Shown here in pieces: positions 1 to 64,000 of a stretch of DNA of 64,000 nucleotides (position 1 is the stretch's first letter; the number at the start of each line of letters is the position of its first letter). The DNA is from Eggerthellaceae bacterium (GTDB lineage: Bacteria; Actinomycetota; Coriobacteriia; Coriobacteriales; Eggerthellaceae): contig WRIS01000002.1 of the NCBI GenBank assembly GCA_009782615.1, positions 124,001 to 188,000 on the forward strand, written 5' to 3'. The notes beneath the pieces are model-generated. The model had not been told where the DNA came from. It saw only the letters and a list, made by a program, of their open reading frames with translations, and made no database searches. The translations under genes were made by a program, and so were the position numbers.

Positions 1-717
1 TCGAGACAAAAGTCCCGCGATAGCAATGGCAGCAGCAATCGCAAAGATGACAACACTTTGCCAGATGCGTCCCTCAACAAAACCACTTGCGGCATACGTG
101 GAGACAAGGATGCCAGGGATGCGCCCCGTATTCGACAACAAAAGAAAATCGCGCATACGCATATCGGTTAAGGGGACAAGGTAGGTGAAAGAATCCTTCG
201 GAAGCCCTGGAATCAAAAACAGAACAAAGACGATGATGCTCAGCTTGCTCGTCTTTTCAAATTCACGGAACTTCCCCAGGAAGTTTGGCGGCACCACGCT
301 TTGTACAAAAGGCGCGCCCAGCTTATGAACGAGCATAAAGATAAACGCACTTGAAATGATGCAACAAATAAGAATGATAAGGGCACCAAGCCACGGACCA
401 TACAAAATACCAGCGGCGAACTGGGTGATTTCTCCAGGCACAAAGACAACGATGTGGGTGACAAACTGCATAGCGAACAACACAAGCACCCCTGCCGCCC
501 CCGCTCCCCGAATGTCGGCAAGTATTTGGTTAAGCCCGCCAGGTTCAAAAATCCCTGAAAAATAGGGCTTGAGGAAAAAGATTATGATAGCCACCAAAAC
601 GAAGAAAAGCATCAAGCCCGCGAACTTGAAAATATCAGCGTTTTTTACGCGTTTGGAAAGAGTTTTGTCGTCTGCCTTTTGGAGGGCATCGTCGTTGTAG
701 TTTTGGGTATCGCTCAT
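1..717 (-). CDS. TVP38/TMEM64 (VTT/DedA-like) membrane protein, 3' end outside window
   Basis: An open minus-strand frame starts at an ATG at 715-717 and runs off the left edge, giving 239 residues with no stop. A charged N-terminal segment is followed by a TM helix at about residues 30-50. A VTT (SNARE-associated) region follows, with the proline/glycine-rich stretch FVPGEITQFAAGILYGPWLG and, later, FLIPGLPKDSFTYLVPLTD, both typical of TVP38/TMEM64 proteins. These are multi-pass inner-membrane proteins linked to lipid or small-solute handling; the substrate is not known. The downstream end cannot be judged. The family call is firm and the function open. Confidence 0.85.
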   Translation of the reverse strand, partial: MSDTQNYNDDALQKADDKTLSKRVKNADIFKFAGLMLFFVLVAIIIFFLKPYFSGIFEPGGLNQILADIRGAGAAGVLVLFAMQFVTHIVVFVPGEITQFAAGILYGPWLGALIILICCIISSAFIFMLVHKLGAPFVQSVVPPNFLGKFREFEKTSKLSIIVFVLFLIPGLPKDSFTYLVPLTDMRMRDFLLLSNTGRIPGILVSTYAASGFVEGRIWQSVVIFAIAAAIAIAGLLSR

Positions 718-757
718 TGCGGGTTCATCTCAGCCAATCGTTGTTATTTGTTTAGCA

Positions 758-1600
758 CTAGTCGTCGTGCCGTGCTTTTTGGTATTCATCCTTAAACGCC
801 GAAAACATACCCTTAGTTTTTCCGATTTGTTTTCCTGTCGCATAGGCGCCAACGTTGACAGCCTTTCCTGCTGTTTTTGCACCGACGCTTGCCGCTTTCG
901 AAACCTGTGTCGTGACCTTGCCTGCTTTGTCGGCAACGACCGCAGCACTCTTGCCTGCTTTGTCGGCAACCACGGCAGCACCCCTACCCGCTTTTTCGGC
1001 AAGCCCGCCTTCTGCTTCAAGTTCTGATACTTTGTCAGACACAAGCAGCGCACCCAAGACAGCTTCGGTTTCCCCGCGTTGCTCGGAGGCACCGTTTCCC
1101 GTGAAGGCGAGTGCGGTGCCCATACCCTTGCGAAAACCTTTTATAAGATTGGCAGGAATGTCGCGTTTGCCTAAAAGAACGTTTGAGGTCATGCCCGCAT
1201 CTGATTCGATGCTGTGCACCGTTCCTGTTATCCGATTGAAGGTGACATTGCCGACAAAGCCGAAACTTTGTCCGCCGTTAGTCATAATAGGGAGTCCTAC
1301 CCACAAAACACATTCGTCAGGATCGACATCAAGCGCGCGATAGGCAGCGTCGCCCGCAGCATCCCGTGTGCCGTTAATACACACGCGTCCATCAAGAAGC
1401 TCATAGCCCTCGATGGACACGAAGAGATTTTTGCGTCGAAACATCCAAAGGAAATCGGGGCGCTTCACGATGAAGCCAATGACTCGTCGCTCGGTTGGGT
1501 GAAACACAAAAGAGTTCACCTTGCCGATGCGCCGCGTTCCCCTTTTTCCGCCAATGACGCGATTATTCGCTAGTTCAGTTGTTGTAACGAGGTTTTTCAC
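758..1600 (-). CDS. PRC-barrel domain protein with Ala/Lys-rich helical tail
   Basis: 280 residues. The first 160 or so resemble two PRC-barrel units (beginning KNLVTTTELANNRVIGG, later GQSFGFVGNVTFNRITGTV), a small beta-barrel fold found in photosynthetic reaction-centre H subunits, RimM and many stress proteins. The last 80 residues are amphipathic and repetitive (AAVVADKAGK occurs twice, then KAASVGAKTAGKAV), like LEA or apolipoprotein-type helices. The GTG start at 1600 overlaps the stop of the upstream YtxH gene by 4 bases (GTGA), so the two are probably translationally coupled. No signal peptide is seen, so it is probably cytoplasmic or peripheral. A role in envelope or stress physiology is inferred only from the YtxH partner. 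Confidence 0.8.
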   Translation of the reverse strand: MKNLVTTTELANNRVIGGKRGTRRIGKVNSFVFHPTERRVIGFIVKRPDFLWMFRRKNLFVSIEGYELLDGRVCINGTRDAAGDAAYRALDVDPDECVLWVGLPIMTNGGQSFGFVGNVTFNRITGTVHSIESDAGMTSNVLLGKRDIPANLIKGFRKGMGTALAFTGNGASEQRGETEAVLGALLVSDKVSELEAEGGLAEKAGRGAAVVADKAGKSAAVVADKAGKVTTQVSKAASVGAKTAGKAVNVGAYATGKQIGKTKGMFSAFKDEYQKARHDD

Positions 1601-2073
1601 TCAGCTTTATCAGCGGCTTTGCTCGCTGCTTCAGCAACTTCAGAAGCGCCGTCGTTACCTTCAGCATTTTTGGCAACCTGAGAAGCGATGCGGGCGCGAG
1701 CCGCTTCAATCTTTTCGCGCAGTTCGTCATTTTTCTCAGTGAAAACTGGCTTTACGTTGCTTGCGGTTTCTTGAACTTTCGTTGAAGCAACTTCGTAGAG
1801 CTCTTGCCCCTTGGCAGCAACGGTTTGAGCGACTTCTTGCCCTTTGGTGGTAACGGTGTTGTAGACTTCTTGACCCTTTGTCGTTGCGTCACGATATATC
1901 TGCTGAACATTGGCAGAAGCCTGTACGCCGAAGTCTTGTGCCTGACCCCAGCTTTCGTTGAGTTTGTCTGAAACAATTGCGCGCGTTTCGTCGCCAGGAC
2001 GGGGAGCGTACAGAAGAGCAACCGCTGCTCCAACCAATCCGCCGACAATAAAAGCACCTAATCCTTTACCCAT
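1597..2073 (-). CDS. YtxH domain-containing protein
   Basis: 158 residues with the diagnostic YtxH N-terminus: a glycine-rich membrane helix (AFIVGGLVGAAVALLYAPRPGDETR). It is followed by a long helical region with near-repeats of the form TTKGQEVYNTVTTKGQEVAQ, 11-mer-like as in LEA or apolipoprotein helices. YtxH proteins are general-stress or envelope-associated, with no known catalysis. The start is supported by a strong ribosome site, GAGGAGG, 5 bases upstream. It is the first gene of a two-gene operon with the PRC-barrel gene, and both share the amphipathic repeat style. Confidence 0.88.
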   Translation of the reverse strand: MGKGLGAFIVGGLVGAAVALLYAPRPGDETRAIVSDKLNESWGQAQDFGVQASANVQQIYRDATTKGQEVYNTVTTKGQEVAQTVAAKGQELYEVASTKVQETASNVKPVFTEKNDELREKIEAARARIASQVAKNAEGNDGASEVAEAASKAADKAE

Positions 2074-2224
2074 GATGGCCTCCTCTATGGAAATACAAAA
2101 TTTGTTTTACGCACGTGCTTTCGTGCTGTTTCCTTATTATAGGGTATCCCCGCACAAGGGCAGAGAGAATCTTTGGTATCCACGAAAAGGTTGCCGAGAT
2201 GTAACAAGGACAAGGTCGGCGGCG

Positions 2225-3208
2225 CTAAGCGTAGGTGCTGACAAGCTGGTCGAACACTTCAGAAAGAGTCAGATTCGAAGCCGCGCAAGCTGCAGGGAAA
2301 AGTGAAAGTTCGGTCATGCCTGGCGAAACGTCGATTTCAAGCACCCGTGCGCAGCTGCCGTCCCAGATAAGATCAACCCGTCCTAAGTCGCTTACGCCAT
2401 AGGCTCGATAGACCTCCAAGGCAGCGCGTTCGATTTCGCCTCGAATCGCTAAAGCTTGTGTTGCACCGTCGGAAAGGGACGAATCTCGCACAGGGCAGAA
2501 AAACTCAACCGCATCCATGGACATGCGGGCTTCGGTTGTGTAAAGACCATGAGCAGGAACGATTTCAACGGGCGGAAGAACTTTGGCGTCGAAGCCTTTC
2601 CCAAGAACCGACACTGACATTTCCGTACCGCTAATCCATTGTTCGATAATGACTTCAGCGTCGTAGTTGAGAGCATCAAGGATGGCTTCGCCGAGGTCTT
2701 CTATCTTTTCAACTTTGTGCACGCCCATGGCAGAACCGCCGCAAGCAGGCTTTACGGCAAAAGGAAAACCGCCGTCAATCCTTTCTTCGATAAGATTCAG
2801 CGCAGTGGCAGCGCCCATGTCTTTGAAAGCATCGCGTGCAATGCAGATGCCTTGAGGCCAGGCCGCGATAGGAGCTTCTTTGGTGCAGGCACGGTAATCG
2901 GTCATGATGGTGGGCAGCAACGCCTTGTTCCACGTTTTGCGACAAACCGCCGCCGAAGAACCAACGAAGGGAACCCCCAACAGTTCAAGCAGGCTTTGAA
3001 TAGTGCCGTCCTCGCCATGCTTGCCGTGAAGGGCGCTGTAACACACATCAGGTCTTTCGCTTTGCAGCGTAGGAACCAGTTCTTTGGTGGTGTCGAGGGG
3101 TACAACTTTATGCCCCGCCTCTTCCAAGGCGCTGCACACCTGTTTCCCGCTTGCCAGACTAAATCCTCGTTCGAAGGAATTGCCACCCATTAACACTGCT
3201 ACTTTCAT
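2225..3208 (-). CDS. ddl: D-alanine--D-alanine ligase family protein (divergent)
   Basis: 327 residues of the ATP-grasp Ddl fold, which joins two D-Ala for peptidoglycan precursor synthesis in the cytoplasm. Visible motifs are the N-terminal VLMGGNSFERGFSLASG, ALHGKHGEDGTIQSLLELLG, the ATP-site KPACGGSAMG, GRVD, and the C-terminal LEIDVSPGMTELSLFP. The ATG at 3208 is chosen over the upstream in-frame GTG at 3226 because GAGGAG lies 10 bases before it and overlaps the GTG. Compared from memory with E. coli DdlB, several active-site positions differ: R147 is Cys, E148 is Gly, K215-Y216 is Arg-Met, and the Mg-ligand N272 is Asp. It lies 70 bases after the aminotransferase gene on the same strand. 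It is either the housekeeping enzyme of an unusual lineage or a paralogue with altered substrate. Confidence 0.85.
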   Translation of the reverse strand: MKVAVLMGGNSFERGFSLASGKQVCSALEEAGHKVVPLDTTKELVPTLQSERPDVCYSALHGKHGEDGTIQSLLELLGVPFVGSSAAVCRKTWNKALLPTIMTDYRACTKEAPIAAWPQGICIARDAFKDMGAATALNLIEERIDGGFPFAVKPACGGSAMGVHKVEKIEDLGEAILDALNYDAEVIIEQWISGTEMSVSVLGKGFDAKVLPPVEIVPAHGLYTTEARMSMDAVEFFCPVRDSSLSDGATQALAIRGEIERAALEVYRAYGVSDLGRVDLIWDGSCARVLEIDVSPGMTELSLFPAACAASNLTLSEVFDQLVSTYA

Positions 3209-3278
3209 CTGCTTTGTGCTCCTCACAGGTTTTCAACAGGTAATTGCATCGTTGGTTGCATTGTGTGCCTAGCCGTTT

Positions 3279-4556
3279 CTATTGCTTCTTGGTTGCCGCA
3301 GGGCTGCGAAGAGCGCCTGCGTCAAGGAAGGTTCGATACAATTCGAGGCGTTCATTGAGAACCGCGCCAAGGCGGCGAATTGCTTCATGGATTTTTTCGG
3401 GACTCGCAAAACAAAAGGCAAGACGCATACAGTTCTTTCCTGCGCTTCCGTTGGGGTAGAAAGAATCTCCTGGGGTATAGGTCACCCCGTTTTCGAGCGC
3501 CACCGAAAGAATGGAACCCGTGTCAACATAGTCGGGAAGGGTAACCCAAATAAACAGACCGCCTTCGGGATGCGTCCACGTGGCTTCAGGCGGGAAGAAT
3601 TCTTGCAAGGCTTCAAGCATTGCATCGCGGCGTTCTCGATACGTTTCAATAAAGCCCTGAAGCGTCTTTTGCCAGGGGGTGTCGCGGAAATAATGCTCAA
3701 CAACAATCATGTTAAAAGCGCTTCCGCACAAGTCGGTTCCTTGCTTTACCAGGTTGATGCGCGCAAGGATGCACTTCGGTGCTACAATCCAGCCCGTGCG
3801 CAAGCCAGGTGCGAGAATCTTAGAAATCGTGCCCAGATAGATGACCTTGTCGGAAAGGGCTTTAAGGGGCAGGATATGACCGCCCTCAAAACGAAGGCGC
3901 CCGTAGGGGTCGTCCTCTACGACGAGAAAGTCGTATTCTTCGGCAAGTTCAAGAAGGCGCTTGCGACGCTCGGCAATCATGGTGACGCCTGCGGGGTTCT
4001 GGAAATTCGGAATGGTGTAGAGAAACTTCACACTGCCCTTACCTAGACGGCGCAATTCTTCTTCAAGCAAATCCATGCGCAAGCCTTCGTTATCGAGTGG
4101 AACGCAGTGGATGTCGGGCTCGTAAGCAGAAAACGCCTGCAAGGCACCGAGATAGGTAGGCCCTTCGGCAAGGATGATGTCGCCAGGATTGATGAAGGAT
4201 TTTGCAACGAGGTCAAGCGCTTCTTGCGCTCCCGTGGTAAGAATGATGTCGTCAGGGCGACAGCGCACACCCAGGTCGCGCACGATGTCGCACGCCACTT
4301 CGCGCATGCCTAAAAGCCCGTCGGTTGATGTGTATTGGAGGGCAAGGGTGCGTTTGTCGTTGCAGGCTGCTTCGACGGCTTTTTGGATGGCTGCTTGCGG
4401 AAGGAGGGAGACATCGGGCATTCCGCCTGAAAGAGAGATAACGTCGGCACTTGTTGCGGCAGAAAACAGGTCGCGCACTGCAGAGGAGCGCATCTTTGTT
4501 ACGCGGTCGGCGACCTTGTCGCTGGTGAAATCAAAGGTTATGTGTGCTGATGGCAT
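3279..4556 (-). CDS. PLP-dependent aminotransferase, class I fold (LysN / 2-aminoadipate type)
   Basis: 425 residues. Fold-type I aminotransferase features are visible: LSGGMPDVSLLP near residue 43, LTTGAQEALDLVAKSF near 107, NFQNPAGVTM near 184, EDDPYGRLRF near 214, the PLP Schiff-base lysine K246 in GTISKILAPGLRTGW, and a C-terminal Arg in NCMRLAFCF. The family (PLP aminotransferase of the MocR-like/LysN group, without the GntR domain) transfers amino groups between aromatic, aminoadipate or branched amino acids and 2-oxoglutarate. Exact specificity cannot be read. Its ATG follows the stop of the preceding CphA-N-like gene by one base, so the two are certainly co-transcribed. Confidence 0.9.
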   Translation of the reverse strand: MPSAHITFDFTSDKVADRVTKMRSSAVRDLFSAATSADVISLSGGMPDVSLLPQAAIQKAVEAACNDKRTLALQYTSTDGLLGMREVACDIVRDLGVRCRPDDIILTTGAQEALDLVAKSFINPGDIILAEGPTYLGALQAFSAYEPDIHCVPLDNEGLRMDLLEEELRRLGKGSVKFLYTIPNFQNPAGVTMIAERRKRLLELAEEYDFLVVEDDPYGRLRFEGGHILPLKALSDKVIYLGTISKILAPGLRTGWIVAPKCILARINLVKQGTDLCGSAFNMIVVEHYFRDTPWQKTLQGFIETYRERRDAMLEALQEFFPPEATWTHPEGGLFIWVTLPDYVDTGSILSVALENGVTYTPGDSFYPNGSAGKNCMRLAFCFASPEKIHEAIRRLGAVLNERLELYRTFLDAGALRSPAATKKQ

Positions 4557-4557
4557 C

Positions 4558-5010
4558 TTATACTCTATCGTTTGCAGCTAATAGGTCTCCATACTCTAGC
4601 AAAGCATCGTTGAGAATGCGCGCTGCATCACGAAAAGCCCGTAAAGCGCTCAAATCATCGGTAAAACTCACCTCGACTCGGGCACGTCCGAGTGCTTTTT
4701 CTGTCCAGGTGCTGGTTCCGACAAAGGTTTCGTCTGGGGAAGTGCTCGCCTTCGCTTGCAGGTCGATGACGAGGTGTTCGAAAAGGTGAGGAAGCGCTGT
4801 TGAGTTTATGGCTGCCCCAAATGTTGTTCCGTGGGGATTTTTGCAGGTGTGATTCACAAGATTAGGAAAACGCGAAACGAAGATTTTTGCGAATTGCGGC
4901 GTTGTGAAAAGGGATAATTTCGGGTTGAGCGCAAGCTCACACACGATGCGGTCGGCTTTTACCACCAAGGTGTCAATGTGCAGAGCGGGAGGCTTGCTCG
5001 TTGCGCTAGT
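4558..5010 (-). CDS. Stand-alone homologue of the cyanophycin synthetase N-terminal HxxEH domain
   Basis: 150 residues if started at the ATG at 5010, which overlaps the upstream stop region (ATGACTAG) and suggests coupling; a longer start at 5052 is less economical. The middle reads FPNLVNHTC, then LPHLFEHLVIDLQ (H76, E79, H80), then an RVEVSF segment and an alanine-rich helix. This order matches the core of the CphA N domain as I recall it (a LPSLVEHFC-type segment, HIVEHVALELQ, then a VVFEY strand). In CphA that HxxEH site has been reported as a cryptic metallopeptidase-like centre. No ATP-grasp or Mur-ligase domain is attached. Function here is unknown; zinc binding and peptide hydrolysis are inferences. 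It sits in a serS-led gene cluster beside an aminotransferase. Confidence 0.6.
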   Translation of the reverse strand, partial: TSATSKPPALHIDTLVVKADRIVCELALNPKLSLFTTPQFAKIFVSRFPNLVNHTCKNPHGTTFGAAINSTALPHLFEHLVIDLQAKASTSPDETFVGTSTWTEKALGRARVEVSFTDDLSALRAFRDAARILNDALLEYGDLLAANDRV

Positions 5011-5869
5011 CATTGCCGCTTTCTGGATTGTCGCCTGCGGCAGTCGTGTCACTTGTGTCGCCCGTGTTGCCCGCGCTGCCTGCGCTATCTGCGTCGTCGG
5101 CAGCAGGGGGGAGGGACGAAGCGATGCGCGTAAGGGAAGTTGTCTTGTTGGGGTCTGCTCCTTCGCCGACAGGGATAAGCCCCAGTGCTACCTTGGCATC
5201 TTGGAACCAGTTTCCGATCCCGCCTTCGAGTATTATCAGCGTATTGCGGTCGGCAGAAAAACGGTAAATGCCTGATCCTTCTAAATCGTCAAAGGTATAG
5301 GTAATCGTTTTTTTCCAGGTGTTAAGGTGATAGGTGTAGTGAACATCAGGAGCAAGCTCCATCGCTTTGCTGTCGATGGTAACGACCGTTGCGGCTTCAC
5401 TTCCAAAGCTGGTCATCATCCATGTTCCGTGGAAATCTTCATGGTCGCTAAAGCGAAACCAACGATCCCAGCCGAAAAGACAGGCGGTTATAACAATCGC
5501 AAGAAGAAGCACCAAGAAGATGAATTGCGGTATGCGCAAGTGGCTTCGGGGTGACCTTGTCGGTTGTGCCGATTTGTAACTTGCTGCAGAACTTGCTGCA
5601 GAACTTGAGGCAGAACCTGAAGTGGAACGGGCATGCTCGCGCGCACGAAGTTCGTGGTCTTTGTGCACGGGTGCAGCTTCCCTTTGTGAAGATGCAGTCC
5701 CTCTTTGTGCGGGTGCCACGTCGCCTCGCCGTGGTGCGGCTCCGCTTCGCGTGGGCGTTGCTCCTCTTTGCGACGGGTGCGCGTCAAAGTTTTGCCGCGT
5801 GGAAGGGGGATGTTCAACAGCAGGATTTTTGACGGAGCGTCGGGCGGGTGTTCTTCGTTGGTCTGACAT
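5006..5869 (-). CDS. Membrane-anchored protein with disordered flanks, function unknown
   Basis: 287 residues. Residues 1-108 are Arg/Ser/Ala-rich and predicted disordered, with irregular repeats of the form SQRGATPTRSGAAPRRG. One TM helix (FIFLVLLLAIVITACLFGW) lies at about 113-131. An extracytoplasmic globular region follows, with DFHGTWMMTSFGSEAATVVTIDS and a later TFDDLEGSGIYRFSADRNTLII, which looks like a small beta-sandwich of the lipocalin or DUF4923 style. The last 40 residues are Ala/Asp/Ser-rich. It begins 3 bases after the serS stop and overlaps the following gene. I do not recognise the family. Confidence 0.75.
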   Translation of the reverse strand: MSDQRRTPARRSVKNPAVEHPPSTRQNFDAHPSQRGATPTRSGAAPRRGDVAPAQRGTASSQREAAPVHKDHELRAREHARSTSGSASSSAASSAASYKSAQPTRSPRSHLRIPQFIFLVLLLAIVITACLFGWDRWFRFSDHEDFHGTWMMTSFGSEAATVVTIDSKAMELAPDVHYTYHLNTWKKTITYTFDDLEGSGIYRFSADRNTLIILEGGIGNWFQDAKVALGLIPVGEGADPNKTTSLTRIASSLPPAADDADSAGSAGNTGDTSDTTAAGDNPESGND

Positions 5870-5872
5870 AGG

Positions 5873-7153
5873 CTAACTCGGTTCGATGACCGCTACCCCT
5901 CCCATATAAGGAACCAACACGTCGGGAATTTTTACCGAGCCGTCGGCTTGTTGATAGTTCTCAAGAATGGCTGCCATGGTACGCCCCACCGCAAGACCCG
6001 ACCCGTTTAAGGTGTGCACAAGACGGCTTCCCTTGAAGTTTTCGGGGTCGCGGTATTTGATGTTGGCGCGGCGCGCTTGGAAATCGGTGCAGTTTGAGCA
6101 CGACGATATTTCTTTGTAGCCGTTATAAGAGGGCAGCCACACTTCCAAATCATAGGTCTTTGCGGCAGAAAAACCGATGTCGCCTGTGCACAGTGCAATC
6201 ACCCGATACGGCAAACCGAGTAGCTGCAAGATGTTTTCAGCGTCGGCAACCATGGATTCCAAATCGTCGAAACTTTCTTCGGGTTTGGCGTATTTAACCA
6301 TTTCCACCTTGTCGAACTGGTGCACGCGAATGAGCCCGCGGGTGTCGCGCCCCGCGCTTCCCGCTTCTTCACGGAAACACGAAGTAAAGCCACAATAACT
6401 CAAAGGGAGCACGGCGGCTTCGAGCACTTCTTGTGCGTGGATGTTTGTCAGCTGTACTTCGGCGGTGGGGATAAGATAGAGCCCTTCGGTTGTCTTGAAG
6501 AGATCCTCTTCAAACTTTGGCAACTGACCTGTTCCCGTGAGGGTTTCGGTGTTTGCCATGGAAGGACACCACCACTCTTTGTAGCCGCGACTGGTGTGGG
6601 TATCAACCATGAAGTTGATGAGTGCGCGCTCCAAGCGTGCGCCCAGCCCGCCTAAAAGGATGAAGCGACTTTTTGCAAGTTTTACCGCGCGCTCGAAATC
6701 AATGATTCCCAATTCAGGACCGATGTCCCAGTGAGCTTTTGCCTCGAAGTCAAACACAGGGGGTGTTCCCCAACGCCGCACTTCAGGATTATCTTCTTCG
6801 CTTGCGCCCAGGGGGGTTGTCTCGGCGGGAAGGTTGGGTGTGTTCAACAAAAGTTCGTTTAAGGCTGCGTCAATTTCTTCACGCTTTTTCGCGGCACGTT
6901 CAAGTTCTTCGTTAATCGCGCGAACCTCTTCTTTGGCAGTTTCCGCTTCGGCGGTTTTTCCTGCACCAAACATCTGACCGATTGCTTTTGATGCGGCGTT
7001 GCGCTGTGCTTGCAAGGCTTCTTCGGCAGCGATGGCGGCTCTGCGTGTTTCGTCCAGTTCTGAAAAACGAGAACTGTCCCATGAAGCAGCGCGGTTCTTA
7101 AGGGCTTCTGCCACCAGTTCCTGGTTTTCTCGAACGAAACGAATGTCTAACAT
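5873..7153 (-). CDS. serS: Seryl-tRNA synthetase
   Basis: 426 residues, the normal length for bacterial SerRS, which charges tRNA-Ser (and tRNA-Sec) with serine. The N-terminal helical arm ([14 protein letters not shown] through about residue 110) has the coiled-coil rich in Glu/Lys/Arg. Class II motif 2 is [20 protein letters not shown], and motif 3 is [18 protein letters not shown] near the C-terminus. The start is the ATG at 7153, preceded by AAAGGAG at 5-6 bases. In-frame upstream codons would add an unrelated basic 84-residue extension and are rejected. It heads a minus-strand series with the membrane protein, CphA-N-like protein and aminotransferase, spaced by only 1-4 bases. Confidence 0.97.
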
Positions 7154-7202
7154 GAAAAGGCTCCTTTGGTTCTTTTGGCTTTGCGTGACAGGTGACCTGC
7201 CG

Positions 7203-7247
7203 CTACGAGTAATAGGGATAGTATACCCTACCTGAGTTCGCTCGTAG
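7203..7247. promoter_or_regulatory. Inverted repeat upstream of serS with two TATACT boxes
   Basis: CTACGAG at 7203-7209 and CTCGTAG at 7241-7247 form perfect 7-base arms enclosing a shorter GGG/CCC palindrome around GTATAC. On the serS strand there are two TATACT hexamers in this interval, either of which could be a -10 box; no good -35 is evident. The element lies 50-94 bases upstream of the serS start. It could be an operator or a leader stem-loop. T-box features were looked for and not found. Confidence 0.35.
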
Positions 7248-7370
7248 TATACTTTACGTTGTTTTGCGCAAGCGCGCTTTTTATCGTGCTTTTTGTAGTG
7301 TATAGTTGCTAGTGTTGAGTGCGGATTTCGCCGAACTTTTATTAAGGATAGTACCGCGAGAAAGGTCGTC

Positions 7371-7661
7371 ATGGATTTCATGGCTGTATATGAGTTTCTT
7401 TTCAAGACCTATGCTGGCATTGGTTGCCTGGTGGCATTTGGCTTGGTTGCCAGTTTGATTGCGGCGGTCATTATGGAAAGACGCATTCGCAAGCAATACA
7501 AAAACCATCAGCCGACCGAGGACGATTGGTCGTTTTTTGATGATGGCGATGAAAGTGATGCCGACGACGCTGCCGACAGTGGCAAGAGCGCCGACAGCGC
7601 GGGTAGTGGTGGCAAGAGTGCCGAGAGCGCTAGTGGCAGCAAGAAAGATAAGGAAAAATAA
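7371..7661 (+). CDS. Small single-pass membrane protein with acidic tail, unknown function
   Basis: 96 residues. A TM helix lies at about 18-35 ([18 protein letters not shown]), followed by basic residues (ERRIRKQYK) that predict a cytoplasmic C-terminus. The tail contains [19 protein letters not shown] and a Ser/Gly/Lys-rich end. The ATG is preceded by AAAGG at 5 bases. It is divergent from serS and ends 5 bases before the pyridoxamine kinase gene, suggesting one transcript. I do not recognise a named family. Confidence 0.7.
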
Positions 7662-7666
7662 ACCCT

Positions 7667-8536
7667 ATGGATGCTCAAAATTTGTTCTTATATAAACGCG
7701 AAGGTGCCTATATTCCGCGCATCGCCGCAATTCATGATTTATGCGGATACGGAAAGTGTTCTCTCGGAGTAGCGATTCCCGTGCTTTCTGCTGCTGGGTG
7801 CGATGTTTGTCCCGTGCCAACGGGTCTGTTTTCTTCGCACACCGCTTTCCCTGGTTGGTACATGCATGATACGACTGAGATTTTGACGGACTATCTGAAT
7901 GCTTGGAAGGGCATCGGGGTAGACATCGATGCCATCTATTCAGGCTTTTTAGGCGCGCCCGAACAAGTTCAGCGCATCAAAGAAACGTATGAAACGTACC
8001 CGCGGGCTTTGCGCGTGGTTGACCCAGTGATGGCAGACCACGGCAAGGTGTATCCAACCTATACGCCTGAGTTGTGCGAAGCGATGGCAGGCCTTGCGAG
8101 TGGTGCCGACATCTTGACGCCGAATCTCACCGAGGCGGCTATTATTTTGGGAACGGAATGGACGGGTTCTGATATCGACGATGATACGGCAAAAGGAATC
8201 GTTGATGCTCTGCTTGCCAAGGGAGCCAAGCAAGTTGTCCTCAAAGGTATCCAGCGCGGGGACGGCATCATCCGCAATTTTGCGGCGGGACAGGATTGCG
8301 AATTTTTCGAAGCGAAAAACGAATACCTTCCCTATATGCTGCACGGTACGGGGGATCTGTATTGTTCTTGCTTGTTGGCTGCCGTTATGGCGGGGAAAAG
8401 CTTTGCCGATGCCGTGGTGTTTGCGGGTGATTTCGTTTATGACGCGATGATTGTTTCAGCAAAGCAACCCGACTTCAAAGACCGTGGCGTGAGTTTCGAG
8501 CCCTTGTTAGGAAACATTGCCGAACTGCTTGGCTAG
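7667..8536 (+). CDS. Pyridoxamine/pyridoxal kinase (PdxK/PdxY family)
   Basis: 289 residues of the ribokinase-like fold. This family phosphorylates pyridoxal, pyridoxamine or pyridoxine in B6 salvage. Visible signatures are RIAAIHDLCGYGKCSLGVAI at the substrate end, PVPTGLFSSHT, VVDPVMADHGKVYP, the nucleotide region ILTPNLTEAAIILG, and the anion-hole motif HGTGDLYCSC near residue 225 in which the Asp is the catalytic base. It probably shares a transcript with the preceding small membrane protein. PLP supply is relevant to the aminotransferase at 3279-4556, but no regulatory link is visible. Confidence 0.92.
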   Translation: MDAQNLFLYKREGAYIPRIAAIHDLCGYGKCSLGVAIPVLSAAGCDVCPVPTGLFSSHTAFPGWYMHDTTEILTDYLNAWKGIGVDIDAIYSGFLGAPEQVQRIKETYETYPRALRVVDPVMADHGKVYPTYTPELCEAMAGLASGADILTPNLTEAAIILGTEWTGSDIDDDTAKGIVDALLAKGAKQVVLKGIQRGDGIIRNFAAGQDCEFFEAKNEYLPYMLHGTGDLYCSCLLAAVMAGKSFADAVVFAGDFVYDAMIVSAKQPDFKDRGVSFEPLLGNIAELLG

Positions 8537-8560
8537 GACTACTTGACTAAAATTGCGGGA

Positions 8561-10378
8561 TTAAGACTCTTTAGCTTCAGATTGTGGGGCTAGGGTTTCT
8601 TTTTCTTCGCGAACAGGAACGCCAAGAAAACAAACGCCCAACATCAGCACGCCCGCGCCAATCGTTAAGCCCAGCGTGAGCGGATCGGGCATGAAGGTGG
8701 CATAGCTGCTTGCAAACCACGCGCCCAAACACAGTCCGCCGACGAGAAGCGCGTCGCCGAGCAATACCCCAAAAGCAGCAAAAAGGCGACTTCCTTTGAG
8801 ACAAAACAATCGCACTATGAGGGCGGCTGCAAGCCAGCTTATAACGATGCACCAGGTTTCAGGCAAGGTGAGCAAGGTGCCAACGGTTTGTTGTATGTCA
8901 GAGGTGCTGGTGCTCCAAAACGCTTCGGTGTTCCATCCCAAAAGACTGCTTGAGCCAAATCCTGCAAGGGTAATACTGAGGATGAGGGCAAACGCGATGT
9001 TTATGAGCGCCTCTTTAGTGTTGAGCAAAAACCCAATGAGAAGAGGGCTTATCTGATTGAATCCAGCTGTGCCGAACAGGGCGGGAGAAAGGGCGCTGTT
9101 TGCTTGGTTGTTTCCGCGTCTGCCGACAAAAAACCACCAGAGGATTGCTGAGGCAACTAACACCAGTGCCAAAAGAAGCGCACTGTTTGCAAAGAGCGCA
9201 ATCGTTAAGGCAAGAAGAGAAAGTATCGCACCGAGATGCGGCTTGATTGCTGCCGCAAGAACTAAAAGAACGCCGATTCCCCAGAACAAGGGGCTTGTCC
9301 ATCCGTCTATTGCAGGAATGTGTCCCAGGGCGATAAAGGCAATGATGCCCACATTAAGCACGCTCCACACCCGCGAAAATATGCTTTTGCCGCGGCTGCT
9401 CCAACGGTCAAGAACGCTTAAGCGTTCGACGTAGTCTTCTTCGTCTGCAAAGTCTTCCCGCGCTTGCCCGACAAGAACCGCGAGTTCCTTTTGCCCTTTG
9501 ACGGAATCTCCCAAAAAGCGCTCCATCTCTTCGGCGAAATCGACAACATTGTCGTAGCGCTCTTCACGGTCGGGGTCGAGGGCATAGAACAAAACGTCAT
9601 CAGCTTCGCTTGATAGCCCATCGATGCAAAGCGACGGGAGCACCAATTCCGCATCAACAATGGCGGCTTCGGCAAGAGACAAGTCATCCGCAAAGAAGGG
9701 GTTTTTGCCCGTGAGCATTTCGTAGGTGATGCTGGCAAGTGCCCATTCGTCGCAGCGTGCGTCGAGGTTTTCTCGGCGCATCTGTTCGGGGGGCATGTAT
9801 CCGATGGTGCCGCCGCTTGCCGTTCCAAAGCCGCGGGCACTCGAAAGCGCCGAAAGCCCGAAGTCGGTTACTTTTACCTGACCCTGGCGGTTGATGAGGA
9901 TATTGTCAGGCTTTATGTCCAGATGGAGCACCTGGTTTTCGTGGGCAATTTTGAGTGCTTGTGCAACGGAAGAAAATATTGCGGCAATTGCGTTGAGCGA
10001 AAGGTCGTTGCTGTATTCGTGCAAGAGTTCAGTGAGGGTGAGTCCGTCAACGTATTCCATAATGAGATAGGCAGTCTTGCCTTGCACCTCAAAATCGTAA
10101 ACGCCCACGATGGAGTTGTCGCTTAAGAGGGCGGCGGTGCGTGCCTCGTCAAGCCCAGGGACATTTTCGAGCGAATGAGCATCTGCGTAGTGTTGGTGTT
10201 CTAGAAAAGCGGGGTCTGCGGGGTGTGCGTTGGTGAGGTTGTTGTCGTCTAGCTGAATGCATTTTATGGCGACGCGTCGTTGTATGCGCGTGTCCCAGGC
10301 GAGTTGAACCGTTGCAAAGCCGCCTGCCCCCGCTTCCGAAATGGGGCGATAGCGATTCAGTATCATCTGACCTTGCAT
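8561..10378 (-). CDS. Serine/threonine protein kinase with multi-TM C-terminal half
   Basis: 605 residues. The kinase domain occupies about 9-295: glycine loop EAGAGGFATV (15-24), K39 in VAIKC, catalytic-loop HLDIKPDNIL with D154, DFGLS with D172, and a GYMPPEQ activation segment. After a charged juxtamembrane region (about 300-340) there are roughly eight hydrophobic helices to the C-terminus. It lacks the PASTA repeats of PknB. This is a Hanks-type kinase with an integral membrane tail; ligand and targets are unknown. It converges with the pyridoxamine kinase gene, leaving 24 bases between the two stops. No cognate PP2C phosphatase is in the window. Confidence 0.92.
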   Translation of the reverse strand: MQGQMILNRYRPISEAGAGGFATVQLAWDTRIQRRVAIKCIQLDDNNLTNAHPADPAFLEHQHYADAHSLENVPGLDEARTAALLSDNSIVGVYDFEVQGKTAYLIMEYVDGLTLTELLHEYSNDLSLNAIAAIFSSVAQALKIAHENQVLHLDIKPDNILINRQGQVKVTDFGLSALSSARGFGTASGGTIGYMPPEQMRRENLDARCDEWALASITYEMLTGKNPFFADDLSLAEAAIVDAELVLPSLCIDGLSSEADDVLFYALDPDREERYDNVVDFAEEMERFLGDSVKGQKELAVLVGQAREDFADEEDYVERLSVLDRWSSRGKSIFSRVWSVLNVGIIAFIALGHIPAIDGWTSPLFWGIGVLLVLAAAIKPHLGAILSLLALTIALFANSALLLALVLVASAILWWFFVGRRGNNQANSALSPALFGTAGFNQISPLLIGFLLNTKEALINIAFALILSITLAGFGSSSLLGWNTEAFWSTSTSDIQQTVGTLLTLPETWCIVISWLAAALIVRLFCLKGSRLFAAFGVLLGDALLVGGLCLGAWFASSYATFMPDPLTLGLTIGAGVLMLGVCFLGVPVREEKETLAPQSEAKES

Positions 10379-10477
10379 GGTGGGCGCACCTGATTTCTCT
10401 CATCGTTAGTTCAAGAAAGCCCTGCTTCTGTGGTGCCTATGATAGCGCATTTTGCAAAGCTGTGGCACAGGGCGCTC

Positions 10478-10506
10478 TTGCCACTGGGAAGTATCTGGTG
10501 TAGTAT
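10478..10506 (+). promoter_or_regulatory. Sigma-70-type promoter of tRNA-Leu
   Basis: TTGCCA (10478-10483), a 17-base spacer and TAGTAT (10501-10506) lie about 50 bases upstream of the mature tRNA 5' end. Spacing is ideal. Confidence 0.6.
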
Positions 10507-10557
10507 TTCCACTCACTCTCGGAAACCTTTGAGGTTTTGGGAGTCCGCTTTACACGT

Positions 10558-10644
10558 GCGGGTGTGGCGGAATTGGCAGACGCGCATGGTTCAGGTCCAT
10601 GTGAGCGCAAGCTCATGGGGGTTCAAGTCCCTTCACCCGCACCA
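10558..10644 (+). tRNA. tRNA-Leu (anticodon CAG)
   Basis: A full cloverleaf is visible. The acceptor arms are GCGGGTG (10558-10564) and CACCCGC (10634-10640), with discriminator A and an encoded CCA ending at 10644. The anticodon stem CATGG/CCATG encloses loop TTCAGGT, giving anticodon CAG for CUG codons. The long variable arm (GAGC/GCTC type) is the class II hallmark of tRNA-Leu, and the T arm contains GGTTCAAGTCC-like sequence. It stands alone, with its own promoter and terminator. Confidence 0.97.
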
Positions 10645-10680
10645 AAAACCCCAGTTCACCTATGGTGAATTGGGGTTTTT
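10644..10680 (+). terminator. Rho-independent terminator after tRNA-Leu
   Basis: AAAAACCCCA-G-TTCACC, loop TAT, GGTGAA-TTGGGGTTTTT: a near-perfect hairpin ending in five Ts directly after the CCA end. Confidence 0.93.
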
Positions 10681-10766
10681 GTCTGTGAGTAAGAGCCAGA
10701 AGCAAGGCTTCGCTAGTCAATTCAAGCAGTATTGGCTCAACTACTAAAAGCAAAACTTTCCTATTA

Positions 10767-10814
10767 TTGAAATACAAACAAATGTTTGTATTTCAATTTG
10801 AACTATGCTATTCT
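10767..10814 (+). promoter_or_regulatory. 30-bp palindrome overlapping a promoter, upstream of the antitoxin locus
   Basis: TTGAAATACAAACA, a 2-base spacer, then TGTTTGTATTTCAA (10767-10796) is a perfect palindrome with 14-base arms. It overlaps a -35 TTGTAT (10786-10791), which is followed at 17 bases by -10 TATTCT (10809-10814). Such a dyad over a -35 is expected of a repressor operator. It could also act as the end of a transcript from the left. Confidence 0.5.
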
Positions 10815-10903
10815 ATAAAAGTCAATGTTGGGGCGGTTATACGTCCTAAGCAATCCCACACATTTCGAAAAGACAGAACAGAAGGCAGCACTACCTGCGC
10901 TGT

Positions 10904-10933
10904 TTGACAAAATGAAAACTATAGTTTACATTT
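10904..10933 (+). promoter_or_regulatory. Promoter with central operator dyad for the toxin-antitoxin remnant
   Basis: TTGACA (10904-10909), a 17-base spacer and TACATT (10927-10932) make a near-consensus promoter. Its spacer is occupied by a dyad, AAATG-A-AAACTATAGTTT-A-CATTT (10910-10933), with only one mismatched pair. An operator inside the promoter core is the usual autoregulation layout of HigA-type antitoxins. Transcription would begin only a few bases before the remnant toxin's ribosome site. Confidence 0.6.
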
Positions 10934-10947
10934 GAAAGAGGTAGAAC

Positions 10948-11004
10948 GTGAAGGTTCGTATGACATGCGAGTTCGCCACCTGGCTAAAGAAGCTTCGCGA
11001 CTAA
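10948..11004 (+). pseudogene. Truncated HigB/RelE-type toxin remnant (18 codons)
   Basis: A GTG at 10948 with AGAGG upstream opens an 18-codon peptide, VKVRMTCEFATWLKKLRD, ended by TAA at 11002-11004. The sequence matches the start of HigB/RelE-ParE family killer proteins (pattern E-V-R-x-T-x-E-F-x-x-W-L-x-x-L-R-D as remembered). The remaining 80 or so residues are missing, and the antitoxin ATG follows 12 bases later. This looks like an internal deletion that spared the antitoxin. An alternative is a short ORF retained for translational coupling. Confidence 0.6.
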
Positions 11005-11016
11005 AAGGTGACAACT

Positions 11017-11304
11017 ATGGCAAAAAGAGAATTACTTGATTGGGATATTGTGGATTATCTCGATAGTGACGAACGGATGGCAGGATATCTTGAAGCCGTT
11101 CTCGAAGACGATGACCCGCAGCTGTTCAGGGCTGCGCTTGGCGATATTGCACGTGCGAGAGGGGTGTCTGCTTTGTCGCGCGACACAGGAATAACTCGCC
11201 CTGGGCTGTATAAGGCGCTTTCCTCTGAAGGAAATCCATCATTTGATACTGTCTGCAAGGTTATCGATTCTTTTGGATTAAAGCTTGTAATCAGCACGAA
11301 ATAG
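11017..11304 (+). CDS. Addiction-module antidote protein, HigA-like (COG3636 type)
   Basis: 95 residues. The N-terminus (LLDWDIVDYLDSDERMAGYLEAVLEDD) and the HTH (GVSALSRDTGITRPGLYKAL, then GNPSFDTVCKVIDSFGLKL) are characteristic of the probable-addiction-module antidote family. The HTH binds its own promoter and the protein neutralises a RelE-fold RNase. The ATG at 11017 has AAGGTG 7 bases upstream; the GTG at 11008 falls within that ribosome site. Its toxin partner survives only as the 18-codon remnant just upstream. Its role may now be solely regulatory, or it may protect against an incoming homologous toxin. Confidence 0.85.
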   Translation: MAKRELLDWDIVDYLDSDERMAGYLEAVLEDDDPQLFRAALGDIARARGVSALSRDTGITRPGLYKALSSEGNPSFDTVCKVIDSFGLKLVISTK

Positions 11305-11409
11305 TGTGACAAAATCATAGCATTCATACTGTCTTTGCTCTTTACGTGAGCCAAGCCTTCTGATTGTGAATAAAATGAGCGGAATACCCGCGGTTACTGC
11401 AGTTTCTTA

Positions 11410-11438
11410 TTGACTTCTTTCATGGGAACGCGCAATAT
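11410..11438 (+). promoter_or_regulatory. Promoter for the DUF1538 leader
   Basis: TTGACT (11410-11415), a 17-base spacer and CAATAT (11433-11438). It implies a start near 11445 and a leader of about 170 bases that includes the terminator hairpin at 11497-11534. Confidence 0.5.
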
Positions 11439-11496
11439 ATTCCGAAATTAAATAAATTCGGTTGGCAGCAAAAGCTGTTTCAAGCTAAGGCTTCAG

Positions 11497-11534
11497 GGCG
11501 GAAGTCTCCCTTACAGGGGGCTTCCGCCTTTCTT
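11497..11534 (+). terminator. Intrinsic terminator inside the DUF1538 leader (possible attenuator)
   Basis: GGCGGAAG (11497-11504) pairs with CTTCCGCC (11521-11528), extended inside by CTCCC/GGGGG with loop TTACA, and followed by TTTCTT. It lies 80 bases before the DUF1538 start and downstream of a good promoter, so it may work as a leader attenuator. It could instead simply end the antitoxin transcript 190 bases upstream. Confidence 0.75.
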
Positions 11535-11613
11535 ATGTGTGGCGAAACAAAACCGCGGTGTCCTAGTGCTTGATTCGGGAATTGCTTGGTAGAGACTGGA
11601 ATAAGGAGATTGC

Positions 11614-13110
11614 TTGAGTATCAGAACCAAGATAGCTGGAAGTAGTTCGGCGTTAAAAGAAAGATTTTTTGAAGCATTCAACTCGGTGGTTTGGGTTGCT
11701 GTTCTTATTCTTGTTCTCATGTTTACGTTTGTTCCTATGCCGCTTGACGTGGTGGTCAGCTTTGCCCTCGGCACAGCGTTTTTGTTGGTGGGTGTGACGC
11801 TGTTTACTTTGGGTGCCGATATCGCTATGAAACCTATGGGGGATATTCTCGGTTCTTTCTTTGCAGGCAAAAAGAAGATGTGGCTCCTTGCTTTGATGGG
11901 ACTTGTTCTGGGCTTTATTGTTACCATTACCGAGCCAGGACTTTTGGTGTTCGCAGAATTGGCAGCAGGCATTCCGAATTCAATTTTGATAGTTTCGGTT
12001 GCGGTAGGTATAGGCGTTTTTTTGGCGATAGGCTTTTTGCGTGAAGTCCTTCACATGAGTTTTAAATATATACTCTTGATTTGCTATTCCTTGATTTTTA
12101 TCGTTGCCCTTTTTGTGCCAGAGAGTTTCTTGCCCTTGGCCTTTGATGCGGGCGGCGCCACTACTGGTTCCATGACCGTGCCTTTCATTATGGCGCTTGG
12201 CGTTGGCATTGCGTTTTGCCATAAGGATCATTGTAGTGAAGACGACAATTTCGGCTTAATTGCTATTTGCTCCATCGGCCCTATTCTTACGGTCATGATT
12301 TTAGGTCTGATATACACACCCGACAGTGGAACTGCGGAATATGTTGTCTACACAACGGCTGCCGCAGACAGTGCGGCGCTGAGGTCTGCTTACTCAACTG
12401 CCCTCCTGCGCTTCTTGCCCGAAATGCTCTTGGCGCTTGCTCCTATTGTCGTCATTTTTTTCGCACTGGCTCTTTTTGTGATAAAGCCGCCAAAAGAAAA
12501 GATGCTTCGAATCTCTGTCGGCATACTTTCAACCTATCTGGGACTAGTTCTTTTTCTTACGGGGACACAGTTGGGCTTCTTCCCTGTTGGCAATCTGCTA
12601 GGAGACTACCTAGCAGGACTGAACCATAAAGTGATACTCGTCATTGTGGGTATGATTTTCGGGTATTTTCTTATACGAGCCGAACCAGCAATAGTGGTGC
12701 TCAACAAGCAGGTTGAGGATATCACTAAAGGGGCTATTTCCCAAAAAGCAATGAACCTGGCGCTTTCTGTTGGAGTAGCTCTTGCTGTTGGTTTGTCCAT
12801 GGTGCGTGTGGTTACCAGCCTGCCCATAGGGTGGATCTTAGTGCCTGGCTATGTTATTGCGGTTGGTCTTGCCTTTGTCACGCCGAAAATATTTACCTCT
12901 ATTGCATTTGATTCGGGCGGTGTGGCCTCCGGCCCTCTAACCTCTGCCTTTTTGCTGCCGTTGGCGATAGGGGCATCACATGCTTTGGGCGGAAATACGG
13001 CAGTTGACGCTTTTGGGCTTATAGCCATGGTAGCAATGACCCCGCTGATCACCATACAGGTGATGGGTTTGTATTATGCATGGAAAAAGTCAAAAACGCC
13101 TGAAGGCTAA
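11614..13110 (+). CDS. DUF1538 (UmpA/UmpB-like) transporter, fused two-domain form
   Basis: 498 residues, roughly 12-14 TM helices, starting at TTG with AAGGAG 5 bases upstream. It consists of two homologous halves. ADIAMKPMGDILGSFFAG with TEPGLLVFAELA in the first half corresponds to TQLGFFPVGNLLGDYLAG with AEPAIVVLNKQV in the second. FDAGGATTGSMTVPF with FGLIAICSIGP corresponds to FDSGGVASGPLTSAF with FGLIAMVAMTP. DUF1538 proteins have been described as a two-component UmpAB Na+(K+)/H+ antiporter in Halomonas; here both parts seem to be one polypeptide. Next to a PII-like gene and an ArsB/NhaD-type antiporter, a cation/proton exchange role is plausible but not proven. Confidence 0.85.
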   Translation: MSIRTKIAGSSSALKERFFEAFNSVVWVAVLILVLMFTFVPMPLDVVVSFALGTAFLLVGVTLFTLGADIAMKPMGDILGSFFAGKKKMWLLALMGLVLGFIVTITEPGLLVFAELAAGIPNSILIVSVAVGIGVFLAIGFLREVLHMSFKYILLICYSLIFIVALFVPESFLPLAFDAGGATTGSMTVPFIMALGVGIAFCHKDHCSEDDNFGLIAICSIGPILTVMILGLIYTPDSGTAEYVVYTTAAADSAALRSAYSTALLRFLPEMLLALAPIVVIFFALALFVIKPPKEKMLRISVGILSTYLGLVLFLTGTQLGFFPVGNLLGDYLAGLNHKVILVIVGMIFGYFLIRAEPAIVVLNKQVEDITKGAISQKAMNLALSVGVALAVGLSMVRVVTSLPIGWILVPGYVIAVGLAFVTPKIFTSIAFDSGGVASGPLTSAFLLPLAIGASHALGGNTAVDAFGLIAMVAMTPLITIQVMGLYYAWKKSKTPEG

Positions 13111-13165
13111 AAGGGCAATGACAAAAAGGCAATGACAAAAGGGCTTTTCGATTTTGCCCTTATTT
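13109..13165 (+). terminator. Direct repeats and weak terminator after the DUF1538 gene
   Basis: A 14-base unit of type AAAAGGGCAATGAC occurs at 13109-13122 and, with one change, at 13123-13136; a third partial copy (AAAAGGGC) forms the left arm of a hairpin with GCCCTT at 13156-13161 followed by ATTT. It probably acts as a weak intrinsic terminator. Confidence 0.45.
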
Positions 13166-13180
13166 CAAACCGCTTCTTTC

Positions 13181-13190
13181 TGTGTATAAT
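13181..13190 (+). promoter_or_regulatory. Extended -10 promoter for the PII-like gene
   Basis: TGTG followed by TATAAT (13185-13190) is an extended -10 element; the -35 (TTTCAA at 17 bases) is weak. The leader to the ATG at 13311 is about 115 bases. It contains GAGCC-ATC-GGCTT and a CGTTTC/GAAACG stem, so it may be structured. Confidence 0.45.
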
Positions 13191-13310
13191 GGTCGAACAT
13201 AGACTGGTTCAAATTGCTACAAGGTACAAGAAAGTCGAGCCATCGGCTTTGCGTTTCTCTTTGACACACAGGGAAACGAAATTAAGAAACCGTAGAGAGG
13301 AAAGGTCTTT

Positions 13311-13628
13311 ATGGAGAGTAATGCTTACAAGCTCATTGTGATTGTTGTGGCTAGAGGAAAAGCGGGAAAGGTTGCAGACATCGCTCATGATGAAGGGATT
13401 CCAGGGGCAACCATTCTTCCTGGTCACGGCTCTTCTGTTCGGCTTATGTTGGGAATCAGCGTTGATCCCGAAAAAGATATCGTATTGATAGTAACCAGCG
13501 AGGACAAAGCCGAAAAAGCCCTTGCGGTCATTGCGGAAAAAATGGAATTTAACGAACCGCACCATGGCTTTGCCTGCGTTCTTTCTCTTGATAAGGTAAT
13601 AGGGCTCGAAGAAAATTTTGAATCATAG
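13311..13628 (+). CDS. PII-like signalling protein
   Basis: 105 residues with the ferredoxin-like beta-alpha-beta layout of the PII family: YKLIVIVVARGKAGKVADIAHDEGIPGATIL, a shortened T-loop region, VLIVTSEDKAEKALAVIAEKM, then GFACVLSLDKVIGL as the last strand. The T-loop is much shorter than in GlnB/GlnK and lacks the uridylylated tyrosine, as in other PII-like proteins (SbtB, PstA, CutA-type) that control transporters through nucleotide ligands. The ATG has GAGGAAAGG upstream. It is 12 bases before the ArsB/NhaD-type gene and 200 after the DUF1538 gene. Ligand unknown; partner inferred to be one of the two transporters. Confidence 0.85.
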   Translation: MESNAYKLIVIVVARGKAGKVADIAHDEGIPGATILPGHGSSVRLMLGISVDPEKDIVLIVTSEDKAEKALAVIAEKMEFNEPHHGFACVLSLDKVIGLEENFES

Positions 13629-13640
13629 AAAAGGGCTGTT

Positions 13641-14972
13641 TTGGCGGAGGGCGTAGTACAAACCGTAGCTAGTTTTCAGGTCGTTATAGCAGCAACATTG
13701 TTTCTTGCTTGCTATGCTTTTATTGTTGCCGAAAAAATCGATCGATCGATTATTGCGCTGTCGGGCGCCGTCCTAATGATAGTTTTCGGTATTGTTGATT
13801 TTCAAACCGCCTTCACAAAACATGTTCACTGGGAAACCATCTTCCTTCTTATTGGCATGATGATGCTGGTAGGTCTTTCAAGTAAGAGCGGCATATTCGA
13901 ATACTTGGCACTGAAAACCGCTCAAAGTGCCAAAGGTAATCCAAAAAGAATTCTTATAAGGCTTGCTATATTGACAGCAGTAGGAGCTGCTTTTATTGAT
14001 AACGTCACCATGGTCTTGCTTGTTGCCCCGGTAACCATAGCTATTGCCAACAGGTTACACCTTAAGGCAACACCCTTTCTTATTACCGAAATCCTTCTTT
14101 GCAATATTGGTGGTACGGCTACTTTAGTTGGTGACCCCCCCAACATCATGATTGGCACCGCGGCAGGATTGTCGTTCAACGACTTTCTTATTCACCTGAC
14201 TCCCGTTGTTCTTGTTCTTGCGGTGTTGGTAATTGTGTGTTGCAGTCTTTATTACGCGAAGCATCTCAAGATTGACGATGAGCACAAAGATTTGCTGATG
14301 AACGAAGACCCGCGTGACTACATTAGTGATTTTGGCTTAGCCAAAAAGGCAGTTGTTGTTTTTTCCCTCACGCTGCTCGGCTTCTTTCTTCATAATCTTT
14401 TGCATCTCGAACCGGCTGTCGTGGCGCTGGCGGGAGGCACGCTTCTGATGCTTCTTGGCGCGAAGTCCTATAAGGCAGAAAAGGTGTTTCAGTCGGTTGA
14501 GTGGGTAACAATCTTTTTCTTCGTAGGGTTATTTGTGCTTGTTGGTGGCTTGGTTGAAGTTGGCATTATTCAACAACTTGCGAGCGGAATGCTTGCCATA
14601 ACGAATAACAACCTTACGCAAACCACCTTTATCTTGCTTTGGGGCGCTGGGATTGCATCGTCTATTGTTGACAACATTCCCTTGGTGGCCACCACGATTC
14701 CCTTGGTTCAAGACATGAGTTCTCAGCTGTCGTTGTCGGCTTCTGAAACCGCCCCTCTTTGGTGGGCTCTTTCTTTGGGTGCGTGTTTGGGGGGCAACGG
14801 CACGCTGATTGCTGCGTCGGCAAATCTTATAGTTGCCAACATAGCAGCGCGGGAAGGAAACCCTATCTCATTTATCGATTTTCTGAAAGTAAGCGTTCCG
14901 ATAACCTTAGGCACTCTTGTTATCGCCAGTGTGTACGTTTATTTTGTCATTATTCTTTTAGGGTTTGCATAA
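13641..14972 (+). CDS. ArsB/NhaD-type antiporter (ion transporter superfamily)
   Basis: 443 residues, about 11-12 TM helices. Signatures of the ArsB/NhaD/SLC13-like (IT) superfamily are HWETIFLLIGMMMLVGLSS, FIDNVTMVLLVAPV, GGTATLVGDPPNIMIG and, in the second half, IVDNIPLVATTIPLV and LGGNGTLIAASANLI. These are the paired re-entrant hairpins of the two inverted repeats. Relatives export arsenite or exchange Na+ for H+. No arsR or arsenate reductase is nearby, which favours a cation role. The TTG start has AAGGG 6 bases upstream. It lies 12 bases after the PII-like stop and 15 before the oxidoreductase gene. Confidence 0.85.
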   Translation: MAEGVVQTVASFQVVIAATLFLACYAFIVAEKIDRSIIALSGAVLMIVFGIVDFQTAFTKHVHWETIFLLIGMMMLVGLSSKSGIFEYLALKTAQSAKGNPKRILIRLAILTAVGAAFIDNVTMVLLVAPVTIAIANRLHLKATPFLITEILLCNIGGTATLVGDPPNIMIGTAAGLSFNDFLIHLTPVVLVLAVLVIVCCSLYYAKHLKIDDEHKDLLMNEDPRDYISDFGLAKKAVVVFSLTLLGFFLHNLLHLEPAVVALAGGTLLMLLGAKSYKAEKVFQSVEWVTIFFFVGLFVLVGGLVEVGIIQQLASGMLAITNNNLTQTTFILLWGAGIASSIVDNIPLVATTIPLVQDMSSQLSLSASETAPLWWALSLGACLGGNGTLIAASANLIVANIAAREGNPISFIDFLKVSVPITLGTLVIASVYVYFVIILLGFA

Positions 14973-14987
14973 ACGAATTGGGAAACA

Positions 14988-15620
14988 ATGAGCGTCCGTC
15001 ATGTGCATATTGTTTACTGCCACCCCAGTGAAGATTCGCTGACCGCTGAGGTTCGCGATGCTTTCATCAGCGGACTCAAAGATTCAGGCAAGACTCACAC
15101 CATAAGCGATTTATACCAACAAGGTTTTCAGACCGATATGACGGAAGCCGAATACCTACGCGACGCCTATTACGACAACACGCTGCCACTGACTGATGAT
15201 GTGTTGGTGGAACAAGCGCTCATTAATGCTTCCGACGCACTTGTGTTTATCTACCCAGTCTTTTGGACAGAGGCTCCCGCCAAACTGGTCGGCTGGTTTG
15301 GCAGAGTGTGGCGTTACGGATACGCCTATGGTGCTGAGAGCAACTCGGCAAACATTCCTGACAACTCAAGCATCAAGCCGATGAAGGTTCTCGACAAAGT
15401 TTTGTTTATTGCTTGTGCGGGCAATTCAAGAGAAACGCTGGAAGAACAAGGGCGTTTGCAAAGCATGGAAAACATCATGTTAGGCGACCGCGTTCACGAC
15501 CGCGCCAAGCATAAGGAGCTTGTCTTGCTCGGTGGTACCGAGCGCAGCGACCCTTCTCGCCGTGAAGCTATGCGCATACAGCATACAAAGACAGCATATA
15601 GGCTTGGAGAAAATTTCTGA
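14988..15620 (+). CDS. NAD(P)H-dependent oxidoreductase, flavodoxin-like fold (KefF/MdaB family)
   Basis: 210 residues. Features of the PF02525 fold are HVHIVYCHPSEDSLTAEVRD (phosphate-binding first loop), the central LVFIYPVFWTEAPAKLVGWF flavin-site motif, and KVLFIACAGNS. Family members reduce quinones with NAD(P)H, or, as KefF/KefG, act as ancillary subunits of K+/H+ antiporters. It starts 15 bases after the antiporter gene, and that gene order is the reason to suspect an ancillary role. Cytoplasmic; the FMN or FAD cofactor is inferred. Confidence 0.88.
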   Translation: MSVRHVHIVYCHPSEDSLTAEVRDAFISGLKDSGKTHTISDLYQQGFQTDMTEAEYLRDAYYDNTLPLTDDVLVEQALINASDALVFIYPVFWTEAPAKLVGWFGRVWRYGYAYGAESNSANIPDNSSIKPMKVLDKVLFIACAGNSRETLEEQGRLQSMENIMLGDRVHDRAKHKELVLLGGTERSDPSRREAMRIQHTKTAYRLGENF

Positions 15621-15641
15621 AAACTGCAAAAGGAGTCGGGC

Positions 15642-16211
15642 ATGAATGAAAGACAACGTTGCTTGTGGGCAGAAAACGATGAAAAGATGGCGAAGTACCA
15701 CGATGGGGTGTGGGGAAAGCCCGAACATGACGACCAAAAACTTTTCGCGAAACTTTGCTTGGATTTGATGCAGGCAGGGTTGACGTGGCGGATGATTCTC
15801 TACAAGCAGGAGGGTTTCGAAAGGGCGTTTGACAACTTCGACATCGAAACGATTACGCGCTACGATGAAGCTAAGTTTGAGCAGCTGATGCAAGACGCAG
15901 GAATCGTGCGTAATCGACTGAAAATCCGCGCCATCATCAATAATGCTCAGCGCACTTTAGAGGTGCAAAAGGAATTCGGCAGTCTGGATGCGTACATTTG
16001 GAGCTTCACCAAAGGCGAGGTCGTGAAGAATCAATGGCAAGCTCTCGAAGAAATTCCTAGCTCAAGTCCACTGAGCGATACCATCAGCAAAGACTTGAAA
16101 AAGCGCGGGTTCAAGTTTGTGGGCACCACGATTGTTTATGCCTATTTGCAGGCAATCGGGGTCATAAACGACCACGTGACAAGCTGCTTTTGCTACGAGA
16201 AATACGAGTAG
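15642..16211 (+). CDS. tag: DNA-3-methyladenine glycosylase I
   Basis: 189 residues, normal length. It removes 3-methyladenine from alkylated DNA. Visible are RCLWAENDEKMAKYHDGVWG (zinc Cys and His, base-stacking Tyr), QAGLTWRMILYKQEGF with the conserved Trp, DAGIVRNRLKIRAIINNA, KKRGFKFVGTTIVYAYLQA and the C-terminal zinc site NDHVTSCFCY. The base-recognition Glu38 of E. coli Tag (LEGQQAGLSW) is replaced by Asp here (LDLMQAGLTW), a conservative but notable change. The ATG has AAAGGAG 7 bases upstream. Confidence 0.93.
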   Translation: MNERQRCLWAENDEKMAKYHDGVWGKPEHDDQKLFAKLCLDLMQAGLTWRMILYKQEGFERAFDNFDIETITRYDEAKFEQLMQDAGIVRNRLKIRAIINNAQRTLEVQKEFGSLDAYIWSFTKGEVVKNQWQALEEIPSSSPLSDTISKDLKKRGFKFVGTTIVYAYLQAIGVINDHVTSCFCYEKYE

Positions 16212-16259
16212 TTTTTAGATTACGGCTAGTTTCAAACGAACTTACGGTAGGAGTTTGTT

Positions 16260-18467
16260 ATGTCAAAGGCTACGTACGGCGCGCTCCTTTTTGCCCCAGA
16301 GCGGGAAGTGGCAAAACGAGCGGTTCTTGATCAGTTTTCTACTATTGCGGAAAACATAAGTGCTCCTATTCAGAATAAAAAAGGAGACGAAACTTATGGC
16401 GTTCGACTAAGGGGCGGCGTGGATGTTTCGATTCGCGTTTTTGGCAAAAAGAAAACCGCATCTTACATTGCGGGAATGAAACACCTCTATAAAGCTGCGT
16501 CTTGGAACAACGAGTACCTCTATGGCCGCATTATGTATAGGATTGAAAGCTGTGTCAGCGTTGTAGAGTGCGACTATAAAGCTAAAAGTTCGCACAAAAC
16601 GAGCAACACCTATGAGCCCTTCAGTCCACAGGGAGCATTCGACGCAGAAGAGCTTGAAGCAAGCGTCACAAAGGCTCTTATGACCGCCGCTCGAGAAACA
16701 GACGGCTTGGTGCGCCTACCAAATTTAGAGATACGAAATGGTTCAAACGACCTGGTTTTTAATCTCGAAGGAAAAAATGAGCAATATAGCGAAAGCAGAC
16801 CTGATGAACTTAACGACTATTTTGCAACCGACAAAGCCCTAGGTCAAAGACTTGTTAAAATGTCGCTTGGCAAGCTCTCGCTACCTACGGGCGAGATTAT
16901 TGCTTGCGACCCCTTTGTTTTTCTTGATGACGCTCAGCCTTTTGTACATCGTGTAACGCCGGGCACCTATGAAGTTGAGGCAGCGGTCATCCTCCCTGAA
17001 GGCGAAGACGCTTGTACCACCGATGCTCGCATTGCTGCGGTTCGGGTACGTTTTAGTGATGCTTCTGCCGCGTACTATGAGCCTGCTCAGACAGCTGAAT
17101 CTTTTACCGGTGAAATGTTTTTAGACGCTGAAGATAAGACGAAGGAGAGAAAGGCAAACGAACAGGCAACAAGCGACCCACCCTATCTTTTTGCCGCCAG
17201 TGGAACTGCGTGTATTTGCGACGTACGAACGTGGGATGTTGCTATGCGTGCGCTTTCAGATTATGAAGCAGGAGCCGGAGAGGATTTTGTTTCTACCTTC
17301 GATTATTTTGAGGACGTGATAGCAAAAAGCGAACCAAGGAAATTTTACAGTCAAAGCGGAAAGGAAGTTTTTTACGAACATTCGGAAGACATCTATAACC
17401 TTGAATGGAATGTACCAAAAACCGATTATCGTATTCCTCTTTTTTCTACGGGCTATGGCGAAGGTGTGTATCCCGTTTGGTTTGGCTTTGATGAAACAGG
17501 CAAGATTTGCTCGCTGCTTTTTGGTTTTATTGATTTAAAAGAGGAACGCTATGCAAATCCCCCAAAAAAGAAACCAAGTATCGCAAATCCGCTCCTTGTC
17601 TTGATTGCAGCACTTGTGCTGGGAGCCGCTAGTGTTGATGGATTGATGACCGGCGAATTGATAAAAGTAAAGTTTCTCTATGTTCACCCAGCTATCACCA
17701 TGATTGCTGCTGTCCTCATGCTTATAGGGGGCGGCATATATCTTGTTTCTACTGTCAAAAAACGCAAAGCTTTCCCCTTAAATGAAATAGACAAAAAAAG
17801 AAGAAAAATTATCGGAATTGTTACTGGTGTGGTGCTGGTGCTTGCAGCAGCAATTCTTGCCTTTGTGCTGATGGGCGCTATTCCCAAAACCTCTCTTGAT
17901 AATGTTCGCGCTGGCAACACGGTTCGTCTAGGTGAAGTGAGTTTTGTAAACGGATATGTTGCAGAAGGTTCTGAGGATTTGGTTTGGCGCGTGCTTGCCA
18001 TCGAAGATGAGCGTGTTTTGCTTATTACTGAAAAATGCATTGACTTTGCGCCGTATGCGCAAAGTCAGGCAGAGGAAATTACGTGGGAACAATCAACGCT
18101 GCGACAGTGGCTTAATTCTGAGTTCTACGAGAGCTTACCTGAAGAAATGCGCCAGCGGGTTCTTGTTACCCAGGTGATAAATGATGGTAATCCTCAGTTT
18201 GGTACGCCAGGTGGTGCCGATACTGAAGACAGGGTGTTTTTGCTCTCTATTGAGGAAGCTGAACAGTATTTTTCGTCAGACAAAGACCGCAGCGCAAAAA
18301 TAGATATTGTCACAGGAAACTGGGGATGGTGGTTGCGTTCGCCGGGATATGAGCCTCAAAACGTTGCGGGAGTTCATTATGAGGGTAGGATTAATTATTA
18401 CGGCGACGATTCTCCCGATGTGCCCTACGGCGTTCGTCCGGCGCTGTGGATTAGCCGAAACGTATAA
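16260..18467 (+). CDS. DUF4241 - three TM - DUF6273 membrane protein
   Basis: 735 residues. An unassigned N-terminal region (1-190) is followed by a DUF4241-like domain (about 195-430; MSLGKLSLPTGEIIACDPF, RVTPGTYEVEAAVILP, then GYGEGVYPVWFGFDETGKI). Three hydrophobic helices follow at about 444-462, 476-497 and 520-541. The DUF6273 domain comprises the last 180 residues (VWRVLAIEDERVLLITE, TLRQWLNSEFYESL, WWLRSPG, GVRPALWI). DUF6273 is common in secreted Firmicute and Actinobacterial proteins and DUF4241 is usually soluble, so the pairing across a membrane is unusual. Three membrane segments would put the two domains on opposite faces. It is 17 bases from the next gene. Function unknown. Confidence 0.82.
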   Translation: MSKATYGALLFAPEREVAKRAVLDQFSTIAENISAPIQNKKGDETYGVRLRGGVDVSIRVFGKKKTASYIAGMKHLYKAASWNNEYLYGRIMYRIESCVSVVECDYKAKSSHKTSNTYEPFSPQGAFDAEELEASVTKALMTAARETDGLVRLPNLEIRNGSNDLVFNLEGKNEQYSESRPDELNDYFATDKALGQRLVKMSLGKLSLPTGEIIACDPFVFLDDAQPFVHRVTPGTYEVEAAVILPEGEDACTTDARIAAVRVRFSDASAAYYEPAQTAESFTGEMFLDAEDKTKERKANEQATSDPPYLFAASGTACICDVRTWDVAMRALSDYEAGAGEDFVSTFDYFEDVIAKSEPRKFYSQSGKEVFYEHSEDIYNLEWNVPKTDYRIPLFSTGYGEGVYPVWFGFDETGKICSLLFGFIDLKEERYANPPKKKPSIANPLLVLIAALVLGAASVDGLMTGELIKVKFLYVHPAITMIAAVLMLIGGGIYLVSTVKKRKAFPLNEIDKKRRKIIGIVTGVVLVLAAAILAFVLMGAIPKTSLDNVRAGNTVRLGEVSFVNGYVAEGSEDLVWRVLAIEDERVLLITEKCIDFAPYAQSQAEEITWEQSTLRQWLNSEFYESLPEEMRQRVLVTQVINDGNPQFGTPGGADTEDRVFLLSIEEAEQYFSSDKDRSAKIDIVTGNWGWWLRSPGYEPQNVAGVHYEGRINYYGDDSPDVPYGVRPALWISRNV

Positions 18468-18484
18468 CGAAAAGGAGAGCCGTT

Positions 18485-19069
18485 ATGTCAAAGAAACCTG
18501 TACGGATATTCAGCATCCCCGATTCCGCGGAAAGCGAAATGCTGGACAGACAAAAAGGAACAACAAAAATGAGATTTATGCAGGGATTCAAATATGCGGC
18601 ATTTTTGCTAATCTCAACAGGTCTTTATGGGCTTGCCATGTTTTTTGTCTATACGTGGCTTTCTAGGTATTCGTTGCTGCTGGCATATTTCGGAAATCTT
18701 GCACTCATCATTATTGCCTTGTTGTGGGATGAGGGAAACTTCAAAATGTATGACAAGGTAATGCAATCAAAAGAGGCGCTTGCCGAACTTAAGGAAAGCC
18801 GTGCTTTTAGCTTTACCTTGGAAGGCTTTATTTCCTTTAAGGCGGCGCTGTATTTGTTCTACGTTTTGATATTGGTTTTCTCGCACGTTGTGGCCGCATA
18901 TCCAAACTTCATGCCTGAAAGTTTGGCAAGTTTTATTACTGCAAACGAATACAGCATACTGCTTCTCATTGCGGTTGATATGTTTAGCGGGCAGTTTGTA
19001 AAAGACCGCAAAAGAGCTTCCGCTGTTTTGGGGAAGTTCAAGGAAGCATGGAGCGAAGAACAGGAGTAG
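18485..19069 (+). CDS. Four-TM membrane protein of unknown function
   Basis: 194 residues. Hydrophobic segments lie at about 38-58, 62-78, 114-134 and 151-166, with a basic/acidic mix between and a charged C-terminus (FKEAWSEEQE). The ATG at 18485 has AAAGGAGA upstream and lies 17 bases after the DUF4241-DUF6273 gene, so the two probably form an operon. The protein resembles generic small integral membrane proteins and I cannot name a family. Confidence 0.75.
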   Translation: MSKKPVRIFSIPDSAESEMLDRQKGTTKMRFMQGFKYAAFLLISTGLYGLAMFFVYTWLSRYSLLLAYFGNLALIIIALLWDEGNFKMYDKVMQSKEALAELKESRAFSFTLEGFISFKAALYLFYVLILVFSHVVAAYPNFMPESLASFITANEYSILLLIAVDMFSGQFVKDRKRASAVLGKFKEAWSEEQE

Positions 19070-19125
19070 CGTTTTCTTGAGCGAACAGCCAAACAACGAA
19101 ATATGAACCCATGGAACCCCAGTGA

Positions 19126-19992
19126 TTAGTGCGAGCAGGTTTTAGCTTGTTGATACTTGTCAGCGACATAGTCGGCGTAGGCGCTCATCAGGTCAAAATT
19201 GAACAATTCAGTGCAATCCTCAGACACGTTTGAAACCGCATTCGCATCAATGAAACTGCGTTGGGTGCCACTTTCAATAATGTCGAAACTCCCCAATTCA
19301 ATAGAAAGTTCGCGGGCTGCCAAGGTGCAGTCTTTGAGAAGTGCGTCGCTGGGCTCATGATACGGTGTATAGGTGGAGCCAAAATGGTAAGAGGAAAGTC
19401 CGTTTTCTGCAACGCTGCGCTTTAATATCAGAGCGCACTCATAGCCGACAATCTCCACCCGCGTAAGAAATCCCTTTTCAGGCCTGATATATTCTTCGAC
19501 AACGAATACTAAATTGGGCACCCCGTCAAGAAAGCTGCGCGCTTGTGAAGGGTTTTGCGCAAGGGCGGTGTAAGTGCTTCGACCGCCACAGTTCGGCTTG
19601 ATTATGCAAGGGTAGGAAAAGTCGTTTTCCTCAAGAAGCCGCGCGCTATCGCACGCGTAAACACAAGGAACAGACAAGCCGACCTGTTCCAACTTTTTCG
19701 TTGCAGTTGTCTTATCGGTTTCGTAAAAGTGTGCTTGAGCGGGATTGATAAGCGGAATGCCCTGCTGTTTAATCAGATTGAGCAAGTGAGGCATGCGTTC
19801 AAGCGAAAAGCTGTGGTCGCGAAAAGTAGCGCTGGCGAACACGCGGCTAACCAGCAAATCACAAGAAAGAATTTGCGTTTCGTTGTCGGGCTCTTCGGTG
19901 TTGATTAACGCAGCAGCAAAGCCTCTGTTTTCAAGTTCGGCGGCAAGTTTATAGTCCGACCATTCGTCGGATTCAAAGAGTATACCTATCAT
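19126..19992 (-). CDS. RimK-type ATP-grasp ligase in an amino-acid ABC operon
   Basis: 288 residues. An N-terminal pre-ATP-grasp region (IGILFESDEWSDYKLAAELE) is followed by the ATP-grasp fold: DKTTATKKLEQVGLSVP, FSYPCIIKPNCGGRSTYTAL, FVVEEYIRP and the metal-site end IDANAVSNVSEDC. Such enzymes couple a carboxylate to an amine through an acyl phosphate (RimK, dipeptide ligases, amino-acid carrier-protein ligases). The ATG at 19992 overlaps the ABC ATPase stop by four bases (ATGA) and has GGAG 8 bases upstream. It is the last gene of a binding-protein, permease, ATPase, ligase operon, so its substrate may be what the transporter imports. That link is inference. Confidence 0.85.
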   Translation of the reverse strand: MIGILFESDEWSDYKLAAELENRGFAAALINTEEPDNETQILSCDLLVSRVFASATFRDHSFSLERMPHLLNLIKQQGIPLINPAQAHFYETDKTTATKKLEQVGLSVPCVYACDSARLLEENDFSYPCIIKPNCGGRSTYTALAQNPSQARSFLDGVPNLVFVVEEYIRPEKGFLTRVEIVGYECALILKRSVAENGLSSYHFGSTYTPYHEPSDALLKDCTLAARELSIELGSFDIIESGTQRSFIDANAVSNVSEDCTELFNFDLMSAYADYVADKYQQAKTCSH

Positions 19993-20723
19993 ATACGCCA
20001 CTCCAAAAGCTTTCCTAAGAAGCGCTGTAATTCGGGGCTTGTCGGATTTTCAAACAATTCTGAACTCGAACCGTACTCCAAGAGCATGCCATCGTAAAGG
20101 AAGGCTATCTTGTCGCACGCATGGCGCGCAAAGCCCATTTCGTGGGTGACGATGATGAAGCGTATCCCTGTTTCTCCCAGGTCGTTTATGACGTCGAGTA
20201 CTTCGTTGGTATATTCGGGGTCAAGTGCGCTGGTTGGTTCGTCAAGCAAAACCAGTTTTGGTGAAGCAGCGATGGCTCGCGCGATTGCGGCACGCTGTTG
20301 CTGCCCCCCAGATAGTTGAGCAGGCATTTTGTCACCTTCGCTGCCCAAGCCAAAGCGATTCAGTAATTCTTGTGCACGTTCTAGCGCCTCTTCTTCGCTT
20401 GTGCCATGCACCACCTGCAAGGGGAGCGCAATGTTCTTGCGGGCGCTGAGGTGGTGGAAAAGTCCACCTTGTTGAAAGACGTAGCCTAGTTGCGCGCGGT
20501 ACGCAGGCAGTTTATTTTCCGCATAGTCAACCTCTTGTTCGTCCAAAAAAAGGCGACCACCGCTTGGCACCAACAGACCCCCAATGATGCGCAGAAGGGT
20601 GGTTTTTCCGCCCCCCGAAGGACCGATAATAGCAAGTTTATCGATACGGTCGGAAAGGCTCACCTGCTTTAAGACGGCAACCTCGCCAAAGTTCATGTCA
20701 ATGCCCTCAAGTCTTACGTGCAT
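19989..20723 (-). CDS. Polar amino acid ABC transporter, ATP-binding protein (GlnQ/HisP type)
   Basis: 244 residues. Walker A is GPSGGGKTTLLRII (starting near 36), the Q-loop FQQGGLFHHLSARKN, the ABC signature LSGGQQQRAAIARAIA, Walker B LVLLDEPTSALDPE and the H-loop IIVTHEMGFARH, all in the arrangement of polar amino-acid uptake ATPases. The ATG at 20723 has AAAGG upstream and lies inside the 3' end of the permease gene (17-base overlap). Longer in-frame starts would add permease-antiphase sequence and are rejected. It energises uptake through the permease at 20707-21510. Confidence 0.96.
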   Translation of the reverse strand: MHVRLEGIDMNFGEVAVLKQVSLSDRIDKLAIIGPSGGGKTTLLRIIGGLLVPSGGRLFLDEQEVDYAENKLPAYRAQLGYVFQQGGLFHHLSARKNIALPLQVVHGTSEEEALERAQELLNRFGLGSEGDKMPAQLSGGQQQRAAIARAIAASPKLVLLDEPTSALDPEYTNEVLDVINDLGETGIRFIIVTHEMGFARHACDKIAFLYDGMLLEYGSSSELFENPTSPELQRFLGKLLEWRI

Positions 20724-21510
20724 AATTGAACCTTTTCTCAAACAAGTGGCTGACAAACGTAATAGGCAAGGTAAGACACAGGTAGAGAGCGCCCAACAAA
20801 ATGTAGCTTTCAAAAAGCTGGAAGGTGGTAGCGCTAATTTCTCGCATGGTTTGCGTCATTTCTATGACTGCGATGATGGATAGCAGCGACGAATCTTTAA
20901 TCACGTTGGCGAATTGCCCTGTGAGTGCAGGAAGGGTTCGCGCAATCATTTGGGGGAAAATTACGTAACGCAGCGTCTGTCTGCGCGTGAAGCCAAGCGA
21001 ATTTGCTGCTTCCAGTTGCGTCTTGTCAAGCGAAAGAAAACTGCCACGAATAATCTCGGCAATATAGGCGGCTTCAAAAATGGAAAGGATGAGTACGCCC
21101 GCGATAAAGCGGTTCTTTATACCCCAAGCCGTGCCGATGATATAAAAGAACAGATAGATTTGCACGATTAGAGGCGTGCCCCTAATTATCTTGACATACG
21201 CATCGCACAGGTAGCGTATCGGCAGAATGCGCGACCGCTGCCCAACGGCAACTAAGGTTCCCAGCAACAAGCTGATTACTAGGCTGACAAGGGATAATTG
21301 AACAGTAAGAATAAACCCATCAAGGATTCGCTTTCCGTACAGATCCACAAAGCCAAAGCTAAAAGTTATGTTGAGTACTGAAAGTGAAGCCCAAAAAACC
21401 ACGATGATGAGCACGCAGACCAACAGGTAGTTCAGTGCCCCCTTGAAAAGGGGCACTGACTTGTTTTTTGGAGCAAGGAAAAGGTTGAATATGTTCTTGA
21501 GAGGATTCAT
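20707..21510 (-). CDS. Polar amino acid ABC transporter, permease (HisM/GlnP type)
   Basis: 267 residues, with five to six TM helices. The family's EAA-type loop is EAANSLGFTRRQTLRYVIFP, and the N-terminal half carries GFILTVQLSLVSLVISLLLG and IIRGTPLIVQIYLFFY, typical of the His/Glu/Gln family. An extra N-terminal helix precedes the usual start, which is common in Gram-positive relatives. Only one permease gene is present, so the complex is probably a homodimer. Gene order is binding protein, permease, ATPase, ATP-grasp. Confidence 0.95.
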   Translation of the reverse strand: MNPLKNIFNLFLAPKNKSVPLFKGALNYLLVCVLIIVVFWASLSVLNITFSFGFVDLYGKRILDGFILTVQLSLVSLVISLLLGTLVAVGQRSRILPIRYLCDAYVKIIRGTPLIVQIYLFFYIIGTAWGIKNRFIAGVLILSIFEAAYIAEIIRGSFLSLDKTQLEAANSLGFTRRQTLRYVIFPQMIARTLPALTGQFANVIKDSSLLSIIAVIEMTQTMREISATTFQLFESYILLGALYLCLTLPITFVSHLFEKRFNYARKT

Positions 21511-21574
21511 CTCATTGTCGATGACGTTGCTCAGATAAAGCTAATCAACCGAAAGCCAATCAGCTGAAAGCCAA

Positions 21575-22432
21575 TTATCTGAAATCAAAGAACCACCGAA
21601 AGCCCAATTCATCAAAGGTAGCTTTTTCTGAGGGAAGATGCTTTCCAGTCAATCTGTCAAAGGTTCCGTCAATTTGGCTTATTAAAATGTACTCATTGAG
21701 TTCTTCCAAAAGCACGCTGTTTCCCTTACGGACGGCGATGCCCCAGTGTTCGGGGTCTTGGAACGGGATAAATACCGCTGCCGTTGTTTCGGGGTTATTC
21801 AGCTGATTGCGATATATGGTCAACTGGTCGTAGATAAATGCATCAACCTTGCCCTGCACTACTTCAGTTACGCAAGCGCTTTCGTCGGCCAGGCGGACAA
21901 TCGTCGCAAGGGGAAGATTCTTTGTCGCGTAAACATCACCTGTTGACCCTGTTTTTACGGCGATACTCTTGCCTTCTTGGTTGAGGTCGTCGATTGAGTT
22001 TATCCCTGAATTGCTGTTAACCAGCAAAGCCAGCTGTGCAACGGCATAAGGGTCGCTGAAATCAACTTGTTCGGCCCGTTCTTCGGTAATGGTCATTGAG
22101 CTGATGACACAATCAGCCAATTCGGTTTGTAAGGATGGAATCAGTCCGTCCCAGGCAGTATTTTCGATAACAACATCATAGTTGTAGGCATTCGCAAATG
22201 CGGTGATAAAATCGACACTCAGTCCAGCGGGGTTGCCTGCTTCATCTTTTGTTTCAAAAGGCGGGTAGGCAAGTTCCATGGCGACAACCAGAGTTTCTCT
22301 TTCCGTGTAAGTTTTTTTATTCTTGTCCGTTTCGCTGTTTGCAGCGTTCGAACAAGCTGAAAGCAAGCCCATTCCTAAAACCATTAAAGTTGCGATGAGA
22401 AATCCAAGGCACACTTTTTTACTTAACTGCAT
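21575..22432 (-). CDS. Polar amino acid ABC transporter, substrate-binding lipoprotein
   Basis: 285 residues. A signal peptide with lipobox LLSAC (Cys near residue 27) is followed by a family-3 solute-binding protein: RETLVVAMELAYPPFE, GLSVDFITAFANAYNY, WDGLIPSLQTELADCVIS, TITEERAEQVDFSDPY, VKTGSTGDVY and a C-terminal AVRKGNSVLLEELN. It would bind an amino acid outside the membrane and deliver it to the permease. The ATG at 22432 has AAGGG 8 bases upstream; a TTG two codons earlier is too close to that site. The ligand cannot be read from sequence. Confidence 0.95.
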   Translation of the reverse strand: MQLSKKVCLGFLIATLMVLGMGLLSACSNAANSETDKNKKTYTERETLVVAMELAYPPFETKDEAGNPAGLSVDFITAFANAYNYDVVIENTAWDGLIPSLQTELADCVISSMTITEERAEQVDFSDPYAVAQLALLVNSNSGINSIDDLNQEGKSIAVKTGSTGDVYATKNLPLATIVRLADESACVTEVVQGKVDAFIYDQLTIYRNQLNNPETTAAVFIPFQDPEHWGIAVRKGNSVLLEELNEYILISQIDGTFDRLTGKHLPSEKATFDELGFRWFFDFR

Positions 22433-22688
22433 TTTCAAGTCCCTTCTTTTGGCTTTCCTTGCGTGCGAGGTTCATTTCGTTCGTTTCATCCGCGCAAGGT
22501 TTTCTCGCAGTATGAATTGTAGCTCAGTTCACCAGCTATTCACCATCTAATAAGGCGTATAAACAAATACCAAGCACGAAAAGAAAAGCAACCTTTATAA
22601 GATAAATGGCTCAACTCTGTTTCTCGTTTATCCTGAATATGCTACCATTTTTGTACTTTCTTATAGGGCTGACTGTTGAGGGGGAAAG

Positions 22689-25073
22689 ATGGGTAGAAGG
22701 AAAGCGTTTTTATCGGGAGTACTTTGTCTTGCTTTGATGTTCTCCGTCCCGATTTCCCCTATCTGGGCAGATGAAAATGCTGCACCAGAACCCGATCTTG
22801 AATTAGCCATCGAACAAGACAGGGATGTTTTAGGCCTCGAACAAGAAAACGACGAACAAGAAATCCTTGATGAAGCCCTTGAAGGTGTGGGCGATGAAGA
22901 CGCTCTCGGTGACGAATCGCAAGAAGCAGTTGACGAAGATGCCATCGAGGTAAACCCGACTGCAGCAGGGTATTCAATCGAATATCAAGCTCATGTGGCT
23001 TTCGAAGGCTGGAAGGGCTGGGTTGAAAACGGCGCTCGTGCAGGAACGGTAGGCAAATCTCGCTCCATTGAAGCCTTAAACATCAAACTCAAAGGTGATG
23101 GACTTAAAGGCTCGGTGGAATACCGCACTCATATCCAAAACAGAGGATGGGAATCAAGCTATGTCAAAGACGGTAAGACCAGCGGCACCACAGGAAAATC
23201 CCTGCGCACTGAAGCGATATATATTCGCCTTACAGGGCAAGTAGCTGAAACTTACGATATCTATTATCGGGTTCATGTTCAAAACTTCGGCTGGCTTGGC
23301 TGGGCGAAAAATGATGAGCCTGCGGGAAGTTCAGGATATGGCCTGCGCATGGAAGCCATAGAAATACGTCTTGTTGAAAAAGGCAAAACAGGACCGACCT
23401 CTGCCGTTACTACTGCTTTCAAAAAACCTGCTCAATCCCTCATAGCACGTGCTCACGTGCAAAACGTAGGCTGGCAAGGCTGGGTAGCTGAAGGTAAGAC
23501 CACGGGTACTACAGGCAGAGCTTACCGCATGGAGGCGCTCTGCTTACAAGTGGCAAACGCTGACTATTCAGGTTCAATAGAATACCGTGCTCATGTTTCA
23601 GGTATTGGCTGGCAGGGTTGGCGCTCAAGCGGAGCGGTTGCTGGAACCACAGGGCAATCTCGCCAGATGGAAGCCGTACAGGTGCGCCTCACGGGTCAAC
23701 TTGCAGAAATCTATGATGTCTACTACCGCGTCCATTCCGCAAACATAGGCTGGCTTGGTTGGGCAAAAAACTCTGAAGCAGCAGGCATCACAGGCTTTTC
23801 TTGTCGCATGGAAGCCGCTCAAGTTCGCTTAGTCGCCAAGGGCGGCAAGGCTCCAGGCTCAACCGACAACCACACCATAGAGCTTACCTACGCCGCTCAA
23901 GCCTGTGTTGCTTCAAAAGGTTGGCTTTCTCAAGTCTCGGGGCGGCAGGTGGTCGGTACTACGGGTCAATCTTTGCGGATGGAAGCGTTCAAGCTTTCTG
24001 TCGAAAGTGGAGTCTCGGGTGGCATTGAATATCGGGCGTACATTCAAGACACTGGCTGGCAAGGCTGGAAGCGCGATGGAGCGATTGCGGGCACCGAAGG
24101 AGAAAGCAAGCGCATTGAGGCCATTCAGATACGCCTTAGCGGAGATTTGAGTAAATATTTCGATGTGTATTATCAGGCCCATTCAGAAAGGCTTGGTTGG
24201 CTTGGTTGGGCGAAAAATGGGGCGAGCGCTGGAACGACAAAGATTTCTCTTCGCCTGGAGGCTTTTCGGGTCGTCATTGTGTCCAAAGGAGGACCTGCGC
24301 CAGGGTCAACCGCAGGGGCGTATAGAGAAACTATATCGGTTTTTTCTGCCTTGAATTCGGCAAGTGGTTCGCGAAGTATTACTACTTTTGGCGGCTTTTC
24401 CCTTAGCACGGGTGCGCGAAACCGACTGCAGACAGCAATTAATTCCGTGACTTCCCGAGGCTATAACATGAGCTTTATTATGGTTGACATAACTACGGGA
24501 AAAGGGGTTGCCTATAATGCCGATCAGCCTTTTTACAGTGCCAGTACCATCAAAGGTCCCTACGTTGCCTGTCTTGGAGCAAAGGTGCCCTCATCGGTGT
24601 CAAGCTGGCGTTCAACGATGGAATCCACCATCAGGGTATCGAGTAATGAAGGCTACAATGCCCTCAGAAACGCTTTTGGAGCAGCTCCTATGCGCACATG
24701 GTGCAGTGAGGCAGGAGTGTCAACGGCGATTGCCAACTCAAACTACACGAACCTTTCGAGCAGAGATTTGGCAAAACTGTGGTTAAGAAACTACACATAT
24801 TTTACGAGCGGGGTATCAAATGCGGCCACGGTTCAGTCGTGGTACACCTCGTCGTTGAATTCGGTAATCCACTATAACCTCGGCTCTCGTTATTATATGA
24901 ACACAAAGCCAGGTTGGATTGGACTGAGCGTACACGCCGCCAACGATGCTGGAATTGTGTGGGCTAACGGCAGACCCTATATTGTTGCCATAATGTCGAA
25001 CTCTCCTGGAAACGTGCGCGTGCTCGACCAAGTAGTTTTGGCGATTGATGGTGCCCACAACGAAATGCTTTAA
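22689..25073 (+). CDS. Secreted ChW-repeat protein with C-terminal class A beta-lactamase-like serine hydrolase
   Basis: 794 residues. A signal peptide (about 1-27) is followed by an acidic Glu/Asp linker (29-90). Nine ChW (hydrophobic-W) repeats of 40-45 residues follow, each with a GWxGW core and a GTTG...RMEA segment; the seventh is degenerate. The C-terminal 240 residues carry SASTIKG (SxxK nucleophile and lysine), SSNEGYN (SxN-like) and NTKPGW (KTG-like), the three motifs of class A beta-lactamase and D,D-peptidase folds. The repeats fall into three consecutive triplets with distinct unit types. It is probably cell-surface. Whether it cleaves beta-lactams or acts in wall metabolism is unresolved. 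Divergent from the ABC operon. Confidence 0.92.
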   Translation: MGRRKAFLSGVLCLALMFSVPISPIWADENAAPEPDLELAIEQDRDVLGLEQENDEQEILDEALEGVGDEDALGDESQEAVDEDAIEVNPTAAGYSIEYQAHVAFEGWKGWVENGARAGTVGKSRSIEALNIKLKGDGLKGSVEYRTHIQNRGWESSYVKDGKTSGTTGKSLRTEAIYIRLTGQVAETYDIYYRVHVQNFGWLGWAKNDEPAGSSGYGLRMEAIEIRLVEKGKTGPTSAVTTAFKKPAQSLIARAHVQNVGWQGWVAEGKTTGTTGRAYRMEALCLQVANADYSGSIEYRAHVSGIGWQGWRSSGAVAGTTGQSRQMEAVQVRLTGQLAEIYDVYYRVHSANIGWLGWAKNSEAAGITGFSCRMEAAQVRLVAKGGKAPGSTDNHTIELTYAAQACVASKGWLSQVSGRQVVGTTGQSLRMEAFKLSVESGVSGGIEYRAYIQDTGWQGWKRDGAIAGTEGESKRIEAIQIRLSGDLSKYFDVYYQAHSERLGWLGWAKNGASAGTTKISLRLEAFRVVIVSKGGPAPGSTAGAYRETISVFSALNSASGSRSITTFGGFSLSTGARNRLQTAINSVTSRGYNMSFIMVDITTGKGVAYNADQPFYSASTIKGPYVACLGAKVPSSVSSWRSTMESTIRVSSNEGYNALRNAFGAAPMRTWCSEAGVSTAIANSNYTNLSSRDLAKLWLRNYTYFTSGVSNAATVQSWYTSSLNSVIHYNLGSRYYMNTKPGWIGLSVHAANDAGIVWANGRPYIVAIMSNSPGNVRVLDQVVLAIDGAHNEML

Positions 25074-25159
25074 GACGACCTTCTGCAAAAAACATAACGT
25101 TCAGCATAAGAGTTTTGGTGATATCATGAGCAGCAAAGGGGAAAATAAAGGGAGGAAAA

Positions 25160-25762
25160 ATGAAAGCAAGAACACGAATTAAGTTTACTTTTGCCATGCT
25201 GCTCGCACTACTTTGCGCGCTTTATCTTTCGGCGTGCATAATGGTGATCGGAGACTCTGAACGGGGAAAACCGAGCATCGAAAAGCCCCGCACCGAACTT
25301 AACGGCGGCGGAAAAAACGGGTCAGACGATAAAGAAATAGATCTGAGAGCCGACGACATCGCAACGCTTTGCAGCGGTGTTTGGTACGCTGAGCTTTGGC
25401 CTGGAGAATATGCTGCAGCAATTAAGGGGTATCTCTACATTCGCTCGGACGGAAGCATGGATTTTGACTTCGGCACTGGCTATAGCCAAGCAGGCATGGG
25501 AATGGTTCTCCATAGTGGAACATGGAGCTTCGAGCCGAAAGGACTCAATGATCCTCTTGTATTCGATTTGGCAATCAGCGATCCGTCGTGGGTTGACAAT
25601 GAATACTATTTTTCCACGATAAAAGCTTCTTATCAATTTGAGGTAAACAACGATGTTTTGACCTTGACATTGGTAGACGGTGATGCGCTTTTTCACGCTT
25701 TTGATGGGGGACGTGTTGTGGGGATAGAAACCTATACCTTCACCCTTGACCAGCTCTACTAG
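25160..25762 (+). CDS. Lipoprotein of unknown function
   Basis: 200 residues. A signal peptide ends in the lipobox YLSAC (Cys near residue 26). The mature part begins with a charged linker, followed by a globular domain with LCSGVWYAELWPGEYAAAIKG, YIRSDGSMDFDF and a C-terminal VVGIETYTFTLDQLY, suggesting a small beta-barrel of the lipocalin-like kind. The ATG has GGGAGG 5 bases upstream. It follows the ChW protein by 86 bases and is possibly co-expressed. No family recognised. Confidence 0.8.
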   Translation: MKARTRIKFTFAMLLALLCALYLSACIMVIGDSERGKPSIEKPRTELNGGGKNGSDDKEIDLRADDIATLCSGVWYAELWPGEYAAAIKGYLYIRSDGSMDFDFGTGYSQAGMGMVLHSGTWSFEPKGLNDPLVFDLAISDPSWVDNEYYFSTIKASYQFEVNNDVLTLTLVDGDALFHAFDGGRVVGIETYTFTLDQLY

Positions 25763-25797
25763 GGCGAAGGGCGAAACCTGTTCCAAAGGACGGGAAC

Positions 25798-26316
25798 TTG
25801 ATTTTAGAGACCGACAGACTTCAACTGAGAGAAATGGTGCAATCGGATTTTCCTGCATTAGGAAAAATACTTCAGGATGAACGGGTCATGTATGCCTACG
25901 AAGGTGCATTTAGCGATACCGAAGTGCAAGAATGGCTGGATAAGCAGTTTCAGAACTACAAAAAACTCGGCTTTGGCCTGTGGGCGGTTATCTTAAAAAG
26001 CAGCAAAGAGATGATTGGCCAATGCGGACTTACCTTGCAGGATTACCAAGGTGAAAAAGTCTTGGAAGTGGGATACCTATTCCAAAAATCTGTTTGGGGA
26101 TGCGGTTATGCGACAGAAGCGGCTCTTGCTTGCAAAAACTATGCGTTCACAATCCTTGATGCACCAGAAGTGTTTGCAATCATTCGTGACACCAACCTTG
26201 CATCTCAAAAGGTGGCCACCCGAATAGGCATGTCTAAGGTTGACGGCTTTATAAAACACTATCGTGGGATTGACATGCCCCATTTCTTGTTTTCAATAAA
26301 ACGAGACCTTGATTAA
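25798..26316 (+). CDS. GNAT family N-acetyltransferase (RimJ/RimL type)
   Basis: 172 residues. The GNAT layout is visible: N-terminal LETDRLQLREMVQSDFPALGKIL, a central strand GFGLWAVILKSSKEMIGQCGL, the acetyl-CoA loop region VGYLFQKSVWGCGYATEAALA, and a late IIRDTNLASQKVATRIGM. RimJ/RimL-type enzymes acetylate protein N-termini or small amines; the target here is unknown. The TTG start is preceded by AAAGGACG. Cytoplasmic, single domain. Confidence 0.92.
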   Translation: MILETDRLQLREMVQSDFPALGKILQDERVMYAYEGAFSDTEVQEWLDKQFQNYKKLGFGLWAVILKSSKEMIGQCGLTLQDYQGEKVLEVGYLFQKSVWGCGYATEAALACKNYAFTILDAPEVFAIIRDTNLASQKVATRIGMSKVDGFIKHYRGIDMPHFLFSIKRDLD

Positions 26317-26371
26317 GGGGGAAAATGTTGCTAGGCTGATATAGTCTGGTCTGGTCTGGTAGGAGGCATAT

Positions 26372-26626
26372 ATGACCGAGTTAAGATCGCTGCGAAACAT
26401 TGGTAAAGAACTAGAGAGCAAACTAAAATCGGTTGATATTAAAACGGCGGAAGAATTAAAGGAAATTGGCAGCGAAGAAGCTTTCTTTCGCTTAAAGCTG
26501 AAACACCCCAGCGTGTGTCTGGTTCACCTCTATACGCTTGAAGGCGCTATTACCGATGTGGAATACAACCAATTGTCGGAAGAGGCAAAACAAAGACTCA
26601 AGAAACACTCTGATTCCCTGAAATAG
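26372..26626 (+). CDS. TfoX/Sxy C-terminal domain protein
   Basis: 84 residues. The sequence (LRNIGKELESKLKSVDIKTAEELKEIGSEEAFFRLK) is the helix-hairpin-helix-like TfoX C-terminal domain, present without the N-terminal TfoX domain. In gamma-proteobacteria full TfoX/Sxy regulates competence. Isolated C-terminal domains are widespread in anaerobes and of unknown role. The start has TAGGAGG upstream. It is a single gene with no competence genes nearby. Confidence 0.9.
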   Translation: MTELRSLRNIGKELESKLKSVDIKTAEELKEIGSEEAFFRLKLKHPSVCLVHLYTLEGAITDVEYNQLSEEAKQRLKKHSDSLK

Positions 26627-26682
26627 GTCCACGTATTTCGGCATAAACGCAAGCAGTTTTATCATTTTTATCGAAAGAGGCG

Positions 26683-26709
26683 CACGAGCGTAGCATTGCT
26701 GCGCTCGTG
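26683..26709. terminator. Strong hairpin between tfoX-like and YegP-like genes
   Basis: CACGAGCG (26683-26690) and CGCTCGTG (26702-26709) are perfect arms, extended inside by AGC/GCT. Only a mixed TTATAT follows, so it could be a terminator without a strong U-tract or a Rho-type 3' end. Confidence 0.45.
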
Positions 26710-26793
26710 TTATATAGTGACACTTATTGTAAAAGGGGCTTGCAGTGGTGAAAGGAAAGAGGGCAAGCCAAACCCTAACAGGAGGTAGCGGAG

Positions 26794-27165
26794 ATGGGCA
26801 AATTTAAGGTAAAGGAAACGAAATCAAAAAATGGGTACGTATTCAATCTGACTGCAAATAACGGGGAAATAATTGGCGTGAGCGAGGTGTATACCACTAA
26901 GGCGGCTTGTCTAAAGGGTATCGAAAGCGTGCGCAATTTCGCGCCCAAGGCAAAAGTCGAAGACCAAACGGCAGGCGGAAGTGCCACCAACCCGAAGTTT
27001 GAGATTTTTTTGGACAAAGCAGGAGAATTCCGCTTTCGTCTTAAGGCATCTAACGGCGAAATTATTTTGGCATCCGAGGGCTACAAGGTGAAAGCAAGCT
27101 GCAAAAACGGTATCGAAAGCGTTGTCAAGAATTCGCTTGATTCTGAAGTGGTGGAAGTCGAATAA
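26794..27165 (+). CDS. YegP/DUF1508 protein, two repeats
   Basis: 123 residues made of two DUF1508 units: one centred on KNGYVFNLTANNGEIIGVSE...KAACLKGIESV, the other on FRFRLKASNGEIILASEGYK...KASCKNGIESV. This is the usual tandem form of YegP. Function in bacteria is unknown; the fold is a small beta-beta-beta-alpha unit. A canonical ribosome site, AGGAGGT, sits upstream of the ATG. Monocistronic by spacing. Confidence 0.92.
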   Translation: MGKFKVKETKSKNGYVFNLTANNGEIIGVSEVYTTKAACLKGIESVRNFAPKAKVEDQTAGGSATNPKFEIFLDKAGEFRFRLKASNGEIILASEGYKVKASCKNGIESVVKNSLDSEVVEVE

Positions 27166-27254
27166 AGTCTGGGTAAAAAAGACATGCCTCGCCAAAAACT
27201 AAGTCGACAAGGGCTTTCCGAGGTTTTATGCAGGGATATAACTAAACAAACTGA

Positions 27255-28784
27255 ATGGACATTATGAGTATATCGAAACGAATCGACGCACTTCCTATGA
27301 CCCCACTCATGTTACGAGTGTTGCTCATCACGGGTATTGGCTGGATGTTTGATGCCATGGATCAAGGGATGGTTGCTGGAATTATTGCTGCAATCGGGGA
27401 TGACCCCAGTTGGGCGATAGGTCTTACCGAAAAAACTTTCCTCATCAGTTCTGGAGTCATTGGTATGATTTTGGGGGCTGCACTGTCGGGGATTGCCGCT
27501 GATCGCTGGGGGCGCAGAACCGTTGTGATAACAACGTTGCTTATCTTTAGCCTGGGAAGCGCCTTGTGCGGTATGGCTCCCAATTATATGTGGCTTCTTG
27601 TTTTTCGGTTTATCACGGGGCTTGGTTTGGGTGGCGAATTGCCCGTTGCCTCAACGCTGGTAAGCGAATTTTCTCCGCTCAAATCGCGGGGTCGAAACGT
27701 GGTTATCCTTGAGAGCTTTTGGGCGTGGGGCTGGATAGTCGCTGCCCTTGTTGCTTATCTTGCCATTCCTGTTTTTGGGTGGCGCATCGCGTTTTTCATC
27801 GGTGCGGTTCCTGCCCTATTTGCGGCGGTGCTTCGTTTTGCGGTTCCAGAATCTCCGCGCTATCTTGAAATGCGAGGCAAGCATGCTGAAGCGGACACTC
27901 TTGTTCGTGCAATGGAGCTTCAGGCAGGTGTGGTTACTGAGAAAAACCTTGCTGTTTCGGATGTTTCATCCGCTGAAAGCGTTGTCGAAAAACGCGAGCC
28001 GTTTCTTGCTTCGCTCAAAAGTTTGTTTTCGGGGGAACATCTGCGTTCGACCCTTGTTTTGTGGGTGCTGTGGTTTGGTATCAACCTGGGGTACTATGGC
28101 TTTGTACTTTGGACACCAAGCCTTTTGATTGAGCAAGGCTTTACGCTTACCAGAAGTCTCGGCTTCGTTTTGATTATGTGCTTTGCCCAGCTACCTGGCT
28201 ATTTTCTTGCCGCTTACCTAATAGAAAAGCTGGGACGCAAGCCAGTGCTTACAGCATTTTTCCTAGGCACTGCTTTTGCTGCCTGGTTCTTTGGGCAAGC
28301 AGGAAATGAAGGGCAAATCCTTGCTGCAGGTTGTCTGCTGTACTTCTTTGCACTGGGGGCGTGGGGCTGCGTCTATTCATACACACCCGAGCTCTACCCA
28401 ACCAAAATCCGTGGCTTAGGAGTTGGTTGGGCGGCTTCTTTCGGACGCGTGGGTACTTTAATTGCTCCGTTTCTTGTCCCAGCGCTGTATGCTTCTTTCG
28501 GAAGTGAATACGGATTCACGATTCTTTTTGTGCTGCTGACAGGCGTATTTGTTGTGGTCGCCCTTGTGGTAGGCATCTTTGGCAGAGAAACCATGAACGT
28601 GGCACTGGACACCTCGTTTGCTGCTCAGGGCAAAGATGCAAAACAGCCGTCTCCCTTAGTTGCTCTTTGGGAAAATGCTAAAAACTCTAAGCGAGGTTTA
28701 CCCTGGCTTTTGTTCTGGGTAGCGCTGGTGCTTTGCCTGTTCCTCCTTTGGTTTGTGTTGTGGGGCGCCCTAAGCCCCGTTTGA
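27255..28784 (+). CDS. MFS transporter (sugar/organic acid porter type)
   Basis: 509 residues, 12 TM helices plus a C-terminal extra hydrophobic segment. Major-facilitator signatures are GIAADRWGRRTVV between helices 2 and 3, RFITGLGLGGELPVASTLVSEF, PESPRYLEMRGKHAEA before the central loop, and EKLGRKPVL and YTPELYPTKIRGLGVG in the second half. This resembles the sugar-porter and metabolite:H+ symporter subfamilies. The substrate is not deducible. No clear ribosome site precedes the ATG at 27255, and an internal ATG four codons in is equally possible. Confidence 0.9.
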   Translation: MDIMSISKRIDALPMTPLMLRVLLITGIGWMFDAMDQGMVAGIIAAIGDDPSWAIGLTEKTFLISSGVIGMILGAALSGIAADRWGRRTVVITTLLIFSLGSALCGMAPNYMWLLVFRFITGLGLGGELPVASTLVSEFSPLKSRGRNVVILESFWAWGWIVAALVAYLAIPVFGWRIAFFIGAVPALFAAVLRFAVPESPRYLEMRGKHAEADTLVRAMELQAGVVTEKNLAVSDVSSAESVVEKREPFLASLKSLFSGEHLRSTLVLWVLWFGINLGYYGFVLWTPSLLIEQGFTLTRSLGFVLIMCFAQLPGYFLAAYLIEKLGRKPVLTAFFLGTAFAAWFFGQAGNEGQILAAGCLLYFFALGAWGCVYSYTPELYPTKIRGLGVGWAASFGRVGTLIAPFLVPALYASFGSEYGFTILFVLLTGVFVVVALVVGIFGRETMNVALDTSFAAQGKDAKQPSPLVALWENAKNSKRGLPWLLFWVALVLCLFLLWFVLWGALSPV

Positions 28785-28881
28785 CAGCTTGGCGGTTTTA
28801 GTGTTCCGTAACGACTTTGGTTTTGTGCAGTGGTGGGTGCGAAGTCAAACGTGATTAGGCTTGCTGCGAGCAGAGTCTAGC

Positions 28882-29346
28882 TTAATCCAACTCAAAAAGG
28901 CCTTCTTCGTAATTTTCGACGAAGTAGCGCTTCCCTTTTTGGATAACGGTGTGCCCGTCTACTTCCAGATGAACCTTCTGCTCTTCGATTCCTCCTGGGT
29001 ATTTTTCGTTGAGTTCGCCTTTTGCTTTGAGGGTGCGCCACCACGGTATTTTGTTGTCAGAACGCTCTTCGCTAGCGTGGGCACAAATGTTAATGAAGAT
29101 TCCTGCCGTCAGGGGGCAGGTTGCATCGGCACCGACCTGTTTGGCAAGGTGTTCGCGTATTTGATCGGCTGTGACAATCTTGCCTTCGGGAACCTTGGAC
29201 ATTACCTCGTGGTACTGCATCGGCGCGGCGACCAGTAGCTTTGCGCCACCAAAACGAGCAACAGCTTCGGGCTTGTCGGATAAATCTTCAATTTTCGGGA
29301 GGTCTCCAGGGCTGTTTAGTTTTTCGTTGTAAGTCTTTTTCGCCAT
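28882..29346 (-). CDS. MGMT (alkyltransferase) fold protein
   Basis: 154 residues from the ATG at 29346, which has AAAGGGTG upstream; an earlier in-frame start adds unsupported residues. The segment APMQYHEVMSKVPEGKIVTADQIREHLA is the DNA-binding HTH of the O6-methylguanine methyltransferase C-terminal domain, and IPWWRTLKAKGEL corresponds to the region after the active site. The expected PCHR nucleophile motif is not present as such (the equivalent stretch reads AHASEERSDNK), so it resembles an alkyltransferase-like (ATL-type) protein that recognises lesions without repairing them. That role is inference. Confidence 0.8.
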   Translation of the reverse strand: MAKKTYNEKLNSPGDLPKIEDLSDKPEAVARFGGAKLLVAAPMQYHEVMSKVPEGKIVTADQIREHLAKQVGADATCPLTAGIFINICAHASEERSDNKIPWWRTLKAKGELNEKYPGGIEEQKVHLEVDGHTVIQKGKRYFVENYEEGLFELD

Positions 29347-29543
29347 TCGTTTCACCCTTTCATCGTTTCTACCATAATACGCGCAATTACCCTGCGAGAA
29401 GTCTCCCAATTCGTGCATTTTTGGCAATAGTTCTTATTTTTATGTCCCCAAAGACAAGAAAGATGTGTTCTTATTGGTGATGGTCATCAACGGCAACATA
29501 AACGAAACTGAAGGAATTGGCAGAATCGAAGGAGAGAAACCCG

Positions 29544-30053
29544 TTGGACGTATTTTTACTTCTGGCATGCAAGCGGGGCGATGAAGGCGCTCTTGCGCGC
29601 ATCATTGACAAATACGCAGCTTACGTAAGTACGGTGGTTTACAACATTATTGGCGCTTCCATGACGCGCGAAGATGTTGAAGAGGTAGCTTCTGACGTAT
29701 TTTATGCCTTTTGGCGAAACGTAGATAAAACGACTGCTCCGAAGCTTAAGTCCTACTTGGGTAGAATTGCCCGCAACAAAGCAATCAACAAGCTGCGCGG
29801 CTTTCGTGATGATCTACCTTTTGAGGACGACTGGGTTAGTGTTTTTGAACCCTCATCCGAAGAGGCACTGAGTGAGCGAGAAGAACGAATGCGGGTAAGA
29901 AAGGCTCTGTCCGAAATGGAAGAAACTGACCGTAGGATTTTTCTCCTCTATTACTACGATTGTTTCAGTGTTGCCGACATCGCGACCAAGACAGGAATGA
30001 GCACCGAAGCCATCAAAAAGCGTCTTGTTCGAGGTCGCACCAAACTACAATAG
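29544..30053 (+). CDS. Sigma-70 family (ECF-like) RNA polymerase sigma factor
   Basis: 169 residues from TTG at 29544, chosen because AAGGAG sits 9 bases upstream; a TTG at 29517 has its purine tract abutting the codon. Region 2 covers IIDKYAAYVSTVVYNIIGAS through SYLGRIARNKAINKLRG, a negatively charged linker follows, and region 4 is MEETDRRIFLLYYYDCFSV with the HTH IATKTGMSTEAIKKRLVRGR. It directs RNA polymerase to a set of stress or envelope promoters. No anti-sigma gene is adjacent, as the next gene is on the other strand. Confidence 0.92.
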   Translation: MDVFLLLACKRGDEGALARIIDKYAAYVSTVVYNIIGASMTREDVEEVASDVFYAFWRNVDKTTAPKLKSYLGRIARNKAINKLRGFRDDLPFEDDWVSVFEPSSEEALSEREERMRVRKALSEMEETDRRIFLLYYYDCFSVADIATKTGMSTEAIKKRLVRGRTKLQ

Positions 30054-30082
30054 TGCTGTTTGGGTTCCAGCATGCTGTGCAG

Positions 30083-31045
30083 CTATTCTTGCAGATACCT
30101 CTTTACGCCGCTCCAGACGTAGCCTTTTGCAAGTTCGTCAAGGTCAACGGGCTCGGCAAGGGGAAGCTTTTGCTGAAAATGCTCGAGACGATAGCCCTCT
30201 TTAACAATGATGAACTTGAAGCGCTTTGCTGCAAGGGCGTTTTGTGGGCAGCCGTAAATGCAGCTCAAACACGCATGACAGTGCTTGCTAAAGGCTGGCT
30301 TGCCCTCTTCTAAGGTTATGTTTTTCGCTGGACAATGTTCTGCGCAGCGGCCGCAGCCTGTGCAGGTATCCGAAGCAACGATGGCCTTTCCAAACCAGCT
30401 GGTAGCGGGCTTTTCTAGTTCACAAATGAGTGAAAGAAAGCGGTCAATAAGGAGAGGTTTTGGACGAAATGTTGCGCCAGATAAAACGCCTGTTATTATT
30501 CGCTCGGCCTTGTTTGGCAAAACTTCAAACAGCTTGGCAGCCAATAGTTCATGAGTTCCAACAATAAAATTGCTCGGCATAACAATCATCTCGTCATGAA
30601 CAACCGCGTAGCCCTTTTTCTCGAGCCTCTTGATACTGCTCACTCTGCTTGCAGTGTTGGGAATAATCTCGCCGCCGCCCGAAACTGAGATTACCACTGC
30701 GGGAGTTTTACCCACGAAGGGCTGTTGTTTAGTAGGGGGGATCTGTTTGGCGGAGGGCTGTTGTTTAGCGGCAGGTAGTTGCTCAGCGAGCGGCAAAGCA
30801 TCAAGCCATTCATAAATAGCTTTAGGCGCGTTGCTAGCGTGTACGGGAAAAATCACAACAAGGAGGTCGTGGTCGGCTGGCGATGCTCCATCATGCGAGA
30901 TATTTTGCAGTGTGCCACAAAGCCCACGACTCTCAAGTTCTTGGCAAAAACACTCGGCAACCAGCGCAGTGCTACCCGTGCCCGTGTAATAGGCAATCAA
31001 GAAATGCGGGTCTTTCGATGCGGCGTTCCCGTTTTTCATGGTCAT
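30083..31045 (-). CDS. EFR1 family ferredoxin (flavodoxin plus two 4Fe-4S clusters)
   Basis: 320 residues. The flavodoxin-like N-terminal domain starts LIAYYTGTGSTALVAECF. A linker near 90-115 contains a Lys/Gln/Pro repeat (AAKQQPSAKQIPPTKQQP). The C-terminal ferredoxin pair has CTGCGRCAEHCPAKN and CHACLSCIYGCPQNA. EFR1 proteins are electron carriers of anaerobes with undefined partners. Two starts, ATG at 31045 or 31039, are possible; the second has the better-spaced GGAAAG. Single gene, converging on the sigma-factor gene. Confidence 0.92.
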   Translation of the reverse strand: MTMKNGNAASKDPHFLIAYYTGTGSTALVAECFCQELESRGLCGTLQNISHDGASPADHDLLVVIFPVHASNAPKAIYEWLDALPLAEQLPAAKQQPSAKQIPPTKQQPFVGKTPAVVISVSGGGEIIPNTASRVSSIKRLEKKGYAVVHDEMIVMPSNFIVGTHELLAAKLFEVLPNKAERIITGVLSGATFRPKPLLIDRFLSLICELEKPATSWFGKAIVASDTCTGCGRCAEHCPAKNITLEEGKPAFSKHCHACLSCIYGCPQNALAAKRFKFIIVKEGYRLEHFQQKLPLAEPVDLDELAKGYVWSGVKRYLQE

Positions 31046-31223
31046 GCTTTCCGCTAATAAAAGCTACGAGTTCTCAACAAACAAGAAACTGATTCTTTGA
31101 CTCCATCTTACAGGAAAGGGCGCCTAAAGAAAGGCTTTTATTGGCGCTTCTGTTTGGCTTTTCGATTGTTGCTGATTCTTTGCTATCATAGCAGTATTTA
31201 ATACGACTTGAGAGAAGGCGCCC

Positions 31224-31712
31224 ATGAAAGAACTCCCCCAGAATCAACTGAGTCCAAAAGTCAAGAATGTTTGGCGTATTAACGACGCGATATGGCTTAC
31301 GGTTGCGTTTGTGCCGTTCATTGGCAGCTTTGCCTTGGTGTATCTGCTGGAAGGCGAGCCGTGGGGCTTGGTAGCAACCTCCATTTGTGCCCTTCTTTAC
31401 CTTGCATGCCTAATTTTGTGGCTTGTAATTTTGCCTCCGATTCGTTATATGCGGTGGCGCTATGAACTCTCGAGTGATTTTCTCGATATTGCGAAAGGCA
31501 TCATCTGGCGCAAACGCTACATCATTCCTTTCATTCGAGTTCAGAATACCGACACGCGGCAAGGACCGATTCTGCGTGCCTTTGGGCTTTCGAGCGTGAC
31601 AGTTTCAACAGCTGCGGGCGGACATGAAATTCCTGGTCTTGAGAATGAAATTGCCGAACAGCTGCGCGACAAAGCAGCCGAACTTGCTCGCATTGCACAA
31701 GAGGACGTTTAG
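31224..31712 (+). CDS. PH-like (bPH2, YdbS-type) membrane protein
   Basis: 162 residues. Two TM helices (about 23-45 and 50-75) precede one bacterial PH domain: RYELSSDFLDIAKGIIWRKR, then IPFIRVQNTDTRQGPILRAFGLSSVTV and AGGHEIPGL. This is the YdbS form, which in Bacillus is paired with the longer YdbT. It ends two bases before the next gene, which is the YdbT-type partner. Membrane-bound; proposed role in envelope or toxin tolerance; ligand unknown. Confidence 0.9.
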   Translation: MKELPQNQLSPKVKNVWRINDAIWLTVAFVPFIGSFALVYLLEGEPWGLVATSICALLYLACLILWLVILPPIRYMRWRYELSSDFLDIAKGIIWRKRYIIPFIRVQNTDTRQGPILRAFGLSSVTVSTAAGGHEIPGLENEIAEQLRDKAAELARIAQEDV

Positions 31713-31714
31713 CC

Positions 31715-33616
31715 ATGACCGAACAATCGAAAAACAATCAGGGCTATCCACCGCCTGAAGGGCAACCACCCATGCAACCACCCATGCAACCACCCATGCA
31801 ACCACCCATGCAACCACCCATGCAGCAGCAGTCCACTGCCCGCCATCAAGTTCATCACTCCTATATTTGGCTCGGGAGCCTACGTGCCATATTTACCCTT
31901 ATTGTGGTATTTCTCATCTATGGTTTCGCTGCTCTCATGAATGGCATATCTGAACTGGTCACGGGACAAGGTTCAAACGAGATGCTTATTATGGGAGGCA
32001 TCACGGTGTTGCTCTTGGCGCTCATTGTTGGTCTGGTGTTTTTTACACAACGTCTTTCCTATAAACATCTGTGGTACGAACTGGGGGCAGAAGAATTCAG
32101 CCTATATTCGGGCATCTTCAACAAAAAGAAGGTACACGTCCCCTATCAGCGCGTACAGTCGGTGAATCAGCGGGCAAGTCTTACGCAGCGGCTTTTCGGT
32201 GTGTGCACGGTGCACATCGACACAGCTGGTGGTGCGAGCAATAAGGCGGTAGTCGTACCCTATGTGCGCAAGGCTGATGCCGAATGGTTACGCTCGGAAA
32301 TGTTTGCGCGCAAGGAATATCTTTTAGGTGCGCAAACGGGAGCGCCCATGCAGCAAGCAAGCACGCACATCGCACAACAAGCAAGCACGCAAACCCCCGC
32401 GCAAGCCACACAAGCACCAGCAGGCGCTGCCCACAACATACTCGACACCCCCGCGAACATAATGGCGGATGCGCGCGGCGTTTTCGGAGGTGCCCGCGTT
32501 GAATCCGCAGCCGCCAGTTACGAATACGGTCTCTCAAACAAGGAACTTGTCTTTACGGGTCTTTCAAACAATACGAGTTTTGCGCTCGTGGCTCTTGCGG
32601 TGGTAGGCTCACTTGCTGCTTTTGCGGCCCAAGCGCTCAGCTTGTTTTTTGGAGACAGTTTCTATGAACAAGGCTTCAGTCTTTTGGTAAAAGCGTTTAC
32701 TGGTCAAGTCGTTTGGGCAATCGTGGTGCCGCTCGTGGTAGTCATTTTCGTAGTCTGGGCGGCTTCGCTTATTGGTACCTGCGTTTCTTATGGGGGCTTC
32801 AAGGCACGTCGCCGCCAAAATCGTATCGAAGTTGAATACGGTCTTTTGCAACACCAGTTCCACGGAGTAGACATCGACCGAGTACAGTCGGTTATCCTCA
32901 AGCAAAGCTTTATTCGACGCTTAATTGGCTATTGCGAACTGTCGCTAGGAAAAATTGAAGCCCAGGTCGATAATTCGCAGAACACAAACTACAACTCCAC
33001 CAACCTCAACATCCAAAAAGGGCTTATAATCCACCCCTTCGTGAAAATGAGCAAGGTTCCCGAAATTCTCGCAGGACTTGTTCCTGAATTCGCCGATGTG
33101 CCGACTGAGACCATCAAACTTCCCAAGGTGGCGTTGCGCCGTGCACTTATTCGTCGATGCATTCTCAAAGGCGGCGGCTTTTGGACGGCTGTCGCAGTAG
33201 CTATCGCGCACATCATCTTGGTGCTTGTGGCAACCGTCAGCCCTGAAGTATACGGGGCGCTTCCCGCCATCAAGACTATCGCCACGGTGCTCTATGTGAC
33301 GTGCGCCTTTATCATTGTGATGGAAGCCATCAATGCGGTGCTGTGGTATCGCAGTTCAAGTTTTGCGTTCAACAGGAATTTCATGCAGATATCAAACGGC
33401 GGCTTTTCTCGTGAAAGCGTCAGCTTTCCTCGCAAAAAGATACAATACGGCTACGGGAGAACGACTCCTTTCCAGCGTGCGGCAAAGGTCGCTACCATCA
33501 ACGCAAGAACGGCGGCAGGCGTTGGGGGGACAACAATATCCTTGATGGATGCTTATGAAGAAGATGTCCGAACATGGCTGAATTGGCTTATTCCGCGCCA
33601 CGATAGGGTAGAGTGA
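31715..33616 (+). CDS. PH-like (bPH2, YdbT-type) membrane protein with three PH domains
   Basis: 633 residues. The N-terminal 45 residues are Pro/Gln-rich with five QPPM repeats, followed by two TM helices. PH domain 1 (GAEEFSLYSGIFNKKKVHVP) precedes an Ala/Gln/Thr-rich linker. Two TM helices and PH domain 2 (EVEYGLLQHQFHGVDIDRVQ) come next, then two more helices and PH domain 3 (SFAFNRNFMQISNGGF). This matches the three-domain YdbT architecture, with a longer linker than usual. Strict coupling to the YdbS-type gene implies a complex. Confidence 0.9.
   Translation: MTEQSKNNQGYPPPEGQPPMQPPMQPPMQPPMQPPMQQQSTARHQVHHSYIWLGSLRAIFTLIVVFLIYGFAALMNGISELVTGQGSNEMLIMGGITVLLLALIVGLVFFTQRLSYKHLWYELGAEEFSLYSGIFNKKKVHVPYQRVQSVNQRASLTQRLFGVCTVHIDTAGGASNKAVVVPYVRKADAEWLRSEMFARKEYLLGAQTGAPMQQASTHIAQQASTQTPAQATQAPAGAAHNILDTPANIMADARGVFGGARVESAAASYEYGLSNKELVFTGLSNNTSFALVALAVVGSLAAFAAQALSLFFGDSFYEQGFSLLVKAFTGQVVWAIVVPLVVVIFVVWAASLIGTCVSYGGFKARRRQNRIEVEYGLLQHQFHGVDIDRVQSVILKQSFIRRLIGYCELSLGKIEAQVDNSQNTNYNSTNLNIQKGLIIHPFVKMSKVPEILAGLVPEFADVPTETIKLPKVALRRALIRRCILKGGGFWTAVAVAIAHIILVLVATVSPEVYGALPAIKTIATVLYVTCAFIIVMEAINAVLWYRSSSFAFNRNFMQISNGGFSRESVSFPRKKIQYGYGRTTPFQRAAKVATINARTAAGVGGTTISLMDAYEEDVRTWLNWLIPRHDRVE
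31763..31822. repeat. Five tandem copies of a 12-base unit
   Basis: CAACCACCCATG repeated five times without change, encoding five QPPM units at the N-terminus of the YdbT-type protein. Perfect identity suggests recent expansion and possible copy-number variation without frame loss. Confidence 0.9.
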
Positions 33617-33656
33617 ACATCGCGAACAAGGTGATAGACAACACGGCAAAGGCAGA

Positions 33657-34442
33657 GTGGACCCTATGAACAAGGCATCGGACGGCGCTGCAAGCAATAC
33701 GATGAACAATACTATGAACACCGCGATAAACGGCGCAATCAATACTGCGGCAAATACTGCAACAAAAGATGTCGCAGGAAAATCAAAGGGAAAGTCGCGC
33801 GAAAAGCGAAGCGCCCGCGAATATATCCTCGGGGAAGAAATCGCCAATTCGGTGAGTCACGGTATCGGCGCTCTTTTAGCCATCGCGGGGCTGGTTATTC
33901 TTATCGTTTTAGCGGTAAAACATGGTGGCGGAATACATCTTTTCGCCGCGCTCGTCTATGGCATAACCATGGTGCTCGAATACCTGATGTCAACGCTTTA
34001 TCATGCCCTTGCGGTTGAAAAGGCGAAAAGGGTCTTCAAGGTTCTCGACCACAGTTTTATCTATCTGTTTATTGCGGGTTCATATACCCCGTTTTGCCTG
34101 ATTACCCTTGCGAACAATGGTGGAATTTGGCTTGCTGCCTTGGTGTGGGGGCTTGCCTTGGCAGGTGTTGCCTGCGAAGCGTTTTGGGTATTTCGTCCGC
34201 GCTGGATATCGGCGGTGCTCTACCTGCTTTTAGGCTGGTGTGTTGTGTGGTTTTTACCGACCCTTGTCTCTTTGTTGCCTGTTGGCGGCTTTTGGCTTTT
34301 GCTCGCGGGAGGTTTTTGCTACACCGTTGGATGCATCTTTTACGTCTTGAAAAAAGTTCCCTATATGCACTCAATTTTCCACGTGTTCGTTTTAGCGGGA
34401 ACAATTTGTCAGTTTTTCGCCATCGTGTTCTATGTGATTTAG
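33657..34442 (+). CDS. Hemolysin III family protein (YqfA/PAQR-like)
   Basis: 261 residues. After a disordered 55-residue N-terminus rich in Asn, Ala and Thr come seven TM helices with the hemolysin III/PAQR conserved residues: SVSHGIGALL, YLMSTLYHAL, VLDHSFIYLFIAGSYTPF and the terminal SIFHVFVLAGTICQFFAI. These are putative metal-dependent hydrolases (ceramidase-like) of the membrane. The start may be GTG 33657 (AAAGG 5 bases away) or ATG 33666. It follows the PH-domain genes on the same strand. Confidence 0.9.
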   Translation: MDPMNKASDGAASNTMNNTMNTAINGAINTAANTATKDVAGKSKGKSREKRSAREYILGEEIANSVSHGIGALLAIAGLVILIVLAVKHGGGIHLFAALVYGITMVLEYLMSTLYHALAVEKAKRVFKVLDHSFIYLFIAGSYTPFCLITLANNGGIWLAALVWGLALAGVACEAFWVFRPRWISAVLYLLLGWCVVWFLPTLVSLLPVGGFWLLLAGGFCYTVGCIFYVLKKVPYMHSIFHVFVLAGTICQFFAIVFYVI

Positions 34443-34502
34443 GATGGTGTGAACTTTGGAAACACTCGCACGAGAGGCAACCGCACGAGGGGCACGCACG
34501 CT

Positions 34503-35930
34503 ATGAGCACCACAGCAAGCATCATCGTTATTGTCGCCCTCATTTTGCTCAATGGGCTTTTTGCGGCATCAGAAGAAGCAATCTTACGAGCCAGACGGGC
34601 GCTGTTGGAAAAGGAAGCCGAGGAAGGAAACAGGCAATCCAAGCGCGCAGAACGCCTGGTAAGCGCATCCGACAAGGTGCTTCCTGCAATTCAAGCATCC
34701 GTCGTCTTGGTTGGTTTTTGTGTTGCAGCCATAGCGGCACTCAACCTTTCGCCCCCGCTGTCCGCATGGTTTGAAGCTTTCAATCTTGATTGGCTTACTG
34801 CGGTTGCTCCTATACTCGCACCGATTATCGTTGTATTGGCAACTGCCTATCTCTATCTTGTTTTCGGCGAACTTTTCCCGAAAGCAATCGCCCTTGCCGA
34901 CGTTGAACGAGCAGCAAAATCTGTCGCCGCCCCCTTAAGTCTTGTACGAACGCTGATGCTTCCGCTTACCGCCGTAGCGCTGGCTTCCGCGCACGTACTT
35001 GCAAGAATCTTTCGTGTAGAGGGCAACAATACGCGCCTGGGCGTTTCCGAAGAAGAAATAAAAAACATCGTCACCGACAATCCCGAACTGCTCGATGACG
35101 AAAAGCGCATGATTCATGAAATCATCGACTTGGGCGACATGACGGTGCGCGAAGTGATGACCCCGCGTGTTGACATGATTCTTGCGCAAGACTCAGAAAC
35201 CGTCCGTCAGGTGATTGAGCGCATGCGTGGCACAGGCTATTCGCGCCTGCCCATCTTCCATGAAAACCACGACAGCATTGTGGGCATCGCGCACTTTAAG
35301 GATCTGGTCGGACCGCTCATGGAAGGCAAAGAGGACGACCCAGTTGCCAAATACATGTTCGAGGCGTTTTTCGTTCCCGAAACAAAGGATATGTATCCAC
35401 TCCTCTCCGAAATGCAAACAAATCGGCAACAAATGGCTATCGTCGTTGATGAATACGGTGGCACTGATGGTTTAATTACGATTGAAGACATCATCGAGGA
35501 AATCGTTGGCGAAATTGTCGACGAAACCGATTCCGACGACAGCTATATCATTCAGCTTTCAGATGACGAATGGCTGGTTGATGGGCGCTATCCTTGCGAA
35601 GATGCCCTCGAGCTAGGCTTGCCAGTAAAAATATCCGATGATTACGAAACGGTTGCTGGTTGGCTTATGGATGAGGCAGGCATTGTTTTGCAGGTGGGCG
35701 ATGAATTTGAAGTTGACGGGTTCTTCTTCAAAATTCAGGCTATGCGTCGCCGTCGCATATCGAAGATTCGAGTGAAGCGTCTTTTGGCTGACGAGCGCCG
35801 TGAAAATGCGCCGACATCTGCAAAGGCAGGTGAGCCGAAAGGAAAAGAAGGGGCACAGGGCACACAAGGTGCAGACAGCAAAAGCGACAGCGCAAGCAAA
35901 GAAGCGAAAAGAGCAGGAACCGACACCTAG
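34503..35930 (+). CDS. CNNM/CorC (HlyC/CorC) family transporter-associated protein
   Basis: 475 residues from ATG at 34503, where GAGGGG lies 10 bases upstream; a GTG at 34449 would add an Arg/Thr-rich 18-residue lead. Domains in order are a DUF21 (CNNM) membrane domain of about 4 TM (1-190), a CBS pair (MTVREVMTPRVDMILAQ ... GYSRLPIFHENHDSIVGIAH ... MAIVVDEYGGTDGLI), a CorC_HlyC domain (about 335-425) and a Lys/Ala/Glu-rich tail of 50 residues. Homologues are linked to Mg2+ or Co2+ efflux. A second family member is at 53040-54365. Confidence 0.92.
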   Translation: MSTTASIIVIVALILLNGLFAASEEAILRARRALLEKEAEEGNRQSKRAERLVSASDKVLPAIQASVVLVGFCVAAIAALNLSPPLSAWFEAFNLDWLTAVAPILAPIIVVLATAYLYLVFGELFPKAIALADVERAAKSVAAPLSLVRTLMLPLTAVALASAHVLARIFRVEGNNTRLGVSEEEIKNIVTDNPELLDDEKRMIHEIIDLGDMTVREVMTPRVDMILAQDSETVRQVIERMRGTGYSRLPIFHENHDSIVGIAHFKDLVGPLMEGKEDDPVAKYMFEAFFVPETKDMYPLLSEMQTNRQQMAIVVDEYGGTDGLITIEDIIEEIVGEIVDETDSDDSYIIQLSDDEWLVDGRYPCEDALELGLPVKISDDYETVAGWLMDEAGIVLQVGDEFEVDGFFFKIQAMRRRRISKIRVKRLLADERRENAPTSAKAGEPKGKEGAQGTQGADSKSDSASKEAKRAGTDT

Positions 35931-36014
35931 GCGGCATAGAGCCACCGCGCCTTCTTCCTACCGGAGCCGTTGACAGACAAGAAATACGGCTTGAAACACG
36001 TAAAAGGAGAAGGT

Positions 36015-37136
36015 TTGAATCCAGAACAAAAACTCTATCGTTCCCAAAAACGCCTCATTGGTGGTGTTTGTTCGGGTATTTCGGAATACTTTGGCATTGA
36101 CCCCATCATCGCACAGGTTCTTACGGTTATCCTCACGCTGGTAACGGGAGGGCTTTTCGCTATTCCTTATATTGCTTTGTGGGTGATTCTTCCCTTGGCA
36201 CCAAGCGAAAGCGAGCCAGTCGAGGTTCATCCGCATGAAGCATACTCTGACACGTATGGAAAAACTCCCTACTATCAGGTGAAAACGGATGATGAAATAA
36301 CCATGCCCGCAACTCAGGCGGCGGAATCTGCGGCACAAGCAGCAGCACAGGCGGCGGCACAGGTGGCAACACAAGCAGCAGCACAAGCAGCAGCACAGGC
36401 GGCGGCACAAGCAGGGAGGGTAGCAGAACCCTCGGTACAAGTAGCAGAACCTGCAGTACAAGTAGTGGAGCCTGTCCCTCAAGCAGCACCCGCACCCGCA
36501 CCTGCACCTGCACCTGCACAAGCGCCCTATTACGCGGCACCGCAGCCTTTTGATGCGAACCAACCGTATGCGGCTTCGGCGGCTTCCATACCGACCCCCG
36601 TTGCGACCGCACGTCCCGATGTTGTTCAAGCGAATCCCGACACCGACAAAAGAATGGCAAGCGGAGCCTTTTGGGTTGGCCTCATCTTGCTTTTTATTGG
36701 GGTAACAGCCCTGCTCGGTCAGTTCATTCCAGGAGTCGGTTGGTGGCAGTTTTGGCCCCTTATTCTGGTGATAGGCGGTATTGGGCAGATGGTAATACCA
36801 GGGAAAAAGGGCTATCGCATGACGCATTTCGTCAATGGGCTTATGACCTTTTCCTTCGGGGTTGCGGCGCTGTTGATAAGCCTTGATGTCGTAAGCATTG
36901 CAAGTCTCAGACCAATCTTTACCCATTTATGGCCGATGCTCATTATTATGTGCGGCTTCTTTGTGCTCGGCGGAGCGCTCAAGATGCCGCTATTTACGTT
37001 TGCCGCTGGCCTTACCTTTGTAGCGTTTTGCGTTGTCGGGCTTGGATGGTTTTCAATACCAGGATCTACGGATGCCCTTCATTTCCTTTTACCAGGTGGA
37101 CAAGGGTTTACCTGGGGAATAAATCCTTGGAGGTAG
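36015..37136 (+). CDS. PspC domain protein with Ala/Gln and Ala/Pro repeat linker
   Basis: 373 residues from TTG at 36015, where AAGGAG lies 5 bases upstream; an earlier TTG at 35970 is possible. A PspC unit comes first (LYRSQKRLIGGVCSGISEYFGID, then helix VLTVILTLVTGGLFAIPYIALWVILPLAP). A 90-residue low-complexity linker of AAQ and AP repeats follows, and then four to five TM helices (GLILLFIGVTALLGQF onward) as in DUF5668-type phage-shock relatives. It is directly followed by a second PspC gene. Probably a membrane-stress sensor; the partner is inferred. Confidence 0.87.
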   Translation: MNPEQKLYRSQKRLIGGVCSGISEYFGIDPIIAQVLTVILTLVTGGLFAIPYIALWVILPLAPSESEPVEVHPHEAYSDTYGKTPYYQVKTDDEITMPATQAAESAAQAAAQAAAQVATQAAAQAAAQAAAQAGRVAEPSVQVAEPAVQVVEPVPQAAPAPAPAPAPAQAPYYAAPQPFDANQPYAASAASIPTPVATARPDVVQANPDTDKRMASGAFWVGLILLFIGVTALLGQFIPGVGWWQFWPLILVIGGIGQMVIPGKKGYRMTHFVNGLMTFSFGVAALLISLDVVSIASLRPIFTHLWPMLIIMCGFFVLGGALKMPLFTFAAGLTFVAFCVVGLGWFSIPGSTDALHFLLPGGQGFTWGINPWR

Positions 37137-37140
37137 CATC

Positions 37141-37566
37141 ATGAGCCCTGAACCTTCCAACCGCCCCAAATCAACCCAAGCTGCTATTATTTTTGGCGTA
37201 GCGCTTATCGCCTTTGGTATCTATAAGATTTTCGAGAAACTTTTTAGCCTTGGATGGTGGGAGCCCCTGCGCTCTATGTTCTCCTCGTTCTTCTTCATTG
37301 TTTGGCCGCTTCTTTTAATAGGTGCAGGAATATTTTTCGTATTGGCTGCGAAAACAGGGAAGCTCAAAGGCCTTTCTTTTGACTTGAGCACCCCCTTAAG
37401 AAGAAGCGTTGTCGACAAGCGAATTTCAGGACTTTGCGGGGGTGTCGCACAATACCTCGGAGTCGATTCAACCATTGTTCGTATTCTTGCCGTTGTTTTG
37501 CTGGTGATAGCACCGCCGCTTACCTTGCTGGTTTATTTTATTGCTTCTCTCATCGTCCCTCGTTAG
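37141..37566 (+). CDS. PspC domain protein
   Basis: 141 residues. Two TM helices lie in the N-terminal half (about 12-28 and 44-65), followed by a PspC domain at the C-terminus: LRRSVVDKRISGLCGGVAQYLGVDSTIVR and the helix ILAVVLLVIAPPLTLLVYFIASLIVP. The ATG has TTGGAGG upstream and lies 4 bases after the preceding PspC gene, so the two are translated together. The domain order (helices first, PspC last) is the reverse of its neighbour. Confidence 0.9.
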   Translation: MSPEPSNRPKSTQAAIIFGVALIAFGIYKIFEKLFSLGWWEPLRSMFSSFFFIVWPLLLIGAGIFFVLAAKTGKLKGLSFDLSTPLRRSVVDKRISGLCGGVAQYLGVDSTIVRILAVVLLVIAPPLTLLVYFIASLIVPR

Positions 37567-37784
37567 GTGCCAAGAAGCGCTTTCGGATGCATTCAAGGCG
37601 AAACAGGAGAGGAACAGAAACGAGATAAATGCGGAACAGGGGCGCGACAAAGGCGGGCTTCATGCACAACAAAGAGGGTTCAACAAAAGCAAACAAAAGG
37701 CAGCAAAATGCCCTGCGGTTATAGAACAAAGCGTGGAGTATTCTTCATATGATTGTGAGTTTAGGCATCCTGGGGTAAAATAAG
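37567..37784. other. Gene-free stretch after the PspC operon
   Basis: About 220 bases with purine-rich low-complexity sequence. A 61-codon open frame exists but has no ribosome site and no recognisable sequence. I see nothing functional until the structured leader that begins at 37785. Confidence 0.5.
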
Positions 37785-37886
37785 TCAGGTCAAAACAACA
37801 TACCGTGCTTTTCGACAGCAATCCTCCCCCATAATTTAGCAGGCTGTCACCGCTTTAGCGGTTAGCTTGGCTTCTGTTTGACCTGA
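37785..37886 (+). promoter_or_regulatory. Candidate structured leader (three-way junction) of the muralytic gene
   Basis: TCAGGTCAAAACA (37785-37797) pairs with TGTTTGACCTGA (37875-37886), with one bulged base, as a closing helix. Inside it are two hairpins: GACAGC (37814-37819) with GCTGTC (37843-37848), and ACCGC (37849-37853) with GCGGT (37858-37862) around loop TTTA. The result is a three-way junction of about 100 bases ending 10 bases before the AAAGGG ribosome site of the next gene. This is the geometry of a translation-controlling riboswitch, but no known class was recognised. Confidence 0.4.
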
Positions 37887-37910
37887 TAGTGTGTGAAAGG
37901 GTACTTTGGT

Positions 37911-38711
37911 TTGGTAAACAATAGATACAGTAGGGCAAGAAAGTCTCGCAGGGGCTTCGTTTTCGTTGTGGGCACCCTCGTTTGTGCCGTAGCCGCCTTA
38001 GCGGTGGGTCTTGGCATGAACGTTGTTTTTGCGGGTGCTGGCGACACAACGGTTTCAACGCTGGGTTTGGATAAAACCTATACGCTGGACGGTTCTTCCC
38101 GTGACACCATAGAACAAGATGAATTTGCGATTGACGAAGGTTCGCTTCTTTCGAAAACAGCGAATCGCAATATCGACAAGGCTGTCGACCAGATGCTTGC
38201 AAAAGAAGAGGCCGACAGAAAAGCAGCTGAAGAGGCTCGTCGTATTGCTGAAGCCGCAAAGAAGAAGGAACTAGAAGAATTGCAGGCACGTTCTGCGGGC
38301 GACGCTGCCGCAGCTGGTCTTGAAGCGGTTGACTGGACTTTAAGCCACGACGAATTTGTGAATCACTGGGGAAATCGCATCGACGCTTTTCTGGCAGGAT
38401 TCCCCCTGGCGGGGCAAGGGCGTGCTTTTGCTGAAGCTGCCTGGAATTATGGGATAGACCCACGTCTTTCTGTGGCAATTTCTAACACCGAAAGCACCCG
38501 AGGCCAGGCCTGCTCGGTTTCCTATAACGCTTGGGGTTGGGGGCCGCACATTGCCTTCTCAAGCTGGGAAGAGGGAATTGATACCCACGCAAGAGGGCTG
38601 AAAGCTGGCGGCTACGGTCCCATGATTACGTTTGCGGGTGCACAAAGATATTGCCCTCCCACGGCTGATTCTTGGTATCGCAACACCATTTACGCCATGA
38701 GCCAAATATAG
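37911..38711 (+). CDS. Membrane-anchored lysozyme-like (muralytic-type) protein
   Basis: 266 residues from TTG at 37911 (AAAGGG 9 bases upstream); GTG at 37893 has no ribosome site. A TM anchor lies at about 16-40 (VFVVGTLVCAVAALAVGLGM). A Ser/Thr/Asp linker follows, then a Lys/Glu/Ala coiled coil (about 98-130). The C-terminal domain contains the lysozyme-like core EAAWNYGIDPRLSVAISNTE, with the Glu in NTES as candidate catalytic acid, then SVSYNAWGWG and DTHARGLKAGGYGPM. It would act on peptidoglycan outside the membrane; activity is inferred from the fold-like pattern. Confidence 0.8.
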   Translation: MVNNRYSRARKSRRGFVFVVGTLVCAVAALAVGLGMNVVFAGAGDTTVSTLGLDKTYTLDGSSRDTIEQDEFAIDEGSLLSKTANRNIDKAVDQMLAKEEADRKAAEEARRIAEAAKKKELEELQARSAGDAAAAGLEAVDWTLSHDEFVNHWGNRIDAFLAGFPLAGQGRAFAEAAWNYGIDPRLSVAISNTESTRGQACSVSYNAWGWGPHIAFSSWEEGIDTHARGLKAGGYGPMITFAGAQRYCPPTADSWYRNTIYAMSQI

Positions 38712-38747
38712 GTATCTTACGAAGCGTTGTTCATAGAGAGACAAGTA

Positions 38748-38769
38748 ACGAGGCGCAAGCCTCGTTTTT
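38748..38769 (+). terminator. Rho-independent terminator after the muralytic gene
   Basis: ACGAGGC, loop GCAA, GCCTCGT and then TTTT. It lies 36 bases after the stop and separates this gene from the trkA pair. Confidence 0.92.
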
Positions 38770-38813
38770 CGTTGTAAAATGATAAAAGAGTATCGATAAG
38801 CGAAAGGAAGCGG

Positions 38814-39473
38814 ATGAGTAACGTCATCGTTGTTGGTTGTGGGAGAGTTGGCTCTCGTCTCGCGACCATGCTTTCTGACAATGGGGACAACGTTTGCGTG
38901 GTCGACAGTAACGCAGACCCTTTTGAGAAACTGGGGCGCGGCTTTAACGGGTCAACCGTACAAGGCCTTGGTTTTGACGAAGAAACACTTCTCAAGGCGG
39001 GCATCGAAGAATGTGATGTCTTAGCGGCAGTTACGAATTTCGACAACACAAACCTCATGATTGCCGAAGTGGCGAGCCGTCTTTTTGAAGTACCTCACGT
39101 GATTTCTCGCCTTGATAATTCAGACCACGAACGAGCGTATATGCAACTGGGGATAGACTATGTGTGTGGAACATCTCTTGCTGCAGAAGATATGTTCTCA
39201 AAGATAGTTGTGGGGCATGGCAGCCACGTTGAAACGTTTGGCGAATTTGAGGTACTGCGTTTCTCCCTCGACTTACACGCGATGAATAAAAAAACCGTGC
39301 GCGTTTCCGATTTGGAACGTGACCACGATGTGCGTATTGTGGCTTTCGAGCGCGGGGACGGGTCGGCAAGTTCTATCCCGAAGAGCGATTCTGTGCTCTA
39401 TCACGGAGACACTCTTTTAGTCTGCATTCGCCACGAATTGATAGATTCGTTTGCGCGCTATATTCAGGATTAG
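38814..39473 (+). CDS. trkA: TrkA-type K+ channel regulatory protein (first of a pair)
   Basis: 219 residues. TrkA_N Rossmann (RCK) domain: VIVVGCGRVGSRLATML (GxGxxG), acidic DSN at the end of strand 2, CDVLAAVTNFDNTNLMIAEVA and ISRLDNSDHERAY. A TrkA_C domain follows (about 140-219; DGSASSIPKSDSVLYHGDTLLVCI). Such proteins bind NAD(H) or ATP on the cytoplasmic side of TrkH/KtrB and gate K+ flow. No TrkH or KtrB gene is in the window. ATG with AAAGGAAG upstream. It ends 10 bases before the second TrkA gene. Confidence 0.92.
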   Translation: MSNVIVVGCGRVGSRLATMLSDNGDNVCVVDSNADPFEKLGRGFNGSTVQGLGFDEETLLKAGIEECDVLAAVTNFDNTNLMIAEVASRLFEVPHVISRLDNSDHERAYMQLGIDYVCGTSLAAEDMFSKIVVGHGSHVETFGEFEVLRFSLDLHAMNKKTVRVSDLERDHDVRIVAFERGDGSASSIPKSDSVLYHGDTLLVCIRHELIDSFARYIQD

Positions 39474-39483
39474 GGGTGGAGGC

Positions 39484-40155
39484 ATGAATATTGTCATTGC
39501 AGGTGGAGGAAAGATAGGCGAATATCTTGCCACGGTTTTACTCAAAAGTAAAAATGACGTGGTCATTATCGAAAAAAACCAAACTACTGCCGATCGCCTT
39601 GCAGTGACCCTTTCAGGTAACTACCTGGTGATAGAAGGGGATGGCTGCGACTCTCGGTATCAAGAAGATGCGGGAATTCGCCGCGCCGACATTTTTGTTG
39701 CGACCACGGGTCAAGACGATGCCAATCTGGTTTCGTGCGAAATTGCCCAGCGGATATTCGGCGTTTCACGCTGTATCGCGCGCGTGAATAATCCGAAGAA
39801 TTTGAGAATCTTTCGCGAGGTGGGTATTGAGTGCGTTTCGTCAACCACCTTGATTGCGAGCTTGATAGAAGAAGAAGCACTTTTAGGAAGCGTGAGCATT
39901 GCTTCGTCGCTGCGCCACGGCAACGTGTTGCTCTCAGAAATTACCGTTCCGAAGATGAAGCATCATAACAACGAAAACGGGGTGCTTGTGGGGGATGTCA
40001 CTATGCCCGCGCAAAGCATTATCGTAGCCGTTTCATCAAAGGATGGGGTTGAAGTTGTAAGCCCGCGCACGCCGCTTTTCCCTGGAGATACGGTTGTTGT
40101 TGTCGCAGATGAAAGCATTCTTGATAAGGTGAGAGCCGCTTTCAGATTGTTGTAG
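39484..40155 (+). CDS. trkA: TrkA-type K+ channel regulatory protein (second of a pair)
   Basis: 223 residues from ATG at 39484, with AGGGG 7 bases upstream; an earlier start overlaps the first gene. TrkA_N: NIVIAGGGKIGEYLATVLL, EKNQTTADRLAV, ADIFVATTGQDDANLVSCEIA. TrkA_C: VLVGDVTMPAQSIIVAVSS through LFPGDTVVVVADE. Two tandem RCK proteins of unequal sequence suggest a heteromeric gating ring, as in the actinobacterial CeoB/CeoC pair. The channel subunit must be encoded elsewhere. Confidence 0.92.
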   Translation: MNIVIAGGGKIGEYLATVLLKSKNDVVIIEKNQTTADRLAVTLSGNYLVIEGDGCDSRYQEDAGIRRADIFVATTGQDDANLVSCEIAQRIFGVSRCIARVNNPKNLRIFREVGIECVSSTTLIASLIEEEALLGSVSIASSLRHGNVLLSEITVPKMKHHNNENGVLVGDVTMPAQSIIVAVSSKDGVEVVSPRTPLFPGDTVVVVADESILDKVRAAFRLL

Positions 40156-40188
40156 GTTTATAAGAGGCGTTTGAACGAAAGGGATACG

Positions 40189-41535
40189 ATGATAGATCGT
40201 TATACGCGCAAAGAAATGGGTGTTATCTGGTCTTTGGAAAACAAGTTTTCGATTTGGAAAGAAATCGAGGTGCTGGCATGCGAAGCGCAAGCAGAACTGG
40301 CTTTGACAGGTATCACGAAAGAAGATGCCGCTTGGATTCGTGCCCACGCCGATTTTTCGGTTGAGCGCATCAACGAAATCGAAAAAGTAACCAACCATGA
40401 CGTGATTGCCTTTACCACGTGCATGGCAGAACACATAGACGCTTTGGTACCTGCGGGGCAAGAAAAGCCTTCGCGTTGGGTACATTACGGAATGACCTCG
40501 TCTGATTTGGGCGACACGGCACTTTCTTTCCAGGTAACCCAGGCAATCGACATTATCCTAGCTGATATTATACAGTTGGGTGAAACCTGCAAGCGCCGCG
40601 CTTTTGAATTTCAGGATACGCTTTGTGTCGGGCGCACCCACGGCATCCATGCCGAACCAATGACCTTCGGCATGAAGTTCGGTTCCTGGGCATGGGCGCT
40701 CAAGCGTGCTCAGACGCGTATGGAAGAAGCGCGCAGCGTTGCTGCGGTTGGTGCCATTTCAGGGGCGGTGGGCACGTATTCAAGCATCGAACCTGCCGTC
40801 GAGAATTTTGTCTGCGAAAAGCTGGGCTTGAGCGCCGACCCCCTGTCCACACAAGTGCTCGCACGCGACAGACACGCCCAGGTCATGGCAGCGCTTGCTG
40901 TGGCGGCGTCCACGCTTGAATCTATTGCGATGCAGGTTCGTCTCATGCAGCAAAGCGATGTCGTTGAAGCAGAAGAACCCTTCACGAAGGGGCAAAAAGG
41001 ATCTTCAGCCATGCCGCATAAGCGCAACCCCATAACCGCCGAGCGCATGTGTGGCTTGGCGCGCGTGGTGAAAAGCAACGCACAAACCGCCTTCGACAAC
41101 GTCGCTTTGTGGTATGAGCGCGATATTTCTCATTCAGGTGCGGAGCGGGTGGTTCTGTCCGACAGCTTCATAGCGCTTGATTACATGTTTTCTAAAATGC
41201 AGTGGATGCTTGATGGCTTGTTGACCTATCCGTCAAAAATGGAGCACAACTTGCATCGTACGCGCGGGCTCATCTTTTCATCGAAGGTGCTGTTAGCGCT
41301 GGTAGATACGGGAATAAGCCGTGAAGAAGCCTATGCTATCGTGCAGCGCAATGCCATGCGGGTTTGGGAAGATATCCAAAATGCCGTTGAAGGTCCGAGT
41401 TATCGGGAATGCCTTGAAGCAGACCCCCAAGCCAAGCTTGATGCGGCGGTGCTTGACAAGATATTCGACCCGCGGGATTTCCTTTCGCGTATAGATGTGG
41501 TCTTTGAGCGCCTCGAAAAACTGGAGTTTTTATAA
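40189..41535 (+). CDS. purB: Adenylosuccinate lyase
   Basis: 448 residues from ATG at 40189 (AAAGGG 5 bases upstream; a TTG six codons earlier is less likely). It cleaves SAICAR and adenylosuccinate in purine synthesis. Fumarase/aspartase-superfamily signatures are HYGMTSSDLGDTALS, VGRTHGIHAEPMTFGMK and the mobile signature loop GSSAMPHKRNP with its catalytic serine. It follows the trkA pair by 33 bases and converges with the Tat-signal gene, overlapping its stop by 6 bases. Confidence 0.97.
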   Translation: MIDRYTRKEMGVIWSLENKFSIWKEIEVLACEAQAELALTGITKEDAAWIRAHADFSVERINEIEKVTNHDVIAFTTCMAEHIDALVPAGQEKPSRWVHYGMTSSDLGDTALSFQVTQAIDIILADIIQLGETCKRRAFEFQDTLCVGRTHGIHAEPMTFGMKFGSWAWALKRAQTRMEEARSVAAVGAISGAVGTYSSIEPAVENFVCEKLGLSADPLSTQVLARDRHAQVMAALAVAASTLESIAMQVRLMQQSDVVEAEEPFTKGQKGSSAMPHKRNPITAERMCGLARVVKSNAQTAFDNVALWYERDISHSGAERVVLSDSFIALDYMFSKMQWMLDGLLTYPSKMEHNLHRTRGLIFSSKVLLALVDTGISREEAYAIVQRNAMRVWEDIQNAVEGPSYRECLEADPQAKLDAAVLDKIFDPRDFLSRIDVVFERLEKLEFL

Positions 41536-42819
41536 AGGAGCCCAGACGCGAACCAGACAACACCTTCGAACGGTGCCGTCGATTGCTTTTAAGTTGATGT
41601 TGGCAAAGGTTACTGCGAGGGCGTTCATGCCGACAGAAGCAAGATAGTCACCATAGTTGTCCGATCCGCTTTCAACTTCGAAGGAAAAGAAACTCTTTTC
41701 GCCCAAGATGATTCCGCAAACCATCTGCTTTGACTTCACCATGAAATAATTTCTACACCAACAAGGAGCTGCGGTGGGAGATCTGTTGAAATGAAACCAC
41801 TCTTTTTCCTGATAGTCGCCGATAGCTTTGGAAGTTTTCGGCGCATAGGTTCCTAGGTTTGCGATGCCGCCTCCGTAGTTGTAAATCCCATCAAAAGAAA
41901 AGGTGAATCCCGTGTTGCCATAGCCCGCTTCAAGGGGCTTCATCCCCGAGGGCAGGATAAGTTTATCTTTCGTTTCGCCCGTTTCAGCATCAAGAAGAGT
42001 CAGCTGATGGTGAACGGCATCAGTGTTGGTACGCGGGGTGATGACTATTTTGTCGCGCAAAGGATAGGGCGGCGAACTCATGCGCCCTTCCGAAACATAC
42101 ATGATATCAACGTTGCTGCTTCCAAAGCGTGCACGTTTGAGCAGCGAACTTTCCGTGAGTTTCGTGCCATTGAGGCGTGGAAGCACTTGCCAAAACGCAT
42201 AGTTTCCGACAACGGCAATAGTGGGCGTTTCCCAATCGCCATCGCCCTCATCGACCTTGGCGGCTTCTCCAATATCGTCGCCGTTGAAAGTTGCCGTATA
42301 GATGCGCCATACATCGGACAAAATGTTTGCTTCAGTCCAGATAATTCCCTGTTCAGTGGCGCGAATGTCATAAATTTCAAAGCCCTCATGCGAACCAACC
42401 GCTGCTTCGAGAAGCGTCCAATAATACCCGCTTCCCAAGGAAAGAATACCCGCTTTCGTGAGGGGCTTTGACGTTTCGGTGGGGAACAGGCACGCCGCAA
42501 TCGTGTCTCCGCTTGCCCAGATAAGCGTTCCGTAAGGCAATTCGTAGTAGCCGAGTTGCAGCATATGTTCAGATGCCGCTACTTCGGTGCAGTCGGGATC
42601 AAGATTGAAAACCGATTCTTCGTCAACGACCAGATAATCAACTTCTTCATCATCGGCAAAAGCTTCAACAGGTTCAAAGCCGCGATGCAGGCTTGCTGCA
42701 AGCACGCCTGCTCCCACAGCACCATAGAGGAAATGGCGCCGCGATAAAAGAATCTCTCCATTTGATGAATGCTTTGACACTGGTCGGTTCTTTCTCTTCA
42801 AGGCGAAAGCTTCACACAC
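41530..42819 (-). CDS. Tat-signal secreted protein, beta-propeller-like, unknown function
   Basis: 429 residues. A twin-arginine signal (LSRRHFLYGAVGAGVLAASL) lies at about 26-45, and the mature part begins near the ADDEEVD region. The rest is beta-rich with recurring short blocks (for example TLIWASGDTIAACLF, GIIWTEANILSDVWRIY, YAFWQVLPRLNG, GFTFSFDGIYNYGGGI), suggesting a propeller of about six blades. GTG start at 42819; a GTG at 42780 would give a shorter, more typical Tat n-region. It is probably an exported protein folded in the cytoplasm. No family recognised. Confidence 0.75.
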   Translation of the reverse strand: MCEAFALKRKNRPVSKHSSNGEILLSRRHFLYGAVGAGVLAASLHRGFEPVEAFADDEEVDYLVVDEESVFNLDPDCTEVAASEHMLQLGYYELPYGTLIWASGDTIAACLFPTETSKPLTKAGILSLGSGYYWTLLEAAVGSHEGFEIYDIRATEQGIIWTEANILSDVWRIYTATFNGDDIGEAAKVDEGDGDWETPTIAVVGNYAFWQVLPRLNGTKLTESSLLKRARFGSSNVDIMYVSEGRMSSPPYPLRDKIVITPRTNTDAVHHQLTLLDAETGETKDKLILPSGMKPLEAGYGNTGFTFSFDGIYNYGGGIANLGTYAPKTSKAIGDYQEKEWFHFNRSPTAAPCWCRNYFMVKSKQMVCGIILGEKSFFSFEVESGSDNYGDYLASVGMNALAVTFANINLKAIDGTVRRCCLVRVWAPL

Positions 42820-42906
42820 GCTTCATATGTCACTCAAACGCCTTGCTTTACTTTGCACGTTTATTGTGTCATTTCACGCGTGGTTCCAAGGGAAAACAAG
42901 CAAAAT

Positions 42907-42915
42907 TGCTACAAT
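42907..42915 (+). promoter_or_regulatory. Extended -10 promoter for the two-component operon
   Basis: TGC followed by TACAAT (42910-42915); the -35 is poor, as is usual with an extended -10. It lies about 87 bases before the response-regulator start, in the divergent gap with the Tat-signal gene. Confidence 0.4.
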
Positions 42916-43001
42916 AAATGCAAATGCACGACCTAAAGACAAGGCTGCTTAATTCAAGGACGGCAAGCAACACCACCAAGACTAAGTCTGAGGAGAGATT
43001 C

Positions 43002-43712
43002 ATGAGCAACGAAACTCGGCGCATATTGCTAGTAGAAGATGAAAAAGCCATTCGAGATGCGGTAACGGCATATCTTGAGCGCGAGAATTATTGGGTGACG
43101 GCGGTAGGAGACGGGCAAGAAGCTCTCGAAGAGTTTTCAAAGCACCACTTCGACCTTGTTATCCTCGATCTCATGCTCCCGCGCGTTCCTGGTGAGCGTG
43201 TTTGTCGGGCGATTCGCGACAATTCCGATGTGCCCATTATCATGTTGACCGCAAAAGGTGAAGTGGAGGACCGCATCATCGGTCTTGAACTCGGCGCTGA
43301 CGACTATCTGGTGAAGCCCTTCAGCCCTCGTGAACTGGTCGCGCGCGCCCGTGTACAGCTTCGTCGCTCGCATGCGGAATCAGAGCCCCAGCGAGAAGTT
43401 CTTGAATTTGGCGAATTAACCATCGACGTTTCGGGTCATAAGGTGTTAGTCAATGGCGAAGAAATTGATTTGACGGCAAGCGAATTCAAGCTGCTGACCA
43501 CGCTTTCGCGTTATCCTGGACGGGTGTATTCCCGCATGGAATTGGTGGAAAAGGTGCTCGGCTATGATTTCGAAGGCTATGAGCGCACCATCGACAGTCA
43601 CGTGAAGAATCTTCGTGCGAAAATCGGCGACAATCCGCGCAGCCCGAAATGGCTCCACACGGTTCATGGCGTCGGCTATCGTTTTGAAGACCCAACCAAG
43701 GTTTCTCAGTAG
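43002..43712 (+). CDS. OmpR/PhoB-family response regulator
   Basis: 236 residues from ATG at 43002 (GAGGAG 7 bases upstream). The receiver domain has acidic residues in LLVEDEKA, phosphoacceptor D56 in DLVILDLMLP, and K105 in DDYLVKPFSP. The winged-helix DNA-binding domain (about 135-230) ends with the usual TIDSHVKNLRAKIGDNPRSPKWLHTVHGVGYRF. The cognate histidine kinase is 56 bases downstream. The pair resembles MtrA/MtrB or PhoP/PhoR-type envelope regulators, but the stimulus is not readable. Confidence 0.95.
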   Translation: MSNETRRILLVEDEKAIRDAVTAYLERENYWVTAVGDGQEALEEFSKHHFDLVILDLMLPRVPGERVCRAIRDNSDVPIIMLTAKGEVEDRIIGLELGADDYLVKPFSPRELVARARVQLRRSHAESEPQREVLEFGELTIDVSGHKVLVNGEEIDLTASEFKLLTTLSRYPGRVYSRMELVEKVLGYDFEGYERTIDSHVKNLRAKIGDNPRSPKWLHTVHGVGYRFEDPTKVSQ

Positions 43713-43768
43713 CCTATCAGTAGCCTAGGGCTTTCCAACAAAGAAGAAAAGGGTAAGCATCATAACCG

Positions 43769-45262
43769 GTGAGCAATAAACAGAACACGACGATAATCAA
43801 TCAGAAAGAAAGGCTGTCCCAACGAATCAAGTGGAAAAGCCTTTCTTATTCTAGGAGACTGACCATATCCTTTGCGCTGATTGCCGCTATGACCGCTTTG
43901 GTGGCAATCGGAGTCGTTTCCTACGTTTGGGAACAGCATTTCCGAACCTATACTACCGAAAACATTCAAATCCTTGCGAGCAAAACAGCCGAGCAGATTG
44001 CGGAAGAATACCGAAAGACCAACGACTTGAGAAGTTCGTCGGTTCCTGCGCGCTACGCGAGTTTGTACGCGAACGGCATTGGCGTGAAGGTGGTTCAAAA
44101 AGGTGGCGACAAGGAAAACGTCGTTTACGATTCAACGGTTTTGGAATTTAGCGAAGGCAACACATCGCCCTCGCTTGAACCGAAAGCCCCCATTCAGACA
44201 AAAACCGCCGACATCATTGTTGACGGAGAATCAGTCGGATACGTTCGTATTTGGGTGTACGGAACCGATACCTTGCTGCGCGCAACCGACGAACAATTCC
44301 GCAAAAATTCCTATCAAGCCATCATATTCGCCAGCGCACTGGCAATCGTTCTCGCCATGTGCCTGGGCTTTTTGTTCGCCCGCAACTTGGTGAACCCCAT
44401 CAATCGCATGACGAAAACGGCACAAGCCATCAAAAATGGCAACCTTTCTGCGCGCACCGAACTGACGGGTGATGACGAAATTGCGCGTCTGGGGGCAACC
44501 TTTGACGCAATGGCGGACTCGGTCGAGCACGACCGTGAACTGGAGCGCCGCCTGACAACCGACGTCGCTCACGAATTGCGTACCCCGCTTATGGCGATAC
44601 AGTCAACCGTTGAAGCGATAGTCGACGGCGTATTTGCGGCAGACACCGAACGACTTGAAATCGTGAATTCGGAAGTGGAGCGCCTTGCTCGCTTGGTGGA
44701 CGCTTTGTTGCGTCTTGCACGGCTCGAAAACCGCAATACGCGCCTGAACGAAGAAGTGATTGACGTGGGAGAACTTGTTTCAGGAATCGTTGTTACCCAC
44801 GAAGCCTTCGTTGATGATTCGGGGCTTACGATGACATTCCAAGCGGACAAAAATGTACACATTTTCGGGGATGCCGACATGATTAGTCAGGCAACAACCA
44901 ACCTGATTTCAAATGCGGTTCGCTATACGCCTGAAGGCGGGCACATCGGCGTGCGCGTCAAGCAAGGAGAACTCATGGCTTCCATCGCCGTGCAAGACAC
45001 GGGCATCGGGCTGACTCCCGAAGAAGCGAAAATGGTGTTCTCCCGTTTTTGGCGGGCTGATGCAGGACGTAGTCGCGAACACGGCGGTCTCGGCGTTGGT
45101 CTGGCGGTTGTAAAAGAAATCGTCGACAGGCATGGCGGTTGGGTACAAGTTGAAGGAAAGCCCAATCAAGGCGCCACCTTCACGATACATATTCCTCTCT
45201 ACAACGAAGCAACGGCAAAAAGTCGGGCGCGGAGTAGAGATAAGAAACCTAAGTGGAATTAG
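43769..45262 (+). CDS. Sensor histidine kinase
   Basis: 497 residues. TM1 lies at about 33-53, an extracellular sensor region at 54-182, TM2 at about 184-204, HAMP at about 205-260, HisKA with H268 in TTDVAHELRTPLMAI, and a HATPase_c domain with NLISNAVRYTPEGG, DTGIGLTPEE and GGLGVGLAVVKEIVDRHGG. It phosphorylates the response regulator encoded just upstream. GTG start; only a distant AAAAGGG precedes it, so translation may be weak or coupled. The short Lys/Arg tail is normal. Confidence 0.95.
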   Translation: MSNKQNTTIINQKERLSQRIKWKSLSYSRRLTISFALIAAMTALVAIGVVSYVWEQHFRTYTTENIQILASKTAEQIAEEYRKTNDLRSSSVPARYASLYANGIGVKVVQKGGDKENVVYDSTVLEFSEGNTSPSLEPKAPIQTKTADIIVDGESVGYVRIWVYGTDTLLRATDEQFRKNSYQAIIFASALAIVLAMCLGFLFARNLVNPINRMTKTAQAIKNGNLSARTELTGDDEIARLGATFDAMADSVEHDRELERRLTTDVAHELRTPLMAIQSTVEAIVDGVFAADTERLEIVNSEVERLARLVDALLRLARLENRNTRLNEEVIDVGELVSGIVVTHEAFVDDSGLTMTFQADKNVHIFGDADMISQATTNLISNAVRYTPEGGHIGVRVKQGELMASIAVQDTGIGLTPEEAKMVFSRFWRADAGRSREHGGLGVGLAVVKEIVDRHGGWVQVEGKPNQGATFTIHIPLYNEATAKSRARSRDKKPKWN

Positions 45263-45310
45263 GGTAGAGAAAGCCAGGGTAGGGAAAGCTCGGGTAGGGA
45301 AAAGCTAGGG
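45261..45310. repeat. Short tandem repeat before purC
   Basis: A 15-16-base unit of type AGGGTAGGGAAAGCT occurs three times, plus a partial copy, between the histidine kinase stop and the purC ribosome site. Slight unit differences indicate an older expansion. Confidence 0.8.
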
Positions 45311-45323
45311 TGAAAGGAACAAG

Positions 45324-46199
45324 ATGGCAGAAATGGGCATTGCCCCCGATTCGCAGGGGAAAGTACGCGATCTCTACGATTTAGGCGAAAGTCTTTTACT
45401 CGTAGCATCTGATCGGATTTCAGCATTCGATTATGTTTTAGAAGACGATATCCCTCACAAAGGTACGGTACTCACGCAGCTTTCGTGTTTTTGGTTTGAG
45501 CTGCTTGAAGGCGTGGTCGACAATCACTTGATTTCAGCCGACGTTGCCGATTTGCCTGAACAATTCAAGCCCTACGAGGATTACCTGCGCGGTCGTTTCA
45601 TGCTGGTGAAAAAAGCTGCCATGTTTCCTGTGGAATGCATTGTGCGCGGCTATCTTGCTGGCAGCGGCTTGAAGGAATACGAAAAGCAAGGGACGGTTTG
45701 CGGCATTGCGCTTCCCGAAGGCTTGGTCAATTCCTCAAAGCTTGCTAAGCCTATTTTCACGCCTTCAACAAAAGCCGAAATAGGCGACCATGACGAAAAT
45801 ATCAGTTTCGAAAAAGCAGGCGAGTTGCTGGGCGAAAGTGTGGCACTCAAACTTTCCGAACTTTCTCTTGAGGTTTACCGCAAAGCCCGCGACCATGCCG
45901 CCGAACAGGGAATTATCATTGCCGATACCAAGTTTGAATTCGGCGTTGTGGACGATAAAATTATCCTTGCCGACGAAGTGCTCACCCCCGATTCTTCGCG
46001 CTTTTGGGCGGCAGATGCCTACCAAGAAGGCCTCGACCAACCAAGTTTTGACAAGCAGTTTGTGCGCGATTGGCTGGACGCGAATTGGGACCGCACGGGT
46101 AACCCCCCTCGTTTGCCGCAAAACATCATTGAGAAAACGAGCGAAAAATACATTCAGGCATATGAAAGAATTACAGGGAAAATCTTTAGATATAACTAA
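45324..46199 (+). CDS. purC: Phosphoribosylaminoimidazole-succinocarboxamide (SAICAR) synthase
   Basis: 291 residues. It condenses CAIR with aspartate using ATP. Signatures are KVRDLYDLGESLLLVASDRISAFDYVL near the start, FPVECIVRGYLAGSGLKEY, FTPSTKAEIGDHDENI, IIIADTKFEFG and LADEVLTPDSSRFW. Length and order match the longer, yeast/actinobacterial-like PurC. ATG with GAAAGGAAC upstream. First gene of a cluster with purS, purQ and purL, separated from them by an Ala/Lys-rich gene. Confidence 0.97.
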   Translation: MAEMGIAPDSQGKVRDLYDLGESLLLVASDRISAFDYVLEDDIPHKGTVLTQLSCFWFELLEGVVDNHLISADVADLPEQFKPYEDYLRGRFMLVKKAAMFPVECIVRGYLAGSGLKEYEKQGTVCGIALPEGLVNSSKLAKPIFTPSTKAEIGDHDENISFEKAGELLGESVALKLSELSLEVYRKARDHAAEQGIIIADTKFEFGVVDDKIILADEVLTPDSSRFWAADAYQEGLDQPSFDKQFVRDWLDANWDRTGNPPRLPQNIIEKTSEKYIQAYERITGKIFRYN

Positions 46200-46288
46200 G
46201 ACAAGGTATTCGCTATTGAAAACATTCGGTATTATGAGACCAATCAATACGAAAAGGTCATGCAATACCCAGGAGGGAGCCTAAAAAT

Positions 46289-47794
46289 ATGAGTCAGCGA
46301 AATCCGATGAACGACCGCTACCAAAACGACAGCAAGCAGGGGCAAACACGCAGAAGCGCGGCTACGGCAAAACCGAAATCGAAGGCTGCGGCAAGCGTGA
46401 GGATGCAAAGCACCACAAAGACCCCGCAGCAAAAAAAGGCAGCGGCGCGAGCAAAACGCCAAGAGGAAGCAGCGTTTGAGCGCCAGCATTACAATCCACC
46501 CTCAGAAGAATATAAAAAGTGGAAGAAAATCTGGTGGATACTTCTGGGCTTTGCGATACTTACGACCGTTTCATCTTTTATTATGCGTATGTATTTCAGT
46601 GTTCCTGAACCTATCGTGATGACCATTCTGGGTGCGGGATACATCGGCATCATCGGTGCTCTTATCATTGATTTTACGAAAGTCCGCAAAATTCGCCGCG
46701 AATATCAAGTAAGCATGGCGAATAAAACAAGCAAGGAAGCACGGGCTGAAGCAAAGAAGGAACATGCGGCTGCGCTTGCGGCAAAGAAAACCGAAGCGTT
46801 GACTGCTGAAAAAGCTAAAGAGGATCGTCTCCAAGCAGGTGAACCTGCTAAGAAAGGGCTGCTTTCTTTCCTTAACCTAAAAGATTCAGCAGCGCGGGCT
46901 TCAACGGCGAACAAGGAAGCGGCACGCAAAGCAAATAAAGCTGCGCAGGCAAATCGTGCGACAACCAACGCTCAAGCCGACAAGGCAACCAAACCTGTCC
47001 GTGCAGCTACAGCAGGAAAAGCAGGGCGCGCAACGCCAGCGCCAGGACAAGCTGCGGCAAACAAGGCAGCTGCTGCAACAAGCAAGGCAGGCAAGGCGGG
47101 CAAGACAGTCAGGACAGCGGGGGAAGCCGTCGCAAGCAAGACAGCCGCCGCAAGCAAGACAAGCAAAGCGGCAGGCGCAGTTGCGGCAGGAAAGGCAGCT
47201 GCGGCAACCAAACCCGAAAAAACAATTCAGATGCCGAAACAAACCGCAGCAGACAAGGCGGCAGCAGGTAAGGCAGCTGCGACAATAGGCAAGACAAGCA
47301 AAGCAACCCGTGCATCTCAAGCGGCTAAAGCAAGTCAAGCAAGCAAAACTGTTCAGGCAGTTGGAGCAAGCAAAGAAGACAAGGCTGTTCAAGCTGACAA
47401 GGCAGCGCGGGCGGCTAAGGCAGCTGAAGCGGCGGCTCAAGCCGACAAGGCAGCGCGGGCGGCTAAGGCAGCTGAAGCGGCAAAGTCAAGCAAACCTGCC
47501 CAAGCGCCTCAGTCAAGCAAACCTGCCCAAGCGACCCAAACAAGCAAGACGACCCAGCCAGCCAAGCCGAGCCATGCTGCTAAACCTGCCCAGCCAAGTG
47601 AGTCGAGCTCTGTTGGCAAGCATGCCGACCCAAGCACGCCAAGCCACATCGGCAAGCATGCCGACACGAGCGCACCGAGCCCCATTGGCAAACATGCCGA
47701 ATCAGGCACACCAAGCTTTGCAGGTAAGCACGCCGAGCCGAGCAAGCCCAACCATGCGGCTAAACCGTCTCAGGCAAGCAAGGAAAAAGAATAG
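46289..47794 (+). CDS. Ala/Lys-rich repetitive membrane protein within the pur cluster
   Basis: 501 residues. The N-terminus is basic (1-75). Two TM helices (WWILLGFAILTTVSSFIMRM and IVMTILGAGYIGIIGALIID) lie at about 77-97 and 105-125. A Lys/Ala/Glu helical region follows, then over 250 residues of Ala/Lys/Ser/Thr low complexity with units such as ADKAARAAKAAEAA (twice) and four GKHA-containing units at the end. The tail resembles histone H1-like or PknB-substrate-type disordered chains and could bind nucleic acid or acidic polymers. It has a good ribosome site (AGGAGG). No purine-related domain is visible. Confidence 0.75.
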   Translation: MSQRNPMNDRYQNDSKQGQTRRSAATAKPKSKAAASVRMQSTTKTPQQKKAAARAKRQEEAAFERQHYNPPSEEYKKWKKIWWILLGFAILTTVSSFIMRMYFSVPEPIVMTILGAGYIGIIGALIIDFTKVRKIRREYQVSMANKTSKEARAEAKKEHAAALAAKKTEALTAEKAKEDRLQAGEPAKKGLLSFLNLKDSAARASTANKEAARKANKAAQANRATTNAQADKATKPVRAATAGKAGRATPAPGQAAANKAAAATSKAGKAGKTVRTAGEAVASKTAAASKTSKAAGAVAAGKAAAATKPEKTIQMPKQTAADKAAAGKAAATIGKTSKATRASQAAKASQASKTVQAVGASKEDKAVQADKAARAAKAAEAAAQADKAARAAKAAEAAKSSKPAQAPQSSKPAQATQTSKTTQPAKPSHAAKPAQPSESSSVGKHADPSTPSHIGKHADTSAPSPIGKHAESGTPSFAGKHAEPSKPNHAAKPSQASKEKE

Positions 47795-47806
47795 CTGGAA
47801 AAAGAT

Positions 47807-47861
47807 GCAACGAAGCCAACGAAGCTAGCTAAGCCAACGAAGCCAACGAAGCTAACTAATG
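47807..47861. repeat. Tandem repeat between the Ala/Lys-rich gene and purS
   Basis: Four copies of the 9-base unit CAACGAAGC in two pairs, separated by a TAGCTAAGC linker. Non-coding, close to the 3' end of another repetitive gene; probably polymerase slippage. Confidence 0.75.
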
Positions 47862-47925
47862 AGAGGGCGCAATCAAAAGGTGCCTCGACCGAGCAGATAA
47901 AGAACCGATTAACGAAGGGACATAC

Positions 47926-48156
47926 ATGAAACGCTACGAAATATTCGTCACAGCCAAAGAGGGCATTTTCGACCCAGCGGGTGAAACTTCGAAAAACGCA
48001 CTTTTGAATCTTGGATACGAAGGAATCTCTCAGGTGCGTATCGGCAAATTCATTGAACTCGATGTTGAGGATACGGTCAGTGACGCTGAAGTAAGCGAAA
48101 TGTGTGAAAAGCTTTTGGCAAATCCTGTTATTGAAGATTACGAGATAAAGGCTTAA
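47926..48156 (+). CDS. purS: Phosphoribosylformylglycinamidine synthase subunit PurS
   Basis: 76 residues, normal size. PurS bridges PurQ and small PurL in the FGAM synthase complex. Recognised from RYEIFVTAKEGIFDPAGET (Lys and Asp-Pro/Gly pattern), LGYEGISQVRIGKFIEL and CEKLLANPVIEDYEI. ATG with GAAGGGA upstream; 19 bases before purQ. Confidence 0.95.
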   Translation: MKRYEIFVTAKEGIFDPAGETSKNALLNLGYEGISQVRIGKFIELDVEDTVSDAEVSEMCEKLLANPVIEDYEIKA

Positions 48157-48175
48157 AGGGGCGAGAGGACAGCAT

Positions 48176-48859
48176 ATGAAATTCGGAGTTGTTCGCTTCC
48201 CTGGCACGAATTGTGAACAAGACGCGCTTCACGCCTTGAACCACATGGGGCTTGAAGCTGAATACGTCTGGCACCAAGAATCAAACTTGGATGGCTTCGA
48301 TGCCATTGTGTTGCCAGGTGGATTTTCTTACGGCGATTATCTGCGCTCGGGAGCCATTGCGCGTTTTTCGCCCGTGATGAACGAAGTGGTACGCCTTGCG
48401 AAGAGGGGAAACCCTGTTATTGGGATTTGCAACGGGTTTCAAGTGTTGACCGAAGCACATCTTTTACCAGGCGCGCTCATTCGCAACAAGAAACTGAAAT
48501 TCCTCTGTCAAAACACGCATTTACAGGTGCAAGATTCCATCTGCCAATGGCTTGATGTCAAGCCAAAAACTGTGCTCGACATCCCTATTTCTCATCACGA
48601 TGGCAACTATACCTGCACACCCGACGATTACGCGCGCCTGCTTGAGGAGCGCCGCATTGTGCTGCGCTACTGTGAAGCAGATGGCTCTCTTTTGCCTGAC
48701 AGTGCACCGAATGGTTCATTTGAAAATATTGCGGGTATCTGCAATGGTGCAGGCAATGTTTTCGGATTGATGCCGCACCCCGAACGCGTGGTTGACGGCG
48801 TTTCAGGAAACACCCAAGGGCAAGCCTTTTTCGAGACGATTGTTGCTCAGGTAAGCTAA
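48176..48859 (+). CDS. purQ: Phosphoribosylformylglycinamidine synthase, glutaminase subunit PurQ
   Basis: 227 residues. A class I glutamine amidotransferase that supplies ammonia to PurL. The nucleophile lies in GICNGFQVLTEA, and a catalytic His/Glu pair is seen in LMPHPERVVDG. The start VVRFPGTNCEQDALHAL and VLPGGFSYGDYLRSGAIA match the family. Translation from ATG with GAGAGGAC upstream. Its catalytic Cys and His are intact, unlike those of the GatD half at 55121-57274. Confidence 0.97.
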   Translation: MKFGVVRFPGTNCEQDALHALNHMGLEAEYVWHQESNLDGFDAIVLPGGFSYGDYLRSGAIARFSPVMNEVVRLAKRGNPVIGICNGFQVLTEAHLLPGALIRNKKLKFLCQNTHLQVQDSICQWLDVKPKTVLDIPISHHDGNYTCTPDDYARLLEERRIVLRYCEADGSLLPDSAPNGSFENIAGICNGAGNVFGLMPHPERVVDGVSGNTQGQAFFETIVAQVS

Positions 48860-48873
48860 AGGGACAAATCACG

Positions 48874-48948
48874 ATGACGCAAAAAACACCTCTTAAAACA
48901 CCTCTTGTCTTGCACGGCAAAAAATATAAACAAGAACGGATTGGTTGA
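48874..48948 (+). CDS. Possible 24-codon ORF between purQ and purL
   Basis: ATG at 48874 (AAAGGG 10 bases upstream) opens 24 codons (MTQKTPLKTPLVLHGKKYKQ and four more) ending in TGA at 48946-48948, two bases before the purL ATG. purL itself lacks a clear ribosome site, so the small ORF may deliver ribosomes to it. Lys-rich, no homology recognised. Alternatively it is non-coding spacer. Confidence 0.35.
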   Translation: MTQKTPLKTPLVLHGKKYKQERIG

Positions 48949-48950
48949 CC

Positions 48951-51242
48951 ATGGCACAGATTGCAAAACCGATATGCAATAACGTAGAAACCCTTGACTC
49001 GAACCTGGCTGCTCGTGTGGCTCTCGAATTAGGGCTTTCTGCAGAAGAATACGAAAACGTGGTGAAAACCCAAGGGCGCAGACCCTCGCTTACGGAATTG
49101 TATATCTATTCACTTATGTGGTCAGAACACTGTTCCTATAAACACTCGCGCGCTCAGCTGCGCAAGTTTTCAAGCGAAGGCGAACACGTCTTGCAAGGAC
49201 CAGGTGAAAACGCGGGCGTTATATCGGTGGGGGACGGCTGGGCGGTTGCGTTTAAGATGGAGTCGCACAACCACCCAAGCGCCATCGAACCTTACGAGGG
49301 TGCGGCCACTGGTGTGGGCGGTATCATTCGCGACATTTTTACGATGGGCGCGCGTCCCATCGCTTCAATGAATTCCCTGCGTTTCGGCACGCTTGACAAG
49401 CCGCGCCAGCGCTATCTTTTGGACGGAGCCGTTGCGGGCATTGGCGGGTATGGTAACTGTCTTGGTGTTCCCACCGTTGGTGGCGAAATATACTTTGACA
49501 AGGCATACGAAGGAAACTGCCTGATTAACGCTTTTTCGCTGGGCTTGATGCGCGAAGAAGATTTGACCCGTGCCGTGGGTAGTGGGCCTGGCAACCCTGT
49601 TGTGCTCATCGGAAATTCCACAGGGCGCGATGGCATTGGTGGCGCTTCGGTGCTCGCTTCGCAAGAATTTGACGAAGCGGCGGAAAATAAACGTCCCGCC
49701 GTACAGGTAGGCGACCCCTTTGAAGAAAAACTGCTTATCGAAGTATGCCTTGAACTGCTCGGGCGCGGAAAGTTCGTCGCCTTAGGTGATTTGGGTGCAG
49801 CAGGCTTGACCTCAAGCGCTTCAGAAATGGCAAGTCGCGGCGGCGTTGGCATCGAAATTGACGTACAAAAAGTGCCTCAACGCGAAACCGAAATGAAGCC
49901 TTTCGAAATCATGGTGAGCGAAAGCCAGGAACGCATGCTTGCCGTGGTGCGTCCCGAAGATGTCGCCGATGTTGAAGAGGCCTGCAAACGCTGGGGCGTA
50001 AAGTGCTCCGTTATCGGGCAAATCACCGACACAGGGCGTTTTGTGGTTCGCGACACCAGTCTGCCGACAGACCGTCAAATTGTTGCCGACATGCCTGCGC
50101 TTCAGCTTGCCGAAGATGCTCCGTTGTATTACCCCGAAAGCAAACGCCCGTCTTATCTGGACGAAGTGGCGGCTTTCGACCCCTATACCTTGAATTTTCC
50201 CGATGACGTTGAAACACTTTCAGCTCATTTGCTGGCACTGTTGGCAAGTTCCAATATCTGTTCACGCGAATGGGTATGGCGGCAATACGATCATCAAGTA
50301 CAGAATTCAACCGCGCTTTTACCAGGAGCCGACAGTGCTGTGGTGCGTGTTGGTGCCCCAGGGCGCGGTGCAATAAGTTCCCGCGGCATCGCCATGACCA
50401 CTGATTGCAATGGTCACTACTGCTGGCTTGACCCTTACACGGGTGCCAAGATTGCTGTTGCCGAAAGCGTGCGCAATCTTGCGTGTGTGGGCGCAACGCC
50501 CTCTGCGCTTACGGATTGCCTCAACTTCGGCAATCCCGAAAAGCCCGAAGTGTTCTACACTTTTGAGCGTGCCATCGACGGCATGAGCGAAGCGTGCAAA
50601 TTCTTCGAAATACCAGTTATTTCAGGTAACGTGAGTTTCTACAACGAAAGTTTCGGCAACGCAATTTATCCGACCCCTGCCGTTGGCACTGTGGGCGTAA
50701 TGGATGACTACACAAAATACGCGACCCCCGCATTCAAGCAGGTGGGCGACACCATCATTCTTGTTGGAGAAACTGCTGATGAACTAGGTGGAAGCGAATA
50801 CCTCAGCGTTCTTTTTGATGAACTGCGTGGCAGCTGCCCTGCGTGTGATTTAGAACTTGAGCGCGACACGAGCGCTCTTGTGCGCCAGGCAGTCGCCGAT
50901 GGTATTGTTGCCAGTGCGCACGACATCAGCGAAGGAGGAGCCGCGGTTGCTCTCGCAAAGTGCGCCATCGCAGGCAATCTTGGTGCGCAGGTTGTTCTCG
51001 ACGACGATTTGCCTCCTGCGGCAAGCCTTTTCGCCGAAACGCAGGCGCGCTTTATCATCAGCGTGGACAACAGTAATGCTCAAGAATTCATTGAGCGTCT
51101 CGTTGCCGCGCAAGTTCCCTATTCAGTAATTGGCGAAGTTGTTGACGCGAGAGATGGTATCATCATAGAAGAAAAAGTAAAAGTAAGCCTTGACGAAGCA
51201 ACGCACGCCTTCAAGAACGCTCTTGAGGAAATGCTTCGCTAG
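48951..51242 (+). CDS. purL: Phosphoribosylformylglycinamidine synthase, large subunit PurL (small form)
   Basis: 763 residues, the size of the PurS-dependent PurL. It converts FGAR to FGAM with ATP and ammonia from PurQ. Signatures are MWSEHCSYKHSR, KMESHNHPSAIEPYEGAATG, GGIIRDIFTMGARPIA, LGDLGAAGLTSSASEMA and the second-half ISGNVSFYNES and AHDISEGGAAVALA. ATG at 48951; a TTG two codons earlier is also possible. Neither has a strong ribosome site, and coupling to the upstream 24-codon ORF is a possibility. Confidence 0.97.
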   Translation: MAQIAKPICNNVETLDSNLAARVALELGLSAEEYENVVKTQGRRPSLTELYIYSLMWSEHCSYKHSRAQLRKFSSEGEHVLQGPGENAGVISVGDGWAVAFKMESHNHPSAIEPYEGAATGVGGIIRDIFTMGARPIASMNSLRFGTLDKPRQRYLLDGAVAGIGGYGNCLGVPTVGGEIYFDKAYEGNCLINAFSLGLMREEDLTRAVGSGPGNPVVLIGNSTGRDGIGGASVLASQEFDEAAENKRPAVQVGDPFEEKLLIEVCLELLGRGKFVALGDLGAAGLTSSASEMASRGGVGIEIDVQKVPQRETEMKPFEIMVSESQERMLAVVRPEDVADVEEACKRWGVKCSVIGQITDTGRFVVRDTSLPTDRQIVADMPALQLAEDAPLYYPESKRPSYLDEVAAFDPYTLNFPDDVETLSAHLLALLASSNICSREWVWRQYDHQVQNSTALLPGADSAVVRVGAPGRGAISSRGIAMTTDCNGHYCWLDPYTGAKIAVAESVRNLACVGATPSALTDCLNFGNPEKPEVFYTFERAIDGMSEACKFFEIPVISGNVSFYNESFGNAIYPTPAVGTVGVMDDYTKYATPAFKQVGDTIILVGETADELGGSEYLSVLFDELRGSCPACDLELERDTSALVRQAVADGIVASAHDISEGGAAVALAKCAIAGNLGAQVVLDDDLPPAASLFAETQARFIISVDNSNAQEFIERLVAAQVPYSVIGEVVDARDGIIIEEKVKVSLDEATHAFKNALEEMLR

Positions 51243-51303
51243 CTGCAACGTTGTTGCGAATATCAAGTGATTTAGTAGTAATTAGACGACGAGTGATACG
51301 AAC

Positions 51304-52155
51304 ATGACAGAACCTGAAAAGCCGAATCAAGCAGGAAAACAATCCCTAACCATTCTGGCGATTATTTTCTTCCTTACTATCGTTGGTTTTGCGATGCCAG
51401 GTAACCTTGGGCAAGAAGGCATGAAAAAAGAAATCGCTGCAATGAGTCCTTTTTCGGTTACCCCCCTTTCTGCTTCTCCCGAGTTTATCAAAAAGCCGTA
51501 CTCTTTGGATAACCCCCTTCCTCACACCTTGTTTCTTGGTCAATGGAAACCAGACCCCCCGACCCTTTCTGTTCTCGACCCGTCGTTTCCTTTGGCATCC
51601 TATACTCAAAAGATTTCGTTTATCAGTCAATATCCCGAACTTCCTACGGGATGCGAAGCCGTTTCGCTCACGATTGTTTTGAGCAGCATGGGTTTTGAAT
51701 TGGAAAAAACAACTATTGCCAAATCGTATCTGCCGTATTCCGATGGCGACTTCGTCAATTCGTTTGTGGGTGACCCCTACACTGCTGATGGGATGACGAT
51801 ATATCCACCAGGGCTTACGAAGGCGGCAAACGACTTTTTTACCAAGACAGGTTCGGTAAAAAGAGCCTTCAATATCAGTGGTGTCGCCTTCGATGAACTC
51901 ATTACCTATATCGACAAAGGTTATCCCGTTGTTGTTTGGACAACTATCGACAATTCTTTTCCTGATTTCACCGATTTAGAAATCGACGGTTGGCGCTGGT
52001 ATAAAAGTGAACATTGCGTAGTGCTCTATGGACTTGATCGCGAGACCAATCAGGTGTTCATAGCTGACCCCGTAAACGGCGAGGTGCAATATAGCGCCGA
52101 TATTTTCCGCACCATTTTTGAAGCATGCGGAAGCATGGCGATGGTCATCTACTAG
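51304..52155 (+). CDS. Membrane-anchored C39-like cysteine peptidase (Peptidase_C39_2)
   Basis: 283 residues. An N-terminal hydrophobic helix at about 14-32 acts as signal anchor. A Pro/Ser linker is followed by the papain-like domain: PELPTGCEAVSLTIVLSSMG with candidate nucleophile C117, YPPGLTKAANDFF, YIDKGYPVVVWTTI and the His region KSEHCVVLYGLDRETNQVFIADP with an Asp. Such YvpB-like proteins are extracellular; substrates are mostly unknown. Only a weak GAGTGA site precedes the ATG. Confidence 0.88.
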   Translation: MTEPEKPNQAGKQSLTILAIIFFLTIVGFAMPGNLGQEGMKKEIAAMSPFSVTPLSASPEFIKKPYSLDNPLPHTLFLGQWKPDPPTLSVLDPSFPLASYTQKISFISQYPELPTGCEAVSLTIVLSSMGFELEKTTIAKSYLPYSDGDFVNSFVGDPYTADGMTIYPPGLTKAANDFFTKTGSVKRAFNISGVAFDELITYIDKGYPVVVWTTIDNSFPDFTDLEIDGWRWYKSEHCVVLYGLDRETNQVFIADPVNGEVQYSADIFRTIFEACGSMAMVIY

Positions 52156-52215
52156 GCTTTTTTGTAGCAAAACAATGAACACGAAAACTATTTTTAGAAA
52201 AGGAACGTGCGCGCG

Positions 52216-52659
52216 ATGAACGAAAAAGCATCTTCCATAAACGGGCTTATGAAGCTTCTCAATATGGAAATCGTCGAAGCAAGCAAAACACGCGTTGAGA
52301 TGAGCATGCCGATTACCCCCGACCTCTATCAGCCGTTTAATTTTGTGCATGGGGGTGCAACGATTGCCTTGCTTGAAAGTGCCGCAAGTTACGCTGCTGA
52401 AAAAAATGCAAATTTGGAAGTTGAAACGGTTTTTGGCGTTAACGTCAACGTCAATCACCGCAAAAGTGGAAAAAGCGGCACGCTCAGGGGAATTGCAGAA
52501 CTCGAAAGGCATGAAGGCGCAAAATACTACTGGCGTGTGGTGGCGCTCGATGATGAAGGTGATGTTGTTTCGGAAGGAACCATTCTGACGCTTACCGTCA
52601 GCTACGAACGTTTGGCTGAAAAAGCAGCGCGTAAAGGTGCAAAAAACGCTGCGAAATAG
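52216..52659 (+). CDS. PaaI-type hotdog thioesterase
   Basis: 147 residues. Hotdog-fold pattern: LMKLLNMEIVEASKTRVEMSMPIT, the helix-capping YQPFNFVHGGATIALLESAAS (the HGG and Glu are typical), FGVNVNVNHRKSGKSGTL and a last strand VSEGTILTLTVSYER. It probably hydrolyses an acyl-CoA or aryl-CoA thioester in the cytoplasm. ATG at 52216 is preferred because AAAAGGA lies 11 bases upstream and only 2 from the alternative GTG. Confidence 0.9.
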   Translation: MNEKASSINGLMKLLNMEIVEASKTRVEMSMPITPDLYQPFNFVHGGATIALLESAASYAAEKNANLEVETVFGVNVNVNHRKSGKSGTLRGIAELERHEGAKYYWRVVALDDEGDVVSEGTILTLTVSYERLAEKAARKGAKNAAK

Positions 52660-52695
52660 GGTAGAGTAAAACGGACTAAGAGGAAGGAAGCACCT

Positions 52696-53010
52696 ATGAA
52701 AGGTTTTCGGCTTAATCCCGATACGGATTATGTGGCAGGTATTCTCAAAGGACTCCAAAAACGTGAAGGGCACTGTCCGTGTAGGGTAAATGTTGACGAT
52801 ACCACACTGTGTCCATGTGATGAATTTGTTGGCAAAGGCATCTGCAAGTGTGATTTGTTTATTCCCCTTGAGGAAGCAGAAGCAGAAGCAGAAGCAGAGG
52901 AAGAAGAAGCAGAAGCAGAGGAAGAAGAAGCAGAAGCAGAGGAAGAAGAAGCAGAGGAAGAGGAAGAGGAAGAGGAAGAGGAAGAGGAAGAGGAAGAGGA
53001 AGAGGACTAG
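52696..53010 (+). CDS. Ferredoxin-thioredoxin reductase catalytic-type protein with poly-Glu tail
   Basis: 104 residues. The Cys pattern C27-P-C29, C39-P-C41, C50-K-C52 (in GHCPCR, LCPCDEF and GICKCDLF) is that of the FTR catalytic chain, which holds a 4Fe-4S cluster beside a redox disulfide and reduces thioredoxin-like targets. Spacing between the first two pairs is shorter than in plant FTR. The last 45 residues are almost only Glu and Ala (EAEAEAEEEE type), encoded by GCAGAA/GAGGAA repeats. Gene-specific ribosome site GGAAGG. Ferredoxin partner unknown. Confidence 0.85.
   Translation: MKGFRLNPDTDYVAGILKGLQKREGHCPCRVNVDDTTLCPCDEFVGKGICKCDLFIPLEEAEAEAEAEEEEAEAEEEEAEAEEEEAEEEEEEEEEEEEEEEEED
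52870..53007. repeat. GAGGAA/GCAGAA hexanucleotide tract
   Basis: About 138 bases of almost pure purine repeat encoding the acidic tail of the FTR-like protein. Units are six bases, so length changes keep frame. The complementary strand reads as a spurious long Phe/Leu-rich frame. Confidence 0.9.
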
Positions 53011-53039
53011 AGGTCCCCCGAAGGAAAAGGTTTGCTTAC

Positions 53040-54365
53040 ATGTCTGTCGCGCTGAGCTTGACGCTGGTAATAGTTTTTCTCTTGATGAATGCGTTTTTCG
53101 TTGTTGCGGAATTCTCCTTAGTAAGGGTTCGAAAATCCCAAATTGAAATGGCGATTGACTCCAAGAAGGCGGGAGCAATTCACGCAAGAACCATCACCGA
53201 AAACGTTAATGCGTATCTTTCGGCGTGCCAGCTGGGCATCACCCTTGCTTCTTTGGCGCTCGGCTGGCTGGGCGAACCAGCGGTTTCAAAACTTATCCAT
53301 CCTTTTTTCGACCTGTTCGGTATGCCCGATGTGGTGGTATCGGCTATTGCGGTAGCTATCGGTTTCACGGTTATCACGGCACTGCACATCGTTGTAGGTG
53401 AACTCATTCCTAAATCACTGGCGATTTTTAGCACCGAGCGTTATGCTCTTTTCACAGCGACTCCGCTTGTGTGGTTTTACCGCATCACCTATCCTATCAT
53501 GTGGTTTTTCAACACGATAACGAACGGGGTACTGAAGCTTTTCGGGCATGATGTAACCAAGGAAGACAACGCCTATACCGACGTGGAATTAAAGCTGCTT
53601 GTTGAGCAGAGCGCCGAGAGCGGCTACGTTGACCTTGAGCAAAGCGAATACGTGAGCAACATTTTCGACCTTGACGATAAAGATGCTGAAGCGATTATGA
53701 CGCCCCGTACCGAACTCGTGTGCTTTGATGTCGAAGACGAGCTTGAAGAAAATCTCAAGATGGTGCGGCAGTACAAATACACGCGCTATCCCGTAATACG
53801 GGGAAACAAAGACGACATCATCGGGCTGGTGCACATCAAAGACCTCTACGGACTCAGCGCTGAAGCCACCACCCAAGACCTTAATATCAGGATGATTCCT
53901 GCTGTTCCTGCAGGGCTTACGGTTGATAGGCTCATGCAGGTGTTGCAGGAAAAGCGCACGAAGATGTGTGTTGTCGTTGACGAACACGGCGGCACGGCAG
54001 GTATCGTTACGATGGGCGATGTCATGGATGAAATCGTAGGGCGCTTCGAGGACGAATATACGCACGATAGCGAAGATGTGAAAAAGCTGGGCGAGGGGCA
54101 CTATCGGGTTGATGGCACGATGCCCGTTGATGAATTGTATGAACTTATCGGCTTCGAATTGGAACAAACAGGCTTTGAAACAGCGGGTGGCTTGCTTTTT
54201 GAACTATTCGACCAAATTCCTGACGAAGGCGATACGACATCGGTTGAACAAGAGGGCATCAAGGCGACGTTTACCGTGGAAAAGATGGATAATCTTCGCG
54301 TTGACATAATTGAGCTGGTGGTCGAAAAGCTGTCGGATGAGGCACAGTCGGGCGAGGTTTTTTGA
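53040..54365 (+). CDS. CNNM/CorC (HlyC/CorC) family protein
   Basis: 441 residues. DUF21/CNNM membrane domain (1-195; FLLMNAFFVVAEFSLVRVRKSQIEMAI, SCQLGITLASLALGWLGEP-like segment, HIVVGELIPKSLAIF). CBS pair (AIMTPRTELVCFDVED, YTRYPVIRGNKDDIIGLVHIKDL, MCVVVDEHGGTAGIVT). CorC_HlyC domain (about 350-430). Putative Mg2+/Co2+ export or regulation. ATG with AAAAGG 9 bases upstream. It is more similar in length to YugS/YrkA-type proteins than the paralogue at 34503-35930. Confidence 0.93.
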   Translation: MSVALSLTLVIVFLLMNAFFVVAEFSLVRVRKSQIEMAIDSKKAGAIHARTITENVNAYLSACQLGITLASLALGWLGEPAVSKLIHPFFDLFGMPDVVVSAIAVAIGFTVITALHIVVGELIPKSLAIFSTERYALFTATPLVWFYRITYPIMWFFNTITNGVLKLFGHDVTKEDNAYTDVELKLLVEQSAESGYVDLEQSEYVSNIFDLDDKDAEAIMTPRTELVCFDVEDELEENLKMVRQYKYTRYPVIRGNKDDIIGLVHIKDLYGLSAEATTQDLNIRMIPAVPAGLTVDRLMQVLQEKRTKMCVVVDEHGGTAGIVTMGDVMDEIVGRFEDEYTHDSEDVKKLGEGHYRVDGTMPVDELYELIGFELEQTGFETAGGLLFELFDQIPDEGDTTSVEQEGIKATFTVEKMDNLRVDIIELVVEKLSDEAQSGEVF

Positions 54366-54372
54366 AAAACCT
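54355..54372. terminator. Hairpin at the end of the corC gene
   Basis: AGGTTTTT (54355-54362), two-base loop, AAAAACCT (54365-54372): the stop codon is in the loop. In the plus direction it lacks a clean U-tract after the stem, so termination efficiency is uncertain. Confidence 0.4.
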
Positions 54373-54484
54373 AATTATGAGAAAAACTCTCAAATTATTG
54401 CGAAATACTGCATAATATAACTACTTTTTGTAATAAAACTTGTATTTTTTTGAAGATTGCATGCTTTTCTAAAACGAAGCATAG

Positions 54485-54640
54485 TATCATAAAGTTGCCG
54501 TGTTATGCGGCATCAGTCGGCTTGTCTTATCCGTCGTATCCTAGGGATGGAAGAAGCGGCAGACTACTAAAAGGTCTATGGCATGTGTGAACGATTGCGA
54601 TCCTACCACCCCTAGGCAATAGGAATCATGTGCTGTGGAC
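54485..54640. ncRNA. Candidate structured RNA in a gene-free gap
   Basis: A TAGTAT box at 54483-54488 is followed by the hairpin TGCCG/CGGCA. A longer rod is closed by CCTAGGGATGG (54540-54550) with CCACCCCTAGG (54606-54616), 10 of 11 pairs, with further pairing AGAC/GTCT inside. No coding potential is seen. This is suggestive of a small RNA, but no family was recognised (6S, SRP, RNase P and tmRNA were considered) and strand is uncertain. Confidence 0.25.
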
Positions 54641-54660
54641 CTTGATTATTTTCTATCCCC

Positions 54661-55104
54661 GTCATTGCGCTCCGTGTCAAGCCCCCCGTCATTGCGGGCT
54701 TGACCCGCAATCTTAGTTTCGCGGTCACTAGCGAAAGGGTCTCAGTTCACCCGTTTCGCTACTCAGATTCTGCGAATCTTCGTGCGCTTCACTGCTGAAA
54801 TCATAGTAAGCTACTAATCAGTGTTCAGAGAGAACTTCGACCCCTTCGCCAGGAACCGCTTTTATCGAACCTGTGTTAGGAGGGAGCGCATAACCTAACA
54901 CGTCCCATTTTTGTCATTGCGAGCCTGACCCGCAATCTTTCCCCTGCTCTAACGGAAATGTTTCACGTGAAACATTTGTACGTTTTTCGCCCTTGGTCAT
55001 TGCGAGGAGCTTAAGCGACGAAGCAACCTAGTCGTTGATTTGCGGGTTGACACTCTTGTGTAACCGCTTCCAGCACGTCATTGCGGGTCTGCCCCGCAAT
55101 CCTT
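54661..55104. repeat. Cluster of CATTGCGGG palindromic repeats
   Basis: At least four copies of an imperfect element beginning GTCATTGCG and ending CGCAATC or GAAGCAACC occur near 54661-54714, 54911-54937, 54995-55030 and 55074-55104. Two form perfect hairpins (ATTGCGGG with CCCGCAAT at 54691-54711 and 55080-55100). The remaining sequence here, about 54715-54900, shows no gene and no clear structure. The family is the dispersed intergenic kind, also seen at 57498-57602 and 61905-61975. Confidence 0.8.
54956..54977. other. parS centromere site
   Basis: TGTTTCACGTGAAACA at 54959-54974 is a perfect match to the bacterial parS consensus (TGTTNCACGTGAAACA) bound by ParB, and the palindrome extends three bases further on each side (AAA/TTT). 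It lies in a gene-free gap between convergent genes, where a ParB-loading site is tolerated. parS sites usually cluster around the replication origin, which suggests this region is origin-proximal. No parA/parB genes are in the window. Confidence 0.88.
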
Positions 55105-55120
55105 GCCCTTTTCGTCAGCG

Positions 55121-64000: not shown

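Follow-up and report, generated by a model that had tools for sequence, protein, structure and literature searches.

A stand-alone relative of the cyanophycin synthetase N-terminal domain conserved across Coriobacteriia, with a predicted metal site

The window, a stretch of 64,000 nucleotides from a contig of an Eggerthellaceae bacterium (class Coriobacteriia), carries on its minus strand a coding sequence at 4558–5013 for a stand-alone protein of 151 amino acids of the type of the N-terminal domain of cyanophycin synthetase (CphA). The original prediction had placed this gene at 4558–5010 with 150 residues; the reading frame stood but the start did not, the ATG at 5013–5011 having been omitted, and the coding sequence is one codon longer. 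With the Met counted, the numbering given for H76, E79 and H80 was exact (codons 4788–4786, 4779–4777 and 4776–4774, respectively). The elements were found in the order claimed, with an FPNLVNHTC segment followed by HxxEH and then by a RVEVSF strand and an Ala-rich helix, and ATP-grasp and Mur-ligase parts were absent from the protein, as had been stated. A full cyanophycin synthetase combines the N, ATP-grasp and Mur-ligase parts in one protein, a combination that the 151-residue protein does not have. The genome itself (1.67 Mb, 93% complete) holds the gene, hereafter the N gene, in a single copy, and no other PF18921 match was found in it.

The N gene was located between a membrane-protein frame and an aminotransferase frame with serS upstream, the arrangement originally described. 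Its start overlaps the end (stop 5008–5006) of the upstream gene for a predicted membrane protein (5006–5869, minus strand), which had no Pfam or NCBIfam match over cut-off. This is preceded by serS (5873–7153, minus strand; Seryl_tRNA_N PF02403 and tRNA-synt_2b PF00587), the start of which was set by reading at the Met of MLDIRF. On the other side, a single base separates the N stop from the start (4556) of a class I/II PLP aminotransferase, MocR-like but without the DNA-binding part (3279–4556, minus strand; PF00155, E 9.7e-28), whose best NCBIfam matches lay below their cut-offs. Next come Ddl2 (2225–3226, minus strand; PF07478/PF01820), a second D-Ala-D-Ala-ligase homologue that appears altered at the K215/Y216 positions by residue comparison, and two conserved downstream partners, a YtxH-like protein (1597–2073, minus strand; PF12732) and a PRC-barrel protein (758–1600, minus strand; PF05239). 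The order in Eggerthellaceae is serS, membrane protein, N, [aminotransferase, Ddl2], YtxH, PRC barrel and a TVP38-like gene, the last assigned by reading. No promoter was seen between the genes in window 700–7447, a weak argument for one operon. Elsewhere in the window, a tRNA-Leu(CAG) was found at 10558–10644, between a Ser/Thr kinase gene and a gene for an addiction-module antidote protein (11008–11304; PF21716, E 7.4e-29), for which no toxin partner was evident among the ORFs of at least 40 aa just upstream.

The family assignment was obtained with PF18921 ("Cyanophycin synthase-like N-terminal domain"), which matched the window protein at E 2.8e-8, its 34.2 bits exceeding the gathering score of 27, over residues 36–135 of the 150-residue translation and positions 16–112 of the 115 in the model. 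The CphA models TIGR02068 and NF010623 (NCBIfam) matched this same stretch only, with 25.1–26.5 bits against cut-offs of 850–877. A single-sequence search of PDB sequences with the window protein reached CphA1 at E 0.46 only, and the relation was settled by profile searches, in which CphA1 was found at E 2.9e-7 with profile A2 and at E 1.3e-15 with the class profile A3. The AlphaFold (AF2) model, built from 75 sequences, had a mean pLDDT of 95 and a pTM of 0.89. CphA1 chains ranked first when this model was searched with Foldseek (E 1.1e-4, probability 1.00), and CphA1 (7wae) was also the best match in VIA-align 2 (Z 14.8, rmsd 2.4, 127 aligned residues), followed by CphA2 (Z 11.4), 3ueb (8.4) and entries at 6.3 or less. 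The kinship to the CphA N domain, which the original prediction had made dependent on profile or structure comparison, was thereby put to both, and both point to the N domain of CphA1. These sequence and model comparisons support placing the window protein in PF18921, the CphA N-domain family, as a member that stands free. The nearest non-CphA fold in VIA-align 2, TON_0450 of Thermococcus (PDB 3ueb; 90 aligned residues), is an archaeal protein of 104 residues that was unmatched by profiles A2 and A3 and absent from the literature searched; judging from the model, it is possibly a distant free-standing relative of the CphA-N-type protein.

LuxS likewise has HxxEH plus Cys as its metal set (H54, E57, H58 and C126) and acts on S-ribosylhomocysteine. 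Its chains were the first non-CphA entries in Foldseek (ranks 6, 8 and 9; E 0.02–0.04), which would fit a LuxS-like non-peptidase acting on a small metabolite. This reading is improbable, given the very low TM-scores of 0.23–0.25 and rmsd values of 9.5–9.6 in Foldseek. The Cys precedes the helix in the window protein and follows it in LuxS. No LuxS row was among the 50 VIA-align 2 matches listed.

In PMC9262961, published in 2022, the N-domain site of CphA1 is presented as cryptic and as responsible for making primers. In the Synechocystis enzyme, the metal ligands are given there as C59, H79 and H83 and the general base as E82, with H57 and E87 supporting H83 and R70 among the contacts. The equivalents in the window protein are H55, C57, F65, H76, E79, H80 and D84. 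The spacing C57-x18-H76xxE79H80, with H55, is one residue shorter than the Cx19HxxEH with HxC of CphA1. H55-x-C57 (4843–4851, minus strand; H57/C59 of CphA1) comprises a supporting His and a predicted third metal ligand and is invariant in alignments A1, A2 and A3, and H76-xx-E79-H80 (4774–4788, minus strand; H79/E82/H83 of CphA1) comprises the predicted metal-binding His pair and general base. By analogy with CphA1, the metal triad would thus include C57, which the original prediction had not named as a ligand. The position of R70, which PMC9262961 reports as needed for primer independence on cyanophycin, is occupied by A68 in the window protein and by V, E, A, I or C in stand-alone relatives, and is R in 22/22 CphA rows. 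E90 of CphA1 is likewise not kept in the stand-alone proteins; with both residues replaced, substrate binding is not transferable from CphA1.

The Cys, His, Glu and His of C..HxxEH were present in 87/87 distinct stand-alone rows and the His of HxC in 86 of them, the loci having been taken from BLAST or profile searches in order of match quality. As a selection of this kind may overstate conservation, 20 weak or split matches were picked on purpose, and these retained C and HxxEH in 20/20 and HxC in 19/20. The original prediction, which had staked itself on H76, E79 and H80 being conserved among homologues, thus holds on both sets. In alignment A3, with 20–54% identity to the window protein, H55, C57, T72, H76, E79 and H80 were invariant, and the site residues stay constant while the remaining sequence drifts to 20–30% identity. 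Loci L134–L213 were fetched with the HxxEH pattern, so that conservation of HxxEH among them is biased and no proof alone; their rows and the window protein make up A2 (75 of the 81 available rows aligned, with L171, L174, L191, L196, L198 and L201, most of them split or truncated, omitted) and contribute 12 of the 39 rows of A3. The invariant site is read, from these alignments, as a sign that selection maintains a functional active site for a different substrate. Its retention speaks for use, as the primer-dependent TmCphA1 is without all four site residues according to PMC9262961.

The window protein was matched in 130 of the 138 genomes of its family, Eggerthellaceae, and PF18921 in 256/296 genomes of the class, Coriobacteriia. 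The class profile A3 matched 284/296 Coriobacteriia genomes, 262/268 of those of good quality and 120/125 genera, with one match per genome except for three Eggerthellaceae (G088, G135 and G136) with two pieces each. These homologues, together with a PF18921 score above the gathering score, make the ORF more than a chance one, and the stand-alone N gene belongs to the core gene set of Coriobacteriia. Carriers include the gut genera Eggerthella, Gordonibacter, Slackia and Adlercreutzia. Members from families f2 and f3 (L098–L101 and L116–L119) have a C-terminal extension of about 75–200 residues by frame. In a phylum sample of 396 genomes, PF18921 matched 24 genomes outside the class, 22 with scores in the range of CphA (20 of these in frames of at least 924 aa) and two as stand-alone forms. 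Armatimonadota, in which seven genomes were searched, also carry stand-alone forms; one of these genomes has a full CphA in addition and another has two stand-alone copies. In one Armatimonadota genome, the second stand-alone PF18921 protein (L220, G719:C9:9487-9873) is very divergent and has a longer Cys-to-HxxEH stretch.

Cyanophycin genes were also sought in the class. None of the PF18921 matches in the 256 class genomes scored within the range of CphA (best E 1.9e-17 against 6.7e-33 or lower for CphA rows), and the cyanophycinase model TIGR02069 was above cut-off in 0/99 class genomes; its weak matches in 40 of the 99 are taken for S51-type relatives. The Coriobacteriia genomes sampled show no sign of making cyanophycin. 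PF18921 membership and an intact site would also suit an endo-cyanophycinase for cyanophycin scavenged from the diet or from neighbours, but this is very improbable: cyanophycinase is above cut-off in none of the 99 class genomes, the protein's own genome is without CphA, R70 is replaced, no signal peptide was apparent by reading the sequence and the gene is near-universal in the class.

In an unrooted tree, which took 59 of 116 rows, some of them on long branches, 21 CphA rows, including one from Armatimonadota, were split from all stand-alone rows with a support of 98/98. With the CphA rows on one side of this branch, the stand-alone forms are, as far as the sequences tell, no recent fragments of CphA, and the free-standing form bears on the origin of the CphA N domain. 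A phage origin of the N gene was considered and rejected, as there was no tblastn match in phages and no confirmed viral contig; one phage protein shares the fold.

Neighbours were counted in 73 named Coriobacteriia loci, using only those with room (61 upstream and 64 downstream). Upstream of N, the membrane protein was found in 57/61 and serS in 59/61. Downstream, the aminotransferase and Ddl2 were each present in 39/64, both in 36/64 and neither in 22/64. The commonest downstream neighbours were YtxH (49/64) and PRC (48/64). Several loci in other orders of the class likewise have the aminotransferase and Ddl2 beside N; in these orders, RlpA-type, holin-like membrane and UPF0182 proteins were found upstream. 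In families f2 and f3, the locus lacks the pair, and YtxH and mostly PRC come next after N. The aminotransferase/Ddl2 pair is dispensable beside N. No neighbours were common to the seven Armatimonadota loci and Coriobacteriia, and an attempt to derive function from the Armatimonadota neighbours was abandoned, as ten flanking ORFs annotated by Pfam had nothing telling in common. With the pair missing in 22/64 loci and Armatimonadota without common neighbours, no pathway can be read from the conserved neighbourhood.

The frequency of YtxH and PRC genes downstream would agree with a module that holds metal or binds peptides without catalysis, for example in partnership with the YtxH and PRC-barrel proteins. 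There is only a small chance of this, since the general-base Glu, which a binding module does not need, is conserved as strictly as the metal ligands.

Ddl2 scored 122 bits against 191 for the canonical Ddl encoded elsewhere in the same genome, and at least two Ddl matches at E 1e-20 were found in 16/19 genomes tested. At the K-Y place (K215/Y216, positions named after E. coli DdlB), 19/20 comparison Ddl rows had K-Y and one (L244) E-K, and 20 of the 21 operon-cluster rows had R-[MLVI] or M-Y. The remaining row, L102, had K-Y; its Ddl lies elsewhere at its locus and is canonical-looking. VanX is a zinc peptidase beside the VanA ligase, with a fold unrelated to CphA N. A comparable ligase/peptidase module could be envisaged here, in which an unusual amino acid from the aminotransferase is built by Ddl2 into a non-canonical dipeptide or the end of a cell-wall stem, and N removes unwanted or mis-made peptide. 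The joint presence of both genes beside N, also in other orders, the single base between N and the aminotransferase, the second strong Ddl match in most genomes tested and the loss in Ddl2 of the K-Y pair speak for it. We nevertheless consider it rather unlikely, as N persists where neither gene is at the locus, the pair is off-locus in families f2 and f3 and the arrangement is absent in Armatimonadota. A wider scheme would make N a class-defining core metalloenzyme that works with a specificity-altered Ddl2 and the aminotransferase as such a module for a peptide or wall precursor, and the CphA N domain one branch of an older family of free peptidases, captured by cyanophycin synthetase for priming; this is distinctly unlikely.

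The preferred reading is that the window protein is a cytosolic, metal-dependent CphA N-type hydrolase, with a fold of about 130 residues and a substrate other than cyanophycin, and we regard this as likely. It builds on the homology, the predicted fold, the invariance of the site, the class-wide distribution and the lack of genes for cyanophycin in the genomes sampled; metal binding and mechanism are transferred from CphA1 as described in PMC9262961. C57, H76 and H80 would hold one metal ion, probably Zn, with H55 and D84 keeping H80 in place, and E79 would act as the general base, activating a water molecule for attack on a peptide or amide bond. The substrate, the least certain step of the proposal, would be a different compound of peptide-like nature that Coriobacteriia cells make or recycle internally. 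That it is not cyanophycin is inferred from the replaced contact residues and the missing partner genes, and in genomes carrying both neighbours it may be linked to the aminotransferase/Ddl2 product. Against the hydrolase reading, the N domain of CphA1 is itself a slow hydrolase, and the invariant site could serve binding instead. The window protein is probably an unrecognised enzyme, which points to an unrecognised step kept by nearly every Coriobacteriia species. The free-standing form with the same invariant residues suggests that the metal-site domain of CphA1 has an independent enzymatic life, and the window protein offers a small soluble model for the CphA1 N-domain site.

The PF18921 family and its site are already known, and stand-alone members are auto-named in databases. 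No study of stand-alone PF18921 proteins was found in the open-licence literature searched, and the passages of PMC10206079 searched do not mention them; to that extent, the class-wide conserved free-standing form without cyanophycin metabolism is undescribed. Among known systems, VanA/VanX, an altered-specificity Ddl-type ligase beside a zinc peptidase, serves as a working analogy only, and no van-type genes are claimed here. The M16 inverzincins (pitrilysin and insulin-degrading enzyme), of which the CphA1 N domain is proposed as a distant relative in PMC9262961, have HxxEH in common with the window protein. In contrast to their HxxEH with a downstream Glu/Asp/His ligand, the window protein is far smaller and its predicted third ligand is an upstream Cys; no M16 row was present among the Foldseek and 50 VIA-align 2 matches listed. 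UniProt A0A6J5PU94 (245 aa), from an uncultured Caudovirales phage, is also a stand-alone PF18921 protein (TM 0.72 to the window model), but it is a phage gene product and was not reached by sequence searches from the window protein. The closest known system is the N domain of CphA1. The stand-alone form differs from it in being a separate small protein without G or M domains, in not keeping R70 and E90 and in having W103 (74/75 A2 rows), two residues past the Gly pair of the GxT Thr. The two share the fold, the order of elements, the C-x18/19-HxxEH motif, the His of HxC, the Phe, the Thr and the Gly of the GxT turn.
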